A DNA stretch of 64,000 nt, from NCBI GenBank assembly GCA_944381085.1, contig CALWJX010000003.1, forward strand, positions 1 to 64,000. Reading direction: 5' to 3'. Origin of the DNA: an uncultured Clostridia bacterium. Its GTDB lineage: Bacteria > Bacillota > Clostridia > Oscillospirales > CAG-272. The notes under the pieces were generated by a model. It saw only the letters and a list, made by a program, of their open reading frames with translations. It did no database searches and was not told where the DNA came from. The position numbers were made by a program, and so were the translations under genes. This document shows, piece after piece, positions 1 through 64,000 of the stretch; position 1 is the first letter of the stretch, and each line of letters starts with the position of its first letter.

Positions 1-223
1 GCTGTATGCCGCAGTTTTGCATCGGCAAAACTGTCCGGGTTGTATCTTTATTTTATTATACAGCGTAAAGAAATCAATAGAGTAATATTTTCTCCGCTGT
101 ATGCCGCAGTTTTGCATCGGCAAAACTGTCCGGGTTGTATCTTTATTTTATTATACAGCGTAAAGAAATCAATAGAGTAATATTTTCTCCGCTGTATGCC
201 GCAGTTTTTTAAATATATACTGC
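1..223 (+). repeat. Tandem 95-bp palindromic repeat array (array A)
   Basis: Two identical 95-bp units lie at 1-95 and 96-190, and a third, degraded unit starts at 191 and runs into the LysR leader. Each unit is a 64-bp module that starts GCTGTATGCCGCAG and ends TATACAGC, followed by a 31-bp AT-rich linker (65-95). The module contains a hairpin, CAGTTTTGC/GCAAAACTG, followed by TCCGGG. The same family recurs in inverted orientation at 45937-46235. The window opens inside the array, so its upstream extent is unknown. It is non-coding as far as can be seen. Confidence 0.9.
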
Positions 224-270
224 ATAAAGAAATCAAATTAAATATAAAGGATACAGAAAGGAATTTTGAA

Positions 271-1164
271 ATGGAACTTCGTGTTCTCGAATATTTTCTC
301 GCGGTTGCCAGAGAGCAAAACATAACCAAAGCCGCTGAACAATTGCACCTTACACAGCCCACCTTGTCACGGCAGTTGATTGAGCTTGAAGAGGAATTCG
401 GAAAAAAGTTGTTTATTCGCGGGAAAAGAAAAGTCACTCTTACGGAGAACGGATTATTCTTCAGAAAAAGAGCTGAGGAAATCGTGAGCCTCGCAAAAAT
501 GACCGAATCAGAAATGAAAAACTCGGACAGCCTGATATCCGGAGACATTTACATAGGAACGGGCGAGTCAATCGCCATTCGCAATCTTATTTCGGTCGCG
601 CATAAAATACAGACGGAAAATCCCGGTATTCATTTTCACATTACGAGCGGGGATTCTGTCGATCTTGCGGAAAGACTTGAAAAAGGACTGTTTGACTTTT
701 GCGTTTTATTCGGGGACATCGACCAGTCAAAATACGAATATCTGCGTCTGCCGTATGTTGACCGCTGGGGCGTACTTATGAGAAGTGACTCTCCGCTTGC
801 GTCTAATGACGTAGTGGAAACAAAAGACCTGTGGGACTTGCCGCTGATTCTCTCCAGACATTCGTTGCAATCAGTCAATTTTTTCAGATGGCTTGGCAAA
901 GACGCGGCTGAGCTGAAAATCGTAAACACATACAATCTGGTATATAACAGCACTTTTATGGCCGAGGAGGGCATGGGATATGTTTTGACTTTGGATAATC
1001 TTGTCAACACAAACGGCACAACGCTGTCTTTCAGACCGATTGTCCCGGAAAACACGGTAGATTTATATATAGTATGGAAAAAATATCAATCACAGTCAAA
1101 AGCCGCGGAAAAGTTCATCGAGGCAATGGAAAACCATATTGAGAACTGTATAATTTCAAAGTAA
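271..1164 (+). CDS. LysR-family transcriptional regulator
   Basis: This 297-residue protein has the usual LysR length and layout. Residues 1-60 form the winged helix-turn-helix (LEYFLAVAREQNITKAAEQL, then TQPTLSRQLIELEEEFG), and residues about 90-290 form the periplasmic-binding-like effector domain. The ATG at 271 is chosen over the longer frame from 196 because AGAAAGGA sits about 8 nt upstream and LysR proteins start within a few residues of the helix; the longer frame begins inside the repeat array. No divergent target gene is visible because the window begins just upstream, so effector and regulon cannot be inferred. The leader contains a degraded copy of the 95-bp repeat, which may influence its expression. 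Confidence 0.93.
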   Translation: MELRVLEYFLAVAREQNITKAAEQLHLTQPTLSRQLIELEEEFGKKLFIRGKRKVTLTENGLFFRKRAEEIVSLAKMTESEMKNSDSLISGDIYIGTGESIAIRNLISVAHKIQTENPGIHFHITSGDSVDLAERLEKGLFDFCVLFGDIDQSKYEYLRLPYVDRWGVLMRSDSPLASNDVVETKDLWDLPLILSRHSLQSVNFFRWLGKDAAELKIVNTYNLVYNSTFMAEEGMGYVLTLDNLVNTNGTTLSFRPIVPENTVDLYIVWKKYQSQSKAAEKFIEAMENHIENCIISK

Positions 1165-1187
1165 TTCTGTTTTGGTAAAAATCAGGC

Positions 1188-1234
1188 AAAATAAAAAACA
1201 ACTCACAAAACGGCACAAACCGAATGTGAGTTGT
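1188..1234 (-). terminator. Intrinsic terminator of the minus-strand ArsR-like gene
   Basis: The arms ACAACTCACA (1198-1207) and TGTGAGTTGT (1225-1234) form a 10-bp stem. On the minus strand the stem is followed by a T-rich run (TTTTTTATTTT). It lies about 40 nt beyond the stop of the gene at 1277-2305. It could also stop the convergent LysR transcript, but the T-run on that side is poor. Confidence 0.8.
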
Positions 1235-1276
1235 GAATATTTCTAACAATTATTATGAAATTATAAGAAGACGGCT

Positions 1277-2305
1277 TTAACCGATTACAAATTTGTTCAG
1301 CAGTTCGGTAACCTTTTTAAAGTATTCACGATTTATACTGTAAAAAACCGCTTTTCCCTCGCTCCTCGAATTGACAAGTCCTATTCTTACCAATGTAGTT
1401 ATGTGATGATAAGCGGTTGACCCGGAAAAGCTGAATGCCCTTTCCAAATCCTTGCAGGTAATTTCTCCCTGCTCAAGTATAAACTGAAGTATTTTTATGC
1501 GGCTCGGCTCGCTTACGGCATTGCCGAATTTCTCAAGTGATATATCTTTCTTTGAATTCATTTCATCAATAGCGGCATCATGTTTGGTCCCGAGAAAGAA
1601 AATATCATAATCATCGAATATATAAGCCTTAACTAAACAATTATTCAATAAACAATATGAAAAATATGCCACTCTGTTTGTGCCGTAAAAATGACTTCTT
1701 GGGATACTGTCGACAAAGCAATCTACAACCTTATCATAATTCAATCTATTATGAGCATCAAGAATAACCTGCATATTTTCATTGTAATAATCCGCCAACA
1801 TCACTTCTTTTTCCATCAACTGTAACTTTAAAAGCTGAAAAAACGGCTCGGGTTTTAAAAAGAATTCGTAAAGACGACTTTTAATCTCCCATGAAAAATT
1901 AGTTTCTTTTATATAAGAAAAAAGCTTATCTTTTGACGTATAACATTCCTCCAGCTTTTCCTGCGGCAACACATTCATAAAATATGTAATCATATTACGA
2001 ACATACTTATCGGTATCGGATAAATCGTTTATAAACATTCCGAAATCAAAATCCGTAAGAAAATGTTTTCTGAAAGTGTCCATGCCGAATCTTGTCATAA
2101 AACTCGGAGTCTGATGCGGGGGAATATAATAAAAAAGAAACAGATCGTCCGAAACCTCTCCGAATCTGTAAATCAGATCTTTCATCCATTTAATTTCTTC
2201 CGAGCTATATTTTGAGTTGTTTTCTAAATTGAAAAATTTCAAGCAAAAAATATAATTCAAATCCTGCACATATCCCGGCTTATGTAACAATTGCAATTTC
2301 GTCAT
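1277..2305 (-). CDS. Transcriptional regulator with C-terminal ArsR-type winged helix (paralog 1)
   Basis: This 342-residue cytoplasmic protein has a winged helix at about 265-342. The sequence EPSRIKILQFILEQGEITCK is followed by SGSTAYHHITTLVRIGLV and then a wing ending in KAVFYSI. The N-terminal 250 residues form a separate, Phe/Tyr-rich domain that I do not recognise; a sensing or partner-binding role is inference. The start is set at MTKLQLLH because GGTGG lies just upstream and the paralog begins in the same way (MNKIQLLK). It is divergent from that paralog (2574-3626), which shares the whole architecture, including the PGYxxDLNYIFCL opening, so the pair arose by duplication. No cysteine metal site typical of ArsR sensors stands out in the winged helix. 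Confidence 0.85.
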   Translation of the reverse strand: MTKLQLLHKPGYVQDLNYIFCLKFFNLENNSKYSSEEIKWMKDLIYRFGEVSDDLFLFYYIPPHQTPSFMTRFGMDTFRKHFLTDFDFGMFINDLSDTDKYVRNMITYFMNVLPQEKLEECYTSKDKLFSYIKETNFSWEIKSRLYEFFLKPEPFFQLLKLQLMEKEVMLADYYNENMQVILDAHNRLNYDKVVDCFVDSIPRSHFYGTNRVAYFSYCLLNNCLVKAYIFDDYDIFFLGTKHDAAIDEMNSKKDISLEKFGNAVSEPSRIKILQFILEQGEITCKDLERAFSFSGSTAYHHITTLVRIGLVNSRSEGKAVFYSINREYFKKVTELLNKFVIG

Positions 2306-2339
2306 AACATCACCACCATATGTATATGTATTTTTATAT

Positions 2340-2368
2340 ATTATAACATAATTCGACAAAAAAATCAA
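2340..2368 (-). promoter_or_regulatory. Sigma-A-type promoter for the minus-strand ArsR-like gene
   Basis: On the minus strand, TTGATT (2363-2368) is followed after 17 bp by TATAAT (2340-2345), about 35 nt upstream of the ATG at 2305. Confidence 0.75.
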
Positions 2369-2499
2369 GATATTTCAAGTAATATTTTATATTCCACATT
2401 GAAAACATCATATACATTGGACGAAAATCAAAAACTTTATATAATGAAAATAATTCGGAATTTATTTCAGATTTTTTAATATATTTTTTTGTTTTATTG

Positions 2500-2528
2500 T
2501 TGAAAAACCGAGATTATTATGATATAAT
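2500..2528 (+). promoter_or_regulatory. Sigma-A-type promoter for the plus-strand ArsR-like gene
   Basis: TTGAAA (2500-2505) and TATAAT (2523-2528) are separated by 17 bp, with AAGGAGG at 2557-2563 and the ATG at 2574. The divergent promoter of the paralog lies about 130 bp away, so the shared intergenic region could hold operators for either regulator. Confidence 0.8.
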
Positions 2529-2573
2529 ATAATTATAGTAAAAATAAAAATTTAAAAAGGAGGATAAAATAGG

Positions 2574-3626
2574 ATGAATAAAATTCAGCTTTTAAAAGAG
2601 CCCGGTTATATTTACGATTTAAACTATATTTTTTGTCTCAGATTCAATAAAGAGATGTACCTCGACGATGTCGAAGACGAAAAAAAGAAAGAATACCTGA
2701 ACAGTATAGGCGAAATTGAAATGCGTTTCGGTGAAATTCCGAACGATTTGTATGTTTTTTTCCATTCGATTGAAAACGGACGCGCTTTTTTTCCGACTTT
2801 TTATTTTACTCCATACAAAGAGCAGTTTGCCACCACATTTAATTTTAAATTTTTGATGAAAGAACTTTCAGATCAGAACAGCCTTATCAAAAATCTTGTT
2901 AAATTTTATTTATATGATTTAAGTGACGAAGAAACCGAAGAGTGCTTAAAAGATGTAACCAAATTATTTTATCACATCAAAACCTCCCATTATTCGGATG
3001 AGGAAAAAAGTAAGCTGTATGAATTTTTCATAAACCCTGCTCCATATATACAGACACTGCAATTTGAGCTTTTGGAGAAAGACGCTATACTGTCCGAGTA
3101 TTATAAAAACAATTATCAGAAAATTCTGGATATATATAATAATACAACATACGATGAATTGATTAATCAACTTGGATATATGCGAGATTTAAATTTTGTC
3201 AATAAAGATGAAGAAAATTTATATACTTCCTACTGTCTTTTGAATAAATATGTAATTTCTTTATATTATTTGAAAATAGGAGTAACTTCACTATTAGGGT
3301 GCGATTATTACTCTGAAATTAACGAAAGAGAAAACAAGAAAAACCCTAACCTTGGAGATTTTTGTTTCGCATTATGTGAAGAAAGCCGTGTTAAAATACT
3401 TCAATTTTTGTTTGAACGCGGAGAGGCAACCTGTAAAGACCTTGAAAAAGAATTTACCTTTTCGGGCTCTACGGCATATCACCATATAACGATTATGACA
3501 AGGTTAGGTCTGGTAAAAACCCGAAACGAGGGTAAAACCATTTTTTACAGTGTTGATAACAAATATGTTTATGACATTATAGATATTTTAAAAAATTTAT
3601 TGGCTAAAAAAAGGAACCCGACATGA
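2574..3626 (+). CDS. Transcriptional regulator with C-terminal ArsR-type winged helix (paralog 2)
   Basis: This 350-residue protein has the same layout as its divergent neighbour. An unassigned N-terminal domain (about 1-265) opens with PGYIYDLNYIFCL and contains FGEIPNDLYVF and a KLFYHIK...SKLYEFF segment. A winged helix follows at about 270-345 (ESRVKILQFLFERGEATCKD, then SGSTAYHHITIMTRLGLV). The ATG is preceded by AAGGAGG with good spacing. The stop codon overlaps the start of a 39-codon ORF (ATGA), so the two are probably translated together. The targets are unknown; autoregulation of the divergent promoters is a reasonable inference. Confidence 0.86.
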   Translation: MNKIQLLKEPGYIYDLNYIFCLRFNKEMYLDDVEDEKKKEYLNSIGEIEMRFGEIPNDLYVFFHSIENGRAFFPTFYFTPYKEQFATTFNFKFLMKELSDQNSLIKNLVKFYLYDLSDEETEECLKDVTKLFYHIKTSHYSDEEKSKLYEFFINPAPYIQTLQFELLEKDAILSEYYKNNYQKILDIYNNTTYDELINQLGYMRDLNFVNKDEENLYTSYCLLNKYVISLYYLKIGVTSLLGCDYYSEINERENKKNPNLGDFCFALCEESRVKILQFLFERGEATCKDLEKEFTFSGSTAYHHITIMTRLGLVKTRNEGKTIFYSVDNKYVYDIIDILKNLLAKKRNPT

Positions 3627-3742
3627 TAAAAAACTGGAATGAACCATTGTGTATAAAAATAACTGTAAAGGAATTGTTTTCATACACCAAAATATACGCT
3701 AACTCTTTTGAAGATGATTGTCATAAAGGAGTTTTGCGCTAA
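3623..3742 (+). CDS. 39-residue peptide ORF coupled to the ArsR-like regulator
   Basis: The ATG overlaps the regulator stop as ATGA, which indicates translational coupling. The peptide starts MIKNWNEPLCIKITVKELFS and ends in a polar segment, FEDDCHKGVLR, with two cysteines. It has no signal peptide and no membrane segment. It ends before two consecutive hairpin terminators. I cannot assign it to a family with certainty. The short length, N-terminal W-x-E-P and following V-K-E-L-F segment recall tiny precursor-like peptides of Clostridia, but this is only a resemblance. It could also be a fortuitous frame. Confidence 0.5.
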   Translation: MIKNWNEPLCIKITVKELFSYTKIYANSFEDDCHKGVLR

Positions 3743-3781
3743 GCAACGCAAGTTCTGAAGCATAAAAACGCACAATCCAAA

Positions 3782-3821
3782 AATCAAAAAGCAACCGCAT
3801 TACTACGGTTGTTTTTTGATT
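3782..3821 (+). terminator. Intrinsic terminator, probably bidirectional
   Basis: CAACCG (3792-3797) pairs with CGGTTG (3806-3811), and the stem is extended by flanking A-rich and T-rich arms (ATCAAAAA / TTTTTTGAT). It follows the 39-codon ORF. T-runs are present on both strands. Confidence 0.8.
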
Positions 3822-3832
3822 TTAAATAAAAC

Positions 3833-3884
3833 TCGGCAGATTTTGATCAGAACAATGAATCTGCCGATATTTTTATTTTTATTA
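3833..3884. terminator. Second hairpin terminator between convergent genes
   Basis: TCGGCAGATT (3833-3842) pairs with AATCTGCCGA (3858-3867) and is followed on the plus strand by a T-rich tract. On the minus strand a weaker GTTTTATTT follows, so it could also end the ABC-2 permease transcript, whose stop is at 3902. Confidence 0.75.
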
Positions 3885-3901
3885 GCTCCACACACCAAAA
3901 C

Positions 3902-6268
3902 TTAGACCCCGCGTGTCGAAAAACCGTGTTTAGATATGCGGTCTCCCTCAAAAATCCGCTTTGCCGCCATAATAACCGCCGCCGCAAGCAAAGCATACAG
4001 CAAAAATATAAGTATCAAATACAAAACGAGATTTGAATAAATCCCTTTTCCTATATAAACCTGCGGTACCGTGAAAGAAAGAGCGCTGATAAACGGAAGC
4101 CTCTGAGCCACTGTCCTGAAAAGCAATTCAGGAATTACAAACAAAAGCACGGTTACCGACAAATACAGCAGAATCCTCTTAAAATAAAGTGAAAAGGCGC
4201 ATAAAACCATCGCAAATACCGCTCCGAATATCACCTGAAGCAAAAAGTCCAAAACTATAAACTCACGTATGGATAAAGAGGACGAGACTTTTGAAAAATA
4301 ACCGACCGAATATAAAGTCGTATCCATATCGGGCAAAATGTAGCCGCGGCTGACTATTATAAAAGAAATCAGCTTAAAAATCAAAGACATCAAAGCTCCG
4401 GAAACGGCAGATACCAACATTTTGGTATTGAATGTTTTCTTCCGACCGTATTTAGCGGTGCGTAAAATCTGCGCAAAACCTCCCTTTACATTACTCTCAG
4501 TATATTCAACCGAAAATACACGAGCAAAAATTATTATAAAAGCCGCGCACATAAACAAATCGGCGCCCATTCCAAAATAACTTTCATAGCCCGTTGTGTA
4601 AATTATCTTTCCGTCAAAGCCCGTCTCGGAATTTTTCATATCAATATATGAAACATAATCTTCAACTCTTTTGAAAACCTCGTCTTCGTTTTTTGCCTTA
4701 TAATATTTTTCTATATATTCCGAATACTCGGAACGTTCCATCTGTCCGTGCTCAAACGCCTCGGTATATTCCCTGTACTTATTGAGTATACCGTCAATTC
4801 TTTCCCGTTCGCCAAGCATATACCGGTCACGCTCAGCGGGTTCAAGATTTTGTACCCTTTCAATATATTGATAGTACAGAGCCTCGCCGTAATGCTCCAT
4901 ATTGCCCGCCGTGTCATACACATAAGCGCATTTCGCCCCGAGCAAAATCAAAAATACGGCAAACAAAATCAGAAAGCGGTTTTTGACAAGTTCAAACTGC
5001 CAAAGTCTGTTCGCGAACAGTATTTTTTTAGGTTCGCGCTGTCTGCGGGCAAATTTACATTTATCAGACAATATTGAAAAAAGTTTTTTCTTATTTCGCA
5101 AAAGTCTGAAATTTTTACTGTAAAAAATCAACGCGGCTGTCATAAATATTGCCGACACCAGAACCGAGCCAAAAATCGCGATGACCGGTAAAGACACCGG
5201 AATCCCGAAAAATGAAACTGTCCTGTAAAATCCCGTCAAATCACAGCCCTGTGCCATTGACGCAAGATTAAGGTATTTGCTCGCGGGAACAGTGCCCTCA
5301 TACTTGCGCGTATACGGCAAAACATTCAGCACCGAAAACAGCGTCCCGGCGCAGAAGCATCCGACATAAGACAGCTTAAGAGACGAAACAACAGCCAAAA
5401 ATGACGCGTAAACAAGAAAAGCAATGACTCTGATTCCCATGTGCAGCAACAGATACTCAAAAACCGAGCACCTAAAAGGAACGGCGTAAAAATCCGGCAA
5501 TGACTGTATCGGCATCCAAATTGAAGAATATCCGCACGACGCCCATGTCGCCGCAAAGGAGACAACGCAAAACAGCACGGTTATCAAAGCGCTCACGCCA
5601 AGCGACAAAAAAATCTTTGCCCATGCCGTACACGCGCCTCCCTTTCTTGCCGCTCTTATCACAGGATGCACGTCGCAATAATAATCATTAAGAAAAATAA
5701 ACGGAACAGTGAATGTCAAAGCCAGAACAGTAAGTATCGGAACCGTTATATTCTGCAGATAAATATCATAACCATACGAATATTCACAGTCCTCGGGAAC
5801 TACATTTAAAATTTCAGTATACTTTTCGGTCATTTTTTCCTGCATACGCACCTGATAGCTGTCGCTCGAATACCCGAAAGCATATAAATCGTCAATCTTC
5901 CGATTTGACAGGTTTATGATTTTTTCAATAGACTCTGAATGACCATTATAATATTCGGCTTTTTCATATACATTGTTTAAAAGATTGAAATCATCATATG
6001 AACTGCCGGGAAAATATGTAGTCGGGAAGCTGAACTCCGGATTTCTGATATTTTCCACAGCAAGAATTTTCAGCTCCTCATAATACGTGTCTGTCTTTTC
6101 CGTGTCCGAAAGATATTCCGAATAGACCTCCCTGAATACAATTTCATACTCGTCCGGCATGGAAAGGAAATAACTCAGGGCGAAATTCAAAACAATCAGG
6201 AGCAAAAAAAGTATACAGATGACGCGCGAATAGAAAAGCTTTTTCAGCTCAAAATTAAAAATACTCAT
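3902..6268 (-). CDS. Large ABC-2-type transporter permease
   Basis: This 788-residue integral membrane protein has an N-terminal transmembrane helix at about 15-35 (VICILFLLLIVLNFALSYFL). About 135 polar residues follow, then a bundle of hydrophobic segments at about 165-390. A second helix (FLILFAVFLILLGA, about 430) precedes another polar domain and a second membrane bundle (about 560-775). The two halves look like a duplicated ABC-2 permease unit with large extracytoplasmic loops. The start at 6268 is preferred over the ATG 12 nt upstream, because AAAGGA abuts the upstream codon directly. It is the last gene of a minus-strand operon behind its likely ATPase partner (6399-7298). The substrate is unknown; such permeases handle lipids, peptides or drugs. 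Confidence 0.83.
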   Translation of the reverse strand: MSIFNFELKKLFYSRVICILFLLLIVLNFALSYFLSMPDEYEIVFREVYSEYLSDTEKTDTYYEELKILAVENIRNPEFSFPTTYFPGSSYDDFNLLNNVYEKAEYYNGHSESIEKIINLSNRKIDDLYAFGYSSDSYQVRMQEKMTEKYTEILNVVPEDCEYSYGYDIYLQNITVPILTVLALTFTVPFIFLNDYYCDVHPVIRAARKGGACTAWAKIFLSLGVSALITVLFCVVSFAATWASCGYSSIWMPIQSLPDFYAVPFRCSVFEYLLLHMGIRVIAFLVYASFLAVVSSLKLSYVGCFCAGTLFSVLNVLPYTRKYEGTVPASKYLNLASMAQGCDLTGFYRTVSFFGIPVSLPVIAIFGSVLVSAIFMTAALIFYSKNFRLLRNKKKLFSILSDKCKFARRQREPKKILFANRLWQFELVKNRFLILFAVFLILLGAKCAYVYDTAGNMEHYGEALYYQYIERVQNLEPAERDRYMLGERERIDGILNKYREYTEAFEHGQMERSEYSEYIEKYYKAKNEDEVFKRVEDYVSYIDMKNSETGFDGKIIYTTGYESYFGMGADLFMCAAFIIIFARVFSVEYTESNVKGGFAQILRTAKYGRKKTFNTKMLVSAVSGALMSLIFKLISFIIVSRGYILPDMDTTLYSVGYFSKVSSSLSIREFIVLDFLLQVIFGAVFAMVLCAFSLYFKRILLYLSVTVLLFVIPELLFRTVAQRLPFISALSFTVPQVYIGKGIYSNLVLYLILIFLLYALLAAAVIMAAKRIFEGDRISKHGFSTRGV

Positions 6269-6366
6269 TTTTATGACCATTCCTTTCTTTCGCCAAATCA
6301 GCGTTTTGTGCGGTTTGCCTTGGCAAATCGTCGCCGTGCTTTCGGCGTCGAAGTCACAAAAAGCGT

Positions 6367-6388
6367 GTTTGAAAATTTATTTTCAAAC
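6367..6388. other. Perfect 22-nt palindrome between ABC genes
   Basis: GTTTGAAAATT and its mirror form an uninterrupted palindrome between the ATPase and permease genes. On the minus strand a TTTTT run follows about 8 nt later. It may be a partial terminator that lowers permease expression, or an RNA-processing hairpin. Confidence 0.45.
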
Positions 6389-6398
6389 TTCTCTCAAT

Positions 6399-7298
6399 TC
6401 AAATTATTTTATCTGATACTTCATCTGCCCCGAAAATTGAAAGATAATAATCCTCAAGTGTCGGCATAACTTCCGCCGCGGTCTCCGTAGGCTTGCCGTC
6501 ATGCAATACCCGCAGTTTAACTCCGTCATCTTCCGCGTTTATGTTGGTTACATGGTATTTTTTCTGCAGCTGCGCCACCTCATCGTGACTACATGTGATA
6601 TTCCATACTTTCCCCTCTGTTGTTTTTACAAGCGCCGCCGCGCTGTCAAAGGCAATAATCTGCCCTTTCCTCAGCATAATTATTTCTTTAGCGGTAAATT
6701 CAACATCGCTGACCACGTGCGTGGCAAGCAAAACTATCTTATCAAGCGCGATTTCAGAGATGTAATTCCGAATTTCTATTCTCTGTTTGGGGTCAAGCCC
6801 CGCGGTCGGCTCATCAAGAATCAGGATTTTCGGACTGCCCAATACCGCCTGCGACAGCCCTAAACGCTGTTTCATGCCTCCCGACAGCGTGCGTATGGGT
6901 CTTTTGCGGACGTCCTCAAGTTCGACCCTTTTCAATATGTCCGCAATCTGTTTGTCCGCCTCTTTTTTATCTATATCCTTGATCGCCGCTATGTAGTACA
7001 AAAAACGCTCCACGGAAAAATTCGGATAATATCCCGGATACTGAGGCATAAACCCAAGCTTTTCTCTGAATCTCACACCCATATTCAGTATATTTTCCGG
7101 ATTGTCTTCATTTTCGGAATAGTATATATCCCCGGAATCCGACGACAGATTTCCCGTCAGTATATTTACAAGCGTACTCTTGCCCGAACCGTTGGGTCCC
7201 ATAAGCGCGTATATTCCCGGCGTCAGTGTCGCCGAAAAACCCTGAAGCGCTTTATTCTTGCCGTATGATTTGCTTACATTTTGAAAAATCAGTTTCAT
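6399..7298 (-). CDS. ABC transporter ATP-binding protein
   Basis: This 299-residue ATPase has Walker A GPNGSGKST (about 35-43), signature LSGGMKQRLGLSQA, Walker B ILILDEPTAGLDP and switch histidine ATHVV. The C-terminal 75 residues carry the extra beta-rich domain common in ABC-2 ATPases (ending DYYLSIFG). The start at 7298 (MKLIFQNVSKSYG) is supported by AGAGAGAAAG upstream and by family convention. It sits between a lipoprotein gene and the large permease on the same strand, so it probably energises that permease. Confidence 0.95.
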   Translation of the reverse strand: MKLIFQNVSKSYGKNKALQGFSATLTPGIYALMGPNGSGKSTLVNILTGNLSSDSGDIYYSENEDNPENILNMGVRFREKLGFMPQYPGYYPNFSVERFLYYIAAIKDIDKKEADKQIADILKRVELEDVRKRPIRTLSGGMKQRLGLSQAVLGSPKILILDEPTAGLDPKQRIEIRNYISEIALDKIVLLATHVVSDVEFTAKEIIMLRKGQIIAFDSAAALVKTTEGKVWNITCSHDEVAQLQKKYHVTNINAEDDGVKLRVLHDGKPTETAAEVMPTLEDYYLSIFGADEVSDKII

Positions 7299-7424
7299 AA
7301 GCTTTCTCTCTTTGCCGTTTTTATTTTCAGGTCTGTATCTGTTCATATTTTTTCATCGGTGAACACGAAAACCGATAATTTTTAAAAATATTAATAAACC
7401 CCGCCATAAAACTTTACGCGCATA

Positions 7425-8585
7425 TTAATCCGATTTTTGCTCGGCGGTAAATTCTCCGTTCTCAATGTCCGCCGCGCAAAATCCCAGATTATCCAAGGTC
7501 TTGGATGTATCGTTATATCTCTGCATATTTCCGTAAATCACATTGTCAATAACGGTAAAATCGCTGAATATCACAAGTATATCATCCGTATAAACCTCTT
7601 CGACATTTTTCCCGTCCGGGTCGCATTTATATACTGTGGGTCCGCTCTTTGTGCTTATAACAGCCGCCTCCGGGTTTGTATCAATATCGTCCGGAATATA
7701 AAAAACTCTTTCCGCATACCTGATAAAATATATTGCCTCATCGGTAAGCGTATAGCTGTACAATTCATATTCAAGCACTCTTTCGCTGCTCCCGCTCTCA
7801 AGGTCTGTCCTGTATAATATTTCTACATCTCCGCCGTTGTTACATGTATAGTATAGCTTTCCGTCAAGATATTTCATATCTCCTCTATAATTTGTATATC
7901 CGTTCTGTTCGGGACTTATCAGCGTTTTTCTGTTCTGTCCGTTGATATCGTATGAATAAAGAGAGTTGTCTTTAAATGTAATGATATATCCACCCGCGAC
8001 AAGTTGCATGGTCTCCCCGACAATTTTGACTATGCGTTCTTCATTTCCGCCGCTCAAGGCAGTCCTGCACACAAAATCCTCATAATCTTCGGGATTTTCG
8101 GCATTACCGCCATCACGAAGCAGACATTGAACATAATAAATATATCCGTCATAATAATAGCAGTATTCTCCCGCACCCGCCTCAGTCTCGCTCAGATCCG
8201 CAAGCACAACTACCTCTCCGGTAACAATATCCTGATACCCATATATTACATTATGTTCAAAAGCCTTGAACGAATAAAAAAACAACTTGCCGTCGGCTAC
8301 CTGACAGACATTTACAATAGATCCGTCGAGCGGGCAGGTGCCATCACATTCCGGGTCGGCGCAGACATTGCTTATCTCGCCTGTATTGCGGTTATACTTC
8401 TGTGCTTTCGAACCTCCAAAATATATATACGAGCCGTATTCAAGTAAATTATCTATCCCCGAGCTTACTACATTGCTCGTATGTATGCCGGTCGGCTGTT
8501 CACCGTTATCACACGATGCGATAAAATTACACGTAACCACCGCAAGAAGCAATACCGCCGACAATTTTGTGCAAATCTTTTTCAT
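7425..8585 (-). CDS. Exported lipoprotein, DUF5050-like beta-propeller
   Basis: This 386-residue protein starts with a lipoprotein signal peptide whose lipobox is IASC (Cys about 25), so it should be anchored on the outer face of the membrane. The mature part is made of repeated short strands of the type IYF/IYY/LFFY (for example KLYYTCNN, AIYFIRYAE, VIYGNMQ), which suggests a beta-propeller of the DUF5050 kind. Two CxxxC-like cysteine clusters (CADPECDGTC) occur near residue 80. It precedes the ABC ATPase and permease in the operon. It could be an accessory or surface sensor for that exporter; this is inferred from context only. The ATG at 8585 is chosen because the upstream ATG abuts the Shine-Dalgarno sequence. 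Confidence 0.78.
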   Translation of the reverse strand: MKKICTKLSAVLLLAVVTCNFIASCDNGEQPTGIHTSNVVSSGIDNLLEYGSYIYFGGSKAQKYNRNTGEISNVCADPECDGTCPLDGSIVNVCQVADGKLFFYSFKAFEHNVIYGYQDIVTGEVVVLADLSETEAGAGEYCYYYDGYIYYVQCLLRDGGNAENPEDYEDFVCRTALSGGNEERIVKIVGETMQLVAGGYIITFKDNSLYSYDINGQNRKTLISPEQNGYTNYRGDMKYLDGKLYYTCNNGGDVEILYRTDLESGSSERVLEYELYSYTLTDEAIYFIRYAERVFYIPDDIDTNPEAAVISTKSGPTVYKCDPDGKNVEEVYTDDILVIFSDFTVIDNVIYGNMQRYNDTSKTLDNLGFCAADIENGEFTAEQKSD

Positions 8586-8761
8586 ATTTATGACCATCCC
8601 TTTCCCAGCCGCGGGCGGCTGTGTTTAAACTTTTATTTTGAAAGCCTCGCCTTTCTTTCAATGAAGCTTTAAAAATCTTGGTTAAAACATTTTTATACAG
8701 ACCGGTCGTTACTCGCTTTTCGATTTCGTAATTTCTCCGGTTTTCAAGCATTCAAGCAAAA

Positions 8762-9850
8762 TCACTCGCTTATATACGGCAGCACCACTTCTTCCGTCAC
8801 CCATATCGCGGGACGTACACCAAATAATTCTCTTCCAAAGCTTGATGAACTATATCCTCCGTATCCACTTCCAAGCGCCACCGGCGCCCTCGATACATTG
8901 TGTTTTTCTGGATCTCTATCGGTACGTCTGAGCCACCATGCGGCATATATGGCGGGATTCCCCTGTCCTCCGACAAGTCCGTTAGCTTTCGCATACGCTG
9001 TTCCCTCACGTGGGCTCATTGAACCGTATATAAGATCCCCGTTTTGCGTCGTGTTAAGCAGGAAAACCTTATCATATGTCTCGGTGTCCTCAAGGTATGT
9101 CTCCACTATCTTCGCTTTTTCGCTTTCGTTAAAGGCAGTCTCATAAAACTCCCCGCCAAGCCACGCGCGAAGGTCACAGTCTCTCCACAGCCTCGCAGTG
9201 TCCTCGCTGTCAAACCATTTAGCGTCCAGTATCTCGTCGCTCAACATCAGATACTGTCCCTCTTTTTTGTCTATAACCAGCCACTTTATCGCCTCCGCTC
9301 CGTTCTCTATATCATTGTCCTGCTCATATCTGCCGAAATACACAGTCGTCCCCAAAGGTACCGGCGACCATTCAGCTATAAATCCCATATCATCAAGATA
9401 ATTCCATACTCCGGTATCGGAATGTTTTCTTCCGTACAAATGCCATCCGGCGAAGTACCACCCTTCTTTTTTCGCCTGCGGAAGCGTATACCTCTCGTCA
9501 TATTTCACTGTCATGCTCTCAACCTCACACTCACCTCCGTGCAGGTTAAAACTTGCGGTATACTCCTTCGGACTCCAGCGGGCTGTCAGTACGATATCCT
9601 TGTCTATCGGGGTTCCGAACTCCCATTTCTCATCTCCGTTATACCATCCCTCAAAATTGTATCCCAGCCGCTCTGGAGCTATCGGTTCTTCCAGACTCTC
9701 CTTATCGGTCACGGTAACCGACTCGCCTTTGTCGTCATATCCGTACTCGTACGTTACGTTATATACATATGTGCATGAACTCAGCGCAGTCAGCGTTACC
9801 GCCAGAAGCATTACAATGCAAAGTTTTATTCCCGCTTTCTTTGTTCGCAT
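8762..9850 (-). CDS. Lipoprotein with InlB-type repeats and a DUF6273-like domain
   Basis: This 362-residue lipoprotein has lipobox ALSSC with Cys26. Residues about 28-130 hold two Listeria-Bacteroides (InlB B) repeats, recognised by GYNFEGWYNGDEKWEFGTPI and by GWYFAGWHLYG, each ending in a TARW/AEW motif. Residues about 140-360 match the DUF6273 pattern: YFGRYEQDN, then IKWLVIDKKEGQYLMLSDEI, WRDCDLRAWL, DKVFLLN, and a WWLRR-type motif. ATG 9850 follows AGAGAGGG at good spacing. It is the first gene of the operon that continues into the second lipoprotein, ATPase and permease. A surface adhesion or sensing role is inferred. Confidence 0.83.
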   Translation of the reverse strand: MRTKKAGIKLCIVMLLAVTLTALSSCTYVYNVTYEYGYDDKGESVTVTDKESLEEPIAPERLGYNFEGWYNGDEKWEFGTPIDKDIVLTARWSPKEYTASFNLHGGECEVESMTVKYDERYTLPQAKKEGWYFAGWHLYGRKHSDTGVWNYLDDMGFIAEWSPVPLGTTVYFGRYEQDNDIENGAEAIKWLVIDKKEGQYLMLSDEILDAKWFDSEDTARLWRDCDLRAWLGGEFYETAFNESEKAKIVETYLEDTETYDKVFLLNTTQNGDLIYGSMSPREGTAYAKANGLVGGQGNPAIYAAWWLRRTDRDPEKHNVSRAPVALGSGYGGYSSSSFGRELFGVRPAIWVTEEVVLPYISE

Positions 9851-10000
9851 TTTATCCCTCTCTTCCCGATACATTGATTTCTCATTTTAAAACGTATCTG
9901 CAAAAATAAAATCTTTTTATGATAAATCTCTTATATTATTAAGGATATACGATTACTTTTTCGGATATATTTATAAAATATATTAAATATATTTAATTCT

Positions 10001-10029
10001 ATTATAACATGGAATATTTTAAAAGTCAA
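10001..10029 (-). promoter_or_regulatory. Strong sigma-A-type promoter of the lipoprotein/ABC operon
   Basis: On the minus strand, TTGACT (10024-10029) is separated by 17 bp from TATAAT (10001-10006), about 150 nt upstream of the first gene (ATG at 9850). The rest of the 9851-10286 intergenic stretch is AT-rich, and apart from this and the terminator at 10147 it holds nothing I recognise. Confidence 0.8.
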
Positions 10030-10138
10030 TTATTTTTTCCAAAATTATGTCAAATTACGACAATAATTTTAATTTGAATCATAATACAAAAATAAATTGT
10101 GAAAAACACCAACCGAACCGACAGTATATATATCAATA

Positions 10139-10177
10139 CAAAAACCGACTGCCCGACACTTTAAGTATCAGGCAGTC
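10139..10177 (-). terminator. Terminator of the GH99-like gene
   Basis: GACTGCC (10147-10153) pairs with GGCAGTC (10171-10177), extended inward by GACACTT/AAGTATC with G-U pairs. On the minus strand GGTTTTTG follows. It lies about 110 nt after the stop at 10287. Confidence 0.8.
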
Positions 10178-10286
10178 ATATCTTATTTTTATCCGAAATA
10201 TTTGTATGGGAAAATCGGATAATGTTATTTATCAAATTGCAGACATTAGTTTCAGGGAAATCAGATTATCTAAATTAACAGGAATT

Positions 10287-12383
10287 TCAGTTTTCCTGAT
10301 ACAGATAATTGAATCTGCCCAAAGGCGCGCAGTCGCCGTTCGCGTAAAAATCCATAACGTCGTGAGACTGCATATTGTCAGACCACTTAAACTCAAAATC
10401 AAGCTTTGCGTCCTTTACTCCAAGCAATTCCCTGGGGATTTCAATTATGACCGCATCGTCCTTGATTTTTATTTTAGCGCTGCCGATTTTCTGCCAGCTG
10501 TAGCTGTTTTTCTCGGCGGTAGGAAGATATTTTTCTACAGACGCCTTACCCGCTCTCGGAAGAGTACGGTTTATAACAAAATCATACCCCTCCCATCCGC
10601 TCGACTTTTGACGGTCAACATCAATATAAAGAGTCATCCAGCCTTCCTCCGACGGCTCGGTAAGCCGATTTGCGGTCTGAGCGATAAAGTAAATGTTGTC
10701 CTCATCGCGCGCCACCTGAGCTTTGACAATATTGTTTCTCGCGCTGTTGTTTACATAGTGCAAGTCTCCGTATCCGTCCCAGTCGCGGTTTATTGCCGAG
10801 CCCTTGTTGTTCAAATAAACCGGAGCCACATTTTTCCACTGTCTCAAGCTTCCGTTTATATTTATCGTAACCGCCTCGGAAGTCTTCTGTCTTTGAGGAG
10901 CGCCTTTAAAGCGGCGGATATTATGTATCATCTGAAGATAATATGTGTCAAGATATCCGTCAATATCGGGTTCTATATCCCTGCTGTGCTCTCTGTCATA
11001 CTGGTCGACCATAGCGACCTGCGTGGAATTCGGGTCGCTGAGCCACGGCTCATGATATCTTCCCATCTGCCACTCGTTCCACCCGGTTATAAACACAATA
11101 TCAGGGTCAAGGTCTATCGCCCTGTCCCACTGCTCCTGAACATTATATCCGAACTTATACGACTCCTTATCGAGCAAATCAAAACCATGTTTATAGGTAT
11201 AGCTCCTGCCGAAAGTATCCTTATCGTTGAAATGAGTACATATTCTGTCCTTATTTGCGTTCTGTCCGACTCCTACGGTAACCATTTCGCACGAGCCGTC
11301 CTCACGCGCGCAGTATTTATTCTGAGGATATACCTCAAGCCATCCCCACTGGTCGTTTCTGACAGGTCCGCCCGCGTACAACGGCTGTCCGGGACGGAAA
11401 GCGAAGAAAGCGCGGATCTCATCAAGAATCTTTGTGTCGGTTTCACAGATACCTTTTTCGGGAAGCGCTTCGGGATATGCCATTATAAGCGGCTTGCCGT
11501 CTATTCTGAACCAGAGGTCACTGTATCTGCCGGGTCTGTAAAGATCCTGATATAAAACCCTGAGCATATCGTCGCTGGTCTGCATGGGAGCAAAATTGAG
11601 CATAAACGCGACCTGAGGAGTTCTGATTCCCTCCTGTCTTGCCTCATGCAAGCCTTTCAGCAGCGGTTCATACGCGTCTCTCCAGGTGAGGTTCCCGTTG
11701 GTACAGTCAAACATAAGAAAATCGACTCCCGCATTGGCAAGCATTACGGCATGTTTGCGTATAATATACGGGTCGCTGTTCTTATAGTATCCGAAAAACG
11801 GCTCATTCCAATGGCACTGCAAAGGCTCTTCTCCCCACGCGGGATGATTCATGTCATACTCGGCGGCGGGATATTTCTCAAGCAGCGTGCTTACATTGAC
11901 CGGACGGCGCTCCGAGTGTCCCTCACGCCAGGTCCAATAAAATATACCCACCTTTTTTTCGGGTCTGTACCCCTTTACATCTTCAACCGACGCCACTTTT
12001 CTGCCGAGCATATCCACCGCTTCCCAGCTCTGCGAATCTGTATCGCACAAATCTTTTTCGTTTGTGGGAACATAGCCGGCGTCCTTATAAACATCGCTGT
12101 CCATAAGCTCGGCTTCAAGTATATCCGACGGATGACTCAGTCTCAGCTCAATATTATGTACGCCGGATATCCTGTCCGTTTCGCAATATGAAGTGTTTTC
12201 TTTTTCCGAGTTGACCAGAACGCACAATCCTATCGGACTGTTGTCGCAAAATATCTCAGCCCTGACACATGCCCAGGTATTTTTGTTTGAAAATCTAACC
12301 TTGAGGCAATTGCATCCCTCTTTACAGTCATACGCGTCAAGTCGCCATATCGTTTTCTTTTCGTCGGTAATCAAATTACTCAT
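10287..12383 (-). CDS. Glycoside hydrolase family 99-like protein with CBM9-like C-terminal domain
   Basis: This 698-residue protein has three parts. Residues 1-110 look like a small beta-sandwich (VHNIELRLS), possibly carbohydrate-binding. Residues about 143-490 look like a TIM barrel of the GH99/GH71 type (VGIFYWTWREGH, GVDFLMFDCTNG, then ITGWNEWQMGRY). Residues about 505-698 resemble a family 9 carbohydrate-binding or DOMON module (GWMTLYIDVDR, IEIPRELLG, FEFKWSDN). There is no signal peptide, so it should act in the cytoplasm unless exported by another route. It has its own promoter and terminator. Endo-mannanase-like activity is a family-level suggestion only; I could not pick out catalytic acids with certainty. 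Confidence 0.72.
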   Translation of the reverse strand: MSNLITDEKKTIWRLDAYDCKEGCNCLKVRFSNKNTWACVRAEIFCDNSPIGLCVLVNSEKENTSYCETDRISGVHNIELRLSHPSDILEAELMDSDVYKDAGYVPTNEKDLCDTDSQSWEAVDMLGRKVASVEDVKGYRPEKKVGIFYWTWREGHSERRPVNVSTLLEKYPAAEYDMNHPAWGEEPLQCHWNEPFFGYYKNSDPYIIRKHAVMLANAGVDFLMFDCTNGNLTWRDAYEPLLKGLHEARQEGIRTPQVAFMLNFAPMQTSDDMLRVLYQDLYRPGRYSDLWFRIDGKPLIMAYPEALPEKGICETDTKILDEIRAFFAFRPGQPLYAGGPVRNDQWGWLEVYPQNKYCAREDGSCEMVTVGVGQNANKDRICTHFNDKDTFGRSYTYKHGFDLLDKESYKFGYNVQEQWDRAIDLDPDIVFITGWNEWQMGRYHEPWLSDPNSTQVAMVDQYDREHSRDIEPDIDGYLDTYYLQMIHNIRRFKGAPQRQKTSEAVTININGSLRQWKNVAPVYLNNKGSAINRDWDGYGDLHYVNNSARNNIVKAQVARDEDNIYFIAQTANRLTEPSEEGWMTLYIDVDRQKSSGWEGYDFVINRTLPRAGKASVEKYLPTAEKNSYSWQKIGSAKIKIKDDAVIIEIPRELLGVKDAKLDFEFKWSDNMQSHDVMDFYANGDCAPLGRFNYLYQEN

Positions 12384-12476
12384 GACAAATAAACCGTCCT
12401 TTCACGGATTTTTTCGCATACTGCCCGAAATCACTTTAAAATATAAATAATTTTAACTGTATATGCGATTGTGTCT

Positions 12477-12505
12477 ATTTTATCATTAACCGGTCCGCAT
12501 GTCAA
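12477..12505 (-). promoter_or_regulatory. Promoter of the GH99-like gene
   Basis: On the minus strand, TTGACA (12500-12505) and TAAAAT (12477-12482) are separated by 17 bp, about 95 nt upstream of the ATG at 12383. Confidence 0.75.
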
Positions 12506-12548
12506 GAATAATTTTCATTTTTTTCTACGTTTTTTAAATATGTCACGG

Positions 12549-12577
12549 TTGACTTTTGTAATAAAAAAGTATATAAT
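12549..12577 (+). promoter_or_regulatory. Promoter of the RNHCP-ruvX transcript
   Basis: TTGACT (12549-12554) and TATAAT (12572-12577) are separated by 17 bp, about 60 nt upstream of the GTG at 12640. It is divergent from the GH99-like promoter. Confidence 0.8.
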
Positions 12578-12639
12578 AATTATATGTGTAAATTATTCAA
12601 ATTTACGGTTGCGGAAAAGCGCACGGAAAGGTATGTATC

Positions 12640-12972
12640 GTGGAGACAAAAAGATTTTCCAAAAATGACAGCGGATTTGTCTGCGTACACTGCGAAAAAA
12701 AGGTAGAGCCGTTGGGCTATACCTCCCGAAATCACTGTCCTTTCTGTCTTTGGTCTCTTCACGTCGATATAAATCCCGGCGACAGGGCGTGTGAATGTCA
12801 CGGAGAAATGGAACCTATAAAAGTGCTTACCGACGCCAAAAAGGGTTATATAATCGTACACAGGTGTACCAAATGCGGAGAAATACACAACAACCGCGCA
12901 GCCAACGAAGCGAAAACTCAGCCGGATGACATTTCTCTGCTGATAAAACTCAGCGCAAATGAAATTTTCTGA
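12640..12972 (+). CDS. RNHCP domain-containing protein
   Basis: This small cytoplasmic protein has 110 residues. It carries the family-defining RNHCP motif at about 30-34 (SRNHCPFCLWSLHVD) and paired cysteines that suggest zinc ribbons (CVHCEK near 15, RACECHG near 50, CTKCGE near 83). It starts with GTG at 12640, since GGAAAGG lies 8 nt upstream. The molecular function of RNHCP proteins is not established to my knowledge. It precedes ruvX by 53 nt on the same strand, so co-transcription is likely. Confidence 0.85.
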   Translation: METKRFSKNDSGFVCVHCEKKVEPLGYTSRNHCPFCLWSLHVDINPGDRACECHGEMEPIKVLTDAKKGYIIVHRCTKCGEIHNNRAANEAKTQPDDISLLIKLSANEIF

Positions 12973-13025
12973 ATAAATATTTAACGCTACATTGAAATCG
13001 AACTGAAAAAGTCCGGAGATAAAAT

Positions 13026-13496
13026 ATGCACAGACTGTTACAAACAAAAGGAAAAATATTGGGTATCGATTACGGTGACAAAAGAACCGGGCTTGCGGTA
13101 TCCGACCCGACGCGTCTGCTTGCCTTTGGTATCGGCTGTGTCAGCGTCGGCGGAATGCAGAAAACCGCGGAGAAAATATATTCGGTGATAAAGGAGCAAA
13201 ACATAACCGGGGGAATAGTAATAGGGCTGCCGGTCAACATGAACGGAACCGAGGGACAAAGAGCCGAACATGTCAGAAAATTTTCGCGGTACGTCGAAAA
13301 GATTCTGTCGGGGGATGAGCGCGCCCGTCTGCTGCCTATAATAATGCTTGACGAGCGAATGACGACAATGGAGGCGTCAAGATACCTGAATGAAACCGAC
13401 ACAAAAGGAGCCAAAAGAAAAGGCGTTATAGACTCGCTTTCGGCACAGATCATACTTCAGAACGCGCTCGACAGCCTCAAATACATGAAATCATAA
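13026..13496 (+). CDS. ruvX: RuvX/YqgF-type putative Holliday junction resolvase / pre-16S rRNA nuclease
   Basis: This 156-residue RNase H-fold nuclease has the family opening GIDYGDKRTGLAVSD, the central GIVIGLPVNMNGTEGQ, the LDERMTT motif and a C-terminal IDSLSAQIILQ. These supply the conserved acidic residues of the active site (Asp in GIDYGD, Glu in DERMT, Asp in IDSLSA). The family processes 16S rRNA ends in bacteria and resembles RuvC. GGAGATAAAAT precedes the ATG. In many Clostridia it lies next to alaS and a small YrzL gene; here it follows the RNHCP gene instead. Confidence 0.95.
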   Translation: MHRLLQTKGKILGIDYGDKRTGLAVSDPTRLLAFGIGCVSVGGMQKTAEKIYSVIKEQNITGGIVIGLPVNMNGTEGQRAEHVRKFSRYVEKILSGDERARLLPIIMLDERMTTMEASRYLNETDTKGAKRKGVIDSLSAQIILQNALDSLKYMKS

Positions 13497-13683
13497 AAAT
13501 AAATTATTGCGGTAAATTATACTGTTTAAACTAAGCCTACATTGAAAAATAACCTCATGCAGCCAAAAACCGACGGCAGCGAATCGACATTTTGATTATC
13601 CTGACACAAAGGTCTACGGTCATTTACAGCCGCGGACAAAGTGTCAACAGTCCAAGTTATCGTACTTAAGAAAGGAAATTGAA

Positions 13684-14415
13684 ATGGCAAGAAAAAAAAT
13701 AGCGTATCATATTATCGGTTATATATTCAAAACGCTCTGCATGATCTTAATTTTGGGCGTCGTCGGTATAATTGTCTGGAGACTGGTCTCCTCCATCGAC
13801 CCCAAATCCATGAAAACCATCACCCCGAACGACAAAATATATGACGCATACAATGACAACGGGCAGAATCTCACCGTATTCTGGCAGGACCAGAACAGCA
13901 TAACACGCGCAGAAAAAAATTACGGATATTTCTCCGTCACGCGCGCGCTTTTTATAGATGAGGCCGAGCAGGTGCAGGCAGTGTTCAGATACAACAACAG
14001 TACCCTTGAAAGTCTGAAGGATGACTACGGTCTTGAATCTGTCCCGGACAGAAACGGCGACTATTATGACGTAACGCTTCTCGTCGCTTATGATCTGACG
14101 CCGGACGACACAAGTGACAATGACGGAAATGACCCGGACAGTGTCCGTTTCGAGCGTTTTTATGCCTCGCCCGATGTGGTAAAAGAACAAAAATCACTTT
14201 ACAACTATCGCAAGTTCACCTTTGACGGCGTTAAAATAGACGACAGCGTGCTTGCGGTATATGTGGACATCTATTACAACCAAGATATTGATTACGAAAA
14301 AGAAGCTTACGGAACGCTGTGCATATACGACTACGACACCGAAAACGAGAATTACACCATATCCAAAAAGGAAAGAGAAGCCATCGAAAGCTGGAAAAAG
14401 GAAGAGCAAGCCTGA
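13684..14415 (+). CDS. Hypothetical membrane-anchored protein
   Basis: This 243-residue protein has one N-terminal transmembrane helix (about 10-32, YIFKTLCMILILGVVGIIVW). A long acidic domain follows, predicted outside the membrane and rich in Asp, Tyr and short strands (FYASPDVVKEQ, VLAVYVDIYYNQD, TLCIYDYDTEN). An Asp/Asn-rich loop (DDTSDNDGNDPD) occurs near 135. AAGAAAGGAAA precedes the ATG. It ends 35 nt before a strong terminator. I do not recognise the family; the single anchor and beta-rich exterior suggest an envelope protein. Confidence 0.75.
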   Translation: MARKKIAYHIIGYIFKTLCMILILGVVGIIVWRLVSSIDPKSMKTITPNDKIYDAYNDNGQNLTVFWQDQNSITRAEKNYGYFSVTRALFIDEAEQVQAVFRYNNSTLESLKDDYGLESVPDRNGDYYDVTLLVAYDLTPDDTSDNDGNDPDSVRFERFYASPDVVKEQKSLYNYRKFTFDGVKIDDSVLAVYVDIYYNQDIDYEKEAYGTLCIYDYDTENENYTISKKEREAIESWKKEEQA

Positions 14416-14449
14416 CTTTAAATCGGCGCGTCTAATATTCACCCACATT

Positions 14450-14509
14450 AAAAAAGGCTGTCTGCCCGGCATACTTAAAACGCAACAGGGCAATTGACAG
14501 CCTTTTTTA
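14450..14509. terminator. Strong bidirectional terminator
   Basis: AAAAAAGGCTGTC (14450-14462) pairs with GACAGCCTTTTTT (14496-14508), with an inner TGCCC/GGGCA helix. It separates the plus-strand genes from the convergent rsfS operon. Confidence 0.9.
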
Positions 14510-14603
14510 GCAAATGTATAAACCTGATACAAATATTCTTGAGAACGCCTGCAACAAGCATGTGGGAGCTATAGCTCACGGGCTATACCGGCGCCGAGAA
14601 GCG

Positions 14604-14639
14604 GATATATCCCCCGCCGTCTGAGGCGGGGGATATATC
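14604..14639. other. Perfect 15-bp GC-rich hairpin
   Basis: GATATATCCCCCGCC (14604-14618), a 6-nt loop and GGCGGGGGATATATC (14625-14639) form a perfect stem just beyond the rsfS stop at 14663. No T-run follows on either strand, so it may protect a 3' end or belong to a dispersed palindromic element. A second small palindrome, GAGCTATAGCTC, lies near 14566-14577. Confidence 0.7.
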
Positions 14640-14662
14640 ATCATATATTATAGCGTTACACT

Positions 14663-15028
14663 TTATATATCCGTATACAGCTTGTCGAGATTATAAAATT
14701 CTCTTGCCTCACGGTCAAAAATGTGAACAATAACGCTTGAATAGTCAATAACCATCCAAGAGTTGCTGTCTCTTCCCTCGACGTGCGCCGGCATGACCCC
14801 GCAGAGTCCGAGCTTATACTCAACCTCGTCCTCAAGAGATTTTACATGCGTACTCGACGTGCCGTTGGCAAGCACGAAATAGTCGGCTATTACGGTTTTA
14901 TCAGATACCTTTACAATCTTGATATCTTTAGCCTTTTTGCTGTCAAGCACACCGTAAATATGATCCGCAAGCTCCTTCGGCGTGCATCCCACAAGACTCT
15001 TAACTTCTCCGCCGTTGATATTATCCAT
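14663..15028 (-). CDS. rsfS: Ribosomal silencing factor RsfS (Iojap family)
   Basis: This 121-residue protein binds ribosomal protein L14 and blocks subunit joining under starvation. Family motifs are visible: DIKIVKVSDKTVIADYFVLA, SSTHVKSLEDEVE and SWMVIDYSSVIVHIFDREAREFYNLDKLY. AAGGAGGG lies 8 nt before the ATG at 15028. Its start overlaps the end of yqeK by 8 nt, and it is the last gene of the rdgB-yhbY-nadD-yqeK-rsfS operon, a conserved Firmicutes arrangement. Confidence 0.96.
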   Translation of the reverse strand: MDNINGGEVKSLVGCTPKELADHIYGVLDSKKAKDIKIVKVSDKTVIADYFVLANGTSSTHVKSLEDEVEYKLGLCGVMPAHVEGRDSNSWMVIDYSSVIVHIFDREAREFYNLDKLYTDI

Positions 15029-15698
15029 CCGAAAACCCTCCTTCCGTTGTTTTTTTCAGTCTTAAAATCAATTGATTCCTTGCCTCCGTAGTCTCTTTGT
15101 TTATTATCTGACCTTCCTCAATAAGCCCCTTTATCGTCATATCAAACGAAATAAGCATAATCTTATCCAAGTGTTCCAATCTCTCGGTCAGATTCATCTT
15201 TTCGGGATTTGCCCCCCAGAAAAGCTCTCTCAGTTTCACGCAGTCATCAAATTTTCTTGTCTCGTCGATGTAGTCGGCAAGATATACTATCTTCTCCTCA
15301 AGCGACATAAACGCCCTTCCCGTTGTATGATATCTCACCGCGTTTATAACAATTTTATCGGCGAAATCCGGATACAACTGAGGAATCAGCAAAGCGGCAG
15401 TCTTTTCATGCAATGTTTTGGGCGAGAAAATTTCCTCGCGGTCAAATTTAACATGGTATTTTTTAAGCAGCTCCACGTGCTTTTCCGTATCATACGCTTT
15501 TGTGATATCGTGCAAAAGAGCCGCCGCCCGCAAAATATTTTTTCGATCCGGACAGTACAGATCGGAAATTGCCGACGCCATTTTTTCTACCTCCAAAGTA
15601 TGAAGATACCTTTTCTGCGTCATGTTTTTTCCGACCTTTACCCTGAGATCCGCAAGCATTTCTTCGGTTATGTTTTTTATACTGTTGTTTCCGGTCAT
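15021..15698 (-). CDS. yqeK: YqeK-type HD-domain phosphohydrolase
   Basis: This 225-residue HD-domain protein carries the metal-binding residues in HTLEVEKMA, LLHDITKAY and HEKTAALL, then RYHTTGR and LADYIDETR. YqeK enzymes hydrolyse symmetrical dinucleoside polyphosphates such as Ap4A. The ATG overlaps the nadD stop (ATGA) and its own 3' end overlaps rsfS, so the three are translationally coupled. Confidence 0.94.
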   Translation of the reverse strand: MTGNNSIKNITEEMLADLRVKVGKNMTQKRYLHTLEVEKMASAISDLYCPDRKNILRAAALLHDITKAYDTEKHVELLKKYHVKFDREEIFSPKTLHEKTAALLIPQLYPDFADKIVINAVRYHTTGRAFMSLEEKIVYLADYIDETRKFDDCVKLRELFWGANPEKMNLTERLEHLDKIMLISFDMTIKGLIEEGQIINKETTEARNQLILRLKKTTEGGFSDG

Positions 15699-16294
15699 AA
15701 ATACAACCCCTGTTTATATATATATTCTTCCACCTTTTCCGGAACAAGCCCGTGTATGGACTGTCCTTCCTTAATCTTCTTTCTTATTTCCTCGGAGGAT
15801 ATGACCACCGCGGGCGCGTTTATTCTTGTAACGATTTTCCCGTACTTTTTTTTATATTCGGCGTTTTTCTCAATCAGCCGCTTTTTGGTTTCCTCGTCAT
15901 CTTCACGCCTGATATACACCGGGTAACACAGCCTGAAGATTTCCTGTGGTTGATACCATGAGTCAAGCGACAGCATCATATCAGTGCCGCACAGCATAAA
16001 CAGGCGGTCGTCCTCCCGATAAAATTCTCTCAGAGTATCAACTGTATAGCTTTTACCGTTCCTTTTGATTTCAGTATCGCTGACTATAATTCCCTCATGA
16101 CCCTCAAACGCGAGTCTGCACATGTTAAGCCTGTCAGAGGCCGTCGCTCCATTGCTCATCTGTTTATGGGGACTTTGCCCCGTAGGTACAACAAACAGCA
16201 AATCAAGCCACATCTGCTCCATAAAAGCCAAAGCCGCCGCAACATGTCCGTTGTGTATCGGCGAAAATGTTCCCCCGTATATACCGACTCTCAT
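15695..16294 (-). CDS. nadD: Nicotinate-nucleotide adenylyltransferase
   Basis: This 199-residue cytosolic enzyme joins nicotinate mononucleotide and ATP to make deamido-NAD. The nucleotidyltransferase signature is clear: GIYGGTFSPIHNGH at the start, VPTGQSPHK, and VVISSEEIRKKIKEGQS near the C-terminus (the ISST/SxxIR-type motif). The ATG at 16294 gives the normal family start MRVGIYGGTF. A TTG at 16306 that overlaps the yhbY stop is an alternative giving four more residues. It overlaps yqeK by 4 nt. Confidence 0.95.
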   Translation of the reverse strand: MRVGIYGGTFSPIHNGHVAAALAFMEQMWLDLLFVVPTGQSPHKQMSNGATASDRLNMCRLAFEGHEGIIVSDTEIKRNGKSYTVDTLREFYREDDRLFMLCGTDMMLSLDSWYQPQEIFRLCYPVYIRREDDEETKKRLIEKNAEYKKKYGKIVTRINAPAVVISSEEIRKKIKEGQSIHGLVPEKVEEYIYKQGLYL

Positions 16295-16302
16295 ATACCC
16301 AC

Positions 16303-16596
16303 TCAATCCGGAAGTATAATTCTCTTATTTTCTTTGGATTCGCGGTATATTACAAATTTACGTCCGACAACCGCCACGCCTTCCGCGTTCAACTCGGCGC
16401 AAAGCTTCTCGCTCGCGCTCTTTGACGTTTCTTCACAGGTCTCAAGCACAGAAAGCTTTATAAGCTCTTTGGCTTCAAGCGCGTCCGAGACGGTCTTTAT
16501 CAGATTCGGCGTAATACCGCTTTTTCCTATCTGCATTATCGCGTTCTGTTCCGCCGCGACGGAACGCAGATATGCTCTTTGTTTTGACGTCAACAT
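16303..16596 (-). CDS. yhbY: YhbY-type RNA-binding protein (CRM domain)
   Basis: This 97-residue protein has a single CRM domain that binds the maturing large ribosomal subunit. It opens LTSKQRAYLRSVA, then shows the conserved IGKSGITPNLIKTVSDALEA and a final VVGRKFVIYRES. Its ATG immediately follows the rdgB stop codon. It has the standard length of the family. Confidence 0.94.
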   Translation of the reverse strand: MLTSKQRAYLRSVAAEQNAIMQIGKSGITPNLIKTVSDALEAKELIKLSVLETCEETSKSASEKLCAELNAEGVAVVGRKFVIYRESKENKRIILPD

Positions 16597-17202
16597 TTAT
16601 TTACTCTCTTTCTGTATTTCCTTTAAAGCCTGTGCCAACAATTTTATGGCTTTTCCCCTATGGCTTACCGAATTTTTTTCAACGGCGCTCACCTCCGCCA
16701 AGGTTTTCTTAAACGGAGGATAATAGAACAACGGGTCATATCCGAAGCCGCCGTCTCCTTTGCCCGCATATGTAATCTCCCCTTCAACCTCGCCTCTCAC
16801 GATTATATTTTCATGTTCCCAACAAGGAAAAACACAGGCAATGCAACAGACAAATCTCGCCCGTCTGTCGGTCACACCCTCAAGATTTTTAAGCAGCAAA
16901 ATATTGTTGGCCTCATCGTTCCCATGCTCTCCCGCATACCTTGCCGAATAAACTCCGGGAGCGTTTCCCAGGGCGTCCACTTCAAGACCCGAATCGTCGC
17001 CGACTCCCACATAGCCTGACGCGGCGGCGGCATTGGCTTTTATAAGCGCGTTTTCCTCAAAGGTCTTTCCGTTTTCCTCAATCTCGCCATACATTCCCAC
17101 ATCATCCAGAGAAAGTATTTCTATCCCATCTATATATTCCGAAAGCAGTGTCTGTAGCTCCGATATTTTCTTCTGATTTCTTGAAGCAAGTACAATTTTC
17201 AT
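16597..17202 (-). CDS. rdgB: XTP/dITP diphosphatase (RdgB/HAM1)
   Basis: This 201-residue enzyme removes non-canonical purine triphosphates (ITP, XTP). Motifs visible: LASRNQKKISEL, GKTFEENALIKA, GDDSGLEVDALGNAPGVYSA, GDGGFGYDPLF and NSVSHRGKAI. The ATG at 17202 is preferred; a GTG at 17211 would add three residues but lacks a better ribosome site. It is the first gene of the five-gene operon. I could not identify a convincing promoter in the roughly 210 nt upstream. Confidence 0.95.
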   Translation of the reverse strand: MKIVLASRNQKKISELQTLLSEYIDGIEILSLDDVGMYGEIEENGKTFEENALIKANAAAASGYVGVGDDSGLEVDALGNAPGVYSARYAGEHGNDEANNILLLKNLEGVTDRRARFVCCIACVFPCWEHENIIVRGEVEGEITYAGKGDGGFGYDPLFYYPPFKKTLAEVSAVEKNSVSHRGKAIKLLAQALKEIQKESK

Positions 17203-17318
17203 ATAAGTCACACCGAAGAACCGATTAAAAGCGTTTTAATCCAAAACAATAAACCGGTTATCCGCAACCTTTCCGACTAAAGTATAATAAGTTAATTCAG
17301 TCAATACCTGCAGTTCAT

Positions 17319-17402
17319 CGCGGCGCCATGAATAATGACGCCGCGCGTCAAACAGGGGCATAAAAACGTAATTTAACGGCGATGCCGGTTTTCACACGGC
17401 AT
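17319..17402 (-). other. Two hairpins in the ftsY/rdgB intergenic region
   Basis: CGCGGCG (17319-17325) pairs with CGCCGCG (17339-17345). ATGCCG (17382-17387) pairs with CGGCAT (17397-17402). They lie 14-100 nt past the stop of the 88-residue membrane protein gene. Neither has a good T-run, so termination is possible but unproven. Confidence 0.45.
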
Positions 17403-17415
17403 ATCCGGGCGGAAA

Positions 17416-17682
17416 TCAATCATAAGAAAACCAACGTATTCTTATCTGATGATACTTCTGACCGTTTCCGCCTACCCCTTTTTCATACGACACTCTGGGA
17501 ACAAGGCACTTTATATCTACGCCCTTCCCCTTCTGCACCTTGATTTCATAGGGAATAACCGCTAAAGTAAGCGCCGTTATCGCGGCCGTCATTCCGACAA
17601 CCTTTTTCATTTTCGCGTTTCCGTCGTCGACAAAAGGCAAATGTGCGACAAGTTTTTCAATGTTTTTTTCAAGTTTTTTCAT
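17416..17682 (-). CDS. Small hypothetical protein with one membrane segment
   Basis: This 88-residue protein is preceded by a clear AAAGGAG site, which argues that it is real. It has a charged N-terminus (MKKLEKNIEKLVAHL) and a hydrophobic helix at about 28-45 (VVGMTAAITALTLAVIPYEI). A basic C-terminal part ends QIRIRWFSYD. It sits between ftsY and the rdgB operon, 46 nt after ftsY on the same strand. I do not recognise the family. Confidence 0.65.
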   Translation of the reverse strand: MKKLEKNIEKLVAHLPFVDDGNAKMKKVVGMTAAITALTLAVIPYEIKVQKGKGVDIKCLVPRVSYEKGVGGNGQKYHQIRIRWFSYD

Positions 17683-17728
17683 TTTTTCGCTCCTTTATAT
17701 TAATTTTAAAATCTGAATCCTGTTTGAA

Positions 17729-19096
17729 TCAGTCAAATAAAGCATCTACAAACTCGTGTGCGTCAAACTGTCTCATATCATCTATTTTTTCTCCTACGCC
17801 TATAAATTTCACCGGAATACCGAGCTCTTTCTTAATGGAAATAACAATACCGCCTTTCGCGCTCCCGTCAAGTTTATTGAGCGTAATTCCCGTGATATTC
17901 GCGGCTTTAGAAAATTCCTTTGCCTGAATGACCGCGTTCTGACCCGTAGTGGCGTCTATTACCAACAGATTTTCTCTGCACGCTCCGGGAAGTTCCCTGT
18001 CGATTACCCTGTTGATTTTGGCAAGCTCATTCATAAGATTGGTCTTGTTCTGCAACCGTCCCGCCGTATCGATTATAAGCACGTCCGCTTCTTTCTTTTT
18101 GGTATAATTGATAGCGTCAAAAACCACAGCCGCCGGATCGCTCCCCTCATTCTGTCTTACCATATCGACTTTTGCCCTGTCGCACCACACGGCAAGCTGG
18201 TCAATCGCCGCAGCCCTGAAAGTATCCGCCGCGGCAACTACCACTTTTTTGCCCGAAAGTCTCAGCCGCTTCGCTATCTTGCCTATAGACGTGGTTTTTC
18301 CCGCGCCGTTTACTCCTATTACAAGAATGACCGACGGTACCGTATCAAGTCTCAAAGGCTCATTTTCTCCGATCATTTCGGATATTATTTCCTTAAGGCT
18401 GTCCAACACCTGCTCCTTTTCCTTAAGTCTGCCGTCTTTGATTCTGTCCCGGAGCATATCAATTATCTGCGCGGTCGCGGTAACTCCCACATCCGCCGTA
18501 ATGAGTAATTCTTCAAGCTCCTCAAGCATTTCCTCATCGACTTTCACGAAATTTTTGAGCAGCTCATCAATCTGACCGAACAGCGCCTTTTTTGTTTTAG
18601 ACAATCCCGCCTTCAGCTTTTGCCAGAATGAAACCCCGTCTTCTTCCCCGCTCTCCGCATCGGATTTTTCATCAGGCGTCGAATCCTCGGCAGATTCGGA
18701 TATATCCCTATCCTCAGAAATTGCTTCATCGTCAATTATTTCGTGAGATTCATCTCTCTGAAAATCACCTTCGTCAGTCTCAGCTTCTTTTTCGGAACAT
18801 TCACGGATTTTCTGTGACACTTCAATTTCGTCTTCAACATTCTCAGATTCGGTAAATTCTTCCGCGAACTCACCGTCATAATCAAGAGACGGGGACGAAA
18901 TAATTTCATCTCTCATTTCGTTCTCAAGCTGTTCCGCGGCGGCGATCTCCTCCTCTGTCAGTTCCTGTTCGTCGCCGGAATACTGATCCGTAACGTCGGG
19001 CTGCTCCGACTTGATTTCGTCTTCGTGTCTGTCCTTTACATTCTTATCATTGTCCCTGTCTTTATTTTTACCAAAAAGCTTACTCAAAAATGCCAT
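17729..19096 (-). CDS. ftsY: Signal recognition particle receptor FtsY
   Basis: This 455-residue SRP receptor GTPase delivers ribosomes making membrane proteins to the Sec translocon. Residues about 15-160 form a very acidic A domain (many EE, DE and SE runs). The NG domain follows with G1 GVNGAGKTT (about 260), DTFRAAAIDQLAVW, G3 DTAGRLQNK, G4 LNKLDGSAKGG and the closing GVGEKIDDMRQF. The ATG at 19096 follows AAGGAGG. The gene overlaps the smc 3' end by 17 nt, so the two are coupled. Confidence 0.96.
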   Translation of the reverse strand: MAFLSKLFGKNKDRDNDKNVKDRHEDEIKSEQPDVTDQYSGDEQELTEEEIAAAEQLENEMRDEIISSPSLDYDGEFAEEFTESENVEDEIEVSQKIRECSEKEAETDEGDFQRDESHEIIDDEAISEDRDISESAEDSTPDEKSDAESGEEDGVSFWQKLKAGLSKTKKALFGQIDELLKNFVKVDEEMLEELEELLITADVGVTATAQIIDMLRDRIKDGRLKEKEQVLDSLKEIISEMIGENEPLRLDTVPSVILVIGVNGAGKTTSIGKIAKRLRLSGKKVVVAAADTFRAAAIDQLAVWCDRAKVDMVRQNEGSDPAAVVFDAINYTKKKEADVLIIDTAGRLQNKTNLMNELAKINRVIDRELPGACRENLLVIDATTGQNAVIQAKEFSKAANITGITLNKLDGSAKGGIVISIKKELGIPVKFIGVGEKIDDMRQFDAHEFVDALFD

Positions 19097-22000
19097 TCCA
19101 CTCACCCTCCTTGTTCTTTTCAATATCACGTATATCAAGCGTCAGTATTTTGGATATACCGTGCTCCGGCATTGTAACTCCGTAAAGTCTTGTCGCCGCC
19201 GCCATGGTTCCGCGACGGTGGGTTATCATAATAAACTGAGTTCCGTCCGAATATCTTTTTATGTACTGTGCAAGGCGTTCCACGTTGACCTCGTCAAGCG
19301 CCGCCTCTATCTCGTCAAGTATACAGAACGGCGTAGGGTTAACCTTAAGTATCGCAAAAAAGAGCGCGACACCGATAAACGCCTGCTCACCGCCCGAAAG
19401 CTGCATGAGGTTTTTTATGATTTTTCCGGGAGGCGCAGCCTTTATTTCAATTCCGCTTTCAAGAATATTCTCCGGCTCCGTAAGCAAAAGCTCCGCCGAT
19501 CCTCCCCCGAAAAGCTCCGCGAAAGTAATTTTGAAGTTCTCGTTTATCCTGTTAAACGCATCGGTAAACGATACTTTCATTTCGTCTTCCAGTTTTTCGA
19601 TTATATCGGTCAGTTCCTTTCTGGATTTTTCAAGGTCCTTTATCTGACCGTTCATATAATCATACCGCTCTTTAATCTCTTTATACTTGTTTACCGCGTC
19701 AAGGTCAACGCTTCCTATTGCCCTGAGCTTGTTCTTACATTCTGTCTGAGTTTTGACATATTCGGAACGGTTTTCCTCATTTACCGGCGGATAACCGAGT
19801 CCGACCGCGTCGGCTCTTGTCAGTTCATAATCATTCCAAAGCTTTCCCGCAAGCTCGTCGTAGCTTGACTGCAGACTGCCGAGTCTTGACTCGTTTTTCA
19901 TATGCTCGGTCAATATAAGCTCTTTCTGCGACATCTTATCTCTTATCAGGGAATTTATCTCATTGAGCTTTTTCTCAAATTCAAGAATACCGTCCTCAAT
20001 CCGGGAGCGCTTGAGATTCAGCTGCTCAAGGCTTTCCTTGTTCGAGGCATACTGTTTTCTGTTGTCCGCCTGAATTCTGTTGAGATTTTCAATATCCTTT
20101 TCGTATTCGTCTCGCTTTACTCCGGCATTTCTGATGTCCTCGCGGCATATGTCGATCCTTTCAAGACAAACCTCAAGCAAAGATTTTGCGTTTTCTATAT
20201 CTTTTGTAATCTCGCTCACTTTAACCATAAGCTCGGTCTTCCGGGCTTCGGCGTCGCCGAGTTCATCCTCAATTGTCTGCTTTTGCCCGTTTTTTGATAT
20301 CCTTACGGCGGTAATTTCGTTTATCTTATTTAAAAGCCGGTCTTCCTCTTTCTTAAGCGACAAAATGTCGTCTTCGTACCTTTCGCTCATCAGAATAATC
20401 TGTTCGTAATCATTCTTAAGCTTTTCCATAAGGTCTTTATTTGTATTGTAATTGACATTCAGTTTCTCAAAGTCGATGGTCTCGGCATTTTTCAAAGCTT
20501 CAAAAATACTTTTTTTCGATATAAGTTCATCTTTATTTTCGGTCTTGGCGTCTATTGTTTTCTTTATATCAGACAAGCTTTTATCAAGCTTCTGAATAGC
20601 GCGCTCAAGCTCCTCGGACTCAGATAACAGTCTCTTTATTTCGTCCGCCCTCGAAAGAGCGCCTCCGCCTTGGCGCAAAGACCCGCCCGTAAAAGACCCG
20701 CCCGCATTGATCTGCTGACCGTCAAGAGTGACGACCCGCACTTTGTATTTCAAAGCCTTGGCCATATTGGTCGCGTTGTCAATATTGTCAAACACCAGCG
20801 TCCTTCCCAGAAGCGAGCTCACCACATTGTCAAACCTACTGTCTCTCGCGCAAAGCCGGTCTGCGGACGATATATAACCGCGAAAAGCCTGAGCCTCTTT
20901 CATTTCGACAGTCTCGGTCTGAGGCCGCATGGAAGTTATCGGGAAAAACGTCGCTCTTCCCGCCTCGCCTTTTTTCAGACAATACATTGCCGCTTTTGCG
21001 GTCTGTTCATCCTCAACGACTATATTCTGCAGATTTTGCCCCAAAGCGGTTTCCACCGCGGTAACGTACGCCGAATCCACAGAGATCACTTTGGAAAGAG
21101 GTCCGTAAATCCGCCCGCAGCCGTCTCCGTTCATATCCTTTATCTGCCCCTCGGAATACTTTTTCATGACAAACTTCACACTGTTGGCATACCCCTCAAA
21201 CTGTTCCTCCATTGCCTGCATGGTTTTTATTCTTTGATTCAGCGCTTCATATCTCAGGGTTTTGTTGTTTTTGCTGTTATATACTTCCCCGTACTCCTGA
21301 TTGAGTCTCGCCAATTCTCTGTCAAGGTCACTTACCTCTCCGTCAATATTGCTTATCGCCTCGGTATAATCGTCAAGGGTCTTCTTTTTCGCTTCCCTGC
21401 GGGCGCTTATATCTTTCAGGACTTTCTCATATTCTTCTATCTCGCCGAGCATACCCGCGTTTCTGTCGCTTCCGCTGTTTTTCGCGTTTTCGAGCACGGA
21501 TATTCTTACTTTTATATCGGTCGCCTCTTCCTGAGCGGCGTTTATATCCGCGAACGCGGTATCGATATCCTTCTGAAGTTCCGCGGATCTGCACTTTTTT
21601 TCAAATATATCATCCTCAAGCTTTTCGAGATTTGCTTTTTCACTCTCAAGCGATATTTCAAGCGCCCTGATCTTTTCCTCATGCAACGCTTTTTTCTCAT
21701 TCTCATCCGAAAGCGTTTTCTCCATGCCGGACAAAGACTGTTTTAAATTTTCAATCAAATCCTCGGTATGCCTGATATTGCTCTCATTCACCTTGAACTC
21801 GCTGTCCAGTCTGAACCCGACGTCGGTCTGCTCTTTGATAAGCGTCATCATCTGAGCGGACGTCATTTTGCCGTTTTGGGAAGATTCGTAAAGCTTGGTA
21901 TTTCTCGCGTCAAGAGACTGAATCGAATCCTCCGCCGTTTTCAGCTCAAATCCCGAACGTCGCAAAGCGTCCTCCGCGGCTGATATGTCGTTTTTCAGCC

Positions 22001-22733
22001 TTTCGGTGTCATAAAGCCACAGGCTTACGTCCACCTTCTTCTTGGTCTCCATAAGCTCAAGAGCGCGCTTTGCCTTTTCCGCCTCCTTCTGAAGCGGCGC
22101 CACCTGCGAGGATACCTCCGCGAATACGTCGTTTATCCTTGTCATATTGTCTTCCGTCTGGGCAAGTTTTCGCTCGGCGTCGTTCTTTTTGTGGCGATAT
22201 TTGGCAATCCCCGAAGCGTCCTCAAAAATTCCTCTTCTTTCCTCGCTTTTGCGGGAAACCATTTCGGCGATACGCCCCTGCCCGATTATCGAATACCCGT
22301 CTCGCCCCACACCCGTATTCATGAAAAGCTCGTATATGTCGCGCAGTCTGACCGCGCGTCTGTTTATAAAATACTCGCTCTCACCGTCGCGGAAGTAGCG
22401 CCTGGTAACCGTTACCTCGTCATATGGGCACTCAAGTTTAGCCCTCTCCGAGGAATTGTCGAAAGTAACCGAAACCTCGGCATACCCCATTGGCTTACGG
22501 CTGTCCGCGCCGCCGAATATTACATCCTCCATTTTAGTACCCCTCAGGGATTTTGAGGATATTTCACCCAGCACCCAGCGCATAGCGTCGGCAATATTCG
22601 ATTTTCCGCTTCCGTTAGGACCTACTATAACCGTAACGCCCGTACCGGAAGAATCATCCCCGCCGTCAAAAACCAACTTCGTTTTATCGGGAAATGATTT
22701 GAATCCCTGCAATTCTATCGACTTAAGATACAC
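19080..22733 (-). CDS. smc: Chromosome segregation protein SMC
   Basis: This 1,217-residue ATPase organises and segregates the chromosome with ScpA and ScpB (encoded at 41-42.5 kb). It shows Walker A GPNGSGKSN (about 38-46), two long coiled coils, a hinge at about 520-640 (GRIYGPLSKVISVDSAYVTA), the signature LSGGEQAFIGVALFFAIL (about 1108) and Walker B FCILDEIEAALDEVN (about 1133). The GTG at 22733 gives the family-typical start YLKSIELQGFKSF and has GGAGGAAAGGA upstream. An ATG at 22772 would add 13 unsupported residues. A small Gly/Asp/Ser insert (DGGDDSSGTG) precedes Walker A. Confidence 0.96.
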   Translation of the reverse strand: MYLKSIELQGFKSFPDKTKLVFDGGDDSSGTGVTVIVGPNGSGKSNIADAMRWVLGEISSKSLRGTKMEDVIFGGADSRKPMGYAEVSVTFDNSSERAKLECPYDEVTVTRRYFRDGESEYFINRRAVRLRDIYELFMNTGVGRDGYSIIGQGRIAEMVSRKSEERRGIFEDASGIAKYRHKKNDAERKLAQTEDNMTRINDVFAEVSSQVAPLQKEAEKAKRALELMETKKKVDVSLWLYDTERLKNDISAAEDALRRSGFELKTAEDSIQSLDARNTKLYESSQNGKMTSAQMMTLIKEQTDVGFRLDSEFKVNESNIRHTEDLIENLKQSLSGMEKTLSDENEKKALHEEKIRALEISLESEKANLEKLEDDIFEKKCRSAELQKDIDTAFADINAAQEEATDIKVRISVLENAKNSGSDRNAGMLGEIEEYEKVLKDISARREAKKKTLDDYTEAISNIDGEVSDLDRELARLNQEYGEVYNSKNNKTLRYEALNQRIKTMQAMEEQFEGYANSVKFVMKKYSEGQIKDMNGDGCGRIYGPLSKVISVDSAYVTAVETALGQNLQNIVVEDEQTAKAAMYCLKKGEAGRATFFPITSMRPQTETVEMKEAQAFRGYISSADRLCARDSRFDNVVSSLLGRTLVFDNIDNATNMAKALKYKVRVVTLDGQQINAGGSFTGGSLRQGGGALSRADEIKRLLSESEELERAIQKLDKSLSDIKKTIDAKTENKDELISKKSIFEALKNAETIDFEKLNVNYNTNKDLMEKLKNDYEQIILMSERYEDDILSLKKEEDRLLNKINEITAVRISKNGQKQTIEDELGDAEARKTELMVKVSEITKDIENAKSLLEVCLERIDICREDIRNAGVKRDEYEKDIENLNRIQADNRKQYASNKESLEQLNLKRSRIEDGILEFEKKLNEINSLIRDKMSQKELILTEHMKNESRLGSLQSSYDELAGKLWNDYELTRADAVGLGYPPVNEENRSEYVKTQTECKNKLRAIGSVDLDAVNKYKEIKERYDYMNGQIKDLEKSRKELTDIIEKLEDEMKVSFTDAFNRINENFKITFAELFGGGSAELLLTEPENILESGIEIKAAPPGKIIKNLMQLSGGEQAFIGVALFFAILKVNPTPFCILDEIEAALDEVNVERLAQYIKRYSDGTQFIMITHRRGTMAAATRLYGVTMPEHGISKILTLDIRDIEKNKEGEWNGIFE

Positions 22734-22793
22734 CTTCGGTCCTTTCCTCCCATGTCTTTCGGACACGGTCAAATAAATTCTGTGTTTTAATTA

Positions 22794-23834
22794 TCAAAAT
22801 ACCGAGTCAAGTCTAAACATATCGGTATCATCTTCTTTGACAATCACTCTTCTCAGTTTATATTCATCTGCAAGTCTCGTTTTGTTGATTCCGCGATATC
22901 CCACCGCGCGCGACATATATCCTTTGGGAACTGAAAAGCAGACCTGCTTTCCCTCCGGAAATATATCGTTTTCGGAACAGTCATCCAGAAGCTTTTTCAT
23001 GATTTTAAAGCTGCTCTCGCCCAAAACCATTTCTCCCAGCGCGGGATGATTGGCTCCCCCCATGACCTGACTTTCGTCCGACAGGTTGTCCGACGCGCAA
23101 AGCCCTATCCTTATACACTCGACATTGTTTTCTCTGAAAATTTCATAGACCTCGCACGACCTCTCGACCGCTTCTTCTATCTCAAGCATATTATATTCAC
23201 CGCGGCGTGTCATATCCGCAAGCTCGGTCTCATAAAAAACCACCGTGGGATAAATCCTCGCGCTGTCCGCGCCCATCTCGCAAATTTTCCGAGCGGTCAG
23301 CTTTTCGGACTCAATATCCGCTCCCGGCAGTCCTATCATCATTTGTCCCACTAACCCATAGTTATTTTGCTTCACAAGACGGCAGGCGTCTTCGGCGTCT
23401 TTTGCGGTATGGCCTCTCTTGCAGGCTTTGAGTACGCTGTCGTTCATGCTCTGTATGCCGAGTTCGATAGTATTGACCGAATAAGCGGACAGTATCTCCA
23501 TTATTTCTTTGTCTATATAATCCGGCCGCGTTGACATCCTGATGCCGCGGACATGCGCCTGTTCCGAATTTCCGGGCTTGTCAACAAATTTCTGCGCTAT
23601 ATCCAGAAGACAAATCATGGTGTGACGGTCAATACCTGTAAACGAACCGCCAAAATACGCGATCTCCGCCTCGCAGCCGCCATGTAGGGTTGAAAGCGCA
23701 CGTTCTATCTCTGCCCTGACGTCTTGAATATCAAAATATCTCTTGCCGGAAATAGAGCGCTGATTGCAAAAAACACACATATTGGGACATCCCAGATGTG
23801 GAATAAAAATCGGTATATTTACATGCTTTTTCAT
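22794..23834 (-). CDS. Radical SAM protein, Elp3-like
   Basis: This 346-residue radical SAM enzyme has the cluster motif CPNMCVFCNQ (Cys about 16, 20, 23), followed by IAYFGGSFTGI, STRPDYIDKEI, TIELGIQSMND and GLVGQMMIGLPGAD. The order matches the Elp3/HemN-like branch found next to rnc and smc in Clostridia. There is no acetyltransferase domain, so it is not a full Elp3. The substrate is unknown; tRNA modification is a possibility. It lies 21 nt upstream of the smc reading frame and on the same strand. Confidence 0.88.
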   Translation of the reverse strand: MKKHVNIPIFIPHLGCPNMCVFCNQRSISGKRYFDIQDVRAEIERALSTLHGGCEAEIAYFGGSFTGIDRHTMICLLDIAQKFVDKPGNSEQAHVRGIRMSTRPDYIDKEIMEILSAYSVNTIELGIQSMNDSVLKACKRGHTAKDAEDACRLVKQNNYGLVGQMMIGLPGADIESEKLTARKICEMGADSARIYPTVVFYETELADMTRRGEYNMLEIEEAVERSCEVYEIFRENNVECIRIGLCASDNLSDESQVMGGANHPALGEMVLGESSFKIMKKLLDDCSENDIFPEGKQVCFSVPKGYMSRAVGYRGINKTRLADEYKLRRVIVKEDDTDMFRLDSVF

Positions 23835-23891
23835 ATATCAAGTACACTTAAAATAAACACACAATATGATTATCGGTCAAAATTATAATTT

Positions 23892-24614
23892 TTATATATC
23901 GGTGACGTTAAAAAGCTCAAGCGCCTCTTTGGCGGCGTTTTGTTCTGCCTCTCTTTTGGACTTCCCCTTTCCTTTGCCGATAACATTTGAGTTAAGTCTT
24001 GCCTCCGCCTCAAATTCCTTCTGATGGTCAGGACCGTGTTCGCCTACAATAACATATTTCAGGACGTCGCCCTCCTCCTGCTGCACAAACTGCTGAAGCA
24101 GAGTTTTGGGGTCTGCAAATCCGGTGCTTTTCAGCCCGGCCTTCAGTTCTTCTTGTATAAACGGGAGTAAAAATTTTTTTACGGAATTGATGCCGTCATT
24201 CCCCGCGTCGATAAAAACCGCCGCCAGCAACGCCTCAAAAGCATCCGCCAATATGGATTTTCTGTTTCTGCCGTCGTTTTTTTCCTCACCGACTCCCAAA
24301 AGCAGATATTTTCCAAGCTGAATCTGCTCGGCATAACCCGAAAGCGCCTTTTCACAAACCGTGTCAGCGCGCATCCTTGTCAGTTCTCCCTCCGGACATT
24401 CCTCGAAATTATTGTAAAGATACTCGCTTGTGATTATTGATAAAACACTGTCCCCTAAAAACTCAAGCCTTTCATTACACAGCAGGTGATGATTTTTTAC
24501 CCCGGACTCATTGGAATAGGACGAATGCGTCAACGCCCTTTCCAGAAGCGTTTTGTCTTTAAAATCGTAGCCTATTCTTTTTTCAAGTTCTCCTCTTGCA
24601 ATTTTATTTATCAC
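23892..24614 (-). CDS. rnc: Ribonuclease III
   Basis: This 240-residue double-strand RNA endonuclease processes rRNA. The catalytic domain has the signature ERLEFLGDSVLSI (about 47-59) and the later acidic DAFEALLAAVFID. The C-terminal double-stranded RNA-binding domain begins DPKTLLQQFVQQ and ends KSKREAEQNAAKEALELF. It is placed between plsX and a radical SAM gene; the acpP gene often found here is absent. Confidence 0.96.
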   Translation of the reverse strand: MINKIARGELEKRIGYDFKDKTLLERALTHSSYSNESGVKNHHLLCNERLEFLGDSVLSIITSEYLYNNFEECPEGELTRMRADTVCEKALSGYAEQIQLGKYLLLGVGEEKNDGRNRKSILADAFEALLAAVFIDAGNDGINSVKKFLLPFIQEELKAGLKSTGFADPKTLLQQFVQQEEGDVLKYVIVGEHGPDHQKEFEAEARLNSNVIGKGKGKSKREAEQNAAKEALELFNVTDI

Positions 24615-24664
24615 AGAAATTCCACCTTTTTGTAAGTATTTGAATTCTTTAAAAATATCTCACT

Positions 24665-25702
24665 TCAATTTCGCTGTGCAGCCGACATTGACTTTTTTTC
24701 CTCGGCATACTTTACGGCTTCCTCCGCGATTATCCCGGTCACTCCGGTGCGCTGACAATTTATGGCTTGCTTTACGGCGTTTTTAAAGGCGTTGGCGTTT
24801 GAAGACCCGTGGGCCTTAATAACCGTTTTTGATATACCGAGAATCGGCGCTCCTCCATGTTCGGTAGAGTCAAAATTCTTTTTGAAATCCGACAGCTGTT
24901 TTCTTACCATCAGCGAAGCCACGGCAGTCATAGGGTTGGCTTTGAAAATATTTTTCAGCTCTCTGCCGAAAAGCTTTCCCATCCCCTCAACGGTTTTAAG
25001 TACAATGTTTCCGGTAAACCCGTCGCAGACCGCGACGTCGCACACGTCAAACGCCAGCATATTCCCCTCTACATTGCCGATAAAATTTATAAGCTTACTT
25101 TCCGAAAGCCGTCTGAAAGCCGAAATCTGTAACTCGGTGCCCTTACAGTCCTCGCTCCCGTTGTTGATAAGCCCTACTCTCGGACTCGTGACCTCATATA
25201 TCGCGCGCATATACGCGGTTCCCATAGCCGCGAACTGCAACAGATATTCCTCATTAACCTTGACATTGGCTCCCGAATCAATGAGCAGCAGCGGCGGAGT
25301 GAAAGGAAGCACCGTGGCGATTGCCGCGCGCTGAATACCTCTGACCTTTCTCACGATAAGAGACGCTCCGGTAAACAGCGCTCCAGTGTTGCCGCAGCTT
25401 ACAAACGCGTCTCCTTCTCCCGAAGAAAGCAATTTAAGCCCTTTTGCCATCGAAGACTCGCTTTTTTCTTTCATAACTGACATCGGCTCATCGGTCATAA
25501 GTATTGTATCGGCGGCATGAAGAATTTCAAATTTTCCGATATCCAGCAAATTCTCGTCCGCGGTTTTTCTGATTTTATCCTCGTCCCCGACAAGTACAAA
25601 TTCAACATCCCGCGAATATTCCTCGCCCGCCGCCTGGCAAACGCCTCTGAGCGTTTCAAGCGGAGCGTTGTCCCCGCCCATTATATCGGCAATAATTCTC
25701 AT
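24665..25702 (-). CDS. plsX: Phosphate acyltransferase PlsX
   Basis: This 345-residue enzyme converts acyl-ACP to acyl-phosphate for phospholipid synthesis at the membrane face. It begins MRIIADIMGGDNAP and shows VSCGNTGALFTGA, PPLLLIDSGANV, LINNGSEDCKGTE and CDGFTGNIVLKT. The ATG at 25702 follows GGTGGG and matches the family start; a longer frame to 25765 adds 21 residues without support. It is 50 nt upstream of rnc. Confidence 0.95.
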   Translation of the reverse strand: MRIIADIMGGDNAPLETLRGVCQAAGEEYSRDVEFVLVGDEDKIRKTADENLLDIGKFEILHAADTILMTDEPMSVMKEKSESSMAKGLKLLSSGEGDAFVSCGNTGALFTGASLIVRKVRGIQRAAIATVLPFTPPLLLIDSGANVKVNEEYLLQFAAMGTAYMRAIYEVTSPRVGLINNGSEDCKGTELQISAFRRLSESKLINFIGNVEGNMLAFDVCDVAVCDGFTGNIVLKTVEGMGKLFGRELKNIFKANPMTAVASLMVRKQLSDFKKNFDSTEHGGAPILGISKTVIKAHGSSNANAFKNAVKQAINCQRTGVTGIIAEEAVKYAEEKKSMSAAQRN

Positions 25703-25859
25703 TTCAATAACCCACCGTGCCTTTCTGCCGTCTGCGGCAAGCGCAAACTCATAGCGTGACCTCACGCATAATACTCTGTAAAATATAATATCTTATGCAC
25801 ACGGACACATTTATTTCATGGATTTCTCCGTCTCGCCCATGTATATATCATCATAAAAC

Positions 25860-27209
25860 TCAATTTTTATAGGCTTCAAGTAATTGGGAAAATCTTTCTA
25901 TATCCTGTAGTGAACGCTGCGCGTAAACTTCATATTTAGCCAATTTTCCTCCCTTGACTCTATGCTCAAGCGGCTCAATAATGCCGAAATTCGCGTTCAT
26001 CGGAACAAAATTCCCGCTCAAATTCCCCGAGCTCACATAATTCGCCATCGCGCCCAACATGGTTGTTTTGGGAAATATCAGCGGCTCCTTTCCGAGCGCC
26101 CGCAATGCCGCGCCTATTCCCGCGACAAGTCCGGACCCCGCCGACTCCACGTATCCCTCAACTCCCGTCATCTGACCCGCGAAAAAGATATCGGGTCTGG
26201 ATCTCATGGAATAATCCGCGCAAAGGCAGTCGGGCGACGAAAGATATGTATTTCTGTGCATGACTCCGTAACGCAGAAACTCCGCGTTTTCAAGTCCCGG
26301 AATCATACGGAAAACTCTTTTTTGTTCGGGGAAAGTAAGATGCGTCTGAAACCCGACAAGGTTATACATGCTCCCCTCCGCGTTTTCCTTGCGCAGCTGA
26401 ACCACCGCGTAAGCCTCTTTCCCGGTACGCTTATCGACAAGTCCTACCGGCTTGAGAGGTCCGTACCTCAAAGTGTCATATCCTCTTTTTGCCATAACCT
26501 CTATCGGCATACAGCCCTCAAAGACCTGCAATTCTTTCATGCTCTCTCTGTCAAATTCCTTGAGCTCTGCCTCTTTCGCTCCTGTCAGCTCATGGTAAAA
26601 ACGGCTGTACTGCTCCTCGGACATGGGGCAGTTTAGATAATCCGCGTCTCCCTTATCGTATCTTGACGCCTCATACACAATATCTCTGTCAACAGTCGAA
26701 GCGTCCACAATCGGAGCGGCGGCGTCAAAGAAATGCAGACTGCCTATGCCCAACCCGTTCCGGATGTACTCAGCCAAAGCGTCGCTCGTGAGCGGTCCCG
26801 TGGCTATTATAGTAACCGAATCGCCCCTAACGGACGCCGCCTCGCCCTCGATTACTTCTATATTTTTATTCTGTCTTATTTTCTCGGTTATATATTCGGA
26901 AAACAGATTTCTGTCCACCGCCAAGGCAGACCCGGCGGGGACTCTTGTGCGGTATGCCGCTTCCATAATCAACGACCCCATTCGCGACATTTCCTCTTTC
27001 AAAAGTCCCACCGCGTTTGTAAGCCTGTCAGATCTCAAAGAATTTGAGCAGACAAGCTCCGCAAAACCCTCGGAATGATGCGCCGGGGTAAACCTGCGTG
27101 GCTTCATCTCAGTAAGTCTTACATGCAATCCCATTTTTGAAGCCTGCCAAGCCGCCTCACATCCCGCAAGACCCGCTCCGTATATATCAATCGAAATATC
27201 CTTTTCCAT
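25860..27209 (-). CDS. trmFO: Folate/FAD-dependent tRNA (uracil-54-C5) methyltransferase TrmFO
   Basis: This 449-residue flavoprotein makes ribothymidine-54 in tRNA with methylenetetrahydrofolate. Visible motifs: the dinucleotide fold IYGAGLAGCEAAWQAS at the start, TEMKPRRFTPAHHSE, ELVCSNSLRSD, TGPLTSDAL, and near the C-terminus FFAGQMTGVEGYVESAGSG. It is downstream of topA on the same strand (57-nt gap), as in many Firmicutes (dprA-topA-trmFO). Confidence 0.96.
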   Translation of the reverse strand: MEKDISIDIYGAGLAGCEAAWQASKMGLHVRLTEMKPRRFTPAHHSEGFAELVCSNSLRSDRLTNAVGLLKEEMSRMGSLIMEAAYRTRVPAGSALAVDRNLFSEYITEKIRQNKNIEVIEGEAASVRGDSVTIIATGPLTSDALAEYIRNGLGIGSLHFFDAAAPIVDASTVDRDIVYEASRYDKGDADYLNCPMSEEQYSRFYHELTGAKEAELKEFDRESMKELQVFEGCMPIEVMAKRGYDTLRYGPLKPVGLVDKRTGKEAYAVVQLRKENAEGSMYNLVGFQTHLTFPEQKRVFRMIPGLENAEFLRYGVMHRNTYLSSPDCLCADYSMRSRPDIFFAGQMTGVEGYVESAGSGLVAGIGAALRALGKEPLIFPKTTMLGAMANYVSSGNLSGNFVPMNANFGIIEPLEHRVKGGKLAKYEVYAQRSLQDIERFSQLLEAYKN

Positions 27210-27266
27210 TAATTATTCCTTTTTATTTATTCTGTTTCAAGCTAAAAACCGAGTGAAGCGGAATCT

Positions 27267-29591
27267 TCAGGCGTCGCCCTCGTCCGATCCTCCGTTTTCC
27301 GTTTTTTGGTCATCCACTATCTGTCTGGAATACCCGCAATCCTTATTATGACATACAAGTATAGGTTTTCCCTTTTTTCGGAAAAGTATTTCTCCGCATA
27401 CGGGACATTTCTCGTTGACAGGCATATCCCAAGATGAAAAATCACATTCGGGATATCTTTCACAGCTGTAAAAAACCGTCCTGTTTTTACCGTACTTCAT
27501 AACCACGCGCGCGCCGCATTTCGGACATGCCACCCCGATATCCTTGGTTTTAGGTCTTGTATATTTACACTCGGGATAATTGACACAGGCATAAAAACTT
27601 CCGTATTTACCGGTTCTCAGAATCATGTCAGAGCCGCATTTTTCGCACTTGAAATCCGCCGTCTCAACCTTTCCGTCTCCGGTCTCGCCCGACTGAGAAA
27701 CCTCCGCGTTTGTCTCGCTTATAAGCGGCTTTGTATTACGGCACTTCGGATAATTCGGACATGCGGCGAATTTTCCGTATCTTCCGGTCTTAACGATCAT
27801 TCTGGCTCCGCACTTTTCGCATATCATATCCGTCTCTTCAATAGGAATTTTTATGTCCGAGCTTTCAAGACGCTTTTGCGCGGTATCAAGCTGTTTTGAA
27901 AAATCACTCCAAAAACTTTCAAGCAGCTGCTGCATACTCAGCTCCGCGCGCTCTATTTCGTCGAGCTCTGTCTCGATATCGGCGGTAAACTTATAGTCTA
28001 CGATGCTTGCGAAGTTTTCATTCATAAGATCGGTGGTAATTTCCCCAAGTTCGGTAGGCACCAGAGCCTTTCCCTCTCGTTTTACATAGTTCCGGCTTAT
28101 TATAGTAGTGATTATTGTAGCGTATGTGCTTGGTCTTCCTATGCCGCGTTCCTCAAGAAATTTAATCAGCGAAGCCTCATTGTATCTCGGAGGCGGCTCG
28201 GTAAAATGCTTCCCGGGATCAATATTATCCGAAATGAGCTGCTCTCCTTCGTTAAGCTCGGGAATTTTCGCGTCCCTCTGTTCACCCGGCTCATCCGTAT
28301 CGTTCTTCTGAGTGTCATCCTCGCTTTCCTCATATACCGCCATATATCCGGGAAAAGTCACCGTATACCCGGCGGTCTTGAATATATATCCGGAGCACTC
28401 AAAGTCAACCGCCGTCGCGGAAAGCCGGGCGGACTGCATCTGGCTTGACACATATCTCTCCCAAATAAGCTTATAGAGCTTGAATTGGTCGGAAGTAAGA
28501 TGCTGCTTGATCTTTTGAGGCTCAAGCTCTACATTGACCGGTCGTATCGCCTCATGCGCGTCCTGCGCCCCGGATTTCGATTTGTATATTCTCGGCTCCT
28601 CGGTATTGTAATCCGCTCCGTATCTTTCGGTGATAAAAACGCGGGTGAGGTCCTGAATTTCGGACGAAATCCTTAATGAGTCGGTACGCATATATGTGAT
28701 AAGACCCTGAACTCCTCCGTTCCCGGAGCCTAAATTTATGCCCTCATAAAGCTCCTGGGCGACCCGCATGGTGCGTTGCGACTGAAATCCGAGCTTTTTG
28801 GACGCCTCCTGCTGAAGAGTGGACGTAATAAACGGCGGTGCGGGGGATTTATGTCTCGTAGTTTTTCTGACTTTGTCCACGTTAAATTTTTTCCCGCTTA
28901 CGGCGTCAACGATTTTCATCGTCTGTTCTTCATTTTCAAGCCTGAGTTTGCCGTCACGGTCTCCGTAAAAATGAGCGGTAAGTTTTTTCCCGTCATCGGT
29001 AATAAGGTCGGCGTCTATGGTCCAATATTCAACCGGCTTGAATATTCTTATCTCATTTTCTCTTTCAACTATAATTTTTGTGGCGACCGACTGTACCCGT
29101 CCCGCCGAAAGACCGCTTTTTACCGTCTTCCAGAGCAGCGGCGAAAGCTTATATCCGACTATCCTGTCAAGTATCCTTCTTGCCTGCTGCGCATTCACGA
29201 CATTCATGTCAATCTGCCTTGGCTGCTTTATTGAGTTTTTTACAACATTTTTGGTAACCTCGTTAAAAGTGACTCTCTGGGTTTTCTCAATCGGAATATC
29301 AAGTGCCGTCGCCAAATGCCACGCTATAGCCTCTCCCTCACGGTCAGGGTCAGTGGCGAGAAATATCTTGTTTGCCGATTTAGCCTCCTTTTTGATTTCT
29401 TTTATAAGGTCTCCCTTACCTCTGATATTTATATAATGCGGCTCAAAATTATGCTCTATATCCACTCCGAGGGACGACTTGGGCAAATCCCTTATATGCC
29501 CCACCGTTGCCACCACTTTATAATTTGAGCCAAGATAGCCCTTGACCGTATTTGCCTTGGAAGGCGACTCCATTATAACAAGATTAGACAT
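27267..29591 (-). CDS. topA: DNA topoisomerase I
   Basis: This 774-residue type IA topoisomerase relaxes negative supercoils. It has the Toprim start VIMESPSKANTVKGYLG and metal-binding ATDPDREGEAIAWHL, the catalytic tyrosine in GLITYMRTDS (about residue 300), and FLEERGIGRPSTYATI. Four Cys4 zinc ribbons lie at about 590-760 (CEKCGARM, CEKCGSDM, CPKCGARV and CPVCGEIL), which is one more than in many homologs. It is preceded by dprA. Confidence 0.97.
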   Translation of the reverse strand: MSNLVIMESPSKANTVKGYLGSNYKVVATVGHIRDLPKSSLGVDIEHNFEPHYINIRGKGDLIKEIKKEAKSANKIFLATDPDREGEAIAWHLATALDIPIEKTQRVTFNEVTKNVVKNSIKQPRQIDMNVVNAQQARRILDRIVGYKLSPLLWKTVKSGLSAGRVQSVATKIIVERENEIRIFKPVEYWTIDADLITDDGKKLTAHFYGDRDGKLRLENEEQTMKIVDAVSGKKFNVDKVRKTTRHKSPAPPFITSTLQQEASKKLGFQSQRTMRVAQELYEGINLGSGNGGVQGLITYMRTDSLRISSEIQDLTRVFITERYGADYNTEEPRIYKSKSGAQDAHEAIRPVNVELEPQKIKQHLTSDQFKLYKLIWERYVSSQMQSARLSATAVDFECSGYIFKTAGYTVTFPGYMAVYEESEDDTQKNDTDEPGEQRDAKIPELNEGEQLISDNIDPGKHFTEPPPRYNEASLIKFLEERGIGRPSTYATIITTIISRNYVKREGKALVPTELGEITTDLMNENFASIVDYKFTADIETELDEIERAELSMQQLLESFWSDFSKQLDTAQKRLESSDIKIPIEETDMICEKCGARMIVKTGRYGKFAACPNYPKCRNTKPLISETNAEVSQSGETGDGKVETADFKCEKCGSDMILRTGKYGSFYACVNYPECKYTRPKTKDIGVACPKCGARVVMKYGKNRTVFYSCERYPECDFSSWDMPVNEKCPVCGEILFRKKGKPILVCHNKDCGYSRQIVDDQKTENGGSDEGDA

Positions 29592-29685
29592 TTGCTTTTC
29601 CTTTCAAAATATATATAAACCGTTAGGGCAGCGCCCTGACAGACAAAATCAAAAACAATTCAAATTAAATAATCAAATCTATACG

Positions 29686-31086
29686 CTACTTTCGTATATA
29701 CAGCGCTCCCGGCAGGGACGATATAAGCCCTTTTATCTCAAGCACCGTAAGCGACGCCATAACCTCGCCCATTGTAAATCCCAGTTTTGTGAGACTGTCA
29801 ACGGTTACGGCTCTGTCAATCGGGATTTCCTCAAAGATCTTCTTTTGCTTTTCGCTCAGAGAATCAAATATTTCCGACGAATTGTCAGACGTATGAATAT
29901 TTTCATCAGCCCTGCCGCTCATTCCGGTCTCATTCTTATTATTTATTTTTTCATGTCCGTCGATACTCACGCCATCGGATTTTGAGGAATTTTTCTCTTC
30001 ATTCGGGCGTCGGTCAAAACTGCTTCGAGCTTTTATTTCTCTTTCGGTTCTTTCGCCGCCAATCGAAATTTTATCCGAAAAATCGGAAGAATTTTTGTTA
30101 TCAAAGCGTCCGGGAACAAATTTTCTGACCCCTATTTCCATATTCCGTATCGCCCGCGGGTCAAATTCAGATCTCTTTTCGGCATTGGTCAGTCTTGCCA
30201 TATCAATGCTGTCGTGATAAATATAAGAATAATTGCTTATAATATCCCTGCCGCACAATACCGCGACCGCTCCGTCGCGTATAAGCGCGTTTGTCCCCGA
30301 GCTGTTTTCGCCGTCAATATTGGCGGGAACGGCATAAATATCCCTTCCCTGCAATATCGCGTTTTTGGCGGTAATCATAGCTCCGCTTCCCACGTCCGCG
30401 TCGATGACAACCGTCCCCTGACCCAGACCGCTGATTATTCTGTTGCGTATGGGAAAATTATATCCGTGCGGTTCGGTAGCCGGAGGAAATTCCGTAATCA
30501 CGGCGCCGTGACGCCTGATAATTTCTTCAAGCTTTCGGTGACATTTCGGATATACTATATCAATTCCGCACCCGAGAACCGCCACCGTACTGCCGCCCGC
30601 CGTAACCGCCGCGCAAGCCGCCACACCGTCTATCCCGAGCGCCATGCCGCTTATTATCACGGCGCCGGCGGCAGCGGTTTCATACGCGATTTTATACGCG
30701 GCTCTCATCCCGTAATCGCTCATTTTCCGGGTTCCCACGACAGATATGCATAGTCTCCTGTTAAGGTCGGGGAGGTTGCCGGACCAATAAAGCACCGCCG
30801 GAGGATTGGGAAGTGATTTCAGGCTTTTCGGGTACTCTTCGTCATCATAGCATAAGATCCCTATGCGGTATCTTTCGCAATAATACATTACCTTTGAAGC
30901 CTGTTCCATATCCTTTTCGCACAGCAGACAGGCAAGCCTTTCGCTTACACCGGCAGACATATAATCCTCAAAACCTGACTCGTATATTTTCCCGACGGTT
31001 CCCATGCTCTCAATGAGATTCATAAGCTCGGAGCTTCCGGCTCCGCACTTGAGCGAAAGCCACACCCACTTCTGCGCATTTTTCAC
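29686..31086 (-). CDS. dprA: DNA-processing protein DprA with an extended linker
   Basis: This 466-residue DprA/Smf protein loads RecA onto incoming single-stranded DNA. Residues about 1-70 form the N-terminal helical part. The Rossmann-like core at about 75-300 includes SVVGTRKMSDYG, ISGMALGIDGVA, VLGCGIDIVYP, NRIISGLGQGTVVIDA and AVPANIDGENSSGTN. A Ser/Asn/Lys-rich linker of roughly 100 residues follows (about 300-400). The C-terminal winged helix spans about 405-466. GTG at 31086 is used because AGGAGG lies 9 nt upstream. The protein is about 100 residues longer than typical DprA, and the linker accounts for the difference. Confidence 0.94.
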   Translation of the reverse strand: MKNAQKWVWLSLKCGAGSSELMNLIESMGTVGKIYESGFEDYMSAGVSERLACLLCEKDMEQASKVMYYCERYRIGILCYDDEEYPKSLKSLPNPPAVLYWSGNLPDLNRRLCISVVGTRKMSDYGMRAAYKIAYETAAAGAVIISGMALGIDGVAACAAVTAGGSTVAVLGCGIDIVYPKCHRKLEEIIRRHGAVITEFPPATEPHGYNFPIRNRIISGLGQGTVVIDADVGSGAMITAKNAILQGRDIYAVPANIDGENSSGTNALIRDGAVAVLCGRDIISNYSYIYHDSIDMARLTNAEKRSEFDPRAIRNMEIGVRKFVPGRFDNKNSSDFSDKISIGGERTEREIKARSSFDRRPNEEKNSSKSDGVSIDGHEKINNKNETGMSGRADENIHTSDNSSEIFDSLSEKQKKIFEEIPIDRAVTVDSLTKLGFTMGEVMASLTVLEIKGLISSLPGALYIRK

Positions 31087-31140
31087 TTTGGTTTTCCTCC
31101 TCTCGCCCAAACAGGTCAAAACAAATACGTAAAGATATTT

Positions 31141-31986
31141 TCAGTTGTATTTCCCGAAAAACTCCCACATGATCACCGCCGCCGCCACAGAGGCGTTGAG
31201 CGACTCCACGCCCTCAGACATCGGAATATACACGCAGCCCGTACATGCTGAAATCACCTCGTCACTCAGACCGTGCCCTTCGTTTCCTATAATCACGCAA
31301 GCGTCTTTTTCAAGCGCGTCATGTCCGAGCTTTTTGGCGGCGTGTCCCAATGCCGCGGCATACACCTTTCTGCCGCTGTTCCTCAAAAACAAAACCGCGT
31401 CTTTCATACCGCTCACCCGATCTATTTTCATGCCGAACAATGTTCCCATGGACGCTCTTATGGTTTTGGGGTTGTATATATCCGCGCATCCGCCTCCCAT
31501 TATGATCCGGTCTGCGCCGAACGCAGCCGCGCTTCTTATTGCGGCTCCCACATTTGAAGGGTCCCGCACCGAATCAAGCAGCAATATTTTTTCGCTTTTG
31601 TCGGGCGCGTAAACATCCTTATTATATATTTTAACGCTTTTATGAAATTTGTCAATATGTTTTGCGGCACATATTATGCCCTCGGGAGCTTTTTCTTCAG
31701 AAATTTTTTTAAAAACCGACTCCGAGACATATACAAATTTACAGCCGATTTCGGAAGGTCTCATTTTTCCTACAGCCCAAAGCTTGTTCCATACCTCGTC
31801 CGCCTGTTTCTCACAGACCGCCGCGTATGCTATTTCAACCCCGTGCCTTACCGCCTCGCACAAAAGCTTAACTCCGTCAAATCTGAACAAATGTGTATTC
31901 TCGCGCGCTTTTTTGTCCTCAAGAGCACAAAGCTGCGCGACAAATCTGTTTTGCCTTGAAGTGACAACCGGATTTTCAGACTCCAT
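31141..31986 (-). CDS. TrmH/SpoU-family RNA 2'-O-methyltransferase
   Basis: This 281-residue SPOUT methyltransferase has an N-terminal substrate-binding domain (about 1-110, opening SRQNRFVAQLCAL). The SPOUT motifs follow: DSVRDPSNVGAAIRSAAAFG, CVIIGNEGHGLSDEV and IPMSEGVESLNASVAAAVIMWE. The target (23S rRNA or tRNA) cannot be told from the sequence. It lies between the rplT terminator and dprA, so it needs its own promoter or read-through; I found no clear promoter. Confidence 0.92.
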   Translation of the reverse strand: MESENPVVTSRQNRFVAQLCALEDKKARENTHLFRFDGVKLLCEAVRHGVEIAYAAVCEKQADEVWNKLWAVGKMRPSEIGCKFVYVSESVFKKISEEKAPEGIICAAKHIDKFHKSVKIYNKDVYAPDKSEKILLLDSVRDPSNVGAAIRSAAAFGADRIIMGGGCADIYNPKTIRASMGTLFGMKIDRVSGMKDAVLFLRNSGRKVYAAALGHAAKKLGHDALEKDACVIIGNEGHGLSDEVISACTGCVYIPMSEGVESLNASVAAAVIMWEFFGKYN

Positions 31987-32029
31987 TTTAACGCCTTTCC
32001 GTGTAGTTGATTTTACTCCCTATGTATGA

Positions 32030-32058
32030 CAAAAACCCGGTAAGTTTTAACCGGGTTT
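32030..32058 (-). terminator. Terminator of the infC-rpmI-rplT operon
   Basis: AAACCCGGT (32033-32041) pairs with ACCGGGTTT (32050-32058), and the minus strand then reads TTTTTGTC. It starts 12 nt past the rplT stop. Confidence 0.88.
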
Positions 32059-32070
32059 TATATGATAGCC

Positions 32071-32424
32071 TCAAAGAGCCGCTTTTGCCTGTTCCGCGAG
32101 AGCCGCAAACGCCTCTTTGTCGGAAACCGCAAGCTCCGCAAGCATCTTCCTGTTGAGAGTGATCCCGGCTTTTTTAAGACCGTTCATAAATGTGGAATAG
32201 TTCATTCCGCATACCTTTGACTGCGCGGATATTCTTGTTATCCAAAGTCTGCGCATATCTCTTTTTCTCGCTTTGCGTCCCGCAAATGCATAATTGCCGC
32301 TTTTCATGACGGCCTGTTTAGCCATCTTAAAATGCTTTGATTTGGCTCCCCAATAACCTTTGGCGGCCTTCAGTACCTTTTTTCTTCTTTTACGCGTTGT
32401 AAGCGCACCTTTTATTCTTGCCAT
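32071..32424 (-). CDS. rplT: 50S ribosomal protein L20
   Basis: This 117-residue protein has the universal opening [20 protein letters not shown] and conserved [20 protein letters not shown]. It helps assemble the large subunit and in Firmicutes represses its own operon through the infC leader. GGAGGATTAAA precedes the ATG. Confidence 0.98.
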
Positions 32425-32552
32425 TTTAATCCTCCATAAAGCCGGCTTTCGCCGTACGCACTTAATTAACCGATTGCCGCCCGAAAGGACAGCCCGACCG
32501 ACAAGGCACCTTTATTGTCCTGTAAAAACACCGGATGCCACGCCTTTGTGTT

Positions 32553-32747
32553 TTATTTCTGAATCATTCTTCTGATATTCGGAGCCATTGACTCGCTCAT
32601 TATGGCGCCGGTTCTGAGATGTCTCTTTCTCTTTTGCGTCTTAAGACCCAGATTGTGACGGTGATGGCAGTGATTGAATTTGACCTTGCCCGTTCCCGTT
32701 ACGGAAAATCTTTTGGCAGATGCCTTATGTGTCTTGATTTTTCCCAT
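32553..32747 (-). CDS. rpmI: 50S ribosomal protein L35
   Basis: This 64-residue protein begins MGKIKTHKASAKRFSVTGTG and contains the basic HRHNLGLKTQKRKRHLR segment typical of L35. It lies between infC and rplT as in most bacteria. A GC-rich hairpin in the infC-rpmI gap (CCCGCC/GGCGGG near 32898-32915), followed on the minus strand by a distant T-run, may adjust downstream expression. Confidence 0.97.
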   Translation of the reverse strand: MGKIKTHKASAKRFSVTGTGKVKFNHCHHRHNLGLKTQKRKRHLRTGAIMSESMAPNIRRMIQK

Positions 32748-32943
32748 ATTATTCCCATTCCTTTCTCAACCGACCGGTCAGAACCGACCGTTTATAGAAC
32801 TGCTCTGTCAGGGCAGAATTTCAATAAGGGCTAAGCCCCTTCATTTAATTTTTCCGGCGCAAGATTGTACCTCTCCACCGAAAAAAATCAAGCGGCGCCC
32901 GCCTTTTAGGCGGGGACGTCTTAATTCAGTTATAACTGACTAT

Positions 32944-33480
32944 TTATTTAGCCGATTTCTGAGAAACCGGAGAAATAACCATACTCATCACTCTTCCGTC
33001 AACCGACGGCTTTTTGTCAACGACTCCGCTGTCGGCGCAGCTCTCGCTGAATTTGTCAATGATTTCACGCCCGATTGCCATATGACTCATCTCTCTTCCG
33101 CGGAACCTCATAACCACGCGAACCTTATTTCCGGCATCAAGAAATTTCCGTGCCTGTTTGGCTTTGGTTTCAAAATCATGAGTATCTATGCGGGGAGAAA
33201 GCTGAATCTCCTTGATTTCCACCGTCTGCTGCTTTTTCTTCGCTTCTTTTTCCCTTTTTTCGCGCTCAAATCTGTATTTGCCGAAATCCATTATTTTGCA
33301 TACCGGCGGATTGGCCTGAGCCGACATCACAACAAGGTCGAGTCCCTTGTCGTACGCCATGTGAAGCGCCTTTTCGGAACTCATTATTCCGAGCTGTTCG
33401 CCGTCCGCCGCGATTACGCGGATTTCCGGGAAATCAATTTCCTCATTGACAAGAGTGTCCTTAGAGTTATTTGCTGCTAT
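32944..33480 (-). CDS. infC: Translation initiation factor IF-3, predicted AUA start codon
   Basis: This 178-residue factor keeps 30S subunits free and checks the start codon. The first ATG (33384) would remove the N-terminal domain that IF-3 needs. In the same frame the sequence continues upstream as NEEIDFPEIRVIAADGEQLG, the normal IF-3 opening, to an ATA codon at 33478-33480, seven nt after GGAGGTG (33488-33494). No ATG, GTG or TTG occurs between. Rare start codons are well known for infC and underlie IF-3 autoregulation. The C-terminal domain includes VRVVMRFRGREMSHMAIG. Confidence 0.93.
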   Translation of the reverse strand: MAANNSKDTLVNEEIDFPEIRVIAADGEQLGIMSSEKALHMAYDKGLDLVVMSAQANPPVCKIMDFGKYRFEREKREKEAKKKQQTVEIKEIQLSPRIDTHDFETKAKQARKFLDAGNKVRVVMRFRGREMSHMAIGREIIDKFSESCADSGVVDKKPSVDGRVMSMVISPVSQKSAK

Positions 33481-33662
33481 GGTCTTTCACCTCCATGATA
33501 AAAGAGTGTTTGTTGTTTTGAAATCTTTTTTGCAGAATCAAACAAAAAAGCGCCGAAGCAAGCCCCCGCGCGCAAAACCCCCGAAACTACTCCGGAGCAA
33601 GAAATTATTGACCGCTGACAGACAATTCCTCAGGGTGGAAGCGGGAGCTTCACTTTATTTTA
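33481..33662 (-). promoter_or_regulatory. infC operon leader, possible L20-responsive attenuator
   Basis: A leader of about 180 nt separates the transcription start from infC. It contains a small hairpin, GAAGC/GCTTC (33638-33651), and a GC-rich GCGC...GCGC element followed on the minus strand by a run of T (near 33541-33551), which looks like an attenuator. Firmicutes regulate this operon by L20 binding to such leaders. I recognise this by position and shape, not by a full consensus match. Confidence 0.5.
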
Positions 33663-33666
33663 TGTT

Positions 33667-33695
33667 ATTATATCACAATTTTGGTGTTTTGTCAA
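33667..33695 (-). promoter_or_regulatory. Consensus promoter of the infC operon
   Basis: On the minus strand, TTGACA (33690-33695) and TATAAT (33667-33672) are both perfect consensus hexamers with a 17-bp spacer, as expected for a ribosomal protein operon. Confidence 0.92.
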
Positions 33696-33744
33696 TACCG
33701 AAATCAAAATTTTTTTGATTTTTGTCTGCGTTGTAAATAGATAT

Positions 33745-33900
33745 GACCCAAAAAGGATAGGAAGTCCATCAAAGATATGGTATAATAGAGTCACCACAAC
33801 ACTAAAAGCCATATCAGAGGAACTTCCCGAATATTATAGCACAAGAAGCGCGTAAACGTCAAGCGGCAGTAAAAATATTTATTGATATCGCTTATTTGCG
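33745..33900 (+). mobile_element. Possible insertion-sequence remnant
   Basis: An imperfect inverted repeat starts GGAAGTCC...GATATGG (33760-33780) and ends CCATATC...AACTTCC (33809-33827). A frame from about 33836 reads IAQEARKRQAAVK, which resembles the N-terminus of helix-turn-helix transposases. The frame loses this resemblance after about 15 residues. This is either a decayed end of an element or chance similarity. Confidence 0.28.
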
Positions 33901-33960
33901 CCGTTACGGCATATACGAGGCGGAAAATAATAATCCACCCAAAACAGAATCCGTATATAA

Positions 33961-34518
33961 TCAAATCACGTTTTCAAGAAAATACTTCAAGCCACAGACT
34001 TTTATCCGGTCAAACAAAATATCGTCGTCACACAAAGCAGTGATTTTTGAGCCGTCAACCTTGCTTACCGAAATCGGCGCGGGATTCAGGATTACATATC
34101 TTTGAGATTCATTTTCGGCTTCCGAATCATCAAACTCAATTCTGTATCTGCGGACAGTGTGATATCTGTCCATTACACTGCTTATATTAGGTCTATTGCG
34201 ATTTGTAATAAATACTCCGCGCCGCTCGACAATCAGTTCCAACAAGCCGTTATCGTTAAAATGGTATCGCACCCGATGAAACGGCGTTGTCAGAACAGAA
34301 ACCGCGATGTTTTTTTCATGACACGATACAGTTAAATCAATGCCGCCGTCATGCCTGAAAACCGAACTCAGCGGATTGCGGAAATATCGCAGACCGCCGT
34401 TTTGCTTTTTTATTTTCTTTTTTATTTTCCCGATAAGAAGTAATCTTTTGGTAATCAAATAAGCATATTTCAAAAACACTATAACGGCAATAAACAGCAG
34501 CAGCCATAAAAGTATCAT
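33961..34518 (-). CDS. Hypothetical membrane-anchored protein
   Basis: This 185-residue protein has an N-terminal transmembrane helix (about 2-22, ILLWLLLFIAVIVFLKYAYL) and a strongly basic cytoplasmic stretch (KIKKKIKKQ). A soluble, strand-rich domain follows (IDLTVSCHEKNIAVSVLTTP, LELIVERRGVFITNR, QRYVILNPAPISV). GGAGG lies 8 nt before the ATG. It sits 24 nt downstream of a small membrane gene that may be damaged, and both probably share the promoter at 34940-34968. I do not recognise the family. Confidence 0.72.
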   Translation of the reverse strand: MILLWLLLFIAVIVFLKYAYLITKRLLLIGKIKKKIKKQNGGLRYFRNPLSSVFRHDGGIDLTVSCHEKNIAVSVLTTPFHRVRYHFNDNGLLELIVERRGVFITNRNRPNISSVMDRYHTVRRYRIEFDDSEAENESQRYVILNPAPISVSKVDGSKITALCDDDILFDRIKVCGLKYFLENVI

Positions 34519-34542
34519 AATTGTCCTCCAAAATTATAATTT

Positions 34543-34830
34543 TTACCCCCTCGGTTTTTTACACCACAATGTATACCATCTTTTACGAAATACCACAAGC
34601 TCCAAAAGATAAATCGCAAAACAAAGAATGGTCCCGATAAGATATCCTAATATACTGTTCAGCCATGCCGGCATGGCAACGCCTATAATGTTCAACGGAG
34701 AGTATATTAAGAGAATTGCCGTTATTGTCCTTTTTGAAAAAATCAACTTGTCTATCGATATCATGCTCCAGCAGATAATATTTAATGCCGCAAACGAAAT
34801 GAGGGTTGTGTAAGAGCATTGACCATCAAA
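34543..34830 (-). pseudogene. Small membrane protein gene, probably 5'-damaged
   Basis: From the ATG at 34764 the frame encodes 73 residues with two transmembrane helices (ILLIYSPLNIIGVAM and LGYLIGTILCFAIYLLELVV) and a basic tail. That ATG lacks a properly spaced ribosome site. The same frame stays open for about 25 codons upstream and encodes more hydrophobic sequence (TLISFAALNIICW), but has no ATG, GTG or TTG. A separate ATG at 34826, behind GGAG, opens a different frame that ends quickly. A frameshift that separated the start from the body would explain this. It may still be translated from 34764. Confidence 0.45.
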
Positions 34831-34939
34831 TCCTAAAGGGTCTCCGCAAATTTCAGCTTAATCAATACAGCTATTTGAAAAAACAACCGCAAAAAGCGCT
34901 TTTATCTACAATTTTCATCAAGATTTTACATTTGTATTT

Positions 34940-34968
34940 ATATTATCAAAAAAAGATACTTTTGTCAA
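34940..34968 (-). promoter_or_regulatory. Promoter of the small membrane protein pair
   Basis: On the minus strand, TTGACA (34963-34968) and TAATAT (34940-34945) are separated by 17 bp, upstream of the genes ending at 34543 and 33961. The rest of the AT-rich gap 34831-35634 holds only the lon promoter as far as I can see. Confidence 0.65.
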
Positions 34969-35508
34969 TCATAATTATAGACATATTTTATCATGAAAAA
35001 TTATTTATATTGCACAATCAAATCTCAAAATCCCCCTATTTATCATATTTTTTCAACTACTGATACGTTTTTTGCGATAAACGCGTCATGCCATATCTTT
35101 GGGCAGGTTTCCATTAAAACATATCATTTCGGCACATACAACGCGAAAGCAAATAAAAAAGCACAGACCGAAATTTGAAAGCGCGTTTGATATCATTAGA
35201 TTGATATTCCGCCCACACAATCACGGCTGTGCATAAATCCTGCAAAGAACAACACTCTGACCTTTCTTTGCCTGGACTTTAATTATACACCTTAATGCCT
35301 GATTTGTAAATATTCAATATGTACGATTTTTCGGCACAAATTTCGTCAAATTAAATATATGTTAAATTTTCGGGGGTAATATGTATGACAATTTTGGCAA
35401 TAATGACACAATTCCAAATTATAGAATTAAATATTTCAGACACGTAATTTCTCCTGTAAATTCCAATATTAACAGTCATATAAATTTGTAAATATTCTGG
35501 GAACTCTA

Positions 35509-35537
35509 TGGAAAAAAGCGTGTTTTTATGTTATAAT
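35509..35537 (+). promoter_or_regulatory. Likely lon promoter
   Basis: TGGAAA (35509-35514), a 17-bp spacer and TATAAT (35532-35537) lie about 98 nt before the lon ATG. I saw no CIRCE or CtsR-like repeat here. Confidence 0.55.
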
Positions 35538-35634
35538 ATTATAATTGATATATTTTGCCGCATATCATGTATGGCTGTTACGGCATATATCAATATGTTA
35601 TTTAATTCACGATAATACGAGAGGATATAAATTA

Positions 35635-38058
35635 ATGTCACAATACATAGAAAAAGTGGAAAAACTTTCGCTTCCGTTAATCGCCGTAGACGGAGTGGTG
35701 GTATTTCCTTCCGAAATAATAAATTTTGAAGTAAGTCCCGATATTTACGGGTCTGACGAAGCGGTAAGGGATGCGGCGTCAAGCATTCATCTTGCCATTG
35801 CGGTGCCGGTTCTGAGAACAGAAGCGTCCGAGACGGACAATTCCCAAGAACTCTTTGACGTAGGCACTGTCGTCAGAATAAAACAGCTTGTAAAATCCGG
35901 CGACGGCGTAATCCGGGTGGTGGCGGAAGGACTGTCAAGAGCCATCGTAAATTCGCACAGACGTACCGGAAATTTCTGCACGGCAGACGCAATATGCAAA
36001 ACCATCGCAATTCCCGAAGAAGGAAGCATACGCGGAGAGGCATACAGGCGGGAGATGTTAAGCTCGGTTGAAAGAATTATACGTATGCTCCCTACCGTGT
36101 CAAAGGAGATGTACAACACCTTAAAGTCAATAAAAAGCCCGGTTATGATGGCGGATTTCATCGCTTCAAATATACTTGTGAAATACGAGGATAAGCTTGA
36201 CATCCTTCACATATTCGAGCCTTACAAACGCATAGAAACTCTTCTTTCGATAATGGAACATGAGGCGGAAATTCTTGAATGCGAGACCGACATACATAAA
36301 AAAACTCAGGCAAAAATAAACAAATCCCAAAGAGAATACTATCTTCGCGAGGAGATGAGAGCCATACAGGAGGAGCTCGGCGAAAACATGAACGACTCCG
36401 ACGATTTCCGCGAAAAGATAATGAAACTCAACCTCAGCGATGAGGTAAGGGATAAGCTTCTGAAGGAAAACGACAAGCTCTCAAAAACTCCTTTCGGCTC
36501 GGCTGAAGCAAACGTACTTGCGAACTATCTCGAGACGTGCCTGTCTCTGCCGTGGAACAAGGAAACAAAAGACCGTACAAATATTGAAACCGCGCGCAAA
36601 ATTCTCGACGGCGACCACTACGGACTCGAAGACGTAAAAAAACGGTTGCTTGAGTTCTTGGCGGTAAAACAGCTCAACCCCGAGATAAAAGGACAGATTC
36701 TGTGTCTTGTCGGTCCTCCCGGAGTGGGCAAAACCTCGGTGGCGGCGTCACTGGCGCGGGCGATGAAACGCAAATACGTGCGGGTCTCGCTCGGCGGCGT
36801 GCGTGACGAGGCGGATATACGCGGTCACAGAAAAACATACGTCGGGGCTATGCCGGGGCGCATAATAGCCGCCGTCAATCAGGCGGGAGTCAGAAATCCT
36901 CTGATACTGCTTGACGAAATAGACAAAATGACCTCGGACAGCCGCGGCGACCCGGCAAGCGCAATGCTTGAAGTGCTTGACCCCGAACAAAACAGGTTTT
37001 TCAGGGATCACTTCATAGAACTTCCCTTTGACCTGTCGGACTGCATTTTCATCGCCACGGCCAACACTTTGGACACGGTGCCGAGACCTTTGATAGACAG
37101 AATGGAAATAATCGAGCTGAACACATATACAAAGACCGAAAAGCTCAACATAGCCAAGAACCATCTCATGCCCAAACAGCTCAAAAAGCACGGACTCAGC
37201 CGTCGCACGGTCAAAATAACCGACGACGCGGTTTCAAAAATTATAGACTGCTACACAAGAGAGTCCGGTGTAAGAAACCTTGAAAGAGAACTTGGCGCGT
37301 TGTGCAGACGCGCGGCTTTGCAGATAATCGAGACCGGGCAGAAGCATCTTTGCATTGACGCTCAGGACGTAAAGTCATACCTGGGTCCCGAAAAGATCCT
37401 TCCGGAAACGATAGCTCAAGCCGACGAGGTCGGAGTGGTAAACGGTCTTGCCTATACTCAGGCAGGGGGAGATCTGCTTAAAATAGAAGTTGCCGTCATG
37501 GACGGGGACGGCAAGCTTGAACTAACGGGCAGCCTCGGAGACGTGATGAAAGAATCGGCGAAAGCGGCTTATTCATGTGTGCGTCAGCTGGCACACCTTT
37601 ATGGCATACCCTCCGATTTTTACAAAACCAAAGACATTCACATACATGTTCCCGAAGGCGCCGTACCGAAGGACGGTCCTTCTGCCGGAGTAACCATGCT
37701 CACCGCGCTTGTCAGCGCCCTGAGCGGAATTCCCGTCAGGCACGATATTGCGATGACAGGTGAAATAACCCTTCGGGGAAATGTACTTGCCATAGGCGGA
37801 CTGAGAGAAAAAACCATGGCGGCATACGCGGCAGGGGTCAAAACAGTTCTTATACCCGCGGAAAACCTTAAAGATATTGAGAAGACCGACTCTCTGGTGC
37901 GTGAAAACATAACCTTTATTCCCTGCAGTAAAGCATCGGATGTGTTGAATAACGCGCTTGCAGTCCCCGTTAAAATCAACGAAAAATCCGAAAAAAGCGA
38001 AAATCTGCTTTTTGCCCAGGCAAAACACAAGCCGGAAATCACAAGAAACATTGTGTAA
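35635..38058 (+). CDS. lon: ATP-dependent protease Lon
   Basis: This 807-residue cytosolic AAA+ serine protease degrades damaged and regulatory proteins. The N-terminal substrate domain (about 1-205) opens LPLIAVDGVVVFPSEI, and a coiled region follows. The AAA+ domain has Walker A GPPGVGKTS (about 359) and Walker B LILLDEIDKM. The protease domain has the catalytic serine in PKDGPSAGVTM (about 682) and the lysine in GGLREKTMAA (about 725). The ATG at 35635 follows GAGAGGAT; the open frame upstream to 35545 is not supported. It is followed by engB, a common pairing. Confidence 0.97.
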   Translation: MSQYIEKVEKLSLPLIAVDGVVVFPSEIINFEVSPDIYGSDEAVRDAASSIHLAIAVPVLRTEASETDNSQELFDVGTVVRIKQLVKSGDGVIRVVAEGLSRAIVNSHRRTGNFCTADAICKTIAIPEEGSIRGEAYRREMLSSVERIIRMLPTVSKEMYNTLKSIKSPVMMADFIASNILVKYEDKLDILHIFEPYKRIETLLSIMEHEAEILECETDIHKKTQAKINKSQREYYLREEMRAIQEELGENMNDSDDFREKIMKLNLSDEVRDKLLKENDKLSKTPFGSAEANVLANYLETCLSLPWNKETKDRTNIETARKILDGDHYGLEDVKKRLLEFLAVKQLNPEIKGQILCLVGPPGVGKTSVAASLARAMKRKYVRVSLGGVRDEADIRGHRKTYVGAMPGRIIAAVNQAGVRNPLILLDEIDKMTSDSRGDPASAMLEVLDPEQNRFFRDHFIELPFDLSDCIFIATANTLDTVPRPLIDRMEIIELNTYTKTEKLNIAKNHLMPKQLKKHGLSRRTVKITDDAVSKIIDCYTRESGVRNLERELGALCRRAALQIIETGQKHLCIDAQDVKSYLGPEKILPETIAQADEVGVVNGLAYTQAGGDLLKIEVAVMDGDGKLELTGSLGDVMKESAKAAYSCVRQLAHLYGIPSDFYKTKDIHIHVPEGAVPKDGPSAGVTMLTALVSALSGIPVRHDIAMTGEITLRGNVLAIGGLREKTMAAYAAGVKTVLIPAENLKDIEKTDSLVRENITFIPCSKASDVLNNALAVPVKINEKSEKSENLLFAQAKHKPEITRNIV

Positions 38059-38112
38059 TTTTAAAATCCGACGCAAAAAAACCACAGTAATACAATTTTA
38101 TTGAAATATATA

Positions 38113-38141
38113 TTGACTGTTCCGACCTTTTGGTATATAAT
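38113..38141 (+). promoter_or_regulatory. engB promoter
   Basis: TTGACT (38113-38118) and TATAAT (38136-38141) are separated by 17 bp in the lon-engB gap, about 120 nt before the engB ATG. Confidence 0.75.
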
Positions 38142-38259
38142 AGAAGATGAAGATATCAATATTGTTTTTGTCTGTCGGCTGTAAAATTTCAGATAATCCG
38201 GTTTTTTATCAGACAAAGCCCGGCAACCGAAAAATCAAAGAAAGGTATATCATAAGCAA

Positions 38260-38868
38260 ATGGGACTAAATATACAAAACGTAAGCCTTAAAATGACAGC
38301 CGGACTTACAAGCCAGTTTCCATCAGAGCCTGTACCTCAGATAGCGCTTTCCGGACGTTCAAATGTCGGAAAAAGTTCGCTGATAAATACCCTTCTGAGC
38401 AGAAAATCATTGGCACGGGTCTCCTCTACTCCCGGGAAAACCATTACCGTAAATTTTTATGAAATTGACGGAAAAATGTTTCTCGTAGACCTTCCGGGGT
38501 ATGGATACGCCGCGAGAAATCCCGCCGACAAGGAAAAATGGTCAAAGCTTACCGACGGGTACTTTACCAATAACAAAAACTCGGATCTGATAAAAGGCGT
38601 GGCGCAGCTTATCGACAGCCGCGCCCGCATAACCGAAGCCGACCGAATGATGCTTGACTGGATGAACAGCATGGGGATGCCCTATATTATTGTCGTGACC
38701 AAAATTGACAAGCTGAACAAGACCGAAAGGGCATTGTGCTTAGAACAGATAAGCTCCGATAAAGACATCAAGCCAATGACTCCGGTCATCGCGTTTTCAT
38801 CTCTAAACGGCGAAGGAAAAAAGGAGCTGTGGAGCGCCGTCGCGAGTTTATCCGGTATAAATCTTTAA
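38260..38868 (+). CDS. engB: Ribosome biogenesis GTP-binding protein EngB/YsxC
   Basis: This 202-residue GTPase is needed for assembly of the large ribosomal subunit. It has G1 GRSNVGKSS (about 33-41), the TPGKT switch, G3 DLPGYGYAA, G4 TKIDKLNK and a final SSLNGEGKKEL. GAAAGG lies about 13 nt before the ATG, which is longer than ideal, but no better start precedes the conserved core. Confidence 0.96.
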   Translation: MGLNIQNVSLKMTAGLTSQFPSEPVPQIALSGRSNVGKSSLINTLLSRKSLARVSSTPGKTITVNFYEIDGKMFLVDLPGYGYAARNPADKEKWSKLTDGYFTNNKNSDLIKGVAQLIDSRARITEADRMMLDWMNSMGMPYIIVVTKIDKLNKTERALCLEQISSDKDIKPMTPVIAFSSLNGEGKKELWSAVASLSGINL

Positions 38869-38979
38869 ACATTTATCCATCCGGACAGTATCCGGCTCTC
38901 TCCCGAGAAACAGAATCCATAAAATAAGAGTCAACAAATTGCATTTATAATCTGCGAACAAGTCGAAAGGAAAATAAGA

Positions 38980-40299
38980 ATGATTTTATACCCTCACCTG
39001 TCTGTCAACGGCGAAGGTCACCTTACCATAGGGGGGATCGACACGCTTGAGCTTGCCGAAAGATTCGGAACCCCTGCCTACGTTATGGATGAAAACACAA
39101 TAAGGCAAAACATGAGAACATATATGCAGGCGGCAGAAAAAAATTTCGGCAAGGGAGCCTTGCCCCTGTACGCCTCAAAAGCTTTATGCTTTGCCGAGAT
39201 TTATAAAATAGCGAAAGAAGAAGGTCTTGGCGTAGACTGTGTGTCGGGAGGCGAGCTTTTCACCGCGCGCGCGGCCGGATTCCCCGCCGAAAGAATTTAT
39301 TTTCACGGCAACAACAAAACCGACCGGGATATCAAAGACGCCATGGACATGGGCGTGGGCACTTTTGTCGTTGACAATATCGATGAGCTTCTGGCTGTCA
39401 ATTCCGAAGCGGCGCGGCGTAATATTGTTCAGAATATTCTGCTCAGAATCACTCCCGGCATAGACCCGCACACCCACAAAGCCATAAGTACCGGAAACGT
39501 GGACTCAAAATTCGGAAACGCCATCTCCACCGGGCAGGCGATGGAAATCGTAAAAGACGCTCTCAAACTGCCAAATATAAAACTTAACGGACTGCATTGT
39601 CATATCGGCTCACAGATATTTGACGTAAAGCCTTTTGCCTCGGCGGCGGATATTATGATTAAATTTATATCCGAAATCAAAAAAGAATGCGGCGGATTTG
39701 AAATAAACGAGCTCAACTTAGGCGGAGGATTAGGAGTAAAATATACCGACAATGACCCGTACATCGACTATGCGGCTGCCATCGGAGACATGGCGGAAGT
39801 GATAAACAAATTCTGCCGGGCACATGACATAAAAACGCCGCTCGTCAGACTTGAACCCGGGCGTTCGCTTGTGGCGGCGGCGGGAATTACGCTTTACACG
39901 GTAGGTTCCGTAAAGGAAATCCCCGGATTCAAAAACTATATCTCTGTAGACGGCGGTATGCCCGACAACCCTCGGTATGCTTTATACCAATCCGAATACA
40001 CGGTCTGCATTGCCGACCGTGCCGATAAACCAAAGGATTACAAAGCAACCGTTGCCGGACGGTGCTGCGAGTCAGGCGACCTTATAGGTGAGAATATGGA
40101 TATACAAAAGGCAAAGCGAGGAGACATCCTTGCGGTGCTCGTAACCGGAGCGTACAATTATTCAATGGCTTCAAACTACAACAGAATACCGCGTCCCCCC
40201 GTGATAATGGTAAAAGACGGACAAGCCAGAATTGTCGTAAGACGCGAATCCTACGAGGATTTAATTAAAAACGATTGTCTCGATAATCCTGTCGGGTAA
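38980..40299 (+). CDS. lysA: Diaminopimelate decarboxylase
   Basis: This 439-residue PLP enzyme makes L-lysine from meso-diaminopimelate. The PLP lysine is in PLYASKALC (about 66). HCHIGSQIFD, the phosphate-binding LNLGGGLGVKY and LEPGRSLV follow, and near the end CCESGDLI and TGAYNYSMAS. GAAAGGAAA precedes the ATG. The 111-nt gap after engB is too short for a lysine riboswitch. The downstream site-2 protease gene starts 12 nt later, so they are co-transcribed. Confidence 0.96.
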   Translation: MILYPHLSVNGEGHLTIGGIDTLELAERFGTPAYVMDENTIRQNMRTYMQAAEKNFGKGALPLYASKALCFAEIYKIAKEEGLGVDCVSGGELFTARAAGFPAERIYFHGNNKTDRDIKDAMDMGVGTFVVDNIDELLAVNSEAARRNIVQNILLRITPGIDPHTHKAISTGNVDSKFGNAISTGQAMEIVKDALKLPNIKLNGLHCHIGSQIFDVKPFASAADIMIKFISEIKKECGGFEINELNLGGGLGVKYTDNDPYIDYAAAIGDMAEVINKFCRAHDIKTPLVRLEPGRSLVAAAGITLYTVGSVKEIPGFKNYISVDGGMPDNPRYALYQSEYTVCIADRADKPKDYKATVAGRCCESGDLIGENMDIQKAKRGDILAVLVTGAYNYSMASNYNRIPRPPVIMVKDGQARIVVRRESYEDLIKNDCLDNPVG

Positions 40300-40311
40300 G
40301 GAGGAAGTCAA

Positions 40312-41022
40312 ATGCTTTTTTCATTTTTCAACGGAGACTGGCGGAGTGTAGTAATAAACCTTTTGCTGAGTCTTCCGGTAATTATAATCGCGCTTTCCTT
40401 TCATGAAGCCGCTCACGGATATGTCGCCTACAAATGCGGAGACCCAACCGCCCGCAATCTCGGCAGATTAACTCTGAATCCCATAAAACACATCGACGCT
40501 CTGGGGCTTATCTGTATGCTGCTGATAGGATACGGATGGGCAAAGCCTGTTCCAATAAACACGAGGAATTTCAACAATCCCAAAAGAGGAATGGCGATAA
40601 CCGCGCTCGCCGGTCCCGCCATGAACCTTTTACTCGGCGTCATCGGCACTGTTTTAAGCTCGTTTTTCTATGCTTTTTACACAAAATTTTACTTTTCCGG
40701 TTCGGATCAGCTTACAATAAATATTTTTTACTTTGCCTATTTGTTTTTTTATTTGTTCGGCATATACAATCTGATACTGATGGTGTTCAATCTCATTCCC
40801 GTACCGCCGTTTGACGGCTCAAGATTCATGCTTTCATTCCTGCCGGCGGACAAATATTTCGGCATAATGAGATACGAAAGACAAATTCTGCTCGGAGTGT
40901 TTATCGTCCTGTTGGTCTGCTCGAACTTTTTCAATTTTTCGCCATTTTCTTGGGTCGCGGACAAAATATACGGATTTATATTCGAACCGCTTGTCAATTT
41001 GTTTTTAAATATCCTGTTTTAA
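40312..41022 (+). CDS. Site-2 protease family protein (M50)
   Basis: This 236-residue membrane zinc metalloprotease has the zinc motif HEAAH at about 31-35 in a transmembrane helix. It also has the second metal ligand region NLIPVPPFDGSR (about 163) and several further hydrophobic helices. Cytoplasmic-facing residues between helices include TARNLGRLTLNP and WAKPVPINTRNF. M50 proteins of this short type lack PDZ domains. The gene lies between lysA and scpA, a frequent position in Firmicutes. Confidence 0.93.
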   Translation: MLFSFFNGDWRSVVINLLLSLPVIIIALSFHEAAHGYVAYKCGDPTARNLGRLTLNPIKHIDALGLICMLLIGYGWAKPVPINTRNFNNPKRGMAITALAGPAMNLLLGVIGTVLSSFFYAFYTKFYFSGSDQLTINIFYFAYLFFYLFGIYNLILMVFNLIPVPPFDGSRFMLSFLPADKYFGIMRYERQILLGVFIVLLVCSNFFNFSPFSWVADKIYGFIFEPLVNLFLNILF

Positions 41023-41050
41023 CTGAAATCAAACTCAACGGAGGTCATTA

Positions 41051-41884
41051 ATGGAAGCCATAAGCTATCACCTTGAAAAATTTGACGGACCGCTTGACCT
41101 CCTCATTTCACTTATCCAAAAAAACAAGGTCAACATTGAAGACATTCCGATATCGCTTATATGCGACCAATATATGGAATACATCAGCGCCGCAAAACAG
41201 CTTGATATGGAGCTGGCGTCGGAATTTCTGGTTATGGCAAGCGAGCTCATGCTGATAAAAAGCAAAATGCTGCTGCCGAAAATCAAAGAAGATGAGGAAG
41301 ACCCGCGCGCCGCGCTTGCCGATGCGCTTATCAAATACGCTCAGGCAAAAGAAGCCGCCAAAAAGCTGGCTCTGCTCTACCCTGTCTACAGCGGACGAAC
41401 CGAAAAGGACACGGACGAAATTTCGACCGACAAGACTTTTGTCGCGGATCAGGATCCTCAAAGCCTGTATGCCGCGGTGCGCCGAATCCTCACATATAAT
41501 GAAAACAGACCTAAACCCGACAAATCCGACTTTACTCCCATGATAAGCTCCCCTATTGTCTCGGTAGAAGTAAAAATCGCCGGCATCCTGACGCACATGA
41601 AAAAAAAGCGCAAGACCTCGATGAAAGAACTGCTGCAGGACGCTGTGTCACTGCCCGATATGATAGCTATTTTCCTTGGTATTCTTGAACTAATAAAAAT
41701 CAGAAAAATTCTCATCTCTGAGGATGACTTGGGTATTCAGTCAATATACGGCGAAGAGGCTGAATTTGTAATAAATGAAGAATATATTCCGGTCGAAAGC
41801 CACGGACATCCGGATACAGACTATCAAAGCACAAACGACTACATGGTGTCGGAGTTGCCAAACGGAGGCAGAATAAATGAATGA
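41051..41884 (+). CDS. scpA: Segregation and condensation protein A
   Basis: This 277-residue kleisin bridges the SMC heads. It starts with the typical YHLEKFDGPLDLLISLIQKN, then NIEDIPISLICDQYMEY, LASEFLVMASELMLIKSKMLL and a C-terminal winged-helix part containing DMIAIFLGILELIKIRKI. It overlaps scpB by 8 nt and works with scpB and the smc gene elsewhere in this window. Confidence 0.96.
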   Translation: MEAISYHLEKFDGPLDLLISLIQKNKVNIEDIPISLICDQYMEYISAAKQLDMELASEFLVMASELMLIKSKMLLPKIKEDEEDPRAALADALIKYAQAKEAAKKLALLYPVYSGRTEKDTDEISTDKTFVADQDPQSLYAAVRRILTYNENRPKPDKSDFTPMISSPIVSVEVKIAGILTHMKKKRKTSMKELLQDAVSLPDMIAIFLGILELIKIRKILISEDDLGIQSIYGEEAEFVINEEYIPVESHGHPDTDYQSTNDYMVSELPNGGRINE

Positions 41885-42512
41885 AGAGACAAATCCGATA
41901 ACTAATCTGCATGCGGCTGTAGAAGCGATTTTATTTGCCGCCGGTCACCCGGTCTCATACGAGAAGCTCTCGCAGGTTTTGGGAATAGGAATACGCGAGG
42001 TAAAAAATATAGTCGGGTCGATGCTTGACGAATATAACTCAAAGGACAGTGTACGCGGAATATTGCTTCTGACTTTCCCCGACACCTGCCAGCTTGTCAC
42101 AAAAGAACAGTATCTGCCATATATACGTGAAGCTCTCGGTATAAAAAGAGGCGGAAATCTGTCAGCCTCCACTTTGGAAGCCTTGGCGGTAGTGGCGTAC
42201 AATCAGCCTGTGACGCGCTCTGATGTTGACAGTATCCGAGGGGTCGATTCTTCTTACGCCATGACATCGCTTATAGATAAAAATCTTATTGAGGTATGCG
42301 GCAGAATGGAAGCCCCGGGTCGTCCGATGCTGTACGCGACAACAGATAAATTTCTCAGGGTATTCGGGCTATCTTCCCTGTCCGAGCTGCCAAAAGCCGA
42401 ACTTCCCGTTTCAAGTCGGGAGCAGTCGGACGAGGAAATTCCGTCAAAAGATCCCGAAGACAAAATCGAAGAACCAAATGCAGATGAGACCATCGCGAGC
42501 CGGGAACAATAA
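41877..42512 (+). CDS. scpB: Segregation and condensation protein B
   Basis: This 211-residue protein has tandem winged helices and dimerises on ScpA. Visible motifs: AVEAILFAAGHPVSYEKL near the start, LSASTLEALAVVAYNQPVTR and SIRGVDSSYAMTSLIDKNLI, then GRPMLYATTDKFLRVFGL. The last 40 residues are acidic and probably disordered. The start overlaps scpA. Confidence 0.96.
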   Translation: MNEETNPITNLHAAVEAILFAAGHPVSYEKLSQVLGIGIREVKNIVGSMLDEYNSKDSVRGILLLTFPDTCQLVTKEQYLPYIREALGIKRGGNLSASTLEALAVVAYNQPVTRSDVDSIRGVDSSYAMTSLIDKNLIEVCGRMEAPGRPMLYATTDKFLRVFGLSSLSELPKAELPVSSREQSDEEIPSKDPEDKIEEPNADETIASREQ

Positions 42513-42663
42513 ACAACATGCCTGACATCTGCCGACAACCGTCTTACAATCTGTTTAAACAGAGACATGTTTGTAATGCGTATATGAAACCTAAAACCTC
42601 AGTGCATCCGGGCAGTCGTTGACTATAAATAAACGCTTATCCTGACAAGAAAGGAGTGGTTTT

Positions 42664-43431
42664 TTGATAGTATTTCTGATAATCCTTGCAATACTCGTGC
42701 TTTTGTTCACTGCCTACGCGAAAATCACGATAACGGTCAAAGATGAGCTCTCCCTTTCTGTTTCTATACTTGGCATAAAGATAAACATACTGCCGAAAAA
42801 ACCGAAAAAATATAATTTAAAAAAATACACTCTGAAAAAAATAGCTAAAAGAGACAGAAAAAAGGCCAAGGCCGATGCTGCCAAGGCCGCAAAAAAGGCG
42901 GCCAAGAAAAGAAAAAAAGCATCCAAAAAGCCGCAGACTCCCGAAGAGATTAAGGCAATGAAAGCCGCTAAAAAAGCCGGCAGACCCGCAATACCGGACA
43001 TGATCTCTCTGTTCTCCCGTATTCTGGGAATGTTCTTCTCCTCTTTTCTGTCGCATTTTCACTTTCACATAACAAGAATCAGAATTGATGTAGGTTCACC
43101 AGACGCCGCACAGACCGCTCTGCTTTATTCCGGGATATGCACCGTCTTAAAACCAACCCTTACGTTTCTCGACAGACATTCAAATCTGCACGGCATGAAA
43201 AACGCCGACATTTATATACAGCCGGATTTCACCGCTGACCACACAAGTATCGATATAAAAATAGGATTTTCGATGAACCTGTTCGGACTTTTAAGCGTAC
43301 TGCTAAAGGTCGGCATTAATTTCATTGCGGGTTGGCTCAAAATCAAGCCTGCCACGACTTCCGATACAAAGAAAGACAGTTCCGAAAAAGAAGAAAAGAA
43401 AAATACTCAGGCGCTGTCCGAAAAATCTTAA
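42664..43431 (+). CDS. DUF2953-like membrane-anchored protein with Lys/Ala-rich segment
   Basis: This 255-residue protein starts with TTG at 42664, behind AAGGAG. One N-terminal transmembrane helix (IVFLIILAILVLLFTAYA) is followed by KDELSLSVSILGIKINILP, then a very basic low-complexity stretch at about 50-100 made of K, A and R. The C-terminal half contains FHITRIRIDVGSPDAAQTAL, YIQPDF and a final hydrophobic stretch, matching the DUF2953 layout. In spore-forming Firmicutes this gene precedes ytfJ, as here. Its function is unknown. Confidence 0.8.
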   Translation: MIVFLIILAILVLLFTAYAKITITVKDELSLSVSILGIKINILPKKPKKYNLKKYTLKKIAKRDRKKAKADAAKAAKKAAKKRKKASKKPQTPEEIKAMKAAKKAGRPAIPDMISLFSRILGMFFSSFLSHFHFHITRIRIDVGSPDAAQTALLYSGICTVLKPTLTFLDRHSNLHGMKNADIYIQPDFTADHTSIDIKIGFSMNLFGLLSVLLKVGINFIAGWLKIKPATTSDTKKDSSEKEEKKNTQALSEKS

Positions 43432-43475
43432 TGTAAAAACTTAAAAATAATATAATAAACGAAAGGATTAAAATT

Positions 43476-43910
43476 ATGGCATCCGAAAATAAGCTTCAAG
43501 AAGTCGTACAGGCTACTCTTGCGCAAATCAGAAATATGATAGACGCCGACACCGTCATCGGTACACCCATCGAAACCGCCTCCGGAACTACAATCATACC
43601 TATATCAAAGGTTTCCGTGGGCTTTGCGACCGGCGGTATAGACTACAACGACAAGGCAGGCGGCGCGCCCAACAAGCCCCAGAATTTCGGCGCGGGCGGA
43701 GGAACCGGAATCACCGTTCAGCCTATAGGTCTTCTTTGTGTATCCAAAGACGGCAGCTTTGAAATGGTAAACATAGGTGTGAAAAATCCATCTGACCCCA
43801 TTGAACAACTCTCCGATCTTATTGACCGTTCACCCGAAATAATCGCAAAAGTAAAGGCGCTCTTTTCCAAAGACGACAAGGACTCAAAGGATACCGACGA
43901 GAAAAAATAA
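43476..43910 (+). CDS. ytfJ: GerW/YtfJ-family sporulation protein
   Basis: This 144-residue protein has the family core TVIGTPIETASGTTIIPISK, then VSVGFATGGIDY, the Gly-rich GAGGGTGITVQPIGLLCVS and a charged C-terminal tail (FSKDDKDSKDTDEKK). YtfJ/GerW is spore-associated in Bacillus, so its presence suggests a spore-forming lineage. AACGAAAGGA precedes the ATG. It follows the DUF2953-like gene by 44 nt. Confidence 0.95.
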   Translation: MASENKLQEVVQATLAQIRNMIDADTVIGTPIETASGTTIIPISKVSVGFATGGIDYNDKAGGAPNKPQNFGAGGGTGITVQPIGLLCVSKDGSFEMVNIGVKNPSDPIEQLSDLIDRSPEIIAKVKALFSKDDKDSKDTDEKK

Positions 43911-43936
43911 AATTTTTTGCGTAAACCGGTTTAAAT

Positions 43937-43994
43937 AATGGGGTTAAAAGCCCCGCCATTCAACATTTCCGGTGGGAAATTATCTTCCCCACCG
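43937..43994 (+). other. Two hairpins after ytfJ
   Basis: GGGG (43940-43943) pairs with CCCC (43951-43954), flanked by AAT/ATT. CGGTGGG (43970-43976) pairs with CCCACCG (43988-43994). No T-run follows, so these may be mRNA 3'-end structures and not classical terminators. Confidence 0.45.
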
Positions 43995-44198
43995 AGAAAA
44001 TCAAATGCGCCCGCATAAGAAAAAAGGGACATCGTGATTTAGTTATATTATTAAACAAGGTAAAAGAGTAAGCAGTCCATATAAAATCAACATTGTCAGT
44101 TTACAGAAAATCCTTTAAATCCAAAACAAAAAATGCATATATCCGCCTCCGTACAAATATATTTATATCAGATTATACTTGTCCGGAGGTCTTGTGCT

Positions 44199-45611
44199 AT
44201 GCTTTTTAAGCATAAAATAAATTTTAAAAATAAACAACAGTTTGATAAATCAAATATTAAACGGACTAAAAAAGCATCCGATAAAAAATTGTTTAAAATA
44301 TTTATAAAAACATCGGAACAGGCATCGGAAAAATATTACGGGAAAACCATAAAAAAGGCTGCCGTTACAGCAGTCGCACTGATATTGTGTCTGTCTACAA
44401 CCTCCGCGTTTGCCGAATCCGCAAACACTTTTTACTCAAATAATTACCGTGATGCCGACGCGAACCCATCTGACATATTCCTGACATCACTCAAATCAAA
44501 TACTTCATATGCAAATTTAAGCGCAAACACAAGCAGTACAAGCAATGTAAGCAATACTGTGTTCTCCCCTGCTTCTGTATCAGCCAGATCCGCTGTTGTA
44601 ATTGAAGCCTCAACCGGCAAAGTTATATGGTCAAAGAACGCTGACGAAAGACTGCCTATGGCGTCCACAACCAAAATTATGACCGCACTTGTGGCGCTTG
44701 AAAACTGCGATATCGATAAAATAGTAGAAGTATCTCCGCAAGCCGTAGGCATAGAAGGGTCTTCAATTTATCTGTATTCGGGTGAAAAACTCTCAATGGA
44801 AAATCTTTTGTACGCCCTGTTGCTTGAGTCGGCAAACGACGCGGCTGCCGCTATAGCGATTGAAGTAGGAGGAAGTATTGAAAATTTTGCCGAAATGATG
44901 AATGCAAAGGCGGAAGAATTGGGACTTGAAAACACTCATTTTAAAAATCCCCACGGTCTTGACGACCCCGAGCATTACACTTCGGCATCTGACCTTGCGA
45001 AAATAGCGGCATGTGCCCTGAAAAACAGTAAATTTAAGGAGATAGTTTCCACATACAAAAAAACCATTCCTCTCAATGAGACTGAGGGCGTCAGACTTTT
45101 GATAAATCACAATAAAATGCTCAAAAACTATGACGGTGCAATCGGAATGAAGACCGGATACACAAAAAAAAGCGGGAGATGTCTGGTAAGCGCGGCTGAA
45201 CGGGATAATGTTCAGATAATCGCGGTCACTCTGGACGCGCCGAATGACTGGCAGGACCACAAATCTATGCTTGACTACGGCTTTTCACTGTTTGAATGTC
45301 GAGTGCTATGTGCGCAGGACGAACTGCGAATAACTCACCCCGTAGTAGGCGGGACCGACAGCTACACTGTGTTGACTAACAAGCAGCCGGTAAGCGTAAT
45401 TGTTCCCAAAAATTCCGGCGAAATAGAGAGCACAATAGAGCTTTTCAGATTTTCATACGCCCCGGTTAGTCAAAATCAGGTCCTCGGGAAAATAATATAC
45501 ACTTTGGATGGTGAAATTGTAGGTGAAAGTGAGCTTTACGCCATTTTCGGGGTAAATAAAGCATTATACAAGTCTTCTCTTTGGGAAAAGATTACATCAA
45601 TATTTAAATAA
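44199..45611 (+). CDS. D-alanyl-D-alanine carboxypeptidase (S11, DacF-like)
   Basis: This 470-residue serine DD-carboxypeptidase trims the stem peptides of peptidoglycan. The ATG at 44199 follows GGAGG by 9 nt. It gives an unusually long basic cytoplasmic N-terminus of about 50 residues before the signal helix (AAVTAVALILCLSTTSAFA). A Ser/Asn-rich linker follows. The catalytic motifs are STTKIMTAL (SxxK), SANDAAA (SxN) and KTGYTKKSG (KTG). A beta-rich C-terminal domain and a final amphipathic helix (SSLWEKITSIFK) for membrane contact complete the protein. Confidence 0.94.
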   Translation: MLFKHKINFKNKQQFDKSNIKRTKKASDKKLFKIFIKTSEQASEKYYGKTIKKAAVTAVALILCLSTTSAFAESANTFYSNNYRDADANPSDIFLTSLKSNTSYANLSANTSSTSNVSNTVFSPASVSARSAVVIEASTGKVIWSKNADERLPMASTTKIMTALVALENCDIDKIVEVSPQAVGIEGSSIYLYSGEKLSMENLLYALLLESANDAAAAIAIEVGGSIENFAEMMNAKAEELGLENTHFKNPHGLDDPEHYTSASDLAKIAACALKNSKFKEIVSTYKKTIPLNETEGVRLLINHNKMLKNYDGAIGMKTGYTKKSGRCLVSAAERDNVQIIAVTLDAPNDWQDHKSMLDYGFSLFECRVLCAQDELRITHPVVGGTDSYTVLTNKQPVSVIVPKNSGEIESTIELFRFSYAPVSQNQVLGKIIYTLDGEIVGESELYAIFGVNKALYKSSLWEKITSIFK

Positions 45612-45712
45612 CTATTAGTCGTGCCGAACATATATAAACTTGCAGACTAATAAATGTAAAAAATTTTTAAACGCCGAAATATGATTTTTATAAAAAACAG
45701 GAATACATAAAT

Positions 45713-45934
45713 ATGATCGCGCTGAAAATTATTCTTTTGTTCTTGGGCGCGGCGTTTACTGCCTTAGGATATTTTATTTATTTCAGAAAAAAATATAATC
45801 TTATAAACGGTTTTGAAAGTGATTACAAATCCGGCAGAAAATCCGAATCTTACGCAAAAAGAATCGGGGCAATTGAATTTATCGCCGGAATATTTATTTT
45901 GTCTGCGGATATTATACTTATCGTGTTCATGTAA
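45713..45934 (+). CDS. DUF3784-like small membrane protein
   Basis: This 73-residue protein has two transmembrane helices: about 3-22 (ALKIILLFLGAAFTALGYFI) and about 53-72 (IEFIAGIFILSADIILIVFM). They are joined by a polar loop with YNLINGFESDYKSGRKSESY, the hallmark of DUF3784 proteins. AGGAA lies upstream of the ATG. Its 3' end abuts the palindromic repeat array. Its function is unknown. Confidence 0.82.
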   Translation: MIALKIILLFLGAAFTALGYFIYFRKKYNLINGFESDYKSGRKSESYAKRIGAIEFIAGIFILSADIILIVFM

Positions 45935-45936
45935 AA

Positions 45937-46235
45937 GCTGTATACAATAAAATTCCGATAAAACCCGGACAGTTTTTCGCCAGAAAAACTGCGGCATACA
46001 GCCAGTAAAAAGTATTATTTTTTTATTACTTTATGCTGTATGCAAATACAGCCAGTAAAACAATATTTGAATAAATTCTTTACGCTGTATGCAATAAGTC
46101 CGACAAAACCCGAACAGTTTTTCGCCAGAAAAACTGCGGCATACAGCCAGTAAAAAATATTATTTTTTATTACTTTATGCTGTATGCAAATACAGCCAGT
46201 AAAATATTATTTTTTTATTACTTTATGCTGTATGC
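45937..46235 (-). repeat. Palindromic repeat array B (same family as array A, inverted)
   Basis: Modules start GCTGTAT and end ATACAGC or TACAGC. Two long modules (45937-46002, 66 bp; 46084-46147, 64 bp) carry CCGGACAGTTTTT or CCGAACAGTTTTT paired with AAAAACTGCGG. Two short 18-bp modules (46035-46052, 46179-46196) keep only the ends, and a partial one lies at 46227-46235. Linkers of 30-32 bp separate all of them. Read on the minus strand it matches array A at 1-223. It fills the gap between the DUF3784-like gene and the pseudouridine synthase. Confidence 0.88.
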
Positions 46236-46345
46236 ATGAATCCTTATTTATAAAATCGAAAAAAACTAACCGTAAGACAAACATTTTAATAACTGAATGT
46301 AAAAAATACAAATAGAAATAAAAAAAGAAAAAACGACATTTACAA

Positions 46346-47092
46346 ATGGAAAAAATAAGAATATCAAAATATTTTTCAATGTGCGGAATAATGTCCCGCA
46401 GGGCTGCGGAGGCTGAAATAGAGGCGGGTAAAGTGTATGTCAACAAGCAGGTGGCGCGGCTCGGGCAGTCAATCGACCCAAATTCCGATATTATAACATA
46501 TAAGGGAAAAACAATCAAACCCGCCACGGGGAAAAAAATCTGCATAATGTTGAACAAACCGAGAGGTATTGTATGCACCGCAAGGGACGAAAAAGGCAGA
46601 ACATGCATTACCGAACTTTGCCGTGTATATGACGGCAATCATAACCTTATCAGGCTTTACCCTATAGGCAGGCTTGACATGGACTCCGACGGTCTGATTT
46701 TGCTGACAAACGACGGCGAGCTTACAAATATTCTGACACATCCCCGCCACAGTATACCAAAAATTTATCATGTAACTTTAAATTCCGTTCTAAGCGATTC
46801 TGAAATAAAAACATTGGGTGAGCCGATTCTTATTGACGGAAGATACACTTCTCCGGCAGATACGGTAAGACTTGAAGAGTTTCGAGCCCGGAAAGATACA
46901 ACGATCGTTAAATTTACTCTCTTTGAAGGACGAAACAGACAAATACGCCGTATGTGCGAGTCACACGGGTATGAAGTATTAAAACTTACAAGAACGGCGA
47001 TCGGTAATCTTAAACTTGAAAATCTTCCTGCCGGGAAATGGAGAACACTTACGGAAAATGAAATAAACTATCTGAAAGGACAGACAAATTGA
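46346..47092 (+). CDS. RsuA/RluB/RluF-family rRNA pseudouridine synthase
   Basis: This 248-residue enzyme has an S4 RNA-binding domain (about 1-55, SKYFSMCGIMSRRAAEAEIE). The synthase domain follows: IMLNKPRGIVCTARDE, the catalytic aspartate in YPIGRLDMDSDGLILLTNDG, and EGRNRQIRRMCESHGYEVLK. The family modifies 16S or 23S rRNA; which uridine is modified cannot be read from the sequence. The downstream GNAT-like ORF overlaps its stop codon. Confidence 0.94.
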   Translation: MEKIRISKYFSMCGIMSRRAAEAEIEAGKVYVNKQVARLGQSIDPNSDIITYKGKTIKPATGKKICIMLNKPRGIVCTARDEKGRTCITELCRVYDGNHNLIRLYPIGRLDMDSDGLILLTNDGELTNILTHPRHSIPKIYHVTLNSVLSDSEIKTLGEPILIDGRYTSPADTVRLEEFRARKDTTIVKFTLFEGRNRQIRRMCESHGYEVLKLTRTAIGNLKLENLPAGKWRTLTENEINYLKGQTN

Positions 47093-47436
47093 TAGAAATA
47101 TTCCCTGTTAAATCAAAACCTGAACAAGAAAGAATATGTCTTCGCTGTGACATTGAATACGAAACCAAATCCGCCGTCTACGTTGCATCCGAAAACGACA
47201 GTATTTTGGGTCTGTGCAAGTTCAGGATAAATGACAATTCCGCGTCAATCACCGCCATTTCAAGCGAGGTCAAACCTATCAGAAATGACATTGCCATTCT
47301 TCTATGCAGTTCTGTCATTAATTTTTTAATATCCTGCAAAGTTGAAAAAATACTTTTTGAAGCGGACGGATTTAAAGATTCATTTATTCACTCTCTCGGA
47401 TTTAAAAAAACAGACGACATGTGGCTTTTTGAATAA
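47089..47436 (+). CDS. GNAT-like small protein
   Basis: This 115-residue protein starts with a TTG that overlaps the pseudouridine synthase stop (TTGA), with GAAAGGA 8 nt upstream. The pattern ILGLCKFRINDNSASITAIS, a central helix with DIAILLCSSVINFLI and a closing SLGFKKTDDMWLF resemble a short GNAT acetyltransferase fold. The usual acetyl-CoA loop (Q/R-x-x-G-x-G/A) is not evident, so activity is doubtful. It may act in concert with the upstream modification enzyme. Confidence 0.62.
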   Translation: MIEIFPVKSKPEQERICLRCDIEYETKSAVYVASENDSILGLCKFRINDNSASITAISSEVKPIRNDIAILLCSSVINFLISCKVEKILFEADGFKDSFIHSLGFKKTDDMWLFE

Positions 47437-47559
47437 AATTGTTTACCAAACCTCTGTCAATTAAAATAACTTTTATAGGTACAGCAATACTGCGGCATAC
47501 TGAAAAAATAAGCTTTTATGAATTTTTAACGCCGCATTCTTTTGAAAGTAAATTGAATT

Positions 47560-47608
47560 GAGCATTTCTTAAACCTGCGATTGTTTCAGGGCAGACATGC
47601 TCTTTTTA
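47560..47608 (+). terminator. Terminator after the GNAT-like gene
   Basis: GAGCAT (47560-47565) pairs with ATGCTC (47597-47602), with an inner CCTG/CAGG helix, followed by TTTTTAATTTTTT. Confidence 0.65.
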
Positions 47609-47673
47609 ATTTTTTATTCTGTTTTTTTACCTCAACATTTATCACAGAACCCTATATAATAAACCAATAGACA

Positions 47674-47706
47674 AAAGGCTTTCTCAAAAAATCTGAGAAA
47701 GCCTTT
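47674..47706. terminator. Bidirectional terminator between convergent operons
   Basis: AAAGGCTTTCTCA (47674-47686) pairs perfectly with TGAGAAAGCCTTT (47694-47706). It lies 60 nt past the last gene of the minus-strand sugar-transport operon. The remaining 47437-47766 gap also holds a fragment similar to the palindromic repeat (ACTGCGGCATACTG near 47482). Confidence 0.85.
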
Positions 47707-47766
47707 AATTTCAGTATTCAGTAAAATGTACAATTACATTCCGGATATGAACACCAAACGCACAGA

Positions 47767-48867
47767 TTATTCCGCGGTAAGTCCGGAACGCTCTATACCT
47801 TCAACCAGGAACCTCTGCATAAAGACATACAAAATGACCAGAGGCAAGATAATCATTATTCCGCACGTGTTTCTGATAGCCGCATAATACAGGTTCTGAC
47901 CCGCGTACTCGGTTTGCAGAGACGTCGGTATACCAACTATTTTCGGCAATAGATTGAAATCCGTTCTCGTAAAGAACAGGTTCGTATAGAAACTGTCCGT
48001 CCACTGCCAACAGAAAGCAAACAGGAACACTGTAATCATCATCGGAATGGAGATTGGCAAAATAATCTGGAAGAAGGTTCTGAAGTTACCCGAACCGTCT
48101 ATATACGCCGATTCCTCAAGTGAATCGGGTATTCCGCTGAAGAACTGTCTGAGCATGAATATGTACAAACCGTTTTTAAAGCCCAATCCCGTAATAGACA
48201 AAATAATCATCGGGAAGAATGTGTTTGTCAGATTCAACGAATGCTCTGTCGCAAGGGTGCGAATAACATCACTTGCGGCATTTGCGCTGAACAGTGAAAA
48301 TCCTTCAAAGACTCCCCCGCTGAGGAAAGACAGAATTCCAAGCACATCGAAATATCTGAAGTGCATGAAAATCGAGAATCTCAACGTCTTATGCGGAACT
48401 ATCATTGTCAGTACAACAAGCAGGAAAATAAGTTTATTTCCTTTGAATTTATATTTGGCAAGACCATAAGCAATAAGGCTGCAGACCAAGGTCTGAAGAA
48501 TCGCGGTCATCAATGAAAGCAATAAAGTGTTTTTAAAAGCGTCAAGATAATCAAGTTCGCTCCAGATTGCCTTATATATATCAAAAGTAAAGTGCTTCGG
48601 TATAAGCCTTACTGTCACGTCGACAAAGTCTTCCGGCGCCATAAAGGAACCCGCGACCTTTGTAAAAAACGGATAAAGTACGATATATGCTATGCCGAGC
48701 AGAAATACAAATCTGAAAAGCTTAAAAATAACATTCTGAAGGAAATAAATGTTTATAAACTTGGCCTTAAGTCTGTCTTTTAAAGGAGATCTCTCAAAAT
48801 CAACTTTGATTTTATTTTTGGACTCCTTTGTAACCTTTGGCGCTGAATTCTGTTTTTGTGCGTCCAT
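47767..48867 (-). CDS. Carbohydrate ABC transporter permease, MalG-type (second pair)
   Basis: This 366-residue inner-membrane permease of the CUT1 family has six predicted helices after a long charged N-terminus of about 50 residues. The EAA loop that contacts the ATPase reads EESAYIDGSGNFRTFFQIIL, followed by PISIPMMITVFLFAFCW. A further helix ends in LPLVILYVFMQRFLVEG, the usual MalG tail. AAGGAGG precedes the ATG at 48867. It is the last gene of the operon, 12 nt after its MalF-type partner. Confidence 0.93.
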   Translation of the reverse strand: MDAQKQNSAPKVTKESKNKIKVDFERSPLKDRLKAKFINIYFLQNVIFKLFRFVFLLGIAYIVLYPFFTKVAGSFMAPEDFVDVTVRLIPKHFTFDIYKAIWSELDYLDAFKNTLLLSLMTAILQTLVCSLIAYGLAKYKFKGNKLIFLLVVLTMIVPHKTLRFSIFMHFRYFDVLGILSFLSGGVFEGFSLFSANAASDVIRTLATEHSLNLTNTFFPMIILSITGLGFKNGLYIFMLRQFFSGIPDSLEESAYIDGSGNFRTFFQIILPISIPMMITVFLFAFCWQWTDSFYTNLFFTRTDFNLLPKIVGIPTSLQTEYAGQNLYYAAIRNTCGIMIILPLVILYVFMQRFLVEGIERSGLTAE

Positions 48868-48879
48868 TTTATCTCCTCC

Positions 48880-49881
48880 TTAATCATCACGTCTCTGATA
48901 AAAGACAAACAGCGATATAATACCTGCGACCGCAGCCAAAATCAACATGACTATCAAAAAGTACATCCATGACATCGCGGCGGCAACGCCGTCCGCGTCC
49001 GGCATGTTAGCCGATGTTCCGGTCTTTATACCTGAAATATAACTCATCACCGTATTGTTTTCTCTCGTAAACGCGTCTATAACCGTGTAAACCGCGTTTA
49101 CAAGTATCATTGGGCTTATCATCGGGAAGGTTATTTTCCAGAAAGTTTCCCAACCTGTCGCGCCGTCTATCTTACAGGCTTCGTAAATCGCAGGAGATAT
49201 TGACTGAAGACCCGCGAGGAATATAAGCATCTGAACACCTGATCTGTTGACTATATCATAAATATTATTGATAATCTCAACAACATATTCCACAAGATCC
49301 TGACCTATTTTCATATTTGAAAACAGATTTTGTACATCCATTGCCGAAACAATCTCAGTCGCCGCGCTTGACCCTGAACCATCGTCGATGCCGGCGGACT
49401 CATCCAAATATGAACCCAGAATATTCTGAGCTTCTATAGTCTCCATGATACCGGTCGAAAGTACAACGGGCAGGAAGAAAATCGCACGGAAAGCGGCGCG
49501 TCCCACCATTTTCTGATTCAGAAGTATCGCCATAAAGAGCGAGAAGAGTATTATTGCGGGAATGTCAAATATTATCTCACCGATACCGGTCACAAGAGTC
49601 TCATTAAAGTTTGCGTCCTCAAGCAAAGCATAACTGTAGTTATCGAAGCCTATAAATTCCGTCTCAAACCCACCGCCGGTTAGAATAATTATTTTATTGA
49701 AACTGTACCAAACGGACTGAACAATAATGGGAAGATATACACATACAAATCCTATTACAAAAGGAAGCACGAACAGCCATCCCGCACGGGCTTTGCGTTT
49801 GTTCAGAGATGCAATTTTTCTTTTCTTGGGAGCAGCATTTTTGCTGCTCCGTGTATTTTGAAGATTGGCTTCACCTGTCAT
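48880..49881 (-). CDS. Carbohydrate ABC transporter permease, MalF-type (second pair)
   Basis: This 333-residue CUT1 permease has a basic N-terminus (NAAPKKRKIASLNKRKARAG), six predicted helices and the EAA loop EACKIDGATGWETFWKITFP. Compared with usual MalF-type proteins it has an extra periplasmic segment between helices, about residues 145-195, rich in Ser, Asp and Glu (DESAGIDDGSGSSAATE). GAGGGG precedes the ATG. It lies 20 nt downstream of the DUF5696-like gene. Confidence 0.92.
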   Translation of the reverse strand: MTGEANLQNTRSSKNAAPKKRKIASLNKRKARAGWLFVLPFVIGFVCVYLPIIVQSVWYSFNKIIILTGGGFETEFIGFDNYSYALLEDANFNETLVTGIGEIIFDIPAIILFSLFMAILLNQKMVGRAAFRAIFFLPVVLSTGIMETIEAQNILGSYLDESAGIDDGSGSSAATEIVSAMDVQNLFSNMKIGQDLVEYVVEIINNIYDIVNRSGVQMLIFLAGLQSISPAIYEACKIDGATGWETFWKITFPMISPMILVNAVYTVIDAFTRENNTVMSYISGIKTGTSANMPDADGVAAAMSWMYFLIVMLILAAVAGIISLFVFYQRRDD

Positions 49882-49901
49882 TAAATTAACACCCCTCTTT
49901 C

Positions 49902-52900
49902 TTAAACGAGTAACGAAACAAATCCATACGCGGGAATCGTATACTCAATGTCATTGTAGACCACGTTAACGGCATAATTGTTATAATTCAGTATCAATAT
50001 CTTGTATGCCTCGCCCGAAGCGGTTCCGTAAGTCACAGCAACTATATTCTCGGTCTCGTACTTGGAATACTCGTCTTCTTCATCGTCGTCTTCTTCATCG
50101 TCGGACTGGTTGTTGCCGATATTGATTCTGTTTCTGATTTCTTCTTCTGTTATACCGTTTTCAACCGCAATCTGAAGAACTTCATCAAAGAGCGCCTGCG
50201 CGTCTTCATAATATTCCGCTATAGAGGGAGTATATTCGTAATATATATAGTTCTCTTCGGAAGTACCGGAATAATATATATCCCCATCTTCTCCGCGCTC
50301 TACATATACCACAGTGTCGTCATCAAGCGTCGTAAATACCTCGCCGTCATGCACAGCCTCTTCACGGTCTACGGAATTGAATGTATTTTTCGAACTGTCA
50401 TAGGTATAATAACCAAACTCCGTATCATTTATCTGCAGGTAATAAACGGTATCGTCGCCGTCCAAAACCGCGTAACACTCAACCGGTGTAAACACATCTG
50501 TCTCTTCATTCAGGCTGTAGAAAGTATATCCATCCTCATCCGAGCCGGTATAATAAAGTTTTCCGCTGCCAAAAACACTTACGGAGTAAACGGGAGTCTG
50601 AGCTTCATCGTCAAGCGTTCCGGCTTCCGTACCGTTGAGAATCAGCTCCTCTTCCTCAATTGCCTCAAGCTTAAAGTTGTTGAAGAGATCGACTGCGACA
50701 CGCACATGCTCTATCATTTCCTGTGTAACGGGAGTAAGTTCATTAAAGTTTTCTATACTCCAGATATCCCCGGGCTTTCCCTCAGCGTACTGAATACTGT
50801 CTTTCTGCGCGTTCGCAACTATAGCGATTCCGGCAGTCGCTTCCTCAATGTTCTTCACCATTGTCTCGCTGATAGACTGCAGTCTGCTGAGATAAGTGCC
50901 TCCCACCTGGCTTACAGCCGTGATAGCTCTGTTTCTTTCTCTGACATAAGTGTTGTAAGCGGTCTGATATTCTTCATAGTGAGCCTGAGATTCTTCATCT
51001 TCGCTGCCTTCAAGCTTATCATAGCCCAAAGCCACCAATTCATCAAGAGCCTCTTTTGCGTTTATATAACTCTGAAGTCTCTGATTCTTTGCGGTATCGT
51101 AAGCAGTGTATACATTGTTATATGCCTCAAGTGCGGTAAGCACGGACTCGAGCGCGAAGCTTTCCGCCAGACGTCCCGCCGCCCTTGCGTTTCCGACTGC
51201 CATCATAAGCTCTTCCTGAGCAATCTCAACCGCGTTTTTCTCGGCTTCCGCATACTCATTCATTTGATCAATAAGGTCTGCTTCAAGCTCATCCGCGTCA
51301 GGCACACGAACTCCCGAAAGGAACTCATGAGCAATTATGAATTTATCCTGAACGTCTTTCAGCGCTTCATTGATAGTGTTGTACGCTTCAATCATATCGT
51401 CTTTCCAGATATCATATCTTACGGAATAATACTGGCTGAACAGATAATCCTCTTTGAGATACTGAGTATTCTGGTATGAAAGTATGAAGTACGGAGAAGC
51501 TCCGTTTTCAAGCGCCTTCAGTATCGCGTATTGCATATTGCCTTCCATGTTCAAAGCCGTTCCCGCAAAATTCATAGAACCGTGAAGAACAACTCCGATA
51601 AACGGAACAGCCGCCGAAGCCTTATTGTAACGTGAGGAGTCAAGCGCAACTCCGAGAATATGATCAACATATTTCCATGTATACGCGTTTCCGCCCTCTG
51701 TCATTACCTGGTCATAATTTTCATCAAAGAACTGGAACGCTTTGATTGTAAACTCTTTCGCGTCCTCGCGGTTATACGGTTCATCCTCGTCAAAATCAGA
51801 GTTCAGACTCATACCCAGCGTGGATACTGATATTCCGGTTACGTTTTCATAAGCGCCAAGGTAATTTTCAGTGAGCTTTTCATAAAATCTTGAGAAATAC
51901 GCGGGGGAGATAACAAGCTCATAATAGTTAACATATTTCTGCTGCGTCGGGCTGTATTCACGTCTGCTTGCATACCGGTCGTCTATAGTCTTCGCGGCAT
52001 GTTTGCTCGTAGATACACCGTCAAAAGAACTTACATACTTAATATAGTTGAAATCAAAATCAGGGAAAATGCCGAGATTGCTGTTTTCTTCTGCCGACAT
52101 TTCAGCGGCGTAGTTCAAAAGCCCCTGGAAGTCCAAATCCCCTTCAACAGCTTTTTCGATGTCGAACTTATAAGGCACCGTCTCATACAAACCGCCGTTG
52201 GCGTATCCGGTCAGTTTAAAGTTGACGTTCTTTATTCCGCCTTCATTCATATCCTCATACATTTTCTTTATATCGTCAAAAGTCGTAAGAGGAGTCATAA
52301 CACTAACGGGGATAGACATGACCTTCTGAAGTGTTTCTATAGTTCCGAAAGTCTCAATATAAAGCGGAATATCCTCAATAATCTCGTCAGAGGTAAGCGG
52401 GGACAGTATACCTTCGTCGGTCAGATAGTCGCGGTAAGCGACAGCCATTCCAAACCATGAAGCGTCATATGTTTTAACGCCCTGTGCCTCCGCCTCTTCG
52501 TCATATTCGGAAAGCATAATATATCTTATCTTATAACTTCCGACATATTTTCTTGAACTTACAACCGTCCATGTCGAGTTTGTACCGACCGAAATAGAAT
52601 CCGCCACATTGTAAGAGTCCCTCGGTCTTGGGTTGAACTGCATTTGCATAGTGTTATAATCGCTGAGCGAGCCCGCGTGATAAGTCGATATCTCCGCCAA
52701 AGCGTCTCCCTCTTCAATTACAGCCATATACCCTCGCTTGCTTTCAACCTTTTCCACCTGCATAGATGAGCTTGACACAATGCTGCCGTATGTAGGTCCG
52801 TATGAACTTTCCATAGAAGAAAGCTCCGATGTGGTTTCCTGTTCCCGCGCCTCGTTGATCTTATTTACTATGGCGCCGTTTATTGTATACACATTTTGTT

Positions 52901-54152
52901 CATCGGTATCGCTGTCATAATCCGTATAATTATAGAAGACAGTATCTTCCACAACTCCGAACACGGGATATCTTATAGTCTGCTGATACGTGCCGCTTAT
53001 TTCATGATACGCAAAGTCTGTTCCGTAAACCTTTCCGCTTACAGTCGTTGTGGTTGTCAGATCAAGGTCTTCAAATGAGAATAATGTTCCCGACCCGTCA
53101 GGATAGAAGTTATATCCCGTATATTCACTGTTTCCCGCGCCCATATAAGGCAGAACGCTGATATATGAAAGCTGGTAGAGCGATTCGTTAAATCTTATTC
53201 CGTTCGCGGGAAGCCGCACACTCATACCCTTGTCGTCAAGAGTATATTCAAGCGCCATTTTGAACAGAGGCGGATTTTCCTCCTCTGACACATACTCTGT
53301 AAGCGCATGGTCAGCGTCAAGATCTTCATACGTATAGTCAGGACAATAAGTTTTGATAAGCTCTTCGCAAAGCGTCTTCTCCGCGTCCGAAGCATCCGGG
53401 TCAAACACATAGACCGGCATTTTCTGAACAATCGGGAAAGAAGCTATAAGCTCCTGCTTAGCTCTTTCACTTGTAAGTTCGTCGAGGTCCTTCAGCATAT
53501 AATAGGCGTCAAACTTACCGTACATAAACGCGGAAGTTCCGCCTATCATATTTTCAGCCATCGGGGCAAGTATCGCTTCTTCAAATCTCTCCTTTGAAAT
53601 AAGTCTCGGAAGAAGCAATTTTGCCTGTTCACGTCCGATAGTGTATTCGACACGTATTCCGTTTTTGATATTCTTAACAACTATCTGGTCACGGAGCGCG
53701 GCCATTTCATAGCTGTAAAAATACTTTTCAGTGTCGTTATCGGTATATCTTACAACTATCTGGGAAAGTATCTGCTGTTTTGTAGATTCAGAACCTGTGG
53801 AAGCTCCCACATCATACGGGTTGGTAAAGAGTATTTCGCCCGTAACGGTATTGACGGTTGCCACCTCTCCGCTGAAATCATCTACATATAACTGATAATT
53901 GCCCTTTGTCAGTTTCAGTTCCATTGTAGCAAGCTTTTCCTGCGGCGTAGCATATACTTTCGACGTATAGTTATCCTCCGACGATTCCTCGCCTTCTTCG
54001 CCCTCACCGTCGGTATCGGTGTCTGTTCCCGTATTTGAATCGGATCCGGACTCATCCGCAGCAAATACGCTTACAACCGACAGTGCCGACAAAGATCCAA
54101 GCAATAACAGAGCAGTTAAGAGTAGCGATATTATTCTGTATCTTTTTTTCAT
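49902..54152 (-). CDS. Very large exported DUF5696-like protein
   Basis: This 1,416-residue protein has a signal peptide (MKKRYRIISLLLTALLLLGS, cleavage near AFA-like VFAAD at about 32) and an acidic Ser/Thr/Glu linker. A beta-rich N-terminal part (KLTKGNYQLYVDDFSGEVAT) follows. The central section, about 550-950, has the alternating pattern of a glycosidase-like barrel (NLGIFPDFDFNYIKY, VTGISVSTLGMSLNSD, GNAYTWKYVDHILGV). A coiled segment spans about 960-1140. An acidic repeat region follows (KLYYTGSDEDGYTFY, TVYYLQINDTEFGYY, DIYYSGTSEENYIYY), and the terminal YKILILNYNNYAVNVVY is family-typical. It has no cell-wall anchor. The context suggests carbohydrate handling outside the cell. Confidence 0.75.
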   Translation of the reverse strand: MKKRYRIISLLLTALLLLGSLSALSVVSVFAADESGSDSNTGTDTDTDGEGEEGEESSEDNYTSKVYATPQEKLATMELKLTKGNYQLYVDDFSGEVATVNTVTGEILFTNPYDVGASTGSESTKQQILSQIVVRYTDNDTEKYFYSYEMAALRDQIVVKNIKNGIRVEYTIGREQAKLLLPRLISKERFEEAILAPMAENMIGGTSAFMYGKFDAYYMLKDLDELTSERAKQELIASFPIVQKMPVYVFDPDASDAEKTLCEELIKTYCPDYTYEDLDADHALTEYVSEEENPPLFKMALEYTLDDKGMSVRLPANGIRFNESLYQLSYISVLPYMGAGNSEYTGYNFYPDGSGTLFSFEDLDLTTTTTVSGKVYGTDFAYHEISGTYQQTIRYPVFGVVEDTVFYNYTDYDSDTDEQNVYTINGAIVNKINEAREQETTSELSSMESSYGPTYGSIVSSSSMQVEKVESKRGYMAVIEEGDALAEISTYHAGSLSDYNTMQMQFNPRPRDSYNVADSISVGTNSTWTVVSSRKYVGSYKIRYIMLSEYDEEAEAQGVKTYDASWFGMAVAYRDYLTDEGILSPLTSDEIIEDIPLYIETFGTIETLQKVMSIPVSVMTPLTTFDDIKKMYEDMNEGGIKNVNFKLTGYANGGLYETVPYKFDIEKAVEGDLDFQGLLNYAAEMSAEENSNLGIFPDFDFNYIKYVSSFDGVSTSKHAAKTIDDRYASRREYSPTQQKYVNYYELVISPAYFSRFYEKLTENYLGAYENVTGISVSTLGMSLNSDFDEDEPYNREDAKEFTIKAFQFFDENYDQVMTEGGNAYTWKYVDHILGVALDSSRYNKASAAVPFIGVVLHGSMNFAGTALNMEGNMQYAILKALENGASPYFILSYQNTQYLKEDYLFSQYYSVRYDIWKDDMIEAYNTINEALKDVQDKFIIAHEFLSGVRVPDADELEADLIDQMNEYAEAEKNAVEIAQEELMMAVGNARAAGRLAESFALESVLTALEAYNNVYTAYDTAKNQRLQSYINAKEALDELVALGYDKLEGSEDEESQAHYEEYQTAYNTYVRERNRAITAVSQVGGTYLSRLQSISETMVKNIEEATAGIAIVANAQKDSIQYAEGKPGDIWSIENFNELTPVTQEMIEHVRVAVDLFNNFKLEAIEEEELILNGTEAGTLDDEAQTPVYSVSVFGSGKLYYTGSDEDGYTFYSLNEETDVFTPVECYAVLDGDDTVYYLQINDTEFGYYTYDSSKNTFNSVDREEAVHDGEVFTTLDDDTVVYVERGEDGDIYYSGTSEENYIYYEYTPSIAEYYEDAQALFDEVLQIAVENGITEEEIRNRINIGNNQSDDEEDDDEEDEYSKYETENIVAVTYGTASGEAYKILILNYNNYAVNVVYNDIEYTIPAYGFVSLLV

Positions 54153-54176
54153 TCTATCTTTCTCCTATTCTGTTAG

Positions 54177-56315
54177 TTAAATCCGGTATTGAATCTCTGT
54201 GACAATATTGGTAACCAAACTTACCATTTTTCCCACAAGAGTTGAGAACAGTATCGCGATAAACATTATAAATACCATCGCGACAGCGGTTCCGAGTATT
54301 GTCAACACGTTTCTTCCCAAAGTATAGTCGTGCGTAACCTGTGTCCCGAAGAAAATCAATATTCCAAGCCAGATAAATGCCACCGTGCTCAAAAAGCTGA
54401 TTATGCTGACCTCTGTAGAAATGGCAAAATTGGAATAAATTGTGAGCGGTATAATCATAATCGGAAGCGGAAGCAAACTGTACGATGAAGCTACAAAGAT
54501 GTCCTTAAAGCTGCCTTCTCCCTCAAACAGCGTGGTAAGACACCAGTTTGAAAGTACAAACAGGAACAGAGGCACAAGCACTCCCAACGCCTGAGACCAT
54601 ATAGATGAGAAATATCCCTCCGGATTGAGCAGGTATCCCTGTCCCATCGACTGATAGAAGAATGCGAGTATAGTTATGATGATAAATACAATTGACGCCC
54701 GAACAGATCCCCTCTTCTCGTGCTTCAGATCCCAGTAGCCGTCAAACGGATGGAATATAACATAAAATCCGTATGCAAGTTCCTGTCCGAAAGTTCTCTT
54801 TCCTCCTGAAGTCGCGGCCTTTGTGTTGACCTTCTTTATAAATTTATTGAAGAATATTATTGCGACTATAATCACAACTATAATCGCCAACAGTATCAGA
54901 AAATACGAAGACATCCATTCTTTTCTTATTTCCTGATATGATTTAGACCAGTTTTCAGTGTCATAAGCGGCTTCATAGTACTGAAGCGACTCTTCATATT
55001 CGCCGTTCCTGTACATTGCCTGACCGATACCTACGTATGCGGCGTCAAAGTTGGAGTTTCTTTTGAGCACTTCGGTCCACATATTAATCGCGGTGGTAAA
55101 GTCCTGATCATTCTCCGCCGCTATGGCTTCCATCAGAATATTGCCGTATTCCGTACGTTCAAACACCGTTATATTGTCGTTCGTCTTGTCAAGTATAAGC
55201 ATCGTATCACCCTGATACGTGATTGCCTCTATACTTGAAAGGTCTCCGAGCATTGTTCCGGTATCGCCGAACGCGAACAGAAGATTTCCGTTTTGGTCAT
55301 ATGTATAGATTCTCTGTCTCTTTTCGTCTATGATAGACCATGTGCCTTCCTCACCCTCGGCAACGTCGATAATGGTTGACACTCCGGTAATATCATCCGT
55401 CTCGCGGGTGGAATAATCTATTTCCCCGGCAGGCGGCCAGAAACCGTTACGTCTCATTATCTCATCACCGTTGGTGTTCAAAAGCTTTACAGGCATATAA
55501 GTACCGTCTTTTGATTTTCCGGTAATAGCTCCCGCGACAGTATCTTCTTCAATCGAAGAGGTAGTTACATATATAAACCCACCGTCTCCCATGGCGATGT
55601 TGTTAAACTCGGTAGACACATTGGCTTCCTGCTGCTCCTGCTGCTCTTCGGTCCTGAATCTTCTCATAATGATTTCCCAAGCCGAAAGCGTAACCGCCTG
55701 AGCTCCGATAAATCCGGTAAATTCGCCCTCTTCCGTCATTACTATAATACCCTGATAAGTGGTCGAGGACACAACAAAGAGTCTGTTATAATCGTCAACC
55801 GCGATTGCCACGGGTCTGTAAACAGAATCGTTTTCAAAAAGCGACGATTCGGGTTCATCAATAACATTGAGAAATTCTCCGTCCCTGTCGAAAACAACGA
55901 TTCGGTTGGCGCCGGTATCGCATACCCAAATACGGTCGCTTGAAATATACAATCCCTGCGGAGCAGTAAGATTATCCGAAACTCCATGCTCATTGACAAA
56001 GTCGGATATGATAAACTTCAGTTTATAATATCTGTCAAGACAGACAATTCTGTTGTTGCCGGTGTCGGCGATATATACATTACCCTGATCGTCCGTAATA
56101 AGGTCTCCCGGAGTTTCAATCGGGACGTCAAGACCCATATACGTCGAGTCCACTGTCATAGCGGCAGTGTAAGCATCAGGCGAATACAGCGCGTAGCCAT
56201 CCATGGAGTATGTATATGTCTGATACGCCGAGCTTGCGCTTACAGCCACCGTCGCGCAGGAGGCAATCATAATAAACGCGAATGCTATACACAATATTTT
56301 TGTGATTTTTTTCAT
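54177..56315 (-). CDS. NHL beta-propeller / TPR / YIP1-type membrane protein
   Basis: This 712-residue protein has three modules. A signal region contains a possible lipobox (IASC at 17-20, or later cleavage near SAS). An extracytoplasmic NHL-type propeller spans about 45-390 (DDQGNVYIADTGNNRIVCLD, VCDTGANRIVVFDRDGEFL, GNLLFAFGDTG). A TPR-like helix pair lies at about 410-465 (YVGIGQAMYRNGEYEESLQY), followed by a transmembrane helix at about 475-498. A YIP1-type bundle of about five helices covers 530-705. It sits between the two permease pairs, an arrangement I have seen associated with DUF5696 proteins. Its role is unknown; a surface sensor or scaffold is an inference. Confidence 0.82.
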   Translation of the reverse strand: MKKITKILCIAFAFIMIASCATVAVSASSAYQTYTYSMDGYALYSPDAYTAAMTVDSTYMGLDVPIETPGDLITDDQGNVYIADTGNNRIVCLDRYYKLKFIISDFVNEHGVSDNLTAPQGLYISSDRIWVCDTGANRIVVFDRDGEFLNVIDEPESSLFENDSVYRPVAIAVDDYNRLFVVSSTTYQGIIVMTEEGEFTGFIGAQAVTLSAWEIIMRRFRTEEQQEQQEANVSTEFNNIAMGDGGFIYVTTSSIEEDTVAGAITGKSKDGTYMPVKLLNTNGDEIMRRNGFWPPAGEIDYSTRETDDITGVSTIIDVAEGEEGTWSIIDEKRQRIYTYDQNGNLLFAFGDTGTMLGDLSSIEAITYQGDTMLILDKTNDNITVFERTEYGNILMEAIAAENDQDFTTAINMWTEVLKRNSNFDAAYVGIGQAMYRNGEYEESLQYYEAAYDTENWSKSYQEIRKEWMSSYFLILLAIIVVIIVAIIFFNKFIKKVNTKAATSGGKRTFGQELAYGFYVIFHPFDGYWDLKHEKRGSVRASIVFIIITILAFFYQSMGQGYLLNPEGYFSSIWSQALGVLVPLFLFVLSNWCLTTLFEGEGSFKDIFVASSYSLLPLPIMIIPLTIYSNFAISTEVSIISFLSTVAFIWLGILIFFGTQVTHDYTLGRNVLTILGTAVAMVFIMFIAILFSTLVGKMVSLVTNIVTEIQYRI

Positions 56316-56333
56316 TATGTTTTCCTCCGCAAA

Positions 56334-57206
56334 TTAATCTTTCATACCGCTGGAGCCCATTGTCTCTATAATATTGGACTGCGATACGACAAATACAAGT
56401 ATCGGCACCATCATCATGATAACCGTAGCGGCGGCCGACGCGCCCGCACGCTTTATACCTCCGGCAGTTATCTGAGTAATGGCATAGCTGAACGATTTCA
56501 GCTGTTCCGAATGGATATACATTGACGCGCCCGCGTTCCAAAGCGACTGGAACGAGTAGATTATAAGCGTCAGCCATGCCGGCTTGACCATCGGCATCGC
56601 AATCGTCCAATATGTCTTAAGCTCGCTTGCGCCGTCAAGACGCGCCGACTCAAGCACGGTATCCGGGACGTTGGAATCCATGAACTGCTTCATAAGATAA
56701 AGTCCGAGTGTGGACGCCCATGCGGGGACTATAATAGCCCAGTACGTATCAAGCCAATGAAAAGCGGAGAATATAATAAATGACGTAATTGATGTCACAG
56801 TCGCGTTGAACATCAGCGAAAGCTGTACAAGCTGGAACATTCCGTTAGCGCCCGGGAATTTGATTTTTGCCAGAGTGTAAGCGGCAAGAGACGCTATGAA
56901 CAGATGACCGAAAGTACCCGCCACAGAAGTGAATATCGTGTTGAATATATATCTTGAGAAAGGAACCCATGATTCATTCATTAGCGAGAACAGCGACTTG
57001 AAGTTGCTGAAAGTCGGACTCATGACATAAAATTTAGGGGGATACATCCAAAGCTCATCAAGAGGCTTCAGAGACTGCATAATTGTATACAGCATAGGCA
57101 AAAACATGAAGATTCCCAGAATTGTAAGAATAATGGTTATTCCCACGTCACCGCCTGCCGAACGCGCAAGTACGACTTTATGTTTTCTCGTTCTTAATTT
57201 TGCCAT
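56334..57206 (-). CDS. Carbohydrate ABC transporter permease, MalG-type (first pair)
   Basis: This 290-residue CUT1 permease has six helices. Near the start is IGITIILTILGIFMFLPMLYT, and the EAA loop reads LESARLDGASELKTYWTIAM. The ATG starts one nt after the stop of the partner permease, with AAAGGTAGG as ribosome site inside that gene's end, so the two are tightly coupled. Confidence 0.94.
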   Translation of the reverse strand: MAKLRTRKHKVVLARSAGGDVGITIILTILGIFMFLPMLYTIMQSLKPLDELWMYPPKFYVMSPTFSNFKSLFSLMNESWVPFSRYIFNTIFTSVAGTFGHLFIASLAAYTLAKIKFPGANGMFQLVQLSLMFNATVTSITSFIIFSAFHWLDTYWAIIVPAWASTLGLYLMKQFMDSNVPDTVLESARLDGASELKTYWTIAMPMVKPAWLTLIIYSFQSLWNAGASMYIHSEQLKSFSYAITQITAGGIKRAGASAAATVIMMMVPILVFVVSQSNIIETMGSSGMKD

Positions 57207-57207
57207 A

Positions 57208-58155
57208 TTACGTACCTACCTTTGACAATATCTTCTTGACGATAGCGTTAGCGCCGACCATTATTACAAACAGCACCACGGCTATTGCCGATGAATAACC
57301 TATCTCATATCTCTGCCCGCCATAGTCTTCAAGATGGTGCATAATAGTATGCGCCGAATAGTTTACCGACGGGAATCCGCAAAGCGCCGTAACGATAGCT
57401 CCGTATCCGAACGCTCCGGTTATCGACATTACGGCTCCGAACATGAGCTGAGGCTTCATTGAAGGTAAGGTTATATAATACAACTCCTGCCATCTGTTCT
57501 TGATGCCGTCAACCGCGCCCGCCTCATACAGGGAAGCGTCAACTCCCTGCAGACCGGCGATAAATGAAAGAAACGCGGTTCCAAGGGAGGTCCACAGAGA
57601 GACCACAATGCACAAAGGCATAGCATATTCTTCTCTCTGGAACCAGTTTATTTCCTCATCAATAAGTCCCAACTCAAGCAATGTCGCGTTTACCCATCCG
57701 TACGAGTCTGCCGAAAACAAAGTTTGCCAAATAAGATACGCCTGACCGGAGATTGAAGGAGCGTAGAAGATAAGCGTGACCACAGCTCTGATTTTCGGGG
57801 GAAGTTCGTTGATAAACCAAGCCACCAAAAACGACAGCAAATATGATGCGGGACCCACGATAGCGGCAAATATAAATGTATTTTTACATGCAATCAGGAA
57901 GATGTCATCGTCAAAGAACAATGTTATGTAATTGTTAAGGAAGACGAAATCAGGCATTTCCAGCATATTGAAGTTTGTAAAGCTGATTATTATCGAAAGA
58001 ATAACCGGGAAAACAGTAAATATCAGAAAAAGAATCATATACGGAGCGACCATAAGATACGCGACCTTATTCCGCTTCATCTCTTTCCATACCCACTGAC
58101 CCATAGTCATGTCTTTACGAGCAACAGCTTGTTTTTCTGCTGTTTTCTTAGACAT
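57208..58155 (-). CDS. Carbohydrate ABC transporter permease, MalF-type (first pair)
   Basis: This 315-residue CUT1 permease has helices starting near 33 (AYLMVAPYMILFLIFTVFPV). Its EAA loop is YEAGAVDGIKNRWQELYYIT, then LPSMKPQLMFGAVMS. AAGGAGAGAG precedes the ATG. It is encoded 52 nt downstream of the fused solute-binding protein gene, so this pair is the most likely membrane partner of that protein. Confidence 0.94.
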   Translation of the reverse strand: MSKKTAEKQAVARKDMTMGQWVWKEMKRNKVAYLMVAPYMILFLIFTVFPVILSIIISFTNFNMLEMPDFVFLNNYITLFFDDDIFLIACKNTFIFAAIVGPASYLLSFLVAWFINELPPKIRAVVTLIFYAPSISGQAYLIWQTLFSADSYGWVNATLLELGLIDEEINWFQREEYAMPLCIVVSLWTSLGTAFLSFIAGLQGVDASLYEAGAVDGIKNRWQELYYITLPSMKPQLMFGAVMSITGAFGYGAIVTALCGFPSVNYSAHTIMHHLEDYGGQRYEIGYSSAIAVVLFVIMVGANAIVKKILSKVGT

Positions 58156-58207
58156 TTGCTCTCTCCTTATATAGATTATAGATCATTAAAACCTTTAGAC
58201 AAATAAA

Positions 58208-61200
58208 TCAATAAGTTGCCAGCGCGTCCGCCGCGTCAGAAAGCGCCTCCGCTATATAATACAGAAGTTCTTTCTCGCTGAGCTCTTCAATATCGGGACT
58301 GAGTCTGAGGTTTACTGCCGAATTTTCATCCGTCAGTCCCATAACTTTTTCCGACATGTTCCGCATTGTAACTATATCGTCGCTTCTGATTGCCGAATGC
58401 ACCTCATTGACAAGGGCAGCATTCGATGACCATTTTTCATTAAGCAGGTCGGCTGCCGCCTGTGCCTGATCAAGTCTCTTCTGAGCAAGCGTCTGACCCT
58501 GCTCCAGCGTTTCAAGTCCGAACTCTTCCCTCTTACGGGTAATTTCTTTATTGATTATATTAATGTAGGACAAAAGCGCGTCTGACGGATCGGCGTTTTC
58601 GTTATACGCGGAAAGGAAAGCAAAGTTTGTATAACGCGCCAGAATATAAGCTCCGGGGTAGTTAGGCACCGCCGCAAGATTATTGAACTGAAGTCTTATC
58701 TGTTCATATTCATCTGTTGTCCAAGGCAGACTCTCAAGCGCATATCTGTTTGCCGTAGGATGCTTTGCGGAAGGACCGAGCACCGCTACCATTTCATTTG
58801 TATACTCTGTCTGACAATCGGCGCCTGTATACCATTTCATGTATTCCCACGCGCTGTCTTTCACATCCTCGGCGCCTCTCACCATTACAAGCGCGGTAAC
58901 CGTCGATATGGAACTGTTATTTATATTTCCGCTTTCATCCACAATTCCGGGAAGCGGCACAAATTGCCACAATCCCTCTATTTCCGTTGCAAAGACCTTG
59001 AGCTGATTGTACAGGGTGGTATAATCGGCGATGATTATCGGCAACTCGCCGGTTCTGAAACGGTTTGCGGCGTCATATGTGTACGGGAATTTATACATGG
59101 TAAACATGTTACACATCATCTCGAATGACGAAAGCCCTACGCTTGAATCAAGATTTATTCTCATACCCTCATCGGCAAAAAGCTCACCGCCCATCTGATA
59201 AAGGAATATCCTGTACTCGGTTGTCAGACCTATTTCCATATTATGAGACTGAAGAACCGGTATGGCGGCCTTTACATCATCCCATGTCTTCGGAATTTCC
59301 AAATCAAGATCCGCGAGTATATCCGTGCGGACGAACATCATCGGGAAAGACTGCGTTTCGGGCAGACCGTAATAATGCATTGTTCCGTCCGGGTCGTTTA
59401 TTCCCAATACAAGCATAGCCGAGTCGGTAAACGAATCTGTAACTTCGTTAAAGTCATCGAACTCATCGACCGCAAGAATTGCCGAACGTATCGCGTAGTT
59501 TATCGTATCGTCCTGGCTCAGTCCGTGATATACATCTGGTCCCTGCCCGGCAAGAACCGACGGCAGCAAGGTGCCGACAGCGACAAGCTTCAGATCCACG
59601 GACACGCCGGATTCGGGAGTAAAATCATTGTTTATGAGGTTCCTTGTAACCTGAGTCTGGTCACGTCCGGTTGCAAGCCATACCTCAATATTTTCGGTTG
59701 CGTTATCGCTGAGAGAACCCATGCTGTCATAATCTCTGAAGAAACTCCAGAAAAAGCTCTTTAACTCATGGAAAATCGAAACAAAGAAATTTGTGGTAGC
59801 CTTCGGCATCTCGGCCTCAGGAGATTGTATCATTATATAATCTATCTGCAACGGCTGAGTTCTGGCGTCGGAAAGGAAAGTTCCCAGAGTTCCGACATAG
59901 CTCTTGAGACGGGCAAGATTGCGGGCTATCTCATCCTCGTTAGTACCCATTTCCCTGAGAAGCGCGGCCACCTTCTGAAGCGTACCCACATTGGAAGATT
60001 TCTGCCCGGAAAATTCGGTAAGAATTTCAGCGACTGCCTCAAGCTCTCTTGCCTGAAGCACCATGTCTATAAGCGTATCGGGCATTATTCTCGAAAAACC
60101 GTAATCGCGGTATTTGTCGGGGTTGGCTCCGGTAAGCTGCATAATGGTAAGATAATCGTTGTTTATGCGATCGAGGCTGGTCTGCACACGGTTGATTATA
60201 TCTCCCATTCTTCCCAAAGTGACCTCAAATTTAATCTCATATGTAACGCCGGCTTTAAAGAATATCTTATAGCTTTCTTCGGAGCTGCCGTTTGTCAGCG
60301 CCGTTACCTGCCATGAGTCGTCAAAGCTGTACGCGATGGACTTTGCCTCTTCAAAAGGAACGCCGTTATAGTATCCTTCTTCTCCTTCTTCAAGACCCTC
60401 ACTGTATATATACATAATCCGGTTGACATACATACCGTCAAGCACATTCTGTCTGAATCTCGTTACTATGTCATACAGTCCGTCCGAATCAACTTTGAAC
60501 TTATAAGATACCGTCTGGCCCGCGGTCTGCCATTTTTCTCCGCCTATAGTGTTGAGAACCGTTCTCGAAACATCCGCCGGGGATGTTGCCGCGGAGGATC
60601 TGTCCTCGACAGCATAAATTGTTTTGTCGCTGGTCGATGAAGTATATTCGCTCTCAAGCTTGATCTGACTTGTTCCGTTGGGCTTCGAGGCATACTGAGC
60701 TATATATTCCTCATAGCTCGGAAGGCTTTCGGACGGGCAGAGCTTTATGGATTTTATCGCCATGGGTTCGTTTTTGCCTTCAAGAGTAAGAATCGCTTCT
60801 CCCTCTTCAAGCACAAACTCAAAAGCCGAAGCCACGTATCCGGTCGAATCGCTTACGGTATATGTAGTCCATTCGGGCGACTGTACCGCCTCCGGACGAA
60901 GCTCATTGTTTTCGACATCCAGCTTCATAAATCTCAGTCCGTATTTTGTACAGAATTCCGAAATCGCCTGCGTCCATACATCAGGATATTCAAAATAAAG
61001 TTTTCCGTCGCTTTCATAAGCGGTAAGTCCGGCGCTCTCACCCTCGGTTTTCACCGTAGACACAGCTGTATCGCCGTTGTAGACCGCGTCCTCGTAATCG
61101 TTGATCCAGTTCTTTACAAACGTAAGATAACGCGCCTCTTTAAAAGGAACATTGTTATTTATTTTAAGCACACGCTCAATCGACGCCGCTTTACCCTCAA

Positions 61201-61624
61201 CCGGGTAATACTCTATCACTATCGTGTATTTGGCGGTCGCCGGCACGTTGATCTTCCAAGAAACCGTGCCCGAAGTCGGAGTATATATGGCCTGAACCCC
61301 GTCATACTCCTTGATGCTCCAATCGGCAGTGGTCTGGTCAAGCACCAAGTTGGACTCATCGGCGGCGTCTATGATAATCTCTTCCTTTGCCGCCGGCACA
61401 TCCGGATATCTCGCGATATATTCTTCATAAGAAATCGCGTTCAGCAACTCTTTTATTTCATCAAGAGTGCTGTCGGTCACCGAGGATGTGTCTCCGTCTT
61501 CCGGTTCAATGTCTTCCGAGACGGAATCCGCCGCAAAGACAGTCACTGAAAGACTGCTCAATACAAACATCAAAGAAAGAAACAACGCCGTAAATCTTTG
61601 AAATTTCGTTTTCCTCATCTTCAA
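58208..61624 (-). CDS. Extracellular solute-binding protein fused to duplicated N-terminal modules
   Basis: This 1,138-residue exported protein starts with TTG at 61624, since AGGAGG is 7 nt upstream; an ATG two codons later is too far. The signal peptide ends at about VFA-AD (31). Two similar modules follow, each beginning SYEEYIARY or SYEEYIAQY (about 68 and 305) and containing NNVPFKEAR or NGVPFEEAK. They look like carbohydrate-binding beta-sandwiches. A family-1 solute-binding domain spans about 645-1040 (NIEVWLATGRDQTQ, VGTLLPSVLAGQGPDVYHGL, SAWEYMKWYTGADCQTEYTN). The last 100 residues are helical. No lipobox is present, so the anchor is unclear. Usual CUT1 binding proteins have about 420-550 residues. 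Confidence 0.87.
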   Translation of the reverse strand: MKMRKTKFQRFTALFLSLMFVLSSLSVTVFAADSVSEDIEPEDGDTSSVTDSTLDEIKELLNAISYEEYIARYPDVPAAKEEIIIDAADESNLVLDQTTADWSIKEYDGVQAIYTPTSGTVSWKINVPATAKYTIVIEYYPVEGKAASIERVLKINNNVPFKEARYLTFVKNWINDYEDAVYNGDTAVSTVKTEGESAGLTAYESDGKLYFEYPDVWTQAISEFCTKYGLRFMKLDVENNELRPEAVQSPEWTTYTVSDSTGYVASAFEFVLEEGEAILTLEGKNEPMAIKSIKLCPSESLPSYEEYIAQYASKPNGTSQIKLESEYTSSTSDKTIYAVEDRSSAATSPADVSRTVLNTIGGEKWQTAGQTVSYKFKVDSDGLYDIVTRFRQNVLDGMYVNRIMYIYSEGLEEGEEGYYNGVPFEEAKSIAYSFDDSWQVTALTNGSSEESYKIFFKAGVTYEIKFEVTLGRMGDIINRVQTSLDRINNDYLTIMQLTGANPDKYRDYGFSRIMPDTLIDMVLQARELEAVAEILTEFSGQKSSNVGTLQKVAALLREMGTNEDEIARNLARLKSYVGTLGTFLSDARTQPLQIDYIMIQSPEAEMPKATTNFFVSIFHELKSFFWSFFRDYDSMGSLSDNATENIEVWLATGRDQTQVTRNLINNDFTPESGVSVDLKLVAVGTLLPSVLAGQGPDVYHGLSQDDTINYAIRSAILAVDEFDDFNEVTDSFTDSAMLVLGINDPDGTMHYYGLPETQSFPMMFVRTDILADLDLEIPKTWDDVKAAIPVLQSHNMEIGLTTEYRIFLYQMGGELFADEGMRINLDSSVGLSSFEMMCNMFTMYKFPYTYDAANRFRTGELPIIIADYTTLYNQLKVFATEIEGLWQFVPLPGIVDESGNINNSSISTVTALVMVRGAEDVKDSAWEYMKWYTGADCQTEYTNEMVAVLGPSAKHPTANRYALESLPWTTDEYEQIRLQFNNLAAVPNYPGAYILARYTNFAFLSAYNENADPSDALLSYINIINKEITRKREEFGLETLEQGQTLAQKRLDQAQAAADLLNEKWSSNAALVNEVHSAIRSDDIVTMRNMSEKVMGLTDENSAVNLRLSPDIEELSEKELLYYIAEALSDAADALATY

Positions 61625-62060
61625 AACTTTTCCTCCTGCAAAATTTTTGCGATACAGTGCGGAAAACCACCGTATCCATTTAGGTTTCGCGCTCCCGTCA
61701 GCAACCGTCCGCCGCGAATATCGCCCGCCGATTCCGGATGAATATCCGCAAGCATCCCGCTACGGATGCAGTACCGCGGAACGCCGTAAAGACGGCCTCG
61801 ACTGCGCATTTGCGTCCTCGCTTCAATCGGCATAAGTTCCGACTTAATATACATGCCGCCACGGACACGCCGCATCGCGTTACCGGGCGCGCCTCCAGAT
61901 TAAGCGGTACACGCCGTATCAAATGCGGGGCTTTAATCGGTTTTCTTCTATTTTATTAAACACAGGTCAGAATACACCTGCTTTAAAGTAGAAAAAAGCA
62001 CTTTACAATGTCCAAGATGCCACACGGCAACAACGGTATGCAAAGTATCCTAAATTTACT
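61625..62060 (-). promoter_or_regulatory. Long GC-rich leader of the sugar-transport operon
   Basis: About 430 nt separate the predicted transcription start (near 62060) from the first gene. The part at 61650-61930 is much richer in G and C than the flanks. Near the 5' end are small hairpins such as AAAGTGC...ACTTT (61994-62007 region) and CAGGT...ACCTG (61962-61982). No known riboswitch class is recognised. An open frame of 84 codons (61875-61621) crosses it and its stop overlaps the TTG start of the next gene. Confidence 0.5.
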
Positions 62061-62065
62061 TTATT

Positions 62066-62094
62066 ATAATACCACATCAAACCGGTTTTGTCAA
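62066..62094 (-). promoter_or_regulatory. Promoter of the sugar-transport operon
   Basis: On the minus strand, TTGACA (62089-62094) is followed after 17 bp by TATTAT (62066-62071). The AT-rich stretch 62095-62560 between this and the next promoter holds nothing else I recognise. Confidence 0.8.
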
Positions 62095-62562
62095 GTATCA
62101 GAATGTTCACAAAGTTTTCACTTCCCACCTTCATGTGCGGTTTTGTAAATGTCACGAAATGTTCACACAATTTCATATTTTGATTTTTATCTGTGGGAAA
62201 AATCACTTATAAAAGCATTATGTGAATTTAATTCACCAATCTTTTGCAATATGACTTTTGGATTTGCTTTTCAGAATGTCATAATCGCATATTTTCTACA
62301 TATACTTCGGTTTACAAATTGCAAAGTAAATTATATTTACTATTTCATTTTCTTGTTGAATTTATCAATAACATTCATCTGGCAAATCAAGGGTTTTCTT
62401 TTATGCTTTTTGCACAATTTCAGGGTCAAAATTTCTACGCATATACAAATTGCACAAAAATAAAAGATTGAACTCTTATTTTTATTTTTTAAATCGGAGT
62501 TCATATTTTCAACCCAATTTATCAAAAAGTTATTTTCAAAACGCGCGTTATTATTGCCCGGG

Positions 62563-62591
62563 TTGAATTTGTAAGAATTATATGTTATAAT
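62563..62591 (+). promoter_or_regulatory. Promoter of the rlmI-like gene
   Basis: TTGAAT (62563-62568) and TATAAT (62586-62591) are separated by 17 bp, about 57 nt before the ATG at 62648; AAAGGAG lies at 62631-62637. Confidence 0.75.
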
Positions 62592-62647
62592 ATTTTATCA
62601 CCTTCTGAAAGCGTCAGAAGCAAACCTTATAAAGGAGCGGATACATA

Positions 62648-64000
62648 ATGAAACTTACCGCAAACACAGAGCCCGAAAAAGAAGAAAGCTCAGAATCTCA
62701 AAAAGAAAACCCGCATAGAACAAATTCCGTAAACGCAAACGCGCAAAACGTCAAAGAGGCAAAAGCCAAAGCATTAAATCCCATTCCCGCGCAGCCGTCC
62801 AGCAATATTTCAGCGGACGCCAATGAAATATACGTCAAAGCAAACCGGAGCGCGGACGGTTTGCCCAAAATAAAATTAACCGTAAGCGAAAAAGCGGAAA
62901 AGTCCCTGAGAGGAGGACACGTCTGGGTTTACCGCGACGAGATCAAAGACATCTGCGGCGATTTCGAAAACGGAGACATCGCGGACGTATATTCGCAGAA
63001 TGCCAAATATCTCGGCTCAGGATTTCTCAATCTCAATTCAAAAATCGCGGTCCGTATCATTTCAAAAAACCGAAATGATCGCTTTACACCGGAATTCTGG
63101 AAAAGGCGAATAAGATATTCGGTTTCTTACCGGAAAGCGGTAATGAACGATGAGGATTTTAAATGCTGCCGGCTGATTTTCGGAGAAGCGGACACGTTTC
63201 CGGGGCTTGTCGTCGACCGTTACAACGATATACTGTCGGTTCAGGCGGCGTCTCTGGGAATAGAAAAAATAAAGGACATAATATTCCCCGCCCTCATAAA
63301 CGTGCTCGGAGACGAATTCGGAGTGCACATCAGGGCAATCTATGAGCGCAACGACCTTAATATCAGAACGCTTGAGGGAATGAAAGAATACAAATCATTT
63401 TACGCTTTTCCGTCATCCGAAAAAGCCCCCGCGAACTACCCGGACGGCATAACCATCATAAAAGAAAACAACATTATGTACGAGGTGGACTATATAAACG
63501 GGCAGAAAACCGGATTTTTTCTGGACCAGAAATACAACCGGGCTGCCATACAGAACATAGCAAGGGACAAGCAGGTGCTTGATTGTTTTACTCACACCGG
63601 TTCATTCGGGCTCAACGCCGCTTTCGCGGGCGCCGAGCATGTAACAAGCGTGGATATATCGGCAAGCGCGCTGGAAACCGCGCGAAAAAACGCCGCGTTA
63701 AATCATCTTGAAGATAAAATAACATATGTACAGTCGGACGTATTTGATTTTCTCGATAATTTAATCAAAAACAAAGAAAGCAGGTACAATTTTGTAATAC
63801 TCGACCCTCCTCCCTTCGCAAAAAGCAGAAGTATTTTGAGAAACGCGATCAAAGGCTATCGGGAATTAAACCGGAAAGCCATGCAGATACTGCCCAGAGG
63901 CGGATATCTCGCCACCTGCTCATGCTCGCATTTCATGACAGATGCATATTTCAGACAAATGCTGCATAATGCCGCGTCCGACGCGAGTGTTTCCCTGCGT
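62648..64000 (+). CDS. RlmI-like class I rRNA methyltransferase, 3' end beyond the window
   Basis: There are 451 codons to the window edge with no stop, so the gene is cut by the boundary. After a low-complexity N-terminal extension of about 70 residues (rich in Glu, Asn, Ala and Lys), a PUA domain begins (LTVSEKAEKSLRGGHVWVYR). A substrate region (FGEADTFPGLVVDRYND) and the Rossmann methyltransferase follow: GQKTGFFLDQK, VLDCFTHTGSFGLNAA, the acidic SVDIS, and the catalytic loop FVILDPPPFAKS. RlmI methylates C5 of a 23S rRNA cytidine; specificity here is inferred from family only. Confidence 0.92.
   Translation, partial: MKLTANTEPEKEESSESQKENPHRTNSVNANAQNVKEAKAKALNPIPAQPSSNISADANEIYVKANRSADGLPKIKLTVSEKAEKSLRGGHVWVYRDEIKDICGDFENGDIADVYSQNAKYLGSGFLNLNSKIAVRIISKNRNDRFTPEFWKRRIRYSVSYRKAVMNDEDFKCCRLIFGEADTFPGLVVDRYNDILSVQAASLGIEKIKDIIFPALINVLGDEFGVHIRAIYERNDLNIRTLEGMKEYKSFYAFPSSEKAPANYPDGITIIKENNIMYEVDYINGQKTGFFLDQKYNRAAIQNIARDKQVLDCFTHTGSFGLNAAFAGAEHVTSVDISASALETARKNAALNHLEDKITYVQSDVFDFLDNLIKNKESRYNFVILDPPPFAKSRSILRNAIKGYRELNRKAMQILPRGGYLATCSCSHFMTDAYFRQMLHNAASDASVSLR

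Follow-up and report, generated by a model that had tools for sequence, protein, structure and literature searches.

How might an operon with two pairs of sugar permeases, a single binding protein and no ATP-binding gene import its substrates? This question is raised by seven adjacent genes in a stretch of 64,000 nucleotides (hereafter the window) from an uncultured Clostridia bacterium, whose genome assembly (G000) is 98% complete. The reading that we develop here is that the operon would encode two CUT1-type importers driven by one ATPase, the second of them fed by dispersed orphan receptors, and we put the probability of this reading at roughly 0.5. It offers a testable explanation of how bacteria might import many sugars through very few permeases. 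The comparative evidence behind it appears to divide the unit into two importers and gives its largest protein, which carries the DUF5696 domain, a probable fold family.

Layout and conservation of the seven-gene operon

All seven genes lie on the minus strand and are separated, in transcript order, by 52, 1, 18, 24, 20 and 12 nt. ORF calls and Pfam matches agree with the preliminary description of this DNA, which had listed seven genes on one strand with gaps of 1–52 nt, two MalF/MalG pairs and a fused binding protein; as it had also stated, neither ORF calls nor Pfam gave an ATP-binding gene inside the seven-gene operon. The features, in window coordinates, are the following.

62066–62094, minus strand: promoter-like site TTGACA-17-TATTAT with extended TG (sigma-70-like, 11/12), a candidate only
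58208–61624, minus strand: giant solute-binding protein (SBP), 1138 aa (Pfam SBP_bac_8, 45.5 bits)
60185–61462, minus strand: predicted CBM35/CBM6-like region of the giant SBP, approximately residues 55–480 (model and profile match)
58796–59572, minus strand: SBP domain of the giant SBP, residues 685–943 (SBP_bac_8)
57208–58155, minus strand: MalF1, CUT1-type permease of sub-module 1, 315 aa (BPD_transp_1; best curated profile UgpA)
56334–57206, minus strand: MalG1, CUT1-type permease of sub-module 1, 290 aa (BPD_transp_1; best curated profile UgpE)
54177–56315, minus strand: NHL propeller-TPR-transmembrane helix-YIP1 protein, 712 aa (NHL, TPR_16 and Yip1 over cut-offs)
49902–54152, minus strand: DUF5696 exported protein, 1416 aa (PF18952, 438 bits)
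51315–52835, minus strand: putative GH129-like barrel of the DUF5696 protein, best Pfam stretch (PF18952)
48880–49881, minus strand: MalF2, CUT1-type permease of sub-module 2, 333 aa (BPD_transp_1)
47767–48867, minus strand: MalG2, CUT1-type permease of sub-module 2, 366 aa (BPD_transp_1)
47674–47706, minus strand: terminator-like hairpin with a 15-bp stem, after malG2 (sequence scan)

The promoter-like candidate precedes the first start by about 440 nt and is the best among 45 such sites in the region, where 33 are expected by chance. No Rfam match, riboswitches included, was found in 44–64 kb, and the ~440 nt between this site and the first gene (61625–62066) possibly hold a regulatory leader. 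Read by eye, the flanks encode an RNA pseudouridine synthase (46346–47092) and an RNA methyltransferase (62648 onwards); among the flanking ORFs there are no glycan-degrading enzymes adjoining the operon of the kind that mark a polysaccharide utilisation locus.

DUF5696 (PF18952) marks the seven-gene unit and was detected in 161 of the 295 genomes sampled from one Gram-positive order, more than half, as well as in other orders of the phylum, the sample from which gave 46 of 399 genomes. The comparison of DUF5696 neighbourhoods that the preliminary description had suggested covered 105 loci, the window among them. The order SBP-MalF1-MalG1-NHL/YIP1-DUF5696-MalF2-MalG2 was found in 73 of them, exactly in 53 and with NHL and YIP1 as adjacent separate genes in 20; 85 of the 105 were sampled regardless of gene order and 20 were added later to seek exceptions, the proportion of exceptions among these 20 carrying no meaning and only their existence counting. 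Median gaps in the loci with conserved order were 0–20 nt. Because this order is kept in so many loci, and because the unit is present in several copies per genome in the large genomes (6–7 Mb) of another family of the phylum (L148–L152), the cluster is a fixed conserved unit and not a product of chance.

In families other than that of the window, many loci are linked to polysaccharide enzymes of various kinds, namely GH26 with CBM35, CBM27 or CBM6, GH30, GH31, GH10, an apiosidase-like enzyme and pectate lyase. At one locus (L163, genome G446) a 659-aa SBP and a GH26/CBM27/CBM6 protein come after the module, and mannan is a likely substrate there. At another (L145, genome G209) a divergent DUF5696 gene has no giant SBP, YIP1 or CUT1 permeases adjoining it, and the domain may also serve elsewhere than in the module. 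A single-sequence scan of genome contigs gave four relatives only. An apparent per-genome mismatch between the positions of giant SBPs and of DUF5696 was set aside, as the genome search scores few candidates per genome and the fetched loci held further DUF5696 genes.

Two sub-modules and their surface proteins

All four permeases are BPD_transp_1 proteins with an EAA loop, two to each pore, as is characteristic of CUT1 systems. The EAA coupling motif was present in 88 of 89 MalF1, 81 of 85 MalG1, 94 of 94 MalF2 and 89 of 97 MalG2 homologues, and in the 94 MalF2 homologues the loop glycine was invariant, the residue before it being Glu more often than Asp. MalG1 and MalG2 further have a conserved C-terminal tail; in Bacillus subtilis, both the EAA loop and the MalG tail have been tied to coupling with the ATPase MsmX (PMC5730181).

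Judging from pairwise-distance correlations over 75 loci, the seven proteins fall into two blocks. NHL-YIP1, DUF5696, MalF2 and MalG2 correlate with one another at r = 0.92–0.94 and the giant SBP, MalF1 and MalG1 at 0.84–0.92, compared to 0.74–0.84 across the blocks. In families f71 and f86 and their relatives, complete operons occur along with operons whose two halves are swapped (L162, L165, L173) and free-standing halves, which are either SBP-MalF1-MalG1 (L168, L174, L181, L187) or NHL/YIP1-DUF5696-MalF2-MalG2 (eight loci: L154, L155, L156, L160, L172, L177, L178, L184). By this pattern of divergence and gene content, the operon is made up of two sub-modules, the first comprising the giant CBM35-like binding protein, MalF1 and MalG1 and the second the NHL/TPR/YIP1 protein, DUF5696, MalF2 and MalG2. 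A small SBP_bac_1-type protein lies at most 3 kb from free-standing sub-module 2 in six of the eight loci; in the remaining two it is farther away but still inside the sequence that was fetched. No small SBP was found by free-standing sub-module 1 in any of its four loci, and the window's family, with 26 loci, likewise has none adjoining the operon. In the source genome, the giant SBP is the putative cognate sugar-binding protein linked to sub-module 1, and none is linked to sub-module 2.

These data bear on the proposal of the preliminary description that the operon forms one composite machine with one binding protein, in which the giant SBP would serve both permease pairs, DUF5696 and the NHL-YIP1 protein would be shared, and the orphan lipoproteins treated below would be unrelated. 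That the seven genes stay side by side at most loci, and that those 26 loci lack a small SBP, both agree with such a machine; however, co-divergence yields two sub-modules, and in one clade the halves live apart, sub-module 2 then having another SBP nearby. The preliminary description had named permease pairs in separate operons with different binding proteins as the finding that would overturn its proposal, and separate loci of this sort exist in f71/f86, even though the seven-gene order is the prevailing one across the loci compared. We regard a single machine as unlikely.

The giant SBP is laid out as an N-terminal signal or anchor, a CBM35/CBM6-like β-sandwich region, a helical linker and the SBP domain. 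Its profile matches Lin1841 (E = 1.3e-35), and a region of it matches cyclo-isomaltooligosaccharide glucanotransferase (CITase; E = 8e-9). The predicted model of its N-terminal 426 residues (medium confidence, pLDDT 66) matches CBM35/CBM6 structures with E down to 5e-7, which points to a CBM35/CBM6-type β-sandwich fold for this part of the protein. Unlike usual Gram-positive SBPs, it has no lipobox, and its N-terminus therefore probably keeps it in place, uncleaved or anchored in some other way.

The DUF5696 protein comprises an N-terminal β-domain, a GH129-like barrel, a helical and acidic insertion and a C-terminal β-domain. Its profile matches the GH129 structures 5opq (1.7e-10), 8rzg (2e-10) and 5wzn (4.5e-6), and GH101 weakly; by these matches DUF5696 is distantly related to glycoside hydrolase family 129. 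The preliminary description had called the roles of DUF5696 and of the YIP1-type part not established; the former thus gains a GH129-like profile, and the roles that we assign to both stay putative. Parts of the N-terminal β-domain and barrel of NagBb (5wzn) and of a 3,6-anhydro-D-galactosidase (5opq) align with the DUF5696 profile, whereas the GH129 model PF11308 has no match in the protein, for which Pfam gives DUF5696 only, and the NagBb columns that the mutant entry 5wzq alters are not conserved, nor is the metal-site column. PF11308 likewise had no match in the source genome or related genomes, in a search that gave none in any control either. Over 77 sequences no conserved acid pair was seen on the barrel strands, D786 being kept in 87%, and the LHLDGW column of NagBb reads KLTGY in the window's protein, in an alignment that stops short of the catalytic residues. 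DUF5696 may be an enzyme, its active site then being a different one, or it may be a binder that lacks catalytic activity. The insertion of ~385 residues between the barrel and the C-terminal β-domain (near residues 975–1360, window 50073–51230) is helical, then acidic and Tyr-rich; it is missing from most relatives, being present in the near-identical L024 and absent from L025–L027 in the alignment.

The 712-aa protein reads, in order, as an exported NHL propeller and TPR, one helix and a YIP1 membrane domain, with seven hydrophobic segments including the N-terminal one; it is split into two adjacent genes in ~20 relatives.

The ATPase and the dispersed lipoproteins

The preliminary description had taken the operon for a carbohydrate-uptake unit with glycan-binding surface parts and an unlinked MsmX/UgpC-type ATPase, and had proposed a search for such an orphan gene. 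This expectation was borne out, as a single UgpC-type ATPase is over the cut-off in G000 (492 bits), unlinked and with no transport gene beside it. G000 has 11 BPD_transp_1 matches, comprising the four in the operon, a potBC-like pair beside an ATPase, an opp/dpp-like pair and single genes; with classes assigned from context, only the four operon permeases are CUT1-like. Judging from these sequences, the operon's ATPase is very probably this one UgpC/MsmX-type gene.

SBP_bac_1 matches once in G000, by the potBC-like pair, and SBP_bac_8 weakly matches three further lipoproteins of ~500 aa. A profile of the latter gave the following set.

G000 contigs C54, C1, C25, C48, C8, C29, C24, C5 and C38 (L203–L211): nine intact orphan SBP-like lipoproteins, ~480–510 aa

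These nine genes, on nine contigs, have no linked permeases, and their neighbours are mostly housekeeping genes. Together with 24 from a close relative (G285), the resulting 33 orphans align with the module-adjacent small SBPs with an hhalign probability of 99.9 (E = 6.8e-35), and 33 of 34 orphans match a model of those small SBPs at 42–95 bits. SBP_bac_1 matches 11 of the 33 and SBP_bac_8 matches 10; the best PDB match of the 33-orphan profile is a solute-binding protein (4e-5), the nine G000 orphans alone being uninformative, and every aligned sequence has the lipobox cysteine. By these matches the orphan lipoproteins are SBPs, homologous to those that accompany sub-module 2 elsewhere.

No MalF or MalG ORF was found near any of the 34. 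Across 12 family genomes, 62 of 64 orphan-type genes had no binding-protein-dependent permease within 15 kb, the two exceptions lying 5.8 kb from a non-CUT1 permease and 9 kb from the operon itself. Their number per family genome ranges from 1 to 26, with ~26 in G285, where four of nine BPD_transp_1 matches belong to the operon and are the only CUT1-like permeases. As G000 and G285 orphans intermix in the tree, with expansions in each, the set appears to be old and to grow by lineage. Neighbours in G285 include AraC regulators, sugar oxidoreductases, xylose-isomerase-like proteins and an aldolase, as would be expected for small catabolic cassettes without a transporter of their own. Beside one G000 orphan (L210:7141-8376) and near the UgpC-type ATPase (L212:2286-3548) lie two proteins of ~415 aa with similar N-termini (WxGIPxxF...) and no Pfam match, possibly an unnamed glycoside-hydrolase-like family.

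In the mechanism that we propose, importer 1 would consist of the giant CBM-fused SBP and MalF1-MalG1, the SBP holding polymeric or branched glycan at the surface and handing oligosaccharides to the pore. Importer 2 would consist of MalF2-MalG2, always together with the exported GH129-like DUF5696 protein and the NHL-TPR-YIP1 membrane protein, the latter perhaps as a docking or scaffold part. With no linked small SBP in the window's lineage, importer 2 would obtain its substrates from unlinked orphan lipoproteins, nine in G000, and the single unlinked UgpC/MsmX-type ATPase would drive both pores. Gene content, conservation, the two sub-modules, the coupling motifs, the one ATPase candidate, the lack of other CUT1-like permeases and the homology of the orphans to SBPs found with sub-module 2 elsewhere are what this proposal draws from the sequence; what we infer is that the orphans physically pair with MalF2-MalG2 (or with both pores) and that the ATPase couples to the permeases, along with the functions of DUF5696 and NHL-YIP1 and the substrates. 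Against an orphan-fed importer 2, the orphans group together in the tree, separately from the module-adjacent SBPs, and for this reason the choice of MalF2-MalG2 over MalF1-MalG1 as their partner is a guess. Several relatives, moreover, have only 1–5 such genes, and the housekeeping surroundings of most G000 orphans also speak against it.

Given the AraC-type regulators nearby (6 of 66 orphan neighbours), the orphans could instead be sensors. This would suit an account in which the two importers are ordinary, take up different sugars and have only their operon in common, DUF5696 acting at the surface as an exo-glycosidase that supplies importer 2. Separable sub-modules, a GH129-like fold and the links of other loci to GH26, GH30, GH31, GH10 and pectate lyase are all compatible with it, but MalF2-MalG2 would be left without any binding protein in the window's family and no conserved catalytic acid pair is seen in DUF5696, so that we consider this account improbable. 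That DUF5696, as a GH-derived non-catalytic glycan binder, is itself the binding protein of MalF2-MalG2 would fit their co-divergence (0.92), its position next to malF2 in nearly all loci and a NagBb metal-site column that is not kept, but is very doubtful given the small SBPs that also accompany free-standing sub-module 2, the lack of any SBP-type Pfam match in DUF5696 and an AlphaFold2 model, made from five sequences, that is unusable (pLDDT 38).

A broader version of the preferred reading, two importers with an orphan-fed second pore, is hub-and-spoke uptake, which we put forward more tentatively: one conserved double importer, together with its surface parts and one ATPase, might be the genome's sole CUT1 machinery for up to ~26 dispersed lipoprotein receptors. 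If true, new sugars would be added by gaining a receptor gene alone.

Comparison with known systems

It is established that sugar importers can share an ATPase. Pore sharing among many ABC sugar receptors would go beyond this; to our knowledge, a shared pore has so far been mainly a hypothesis, raised for tricarboxylate-type transporters, and the literature searched (most subscription papers being outside its reach) yielded neither such an ABC case nor any mention of DUF5696 or description of the module.

Among characterised systems, the MsmX-energised CUT1 importers AraNPQ and YtcQP-YteP of Bacillus subtilis (PMC5730181) and the MsmK-dependent importers of Anaerocellum bescii (PMC12838199) resemble the window's operon in combining an SBP with two EAA-loop permeases, in operons that lack an ATPase and use a common unlinked UgpC/MsmX-type one. 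Unlike these, the window's operon has two permease pairs, a CBM-fused giant SBP and fixed DUF5696 and NHL-TPR-YIP1 partners. Athe_0085-87 of Caldicellulosiruptor bescii, a putative oligosaccharide transporter with no assigned substrate, may be the SBP-permease part of a copy of the module, with L163, where an SBP and a GH26 protein follow the module, as a point of likeness; the paper gives three genes, however, without DUF5696 or YIP1 (PMC8579813).

The Bug/TctC orphan SBPs of Bordetella and Rhodoplanes are likewise many, unlinked and served by very few membrane partners, and for them one membrane component common to several SBPs has been proposed as a hypothesis (PMC11452294, PMC5994714). Expanded unlinked binding-protein genes alongside few permeases are found here too. 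Those systems are tripartite tricarboxylate transporters, secondary and specific for organic acids, whereas the proteins described here are CUT1-type ABC SBPs (SBP_bac_1/SBP_bac_8) and Gram-positive lipoproteins, and it is by analogy that dispersed receptors might share a pore here. Two importers in one unit, with one common ATPase and unlinked receptors for the second or both pores, would be the most economical account of the operon.
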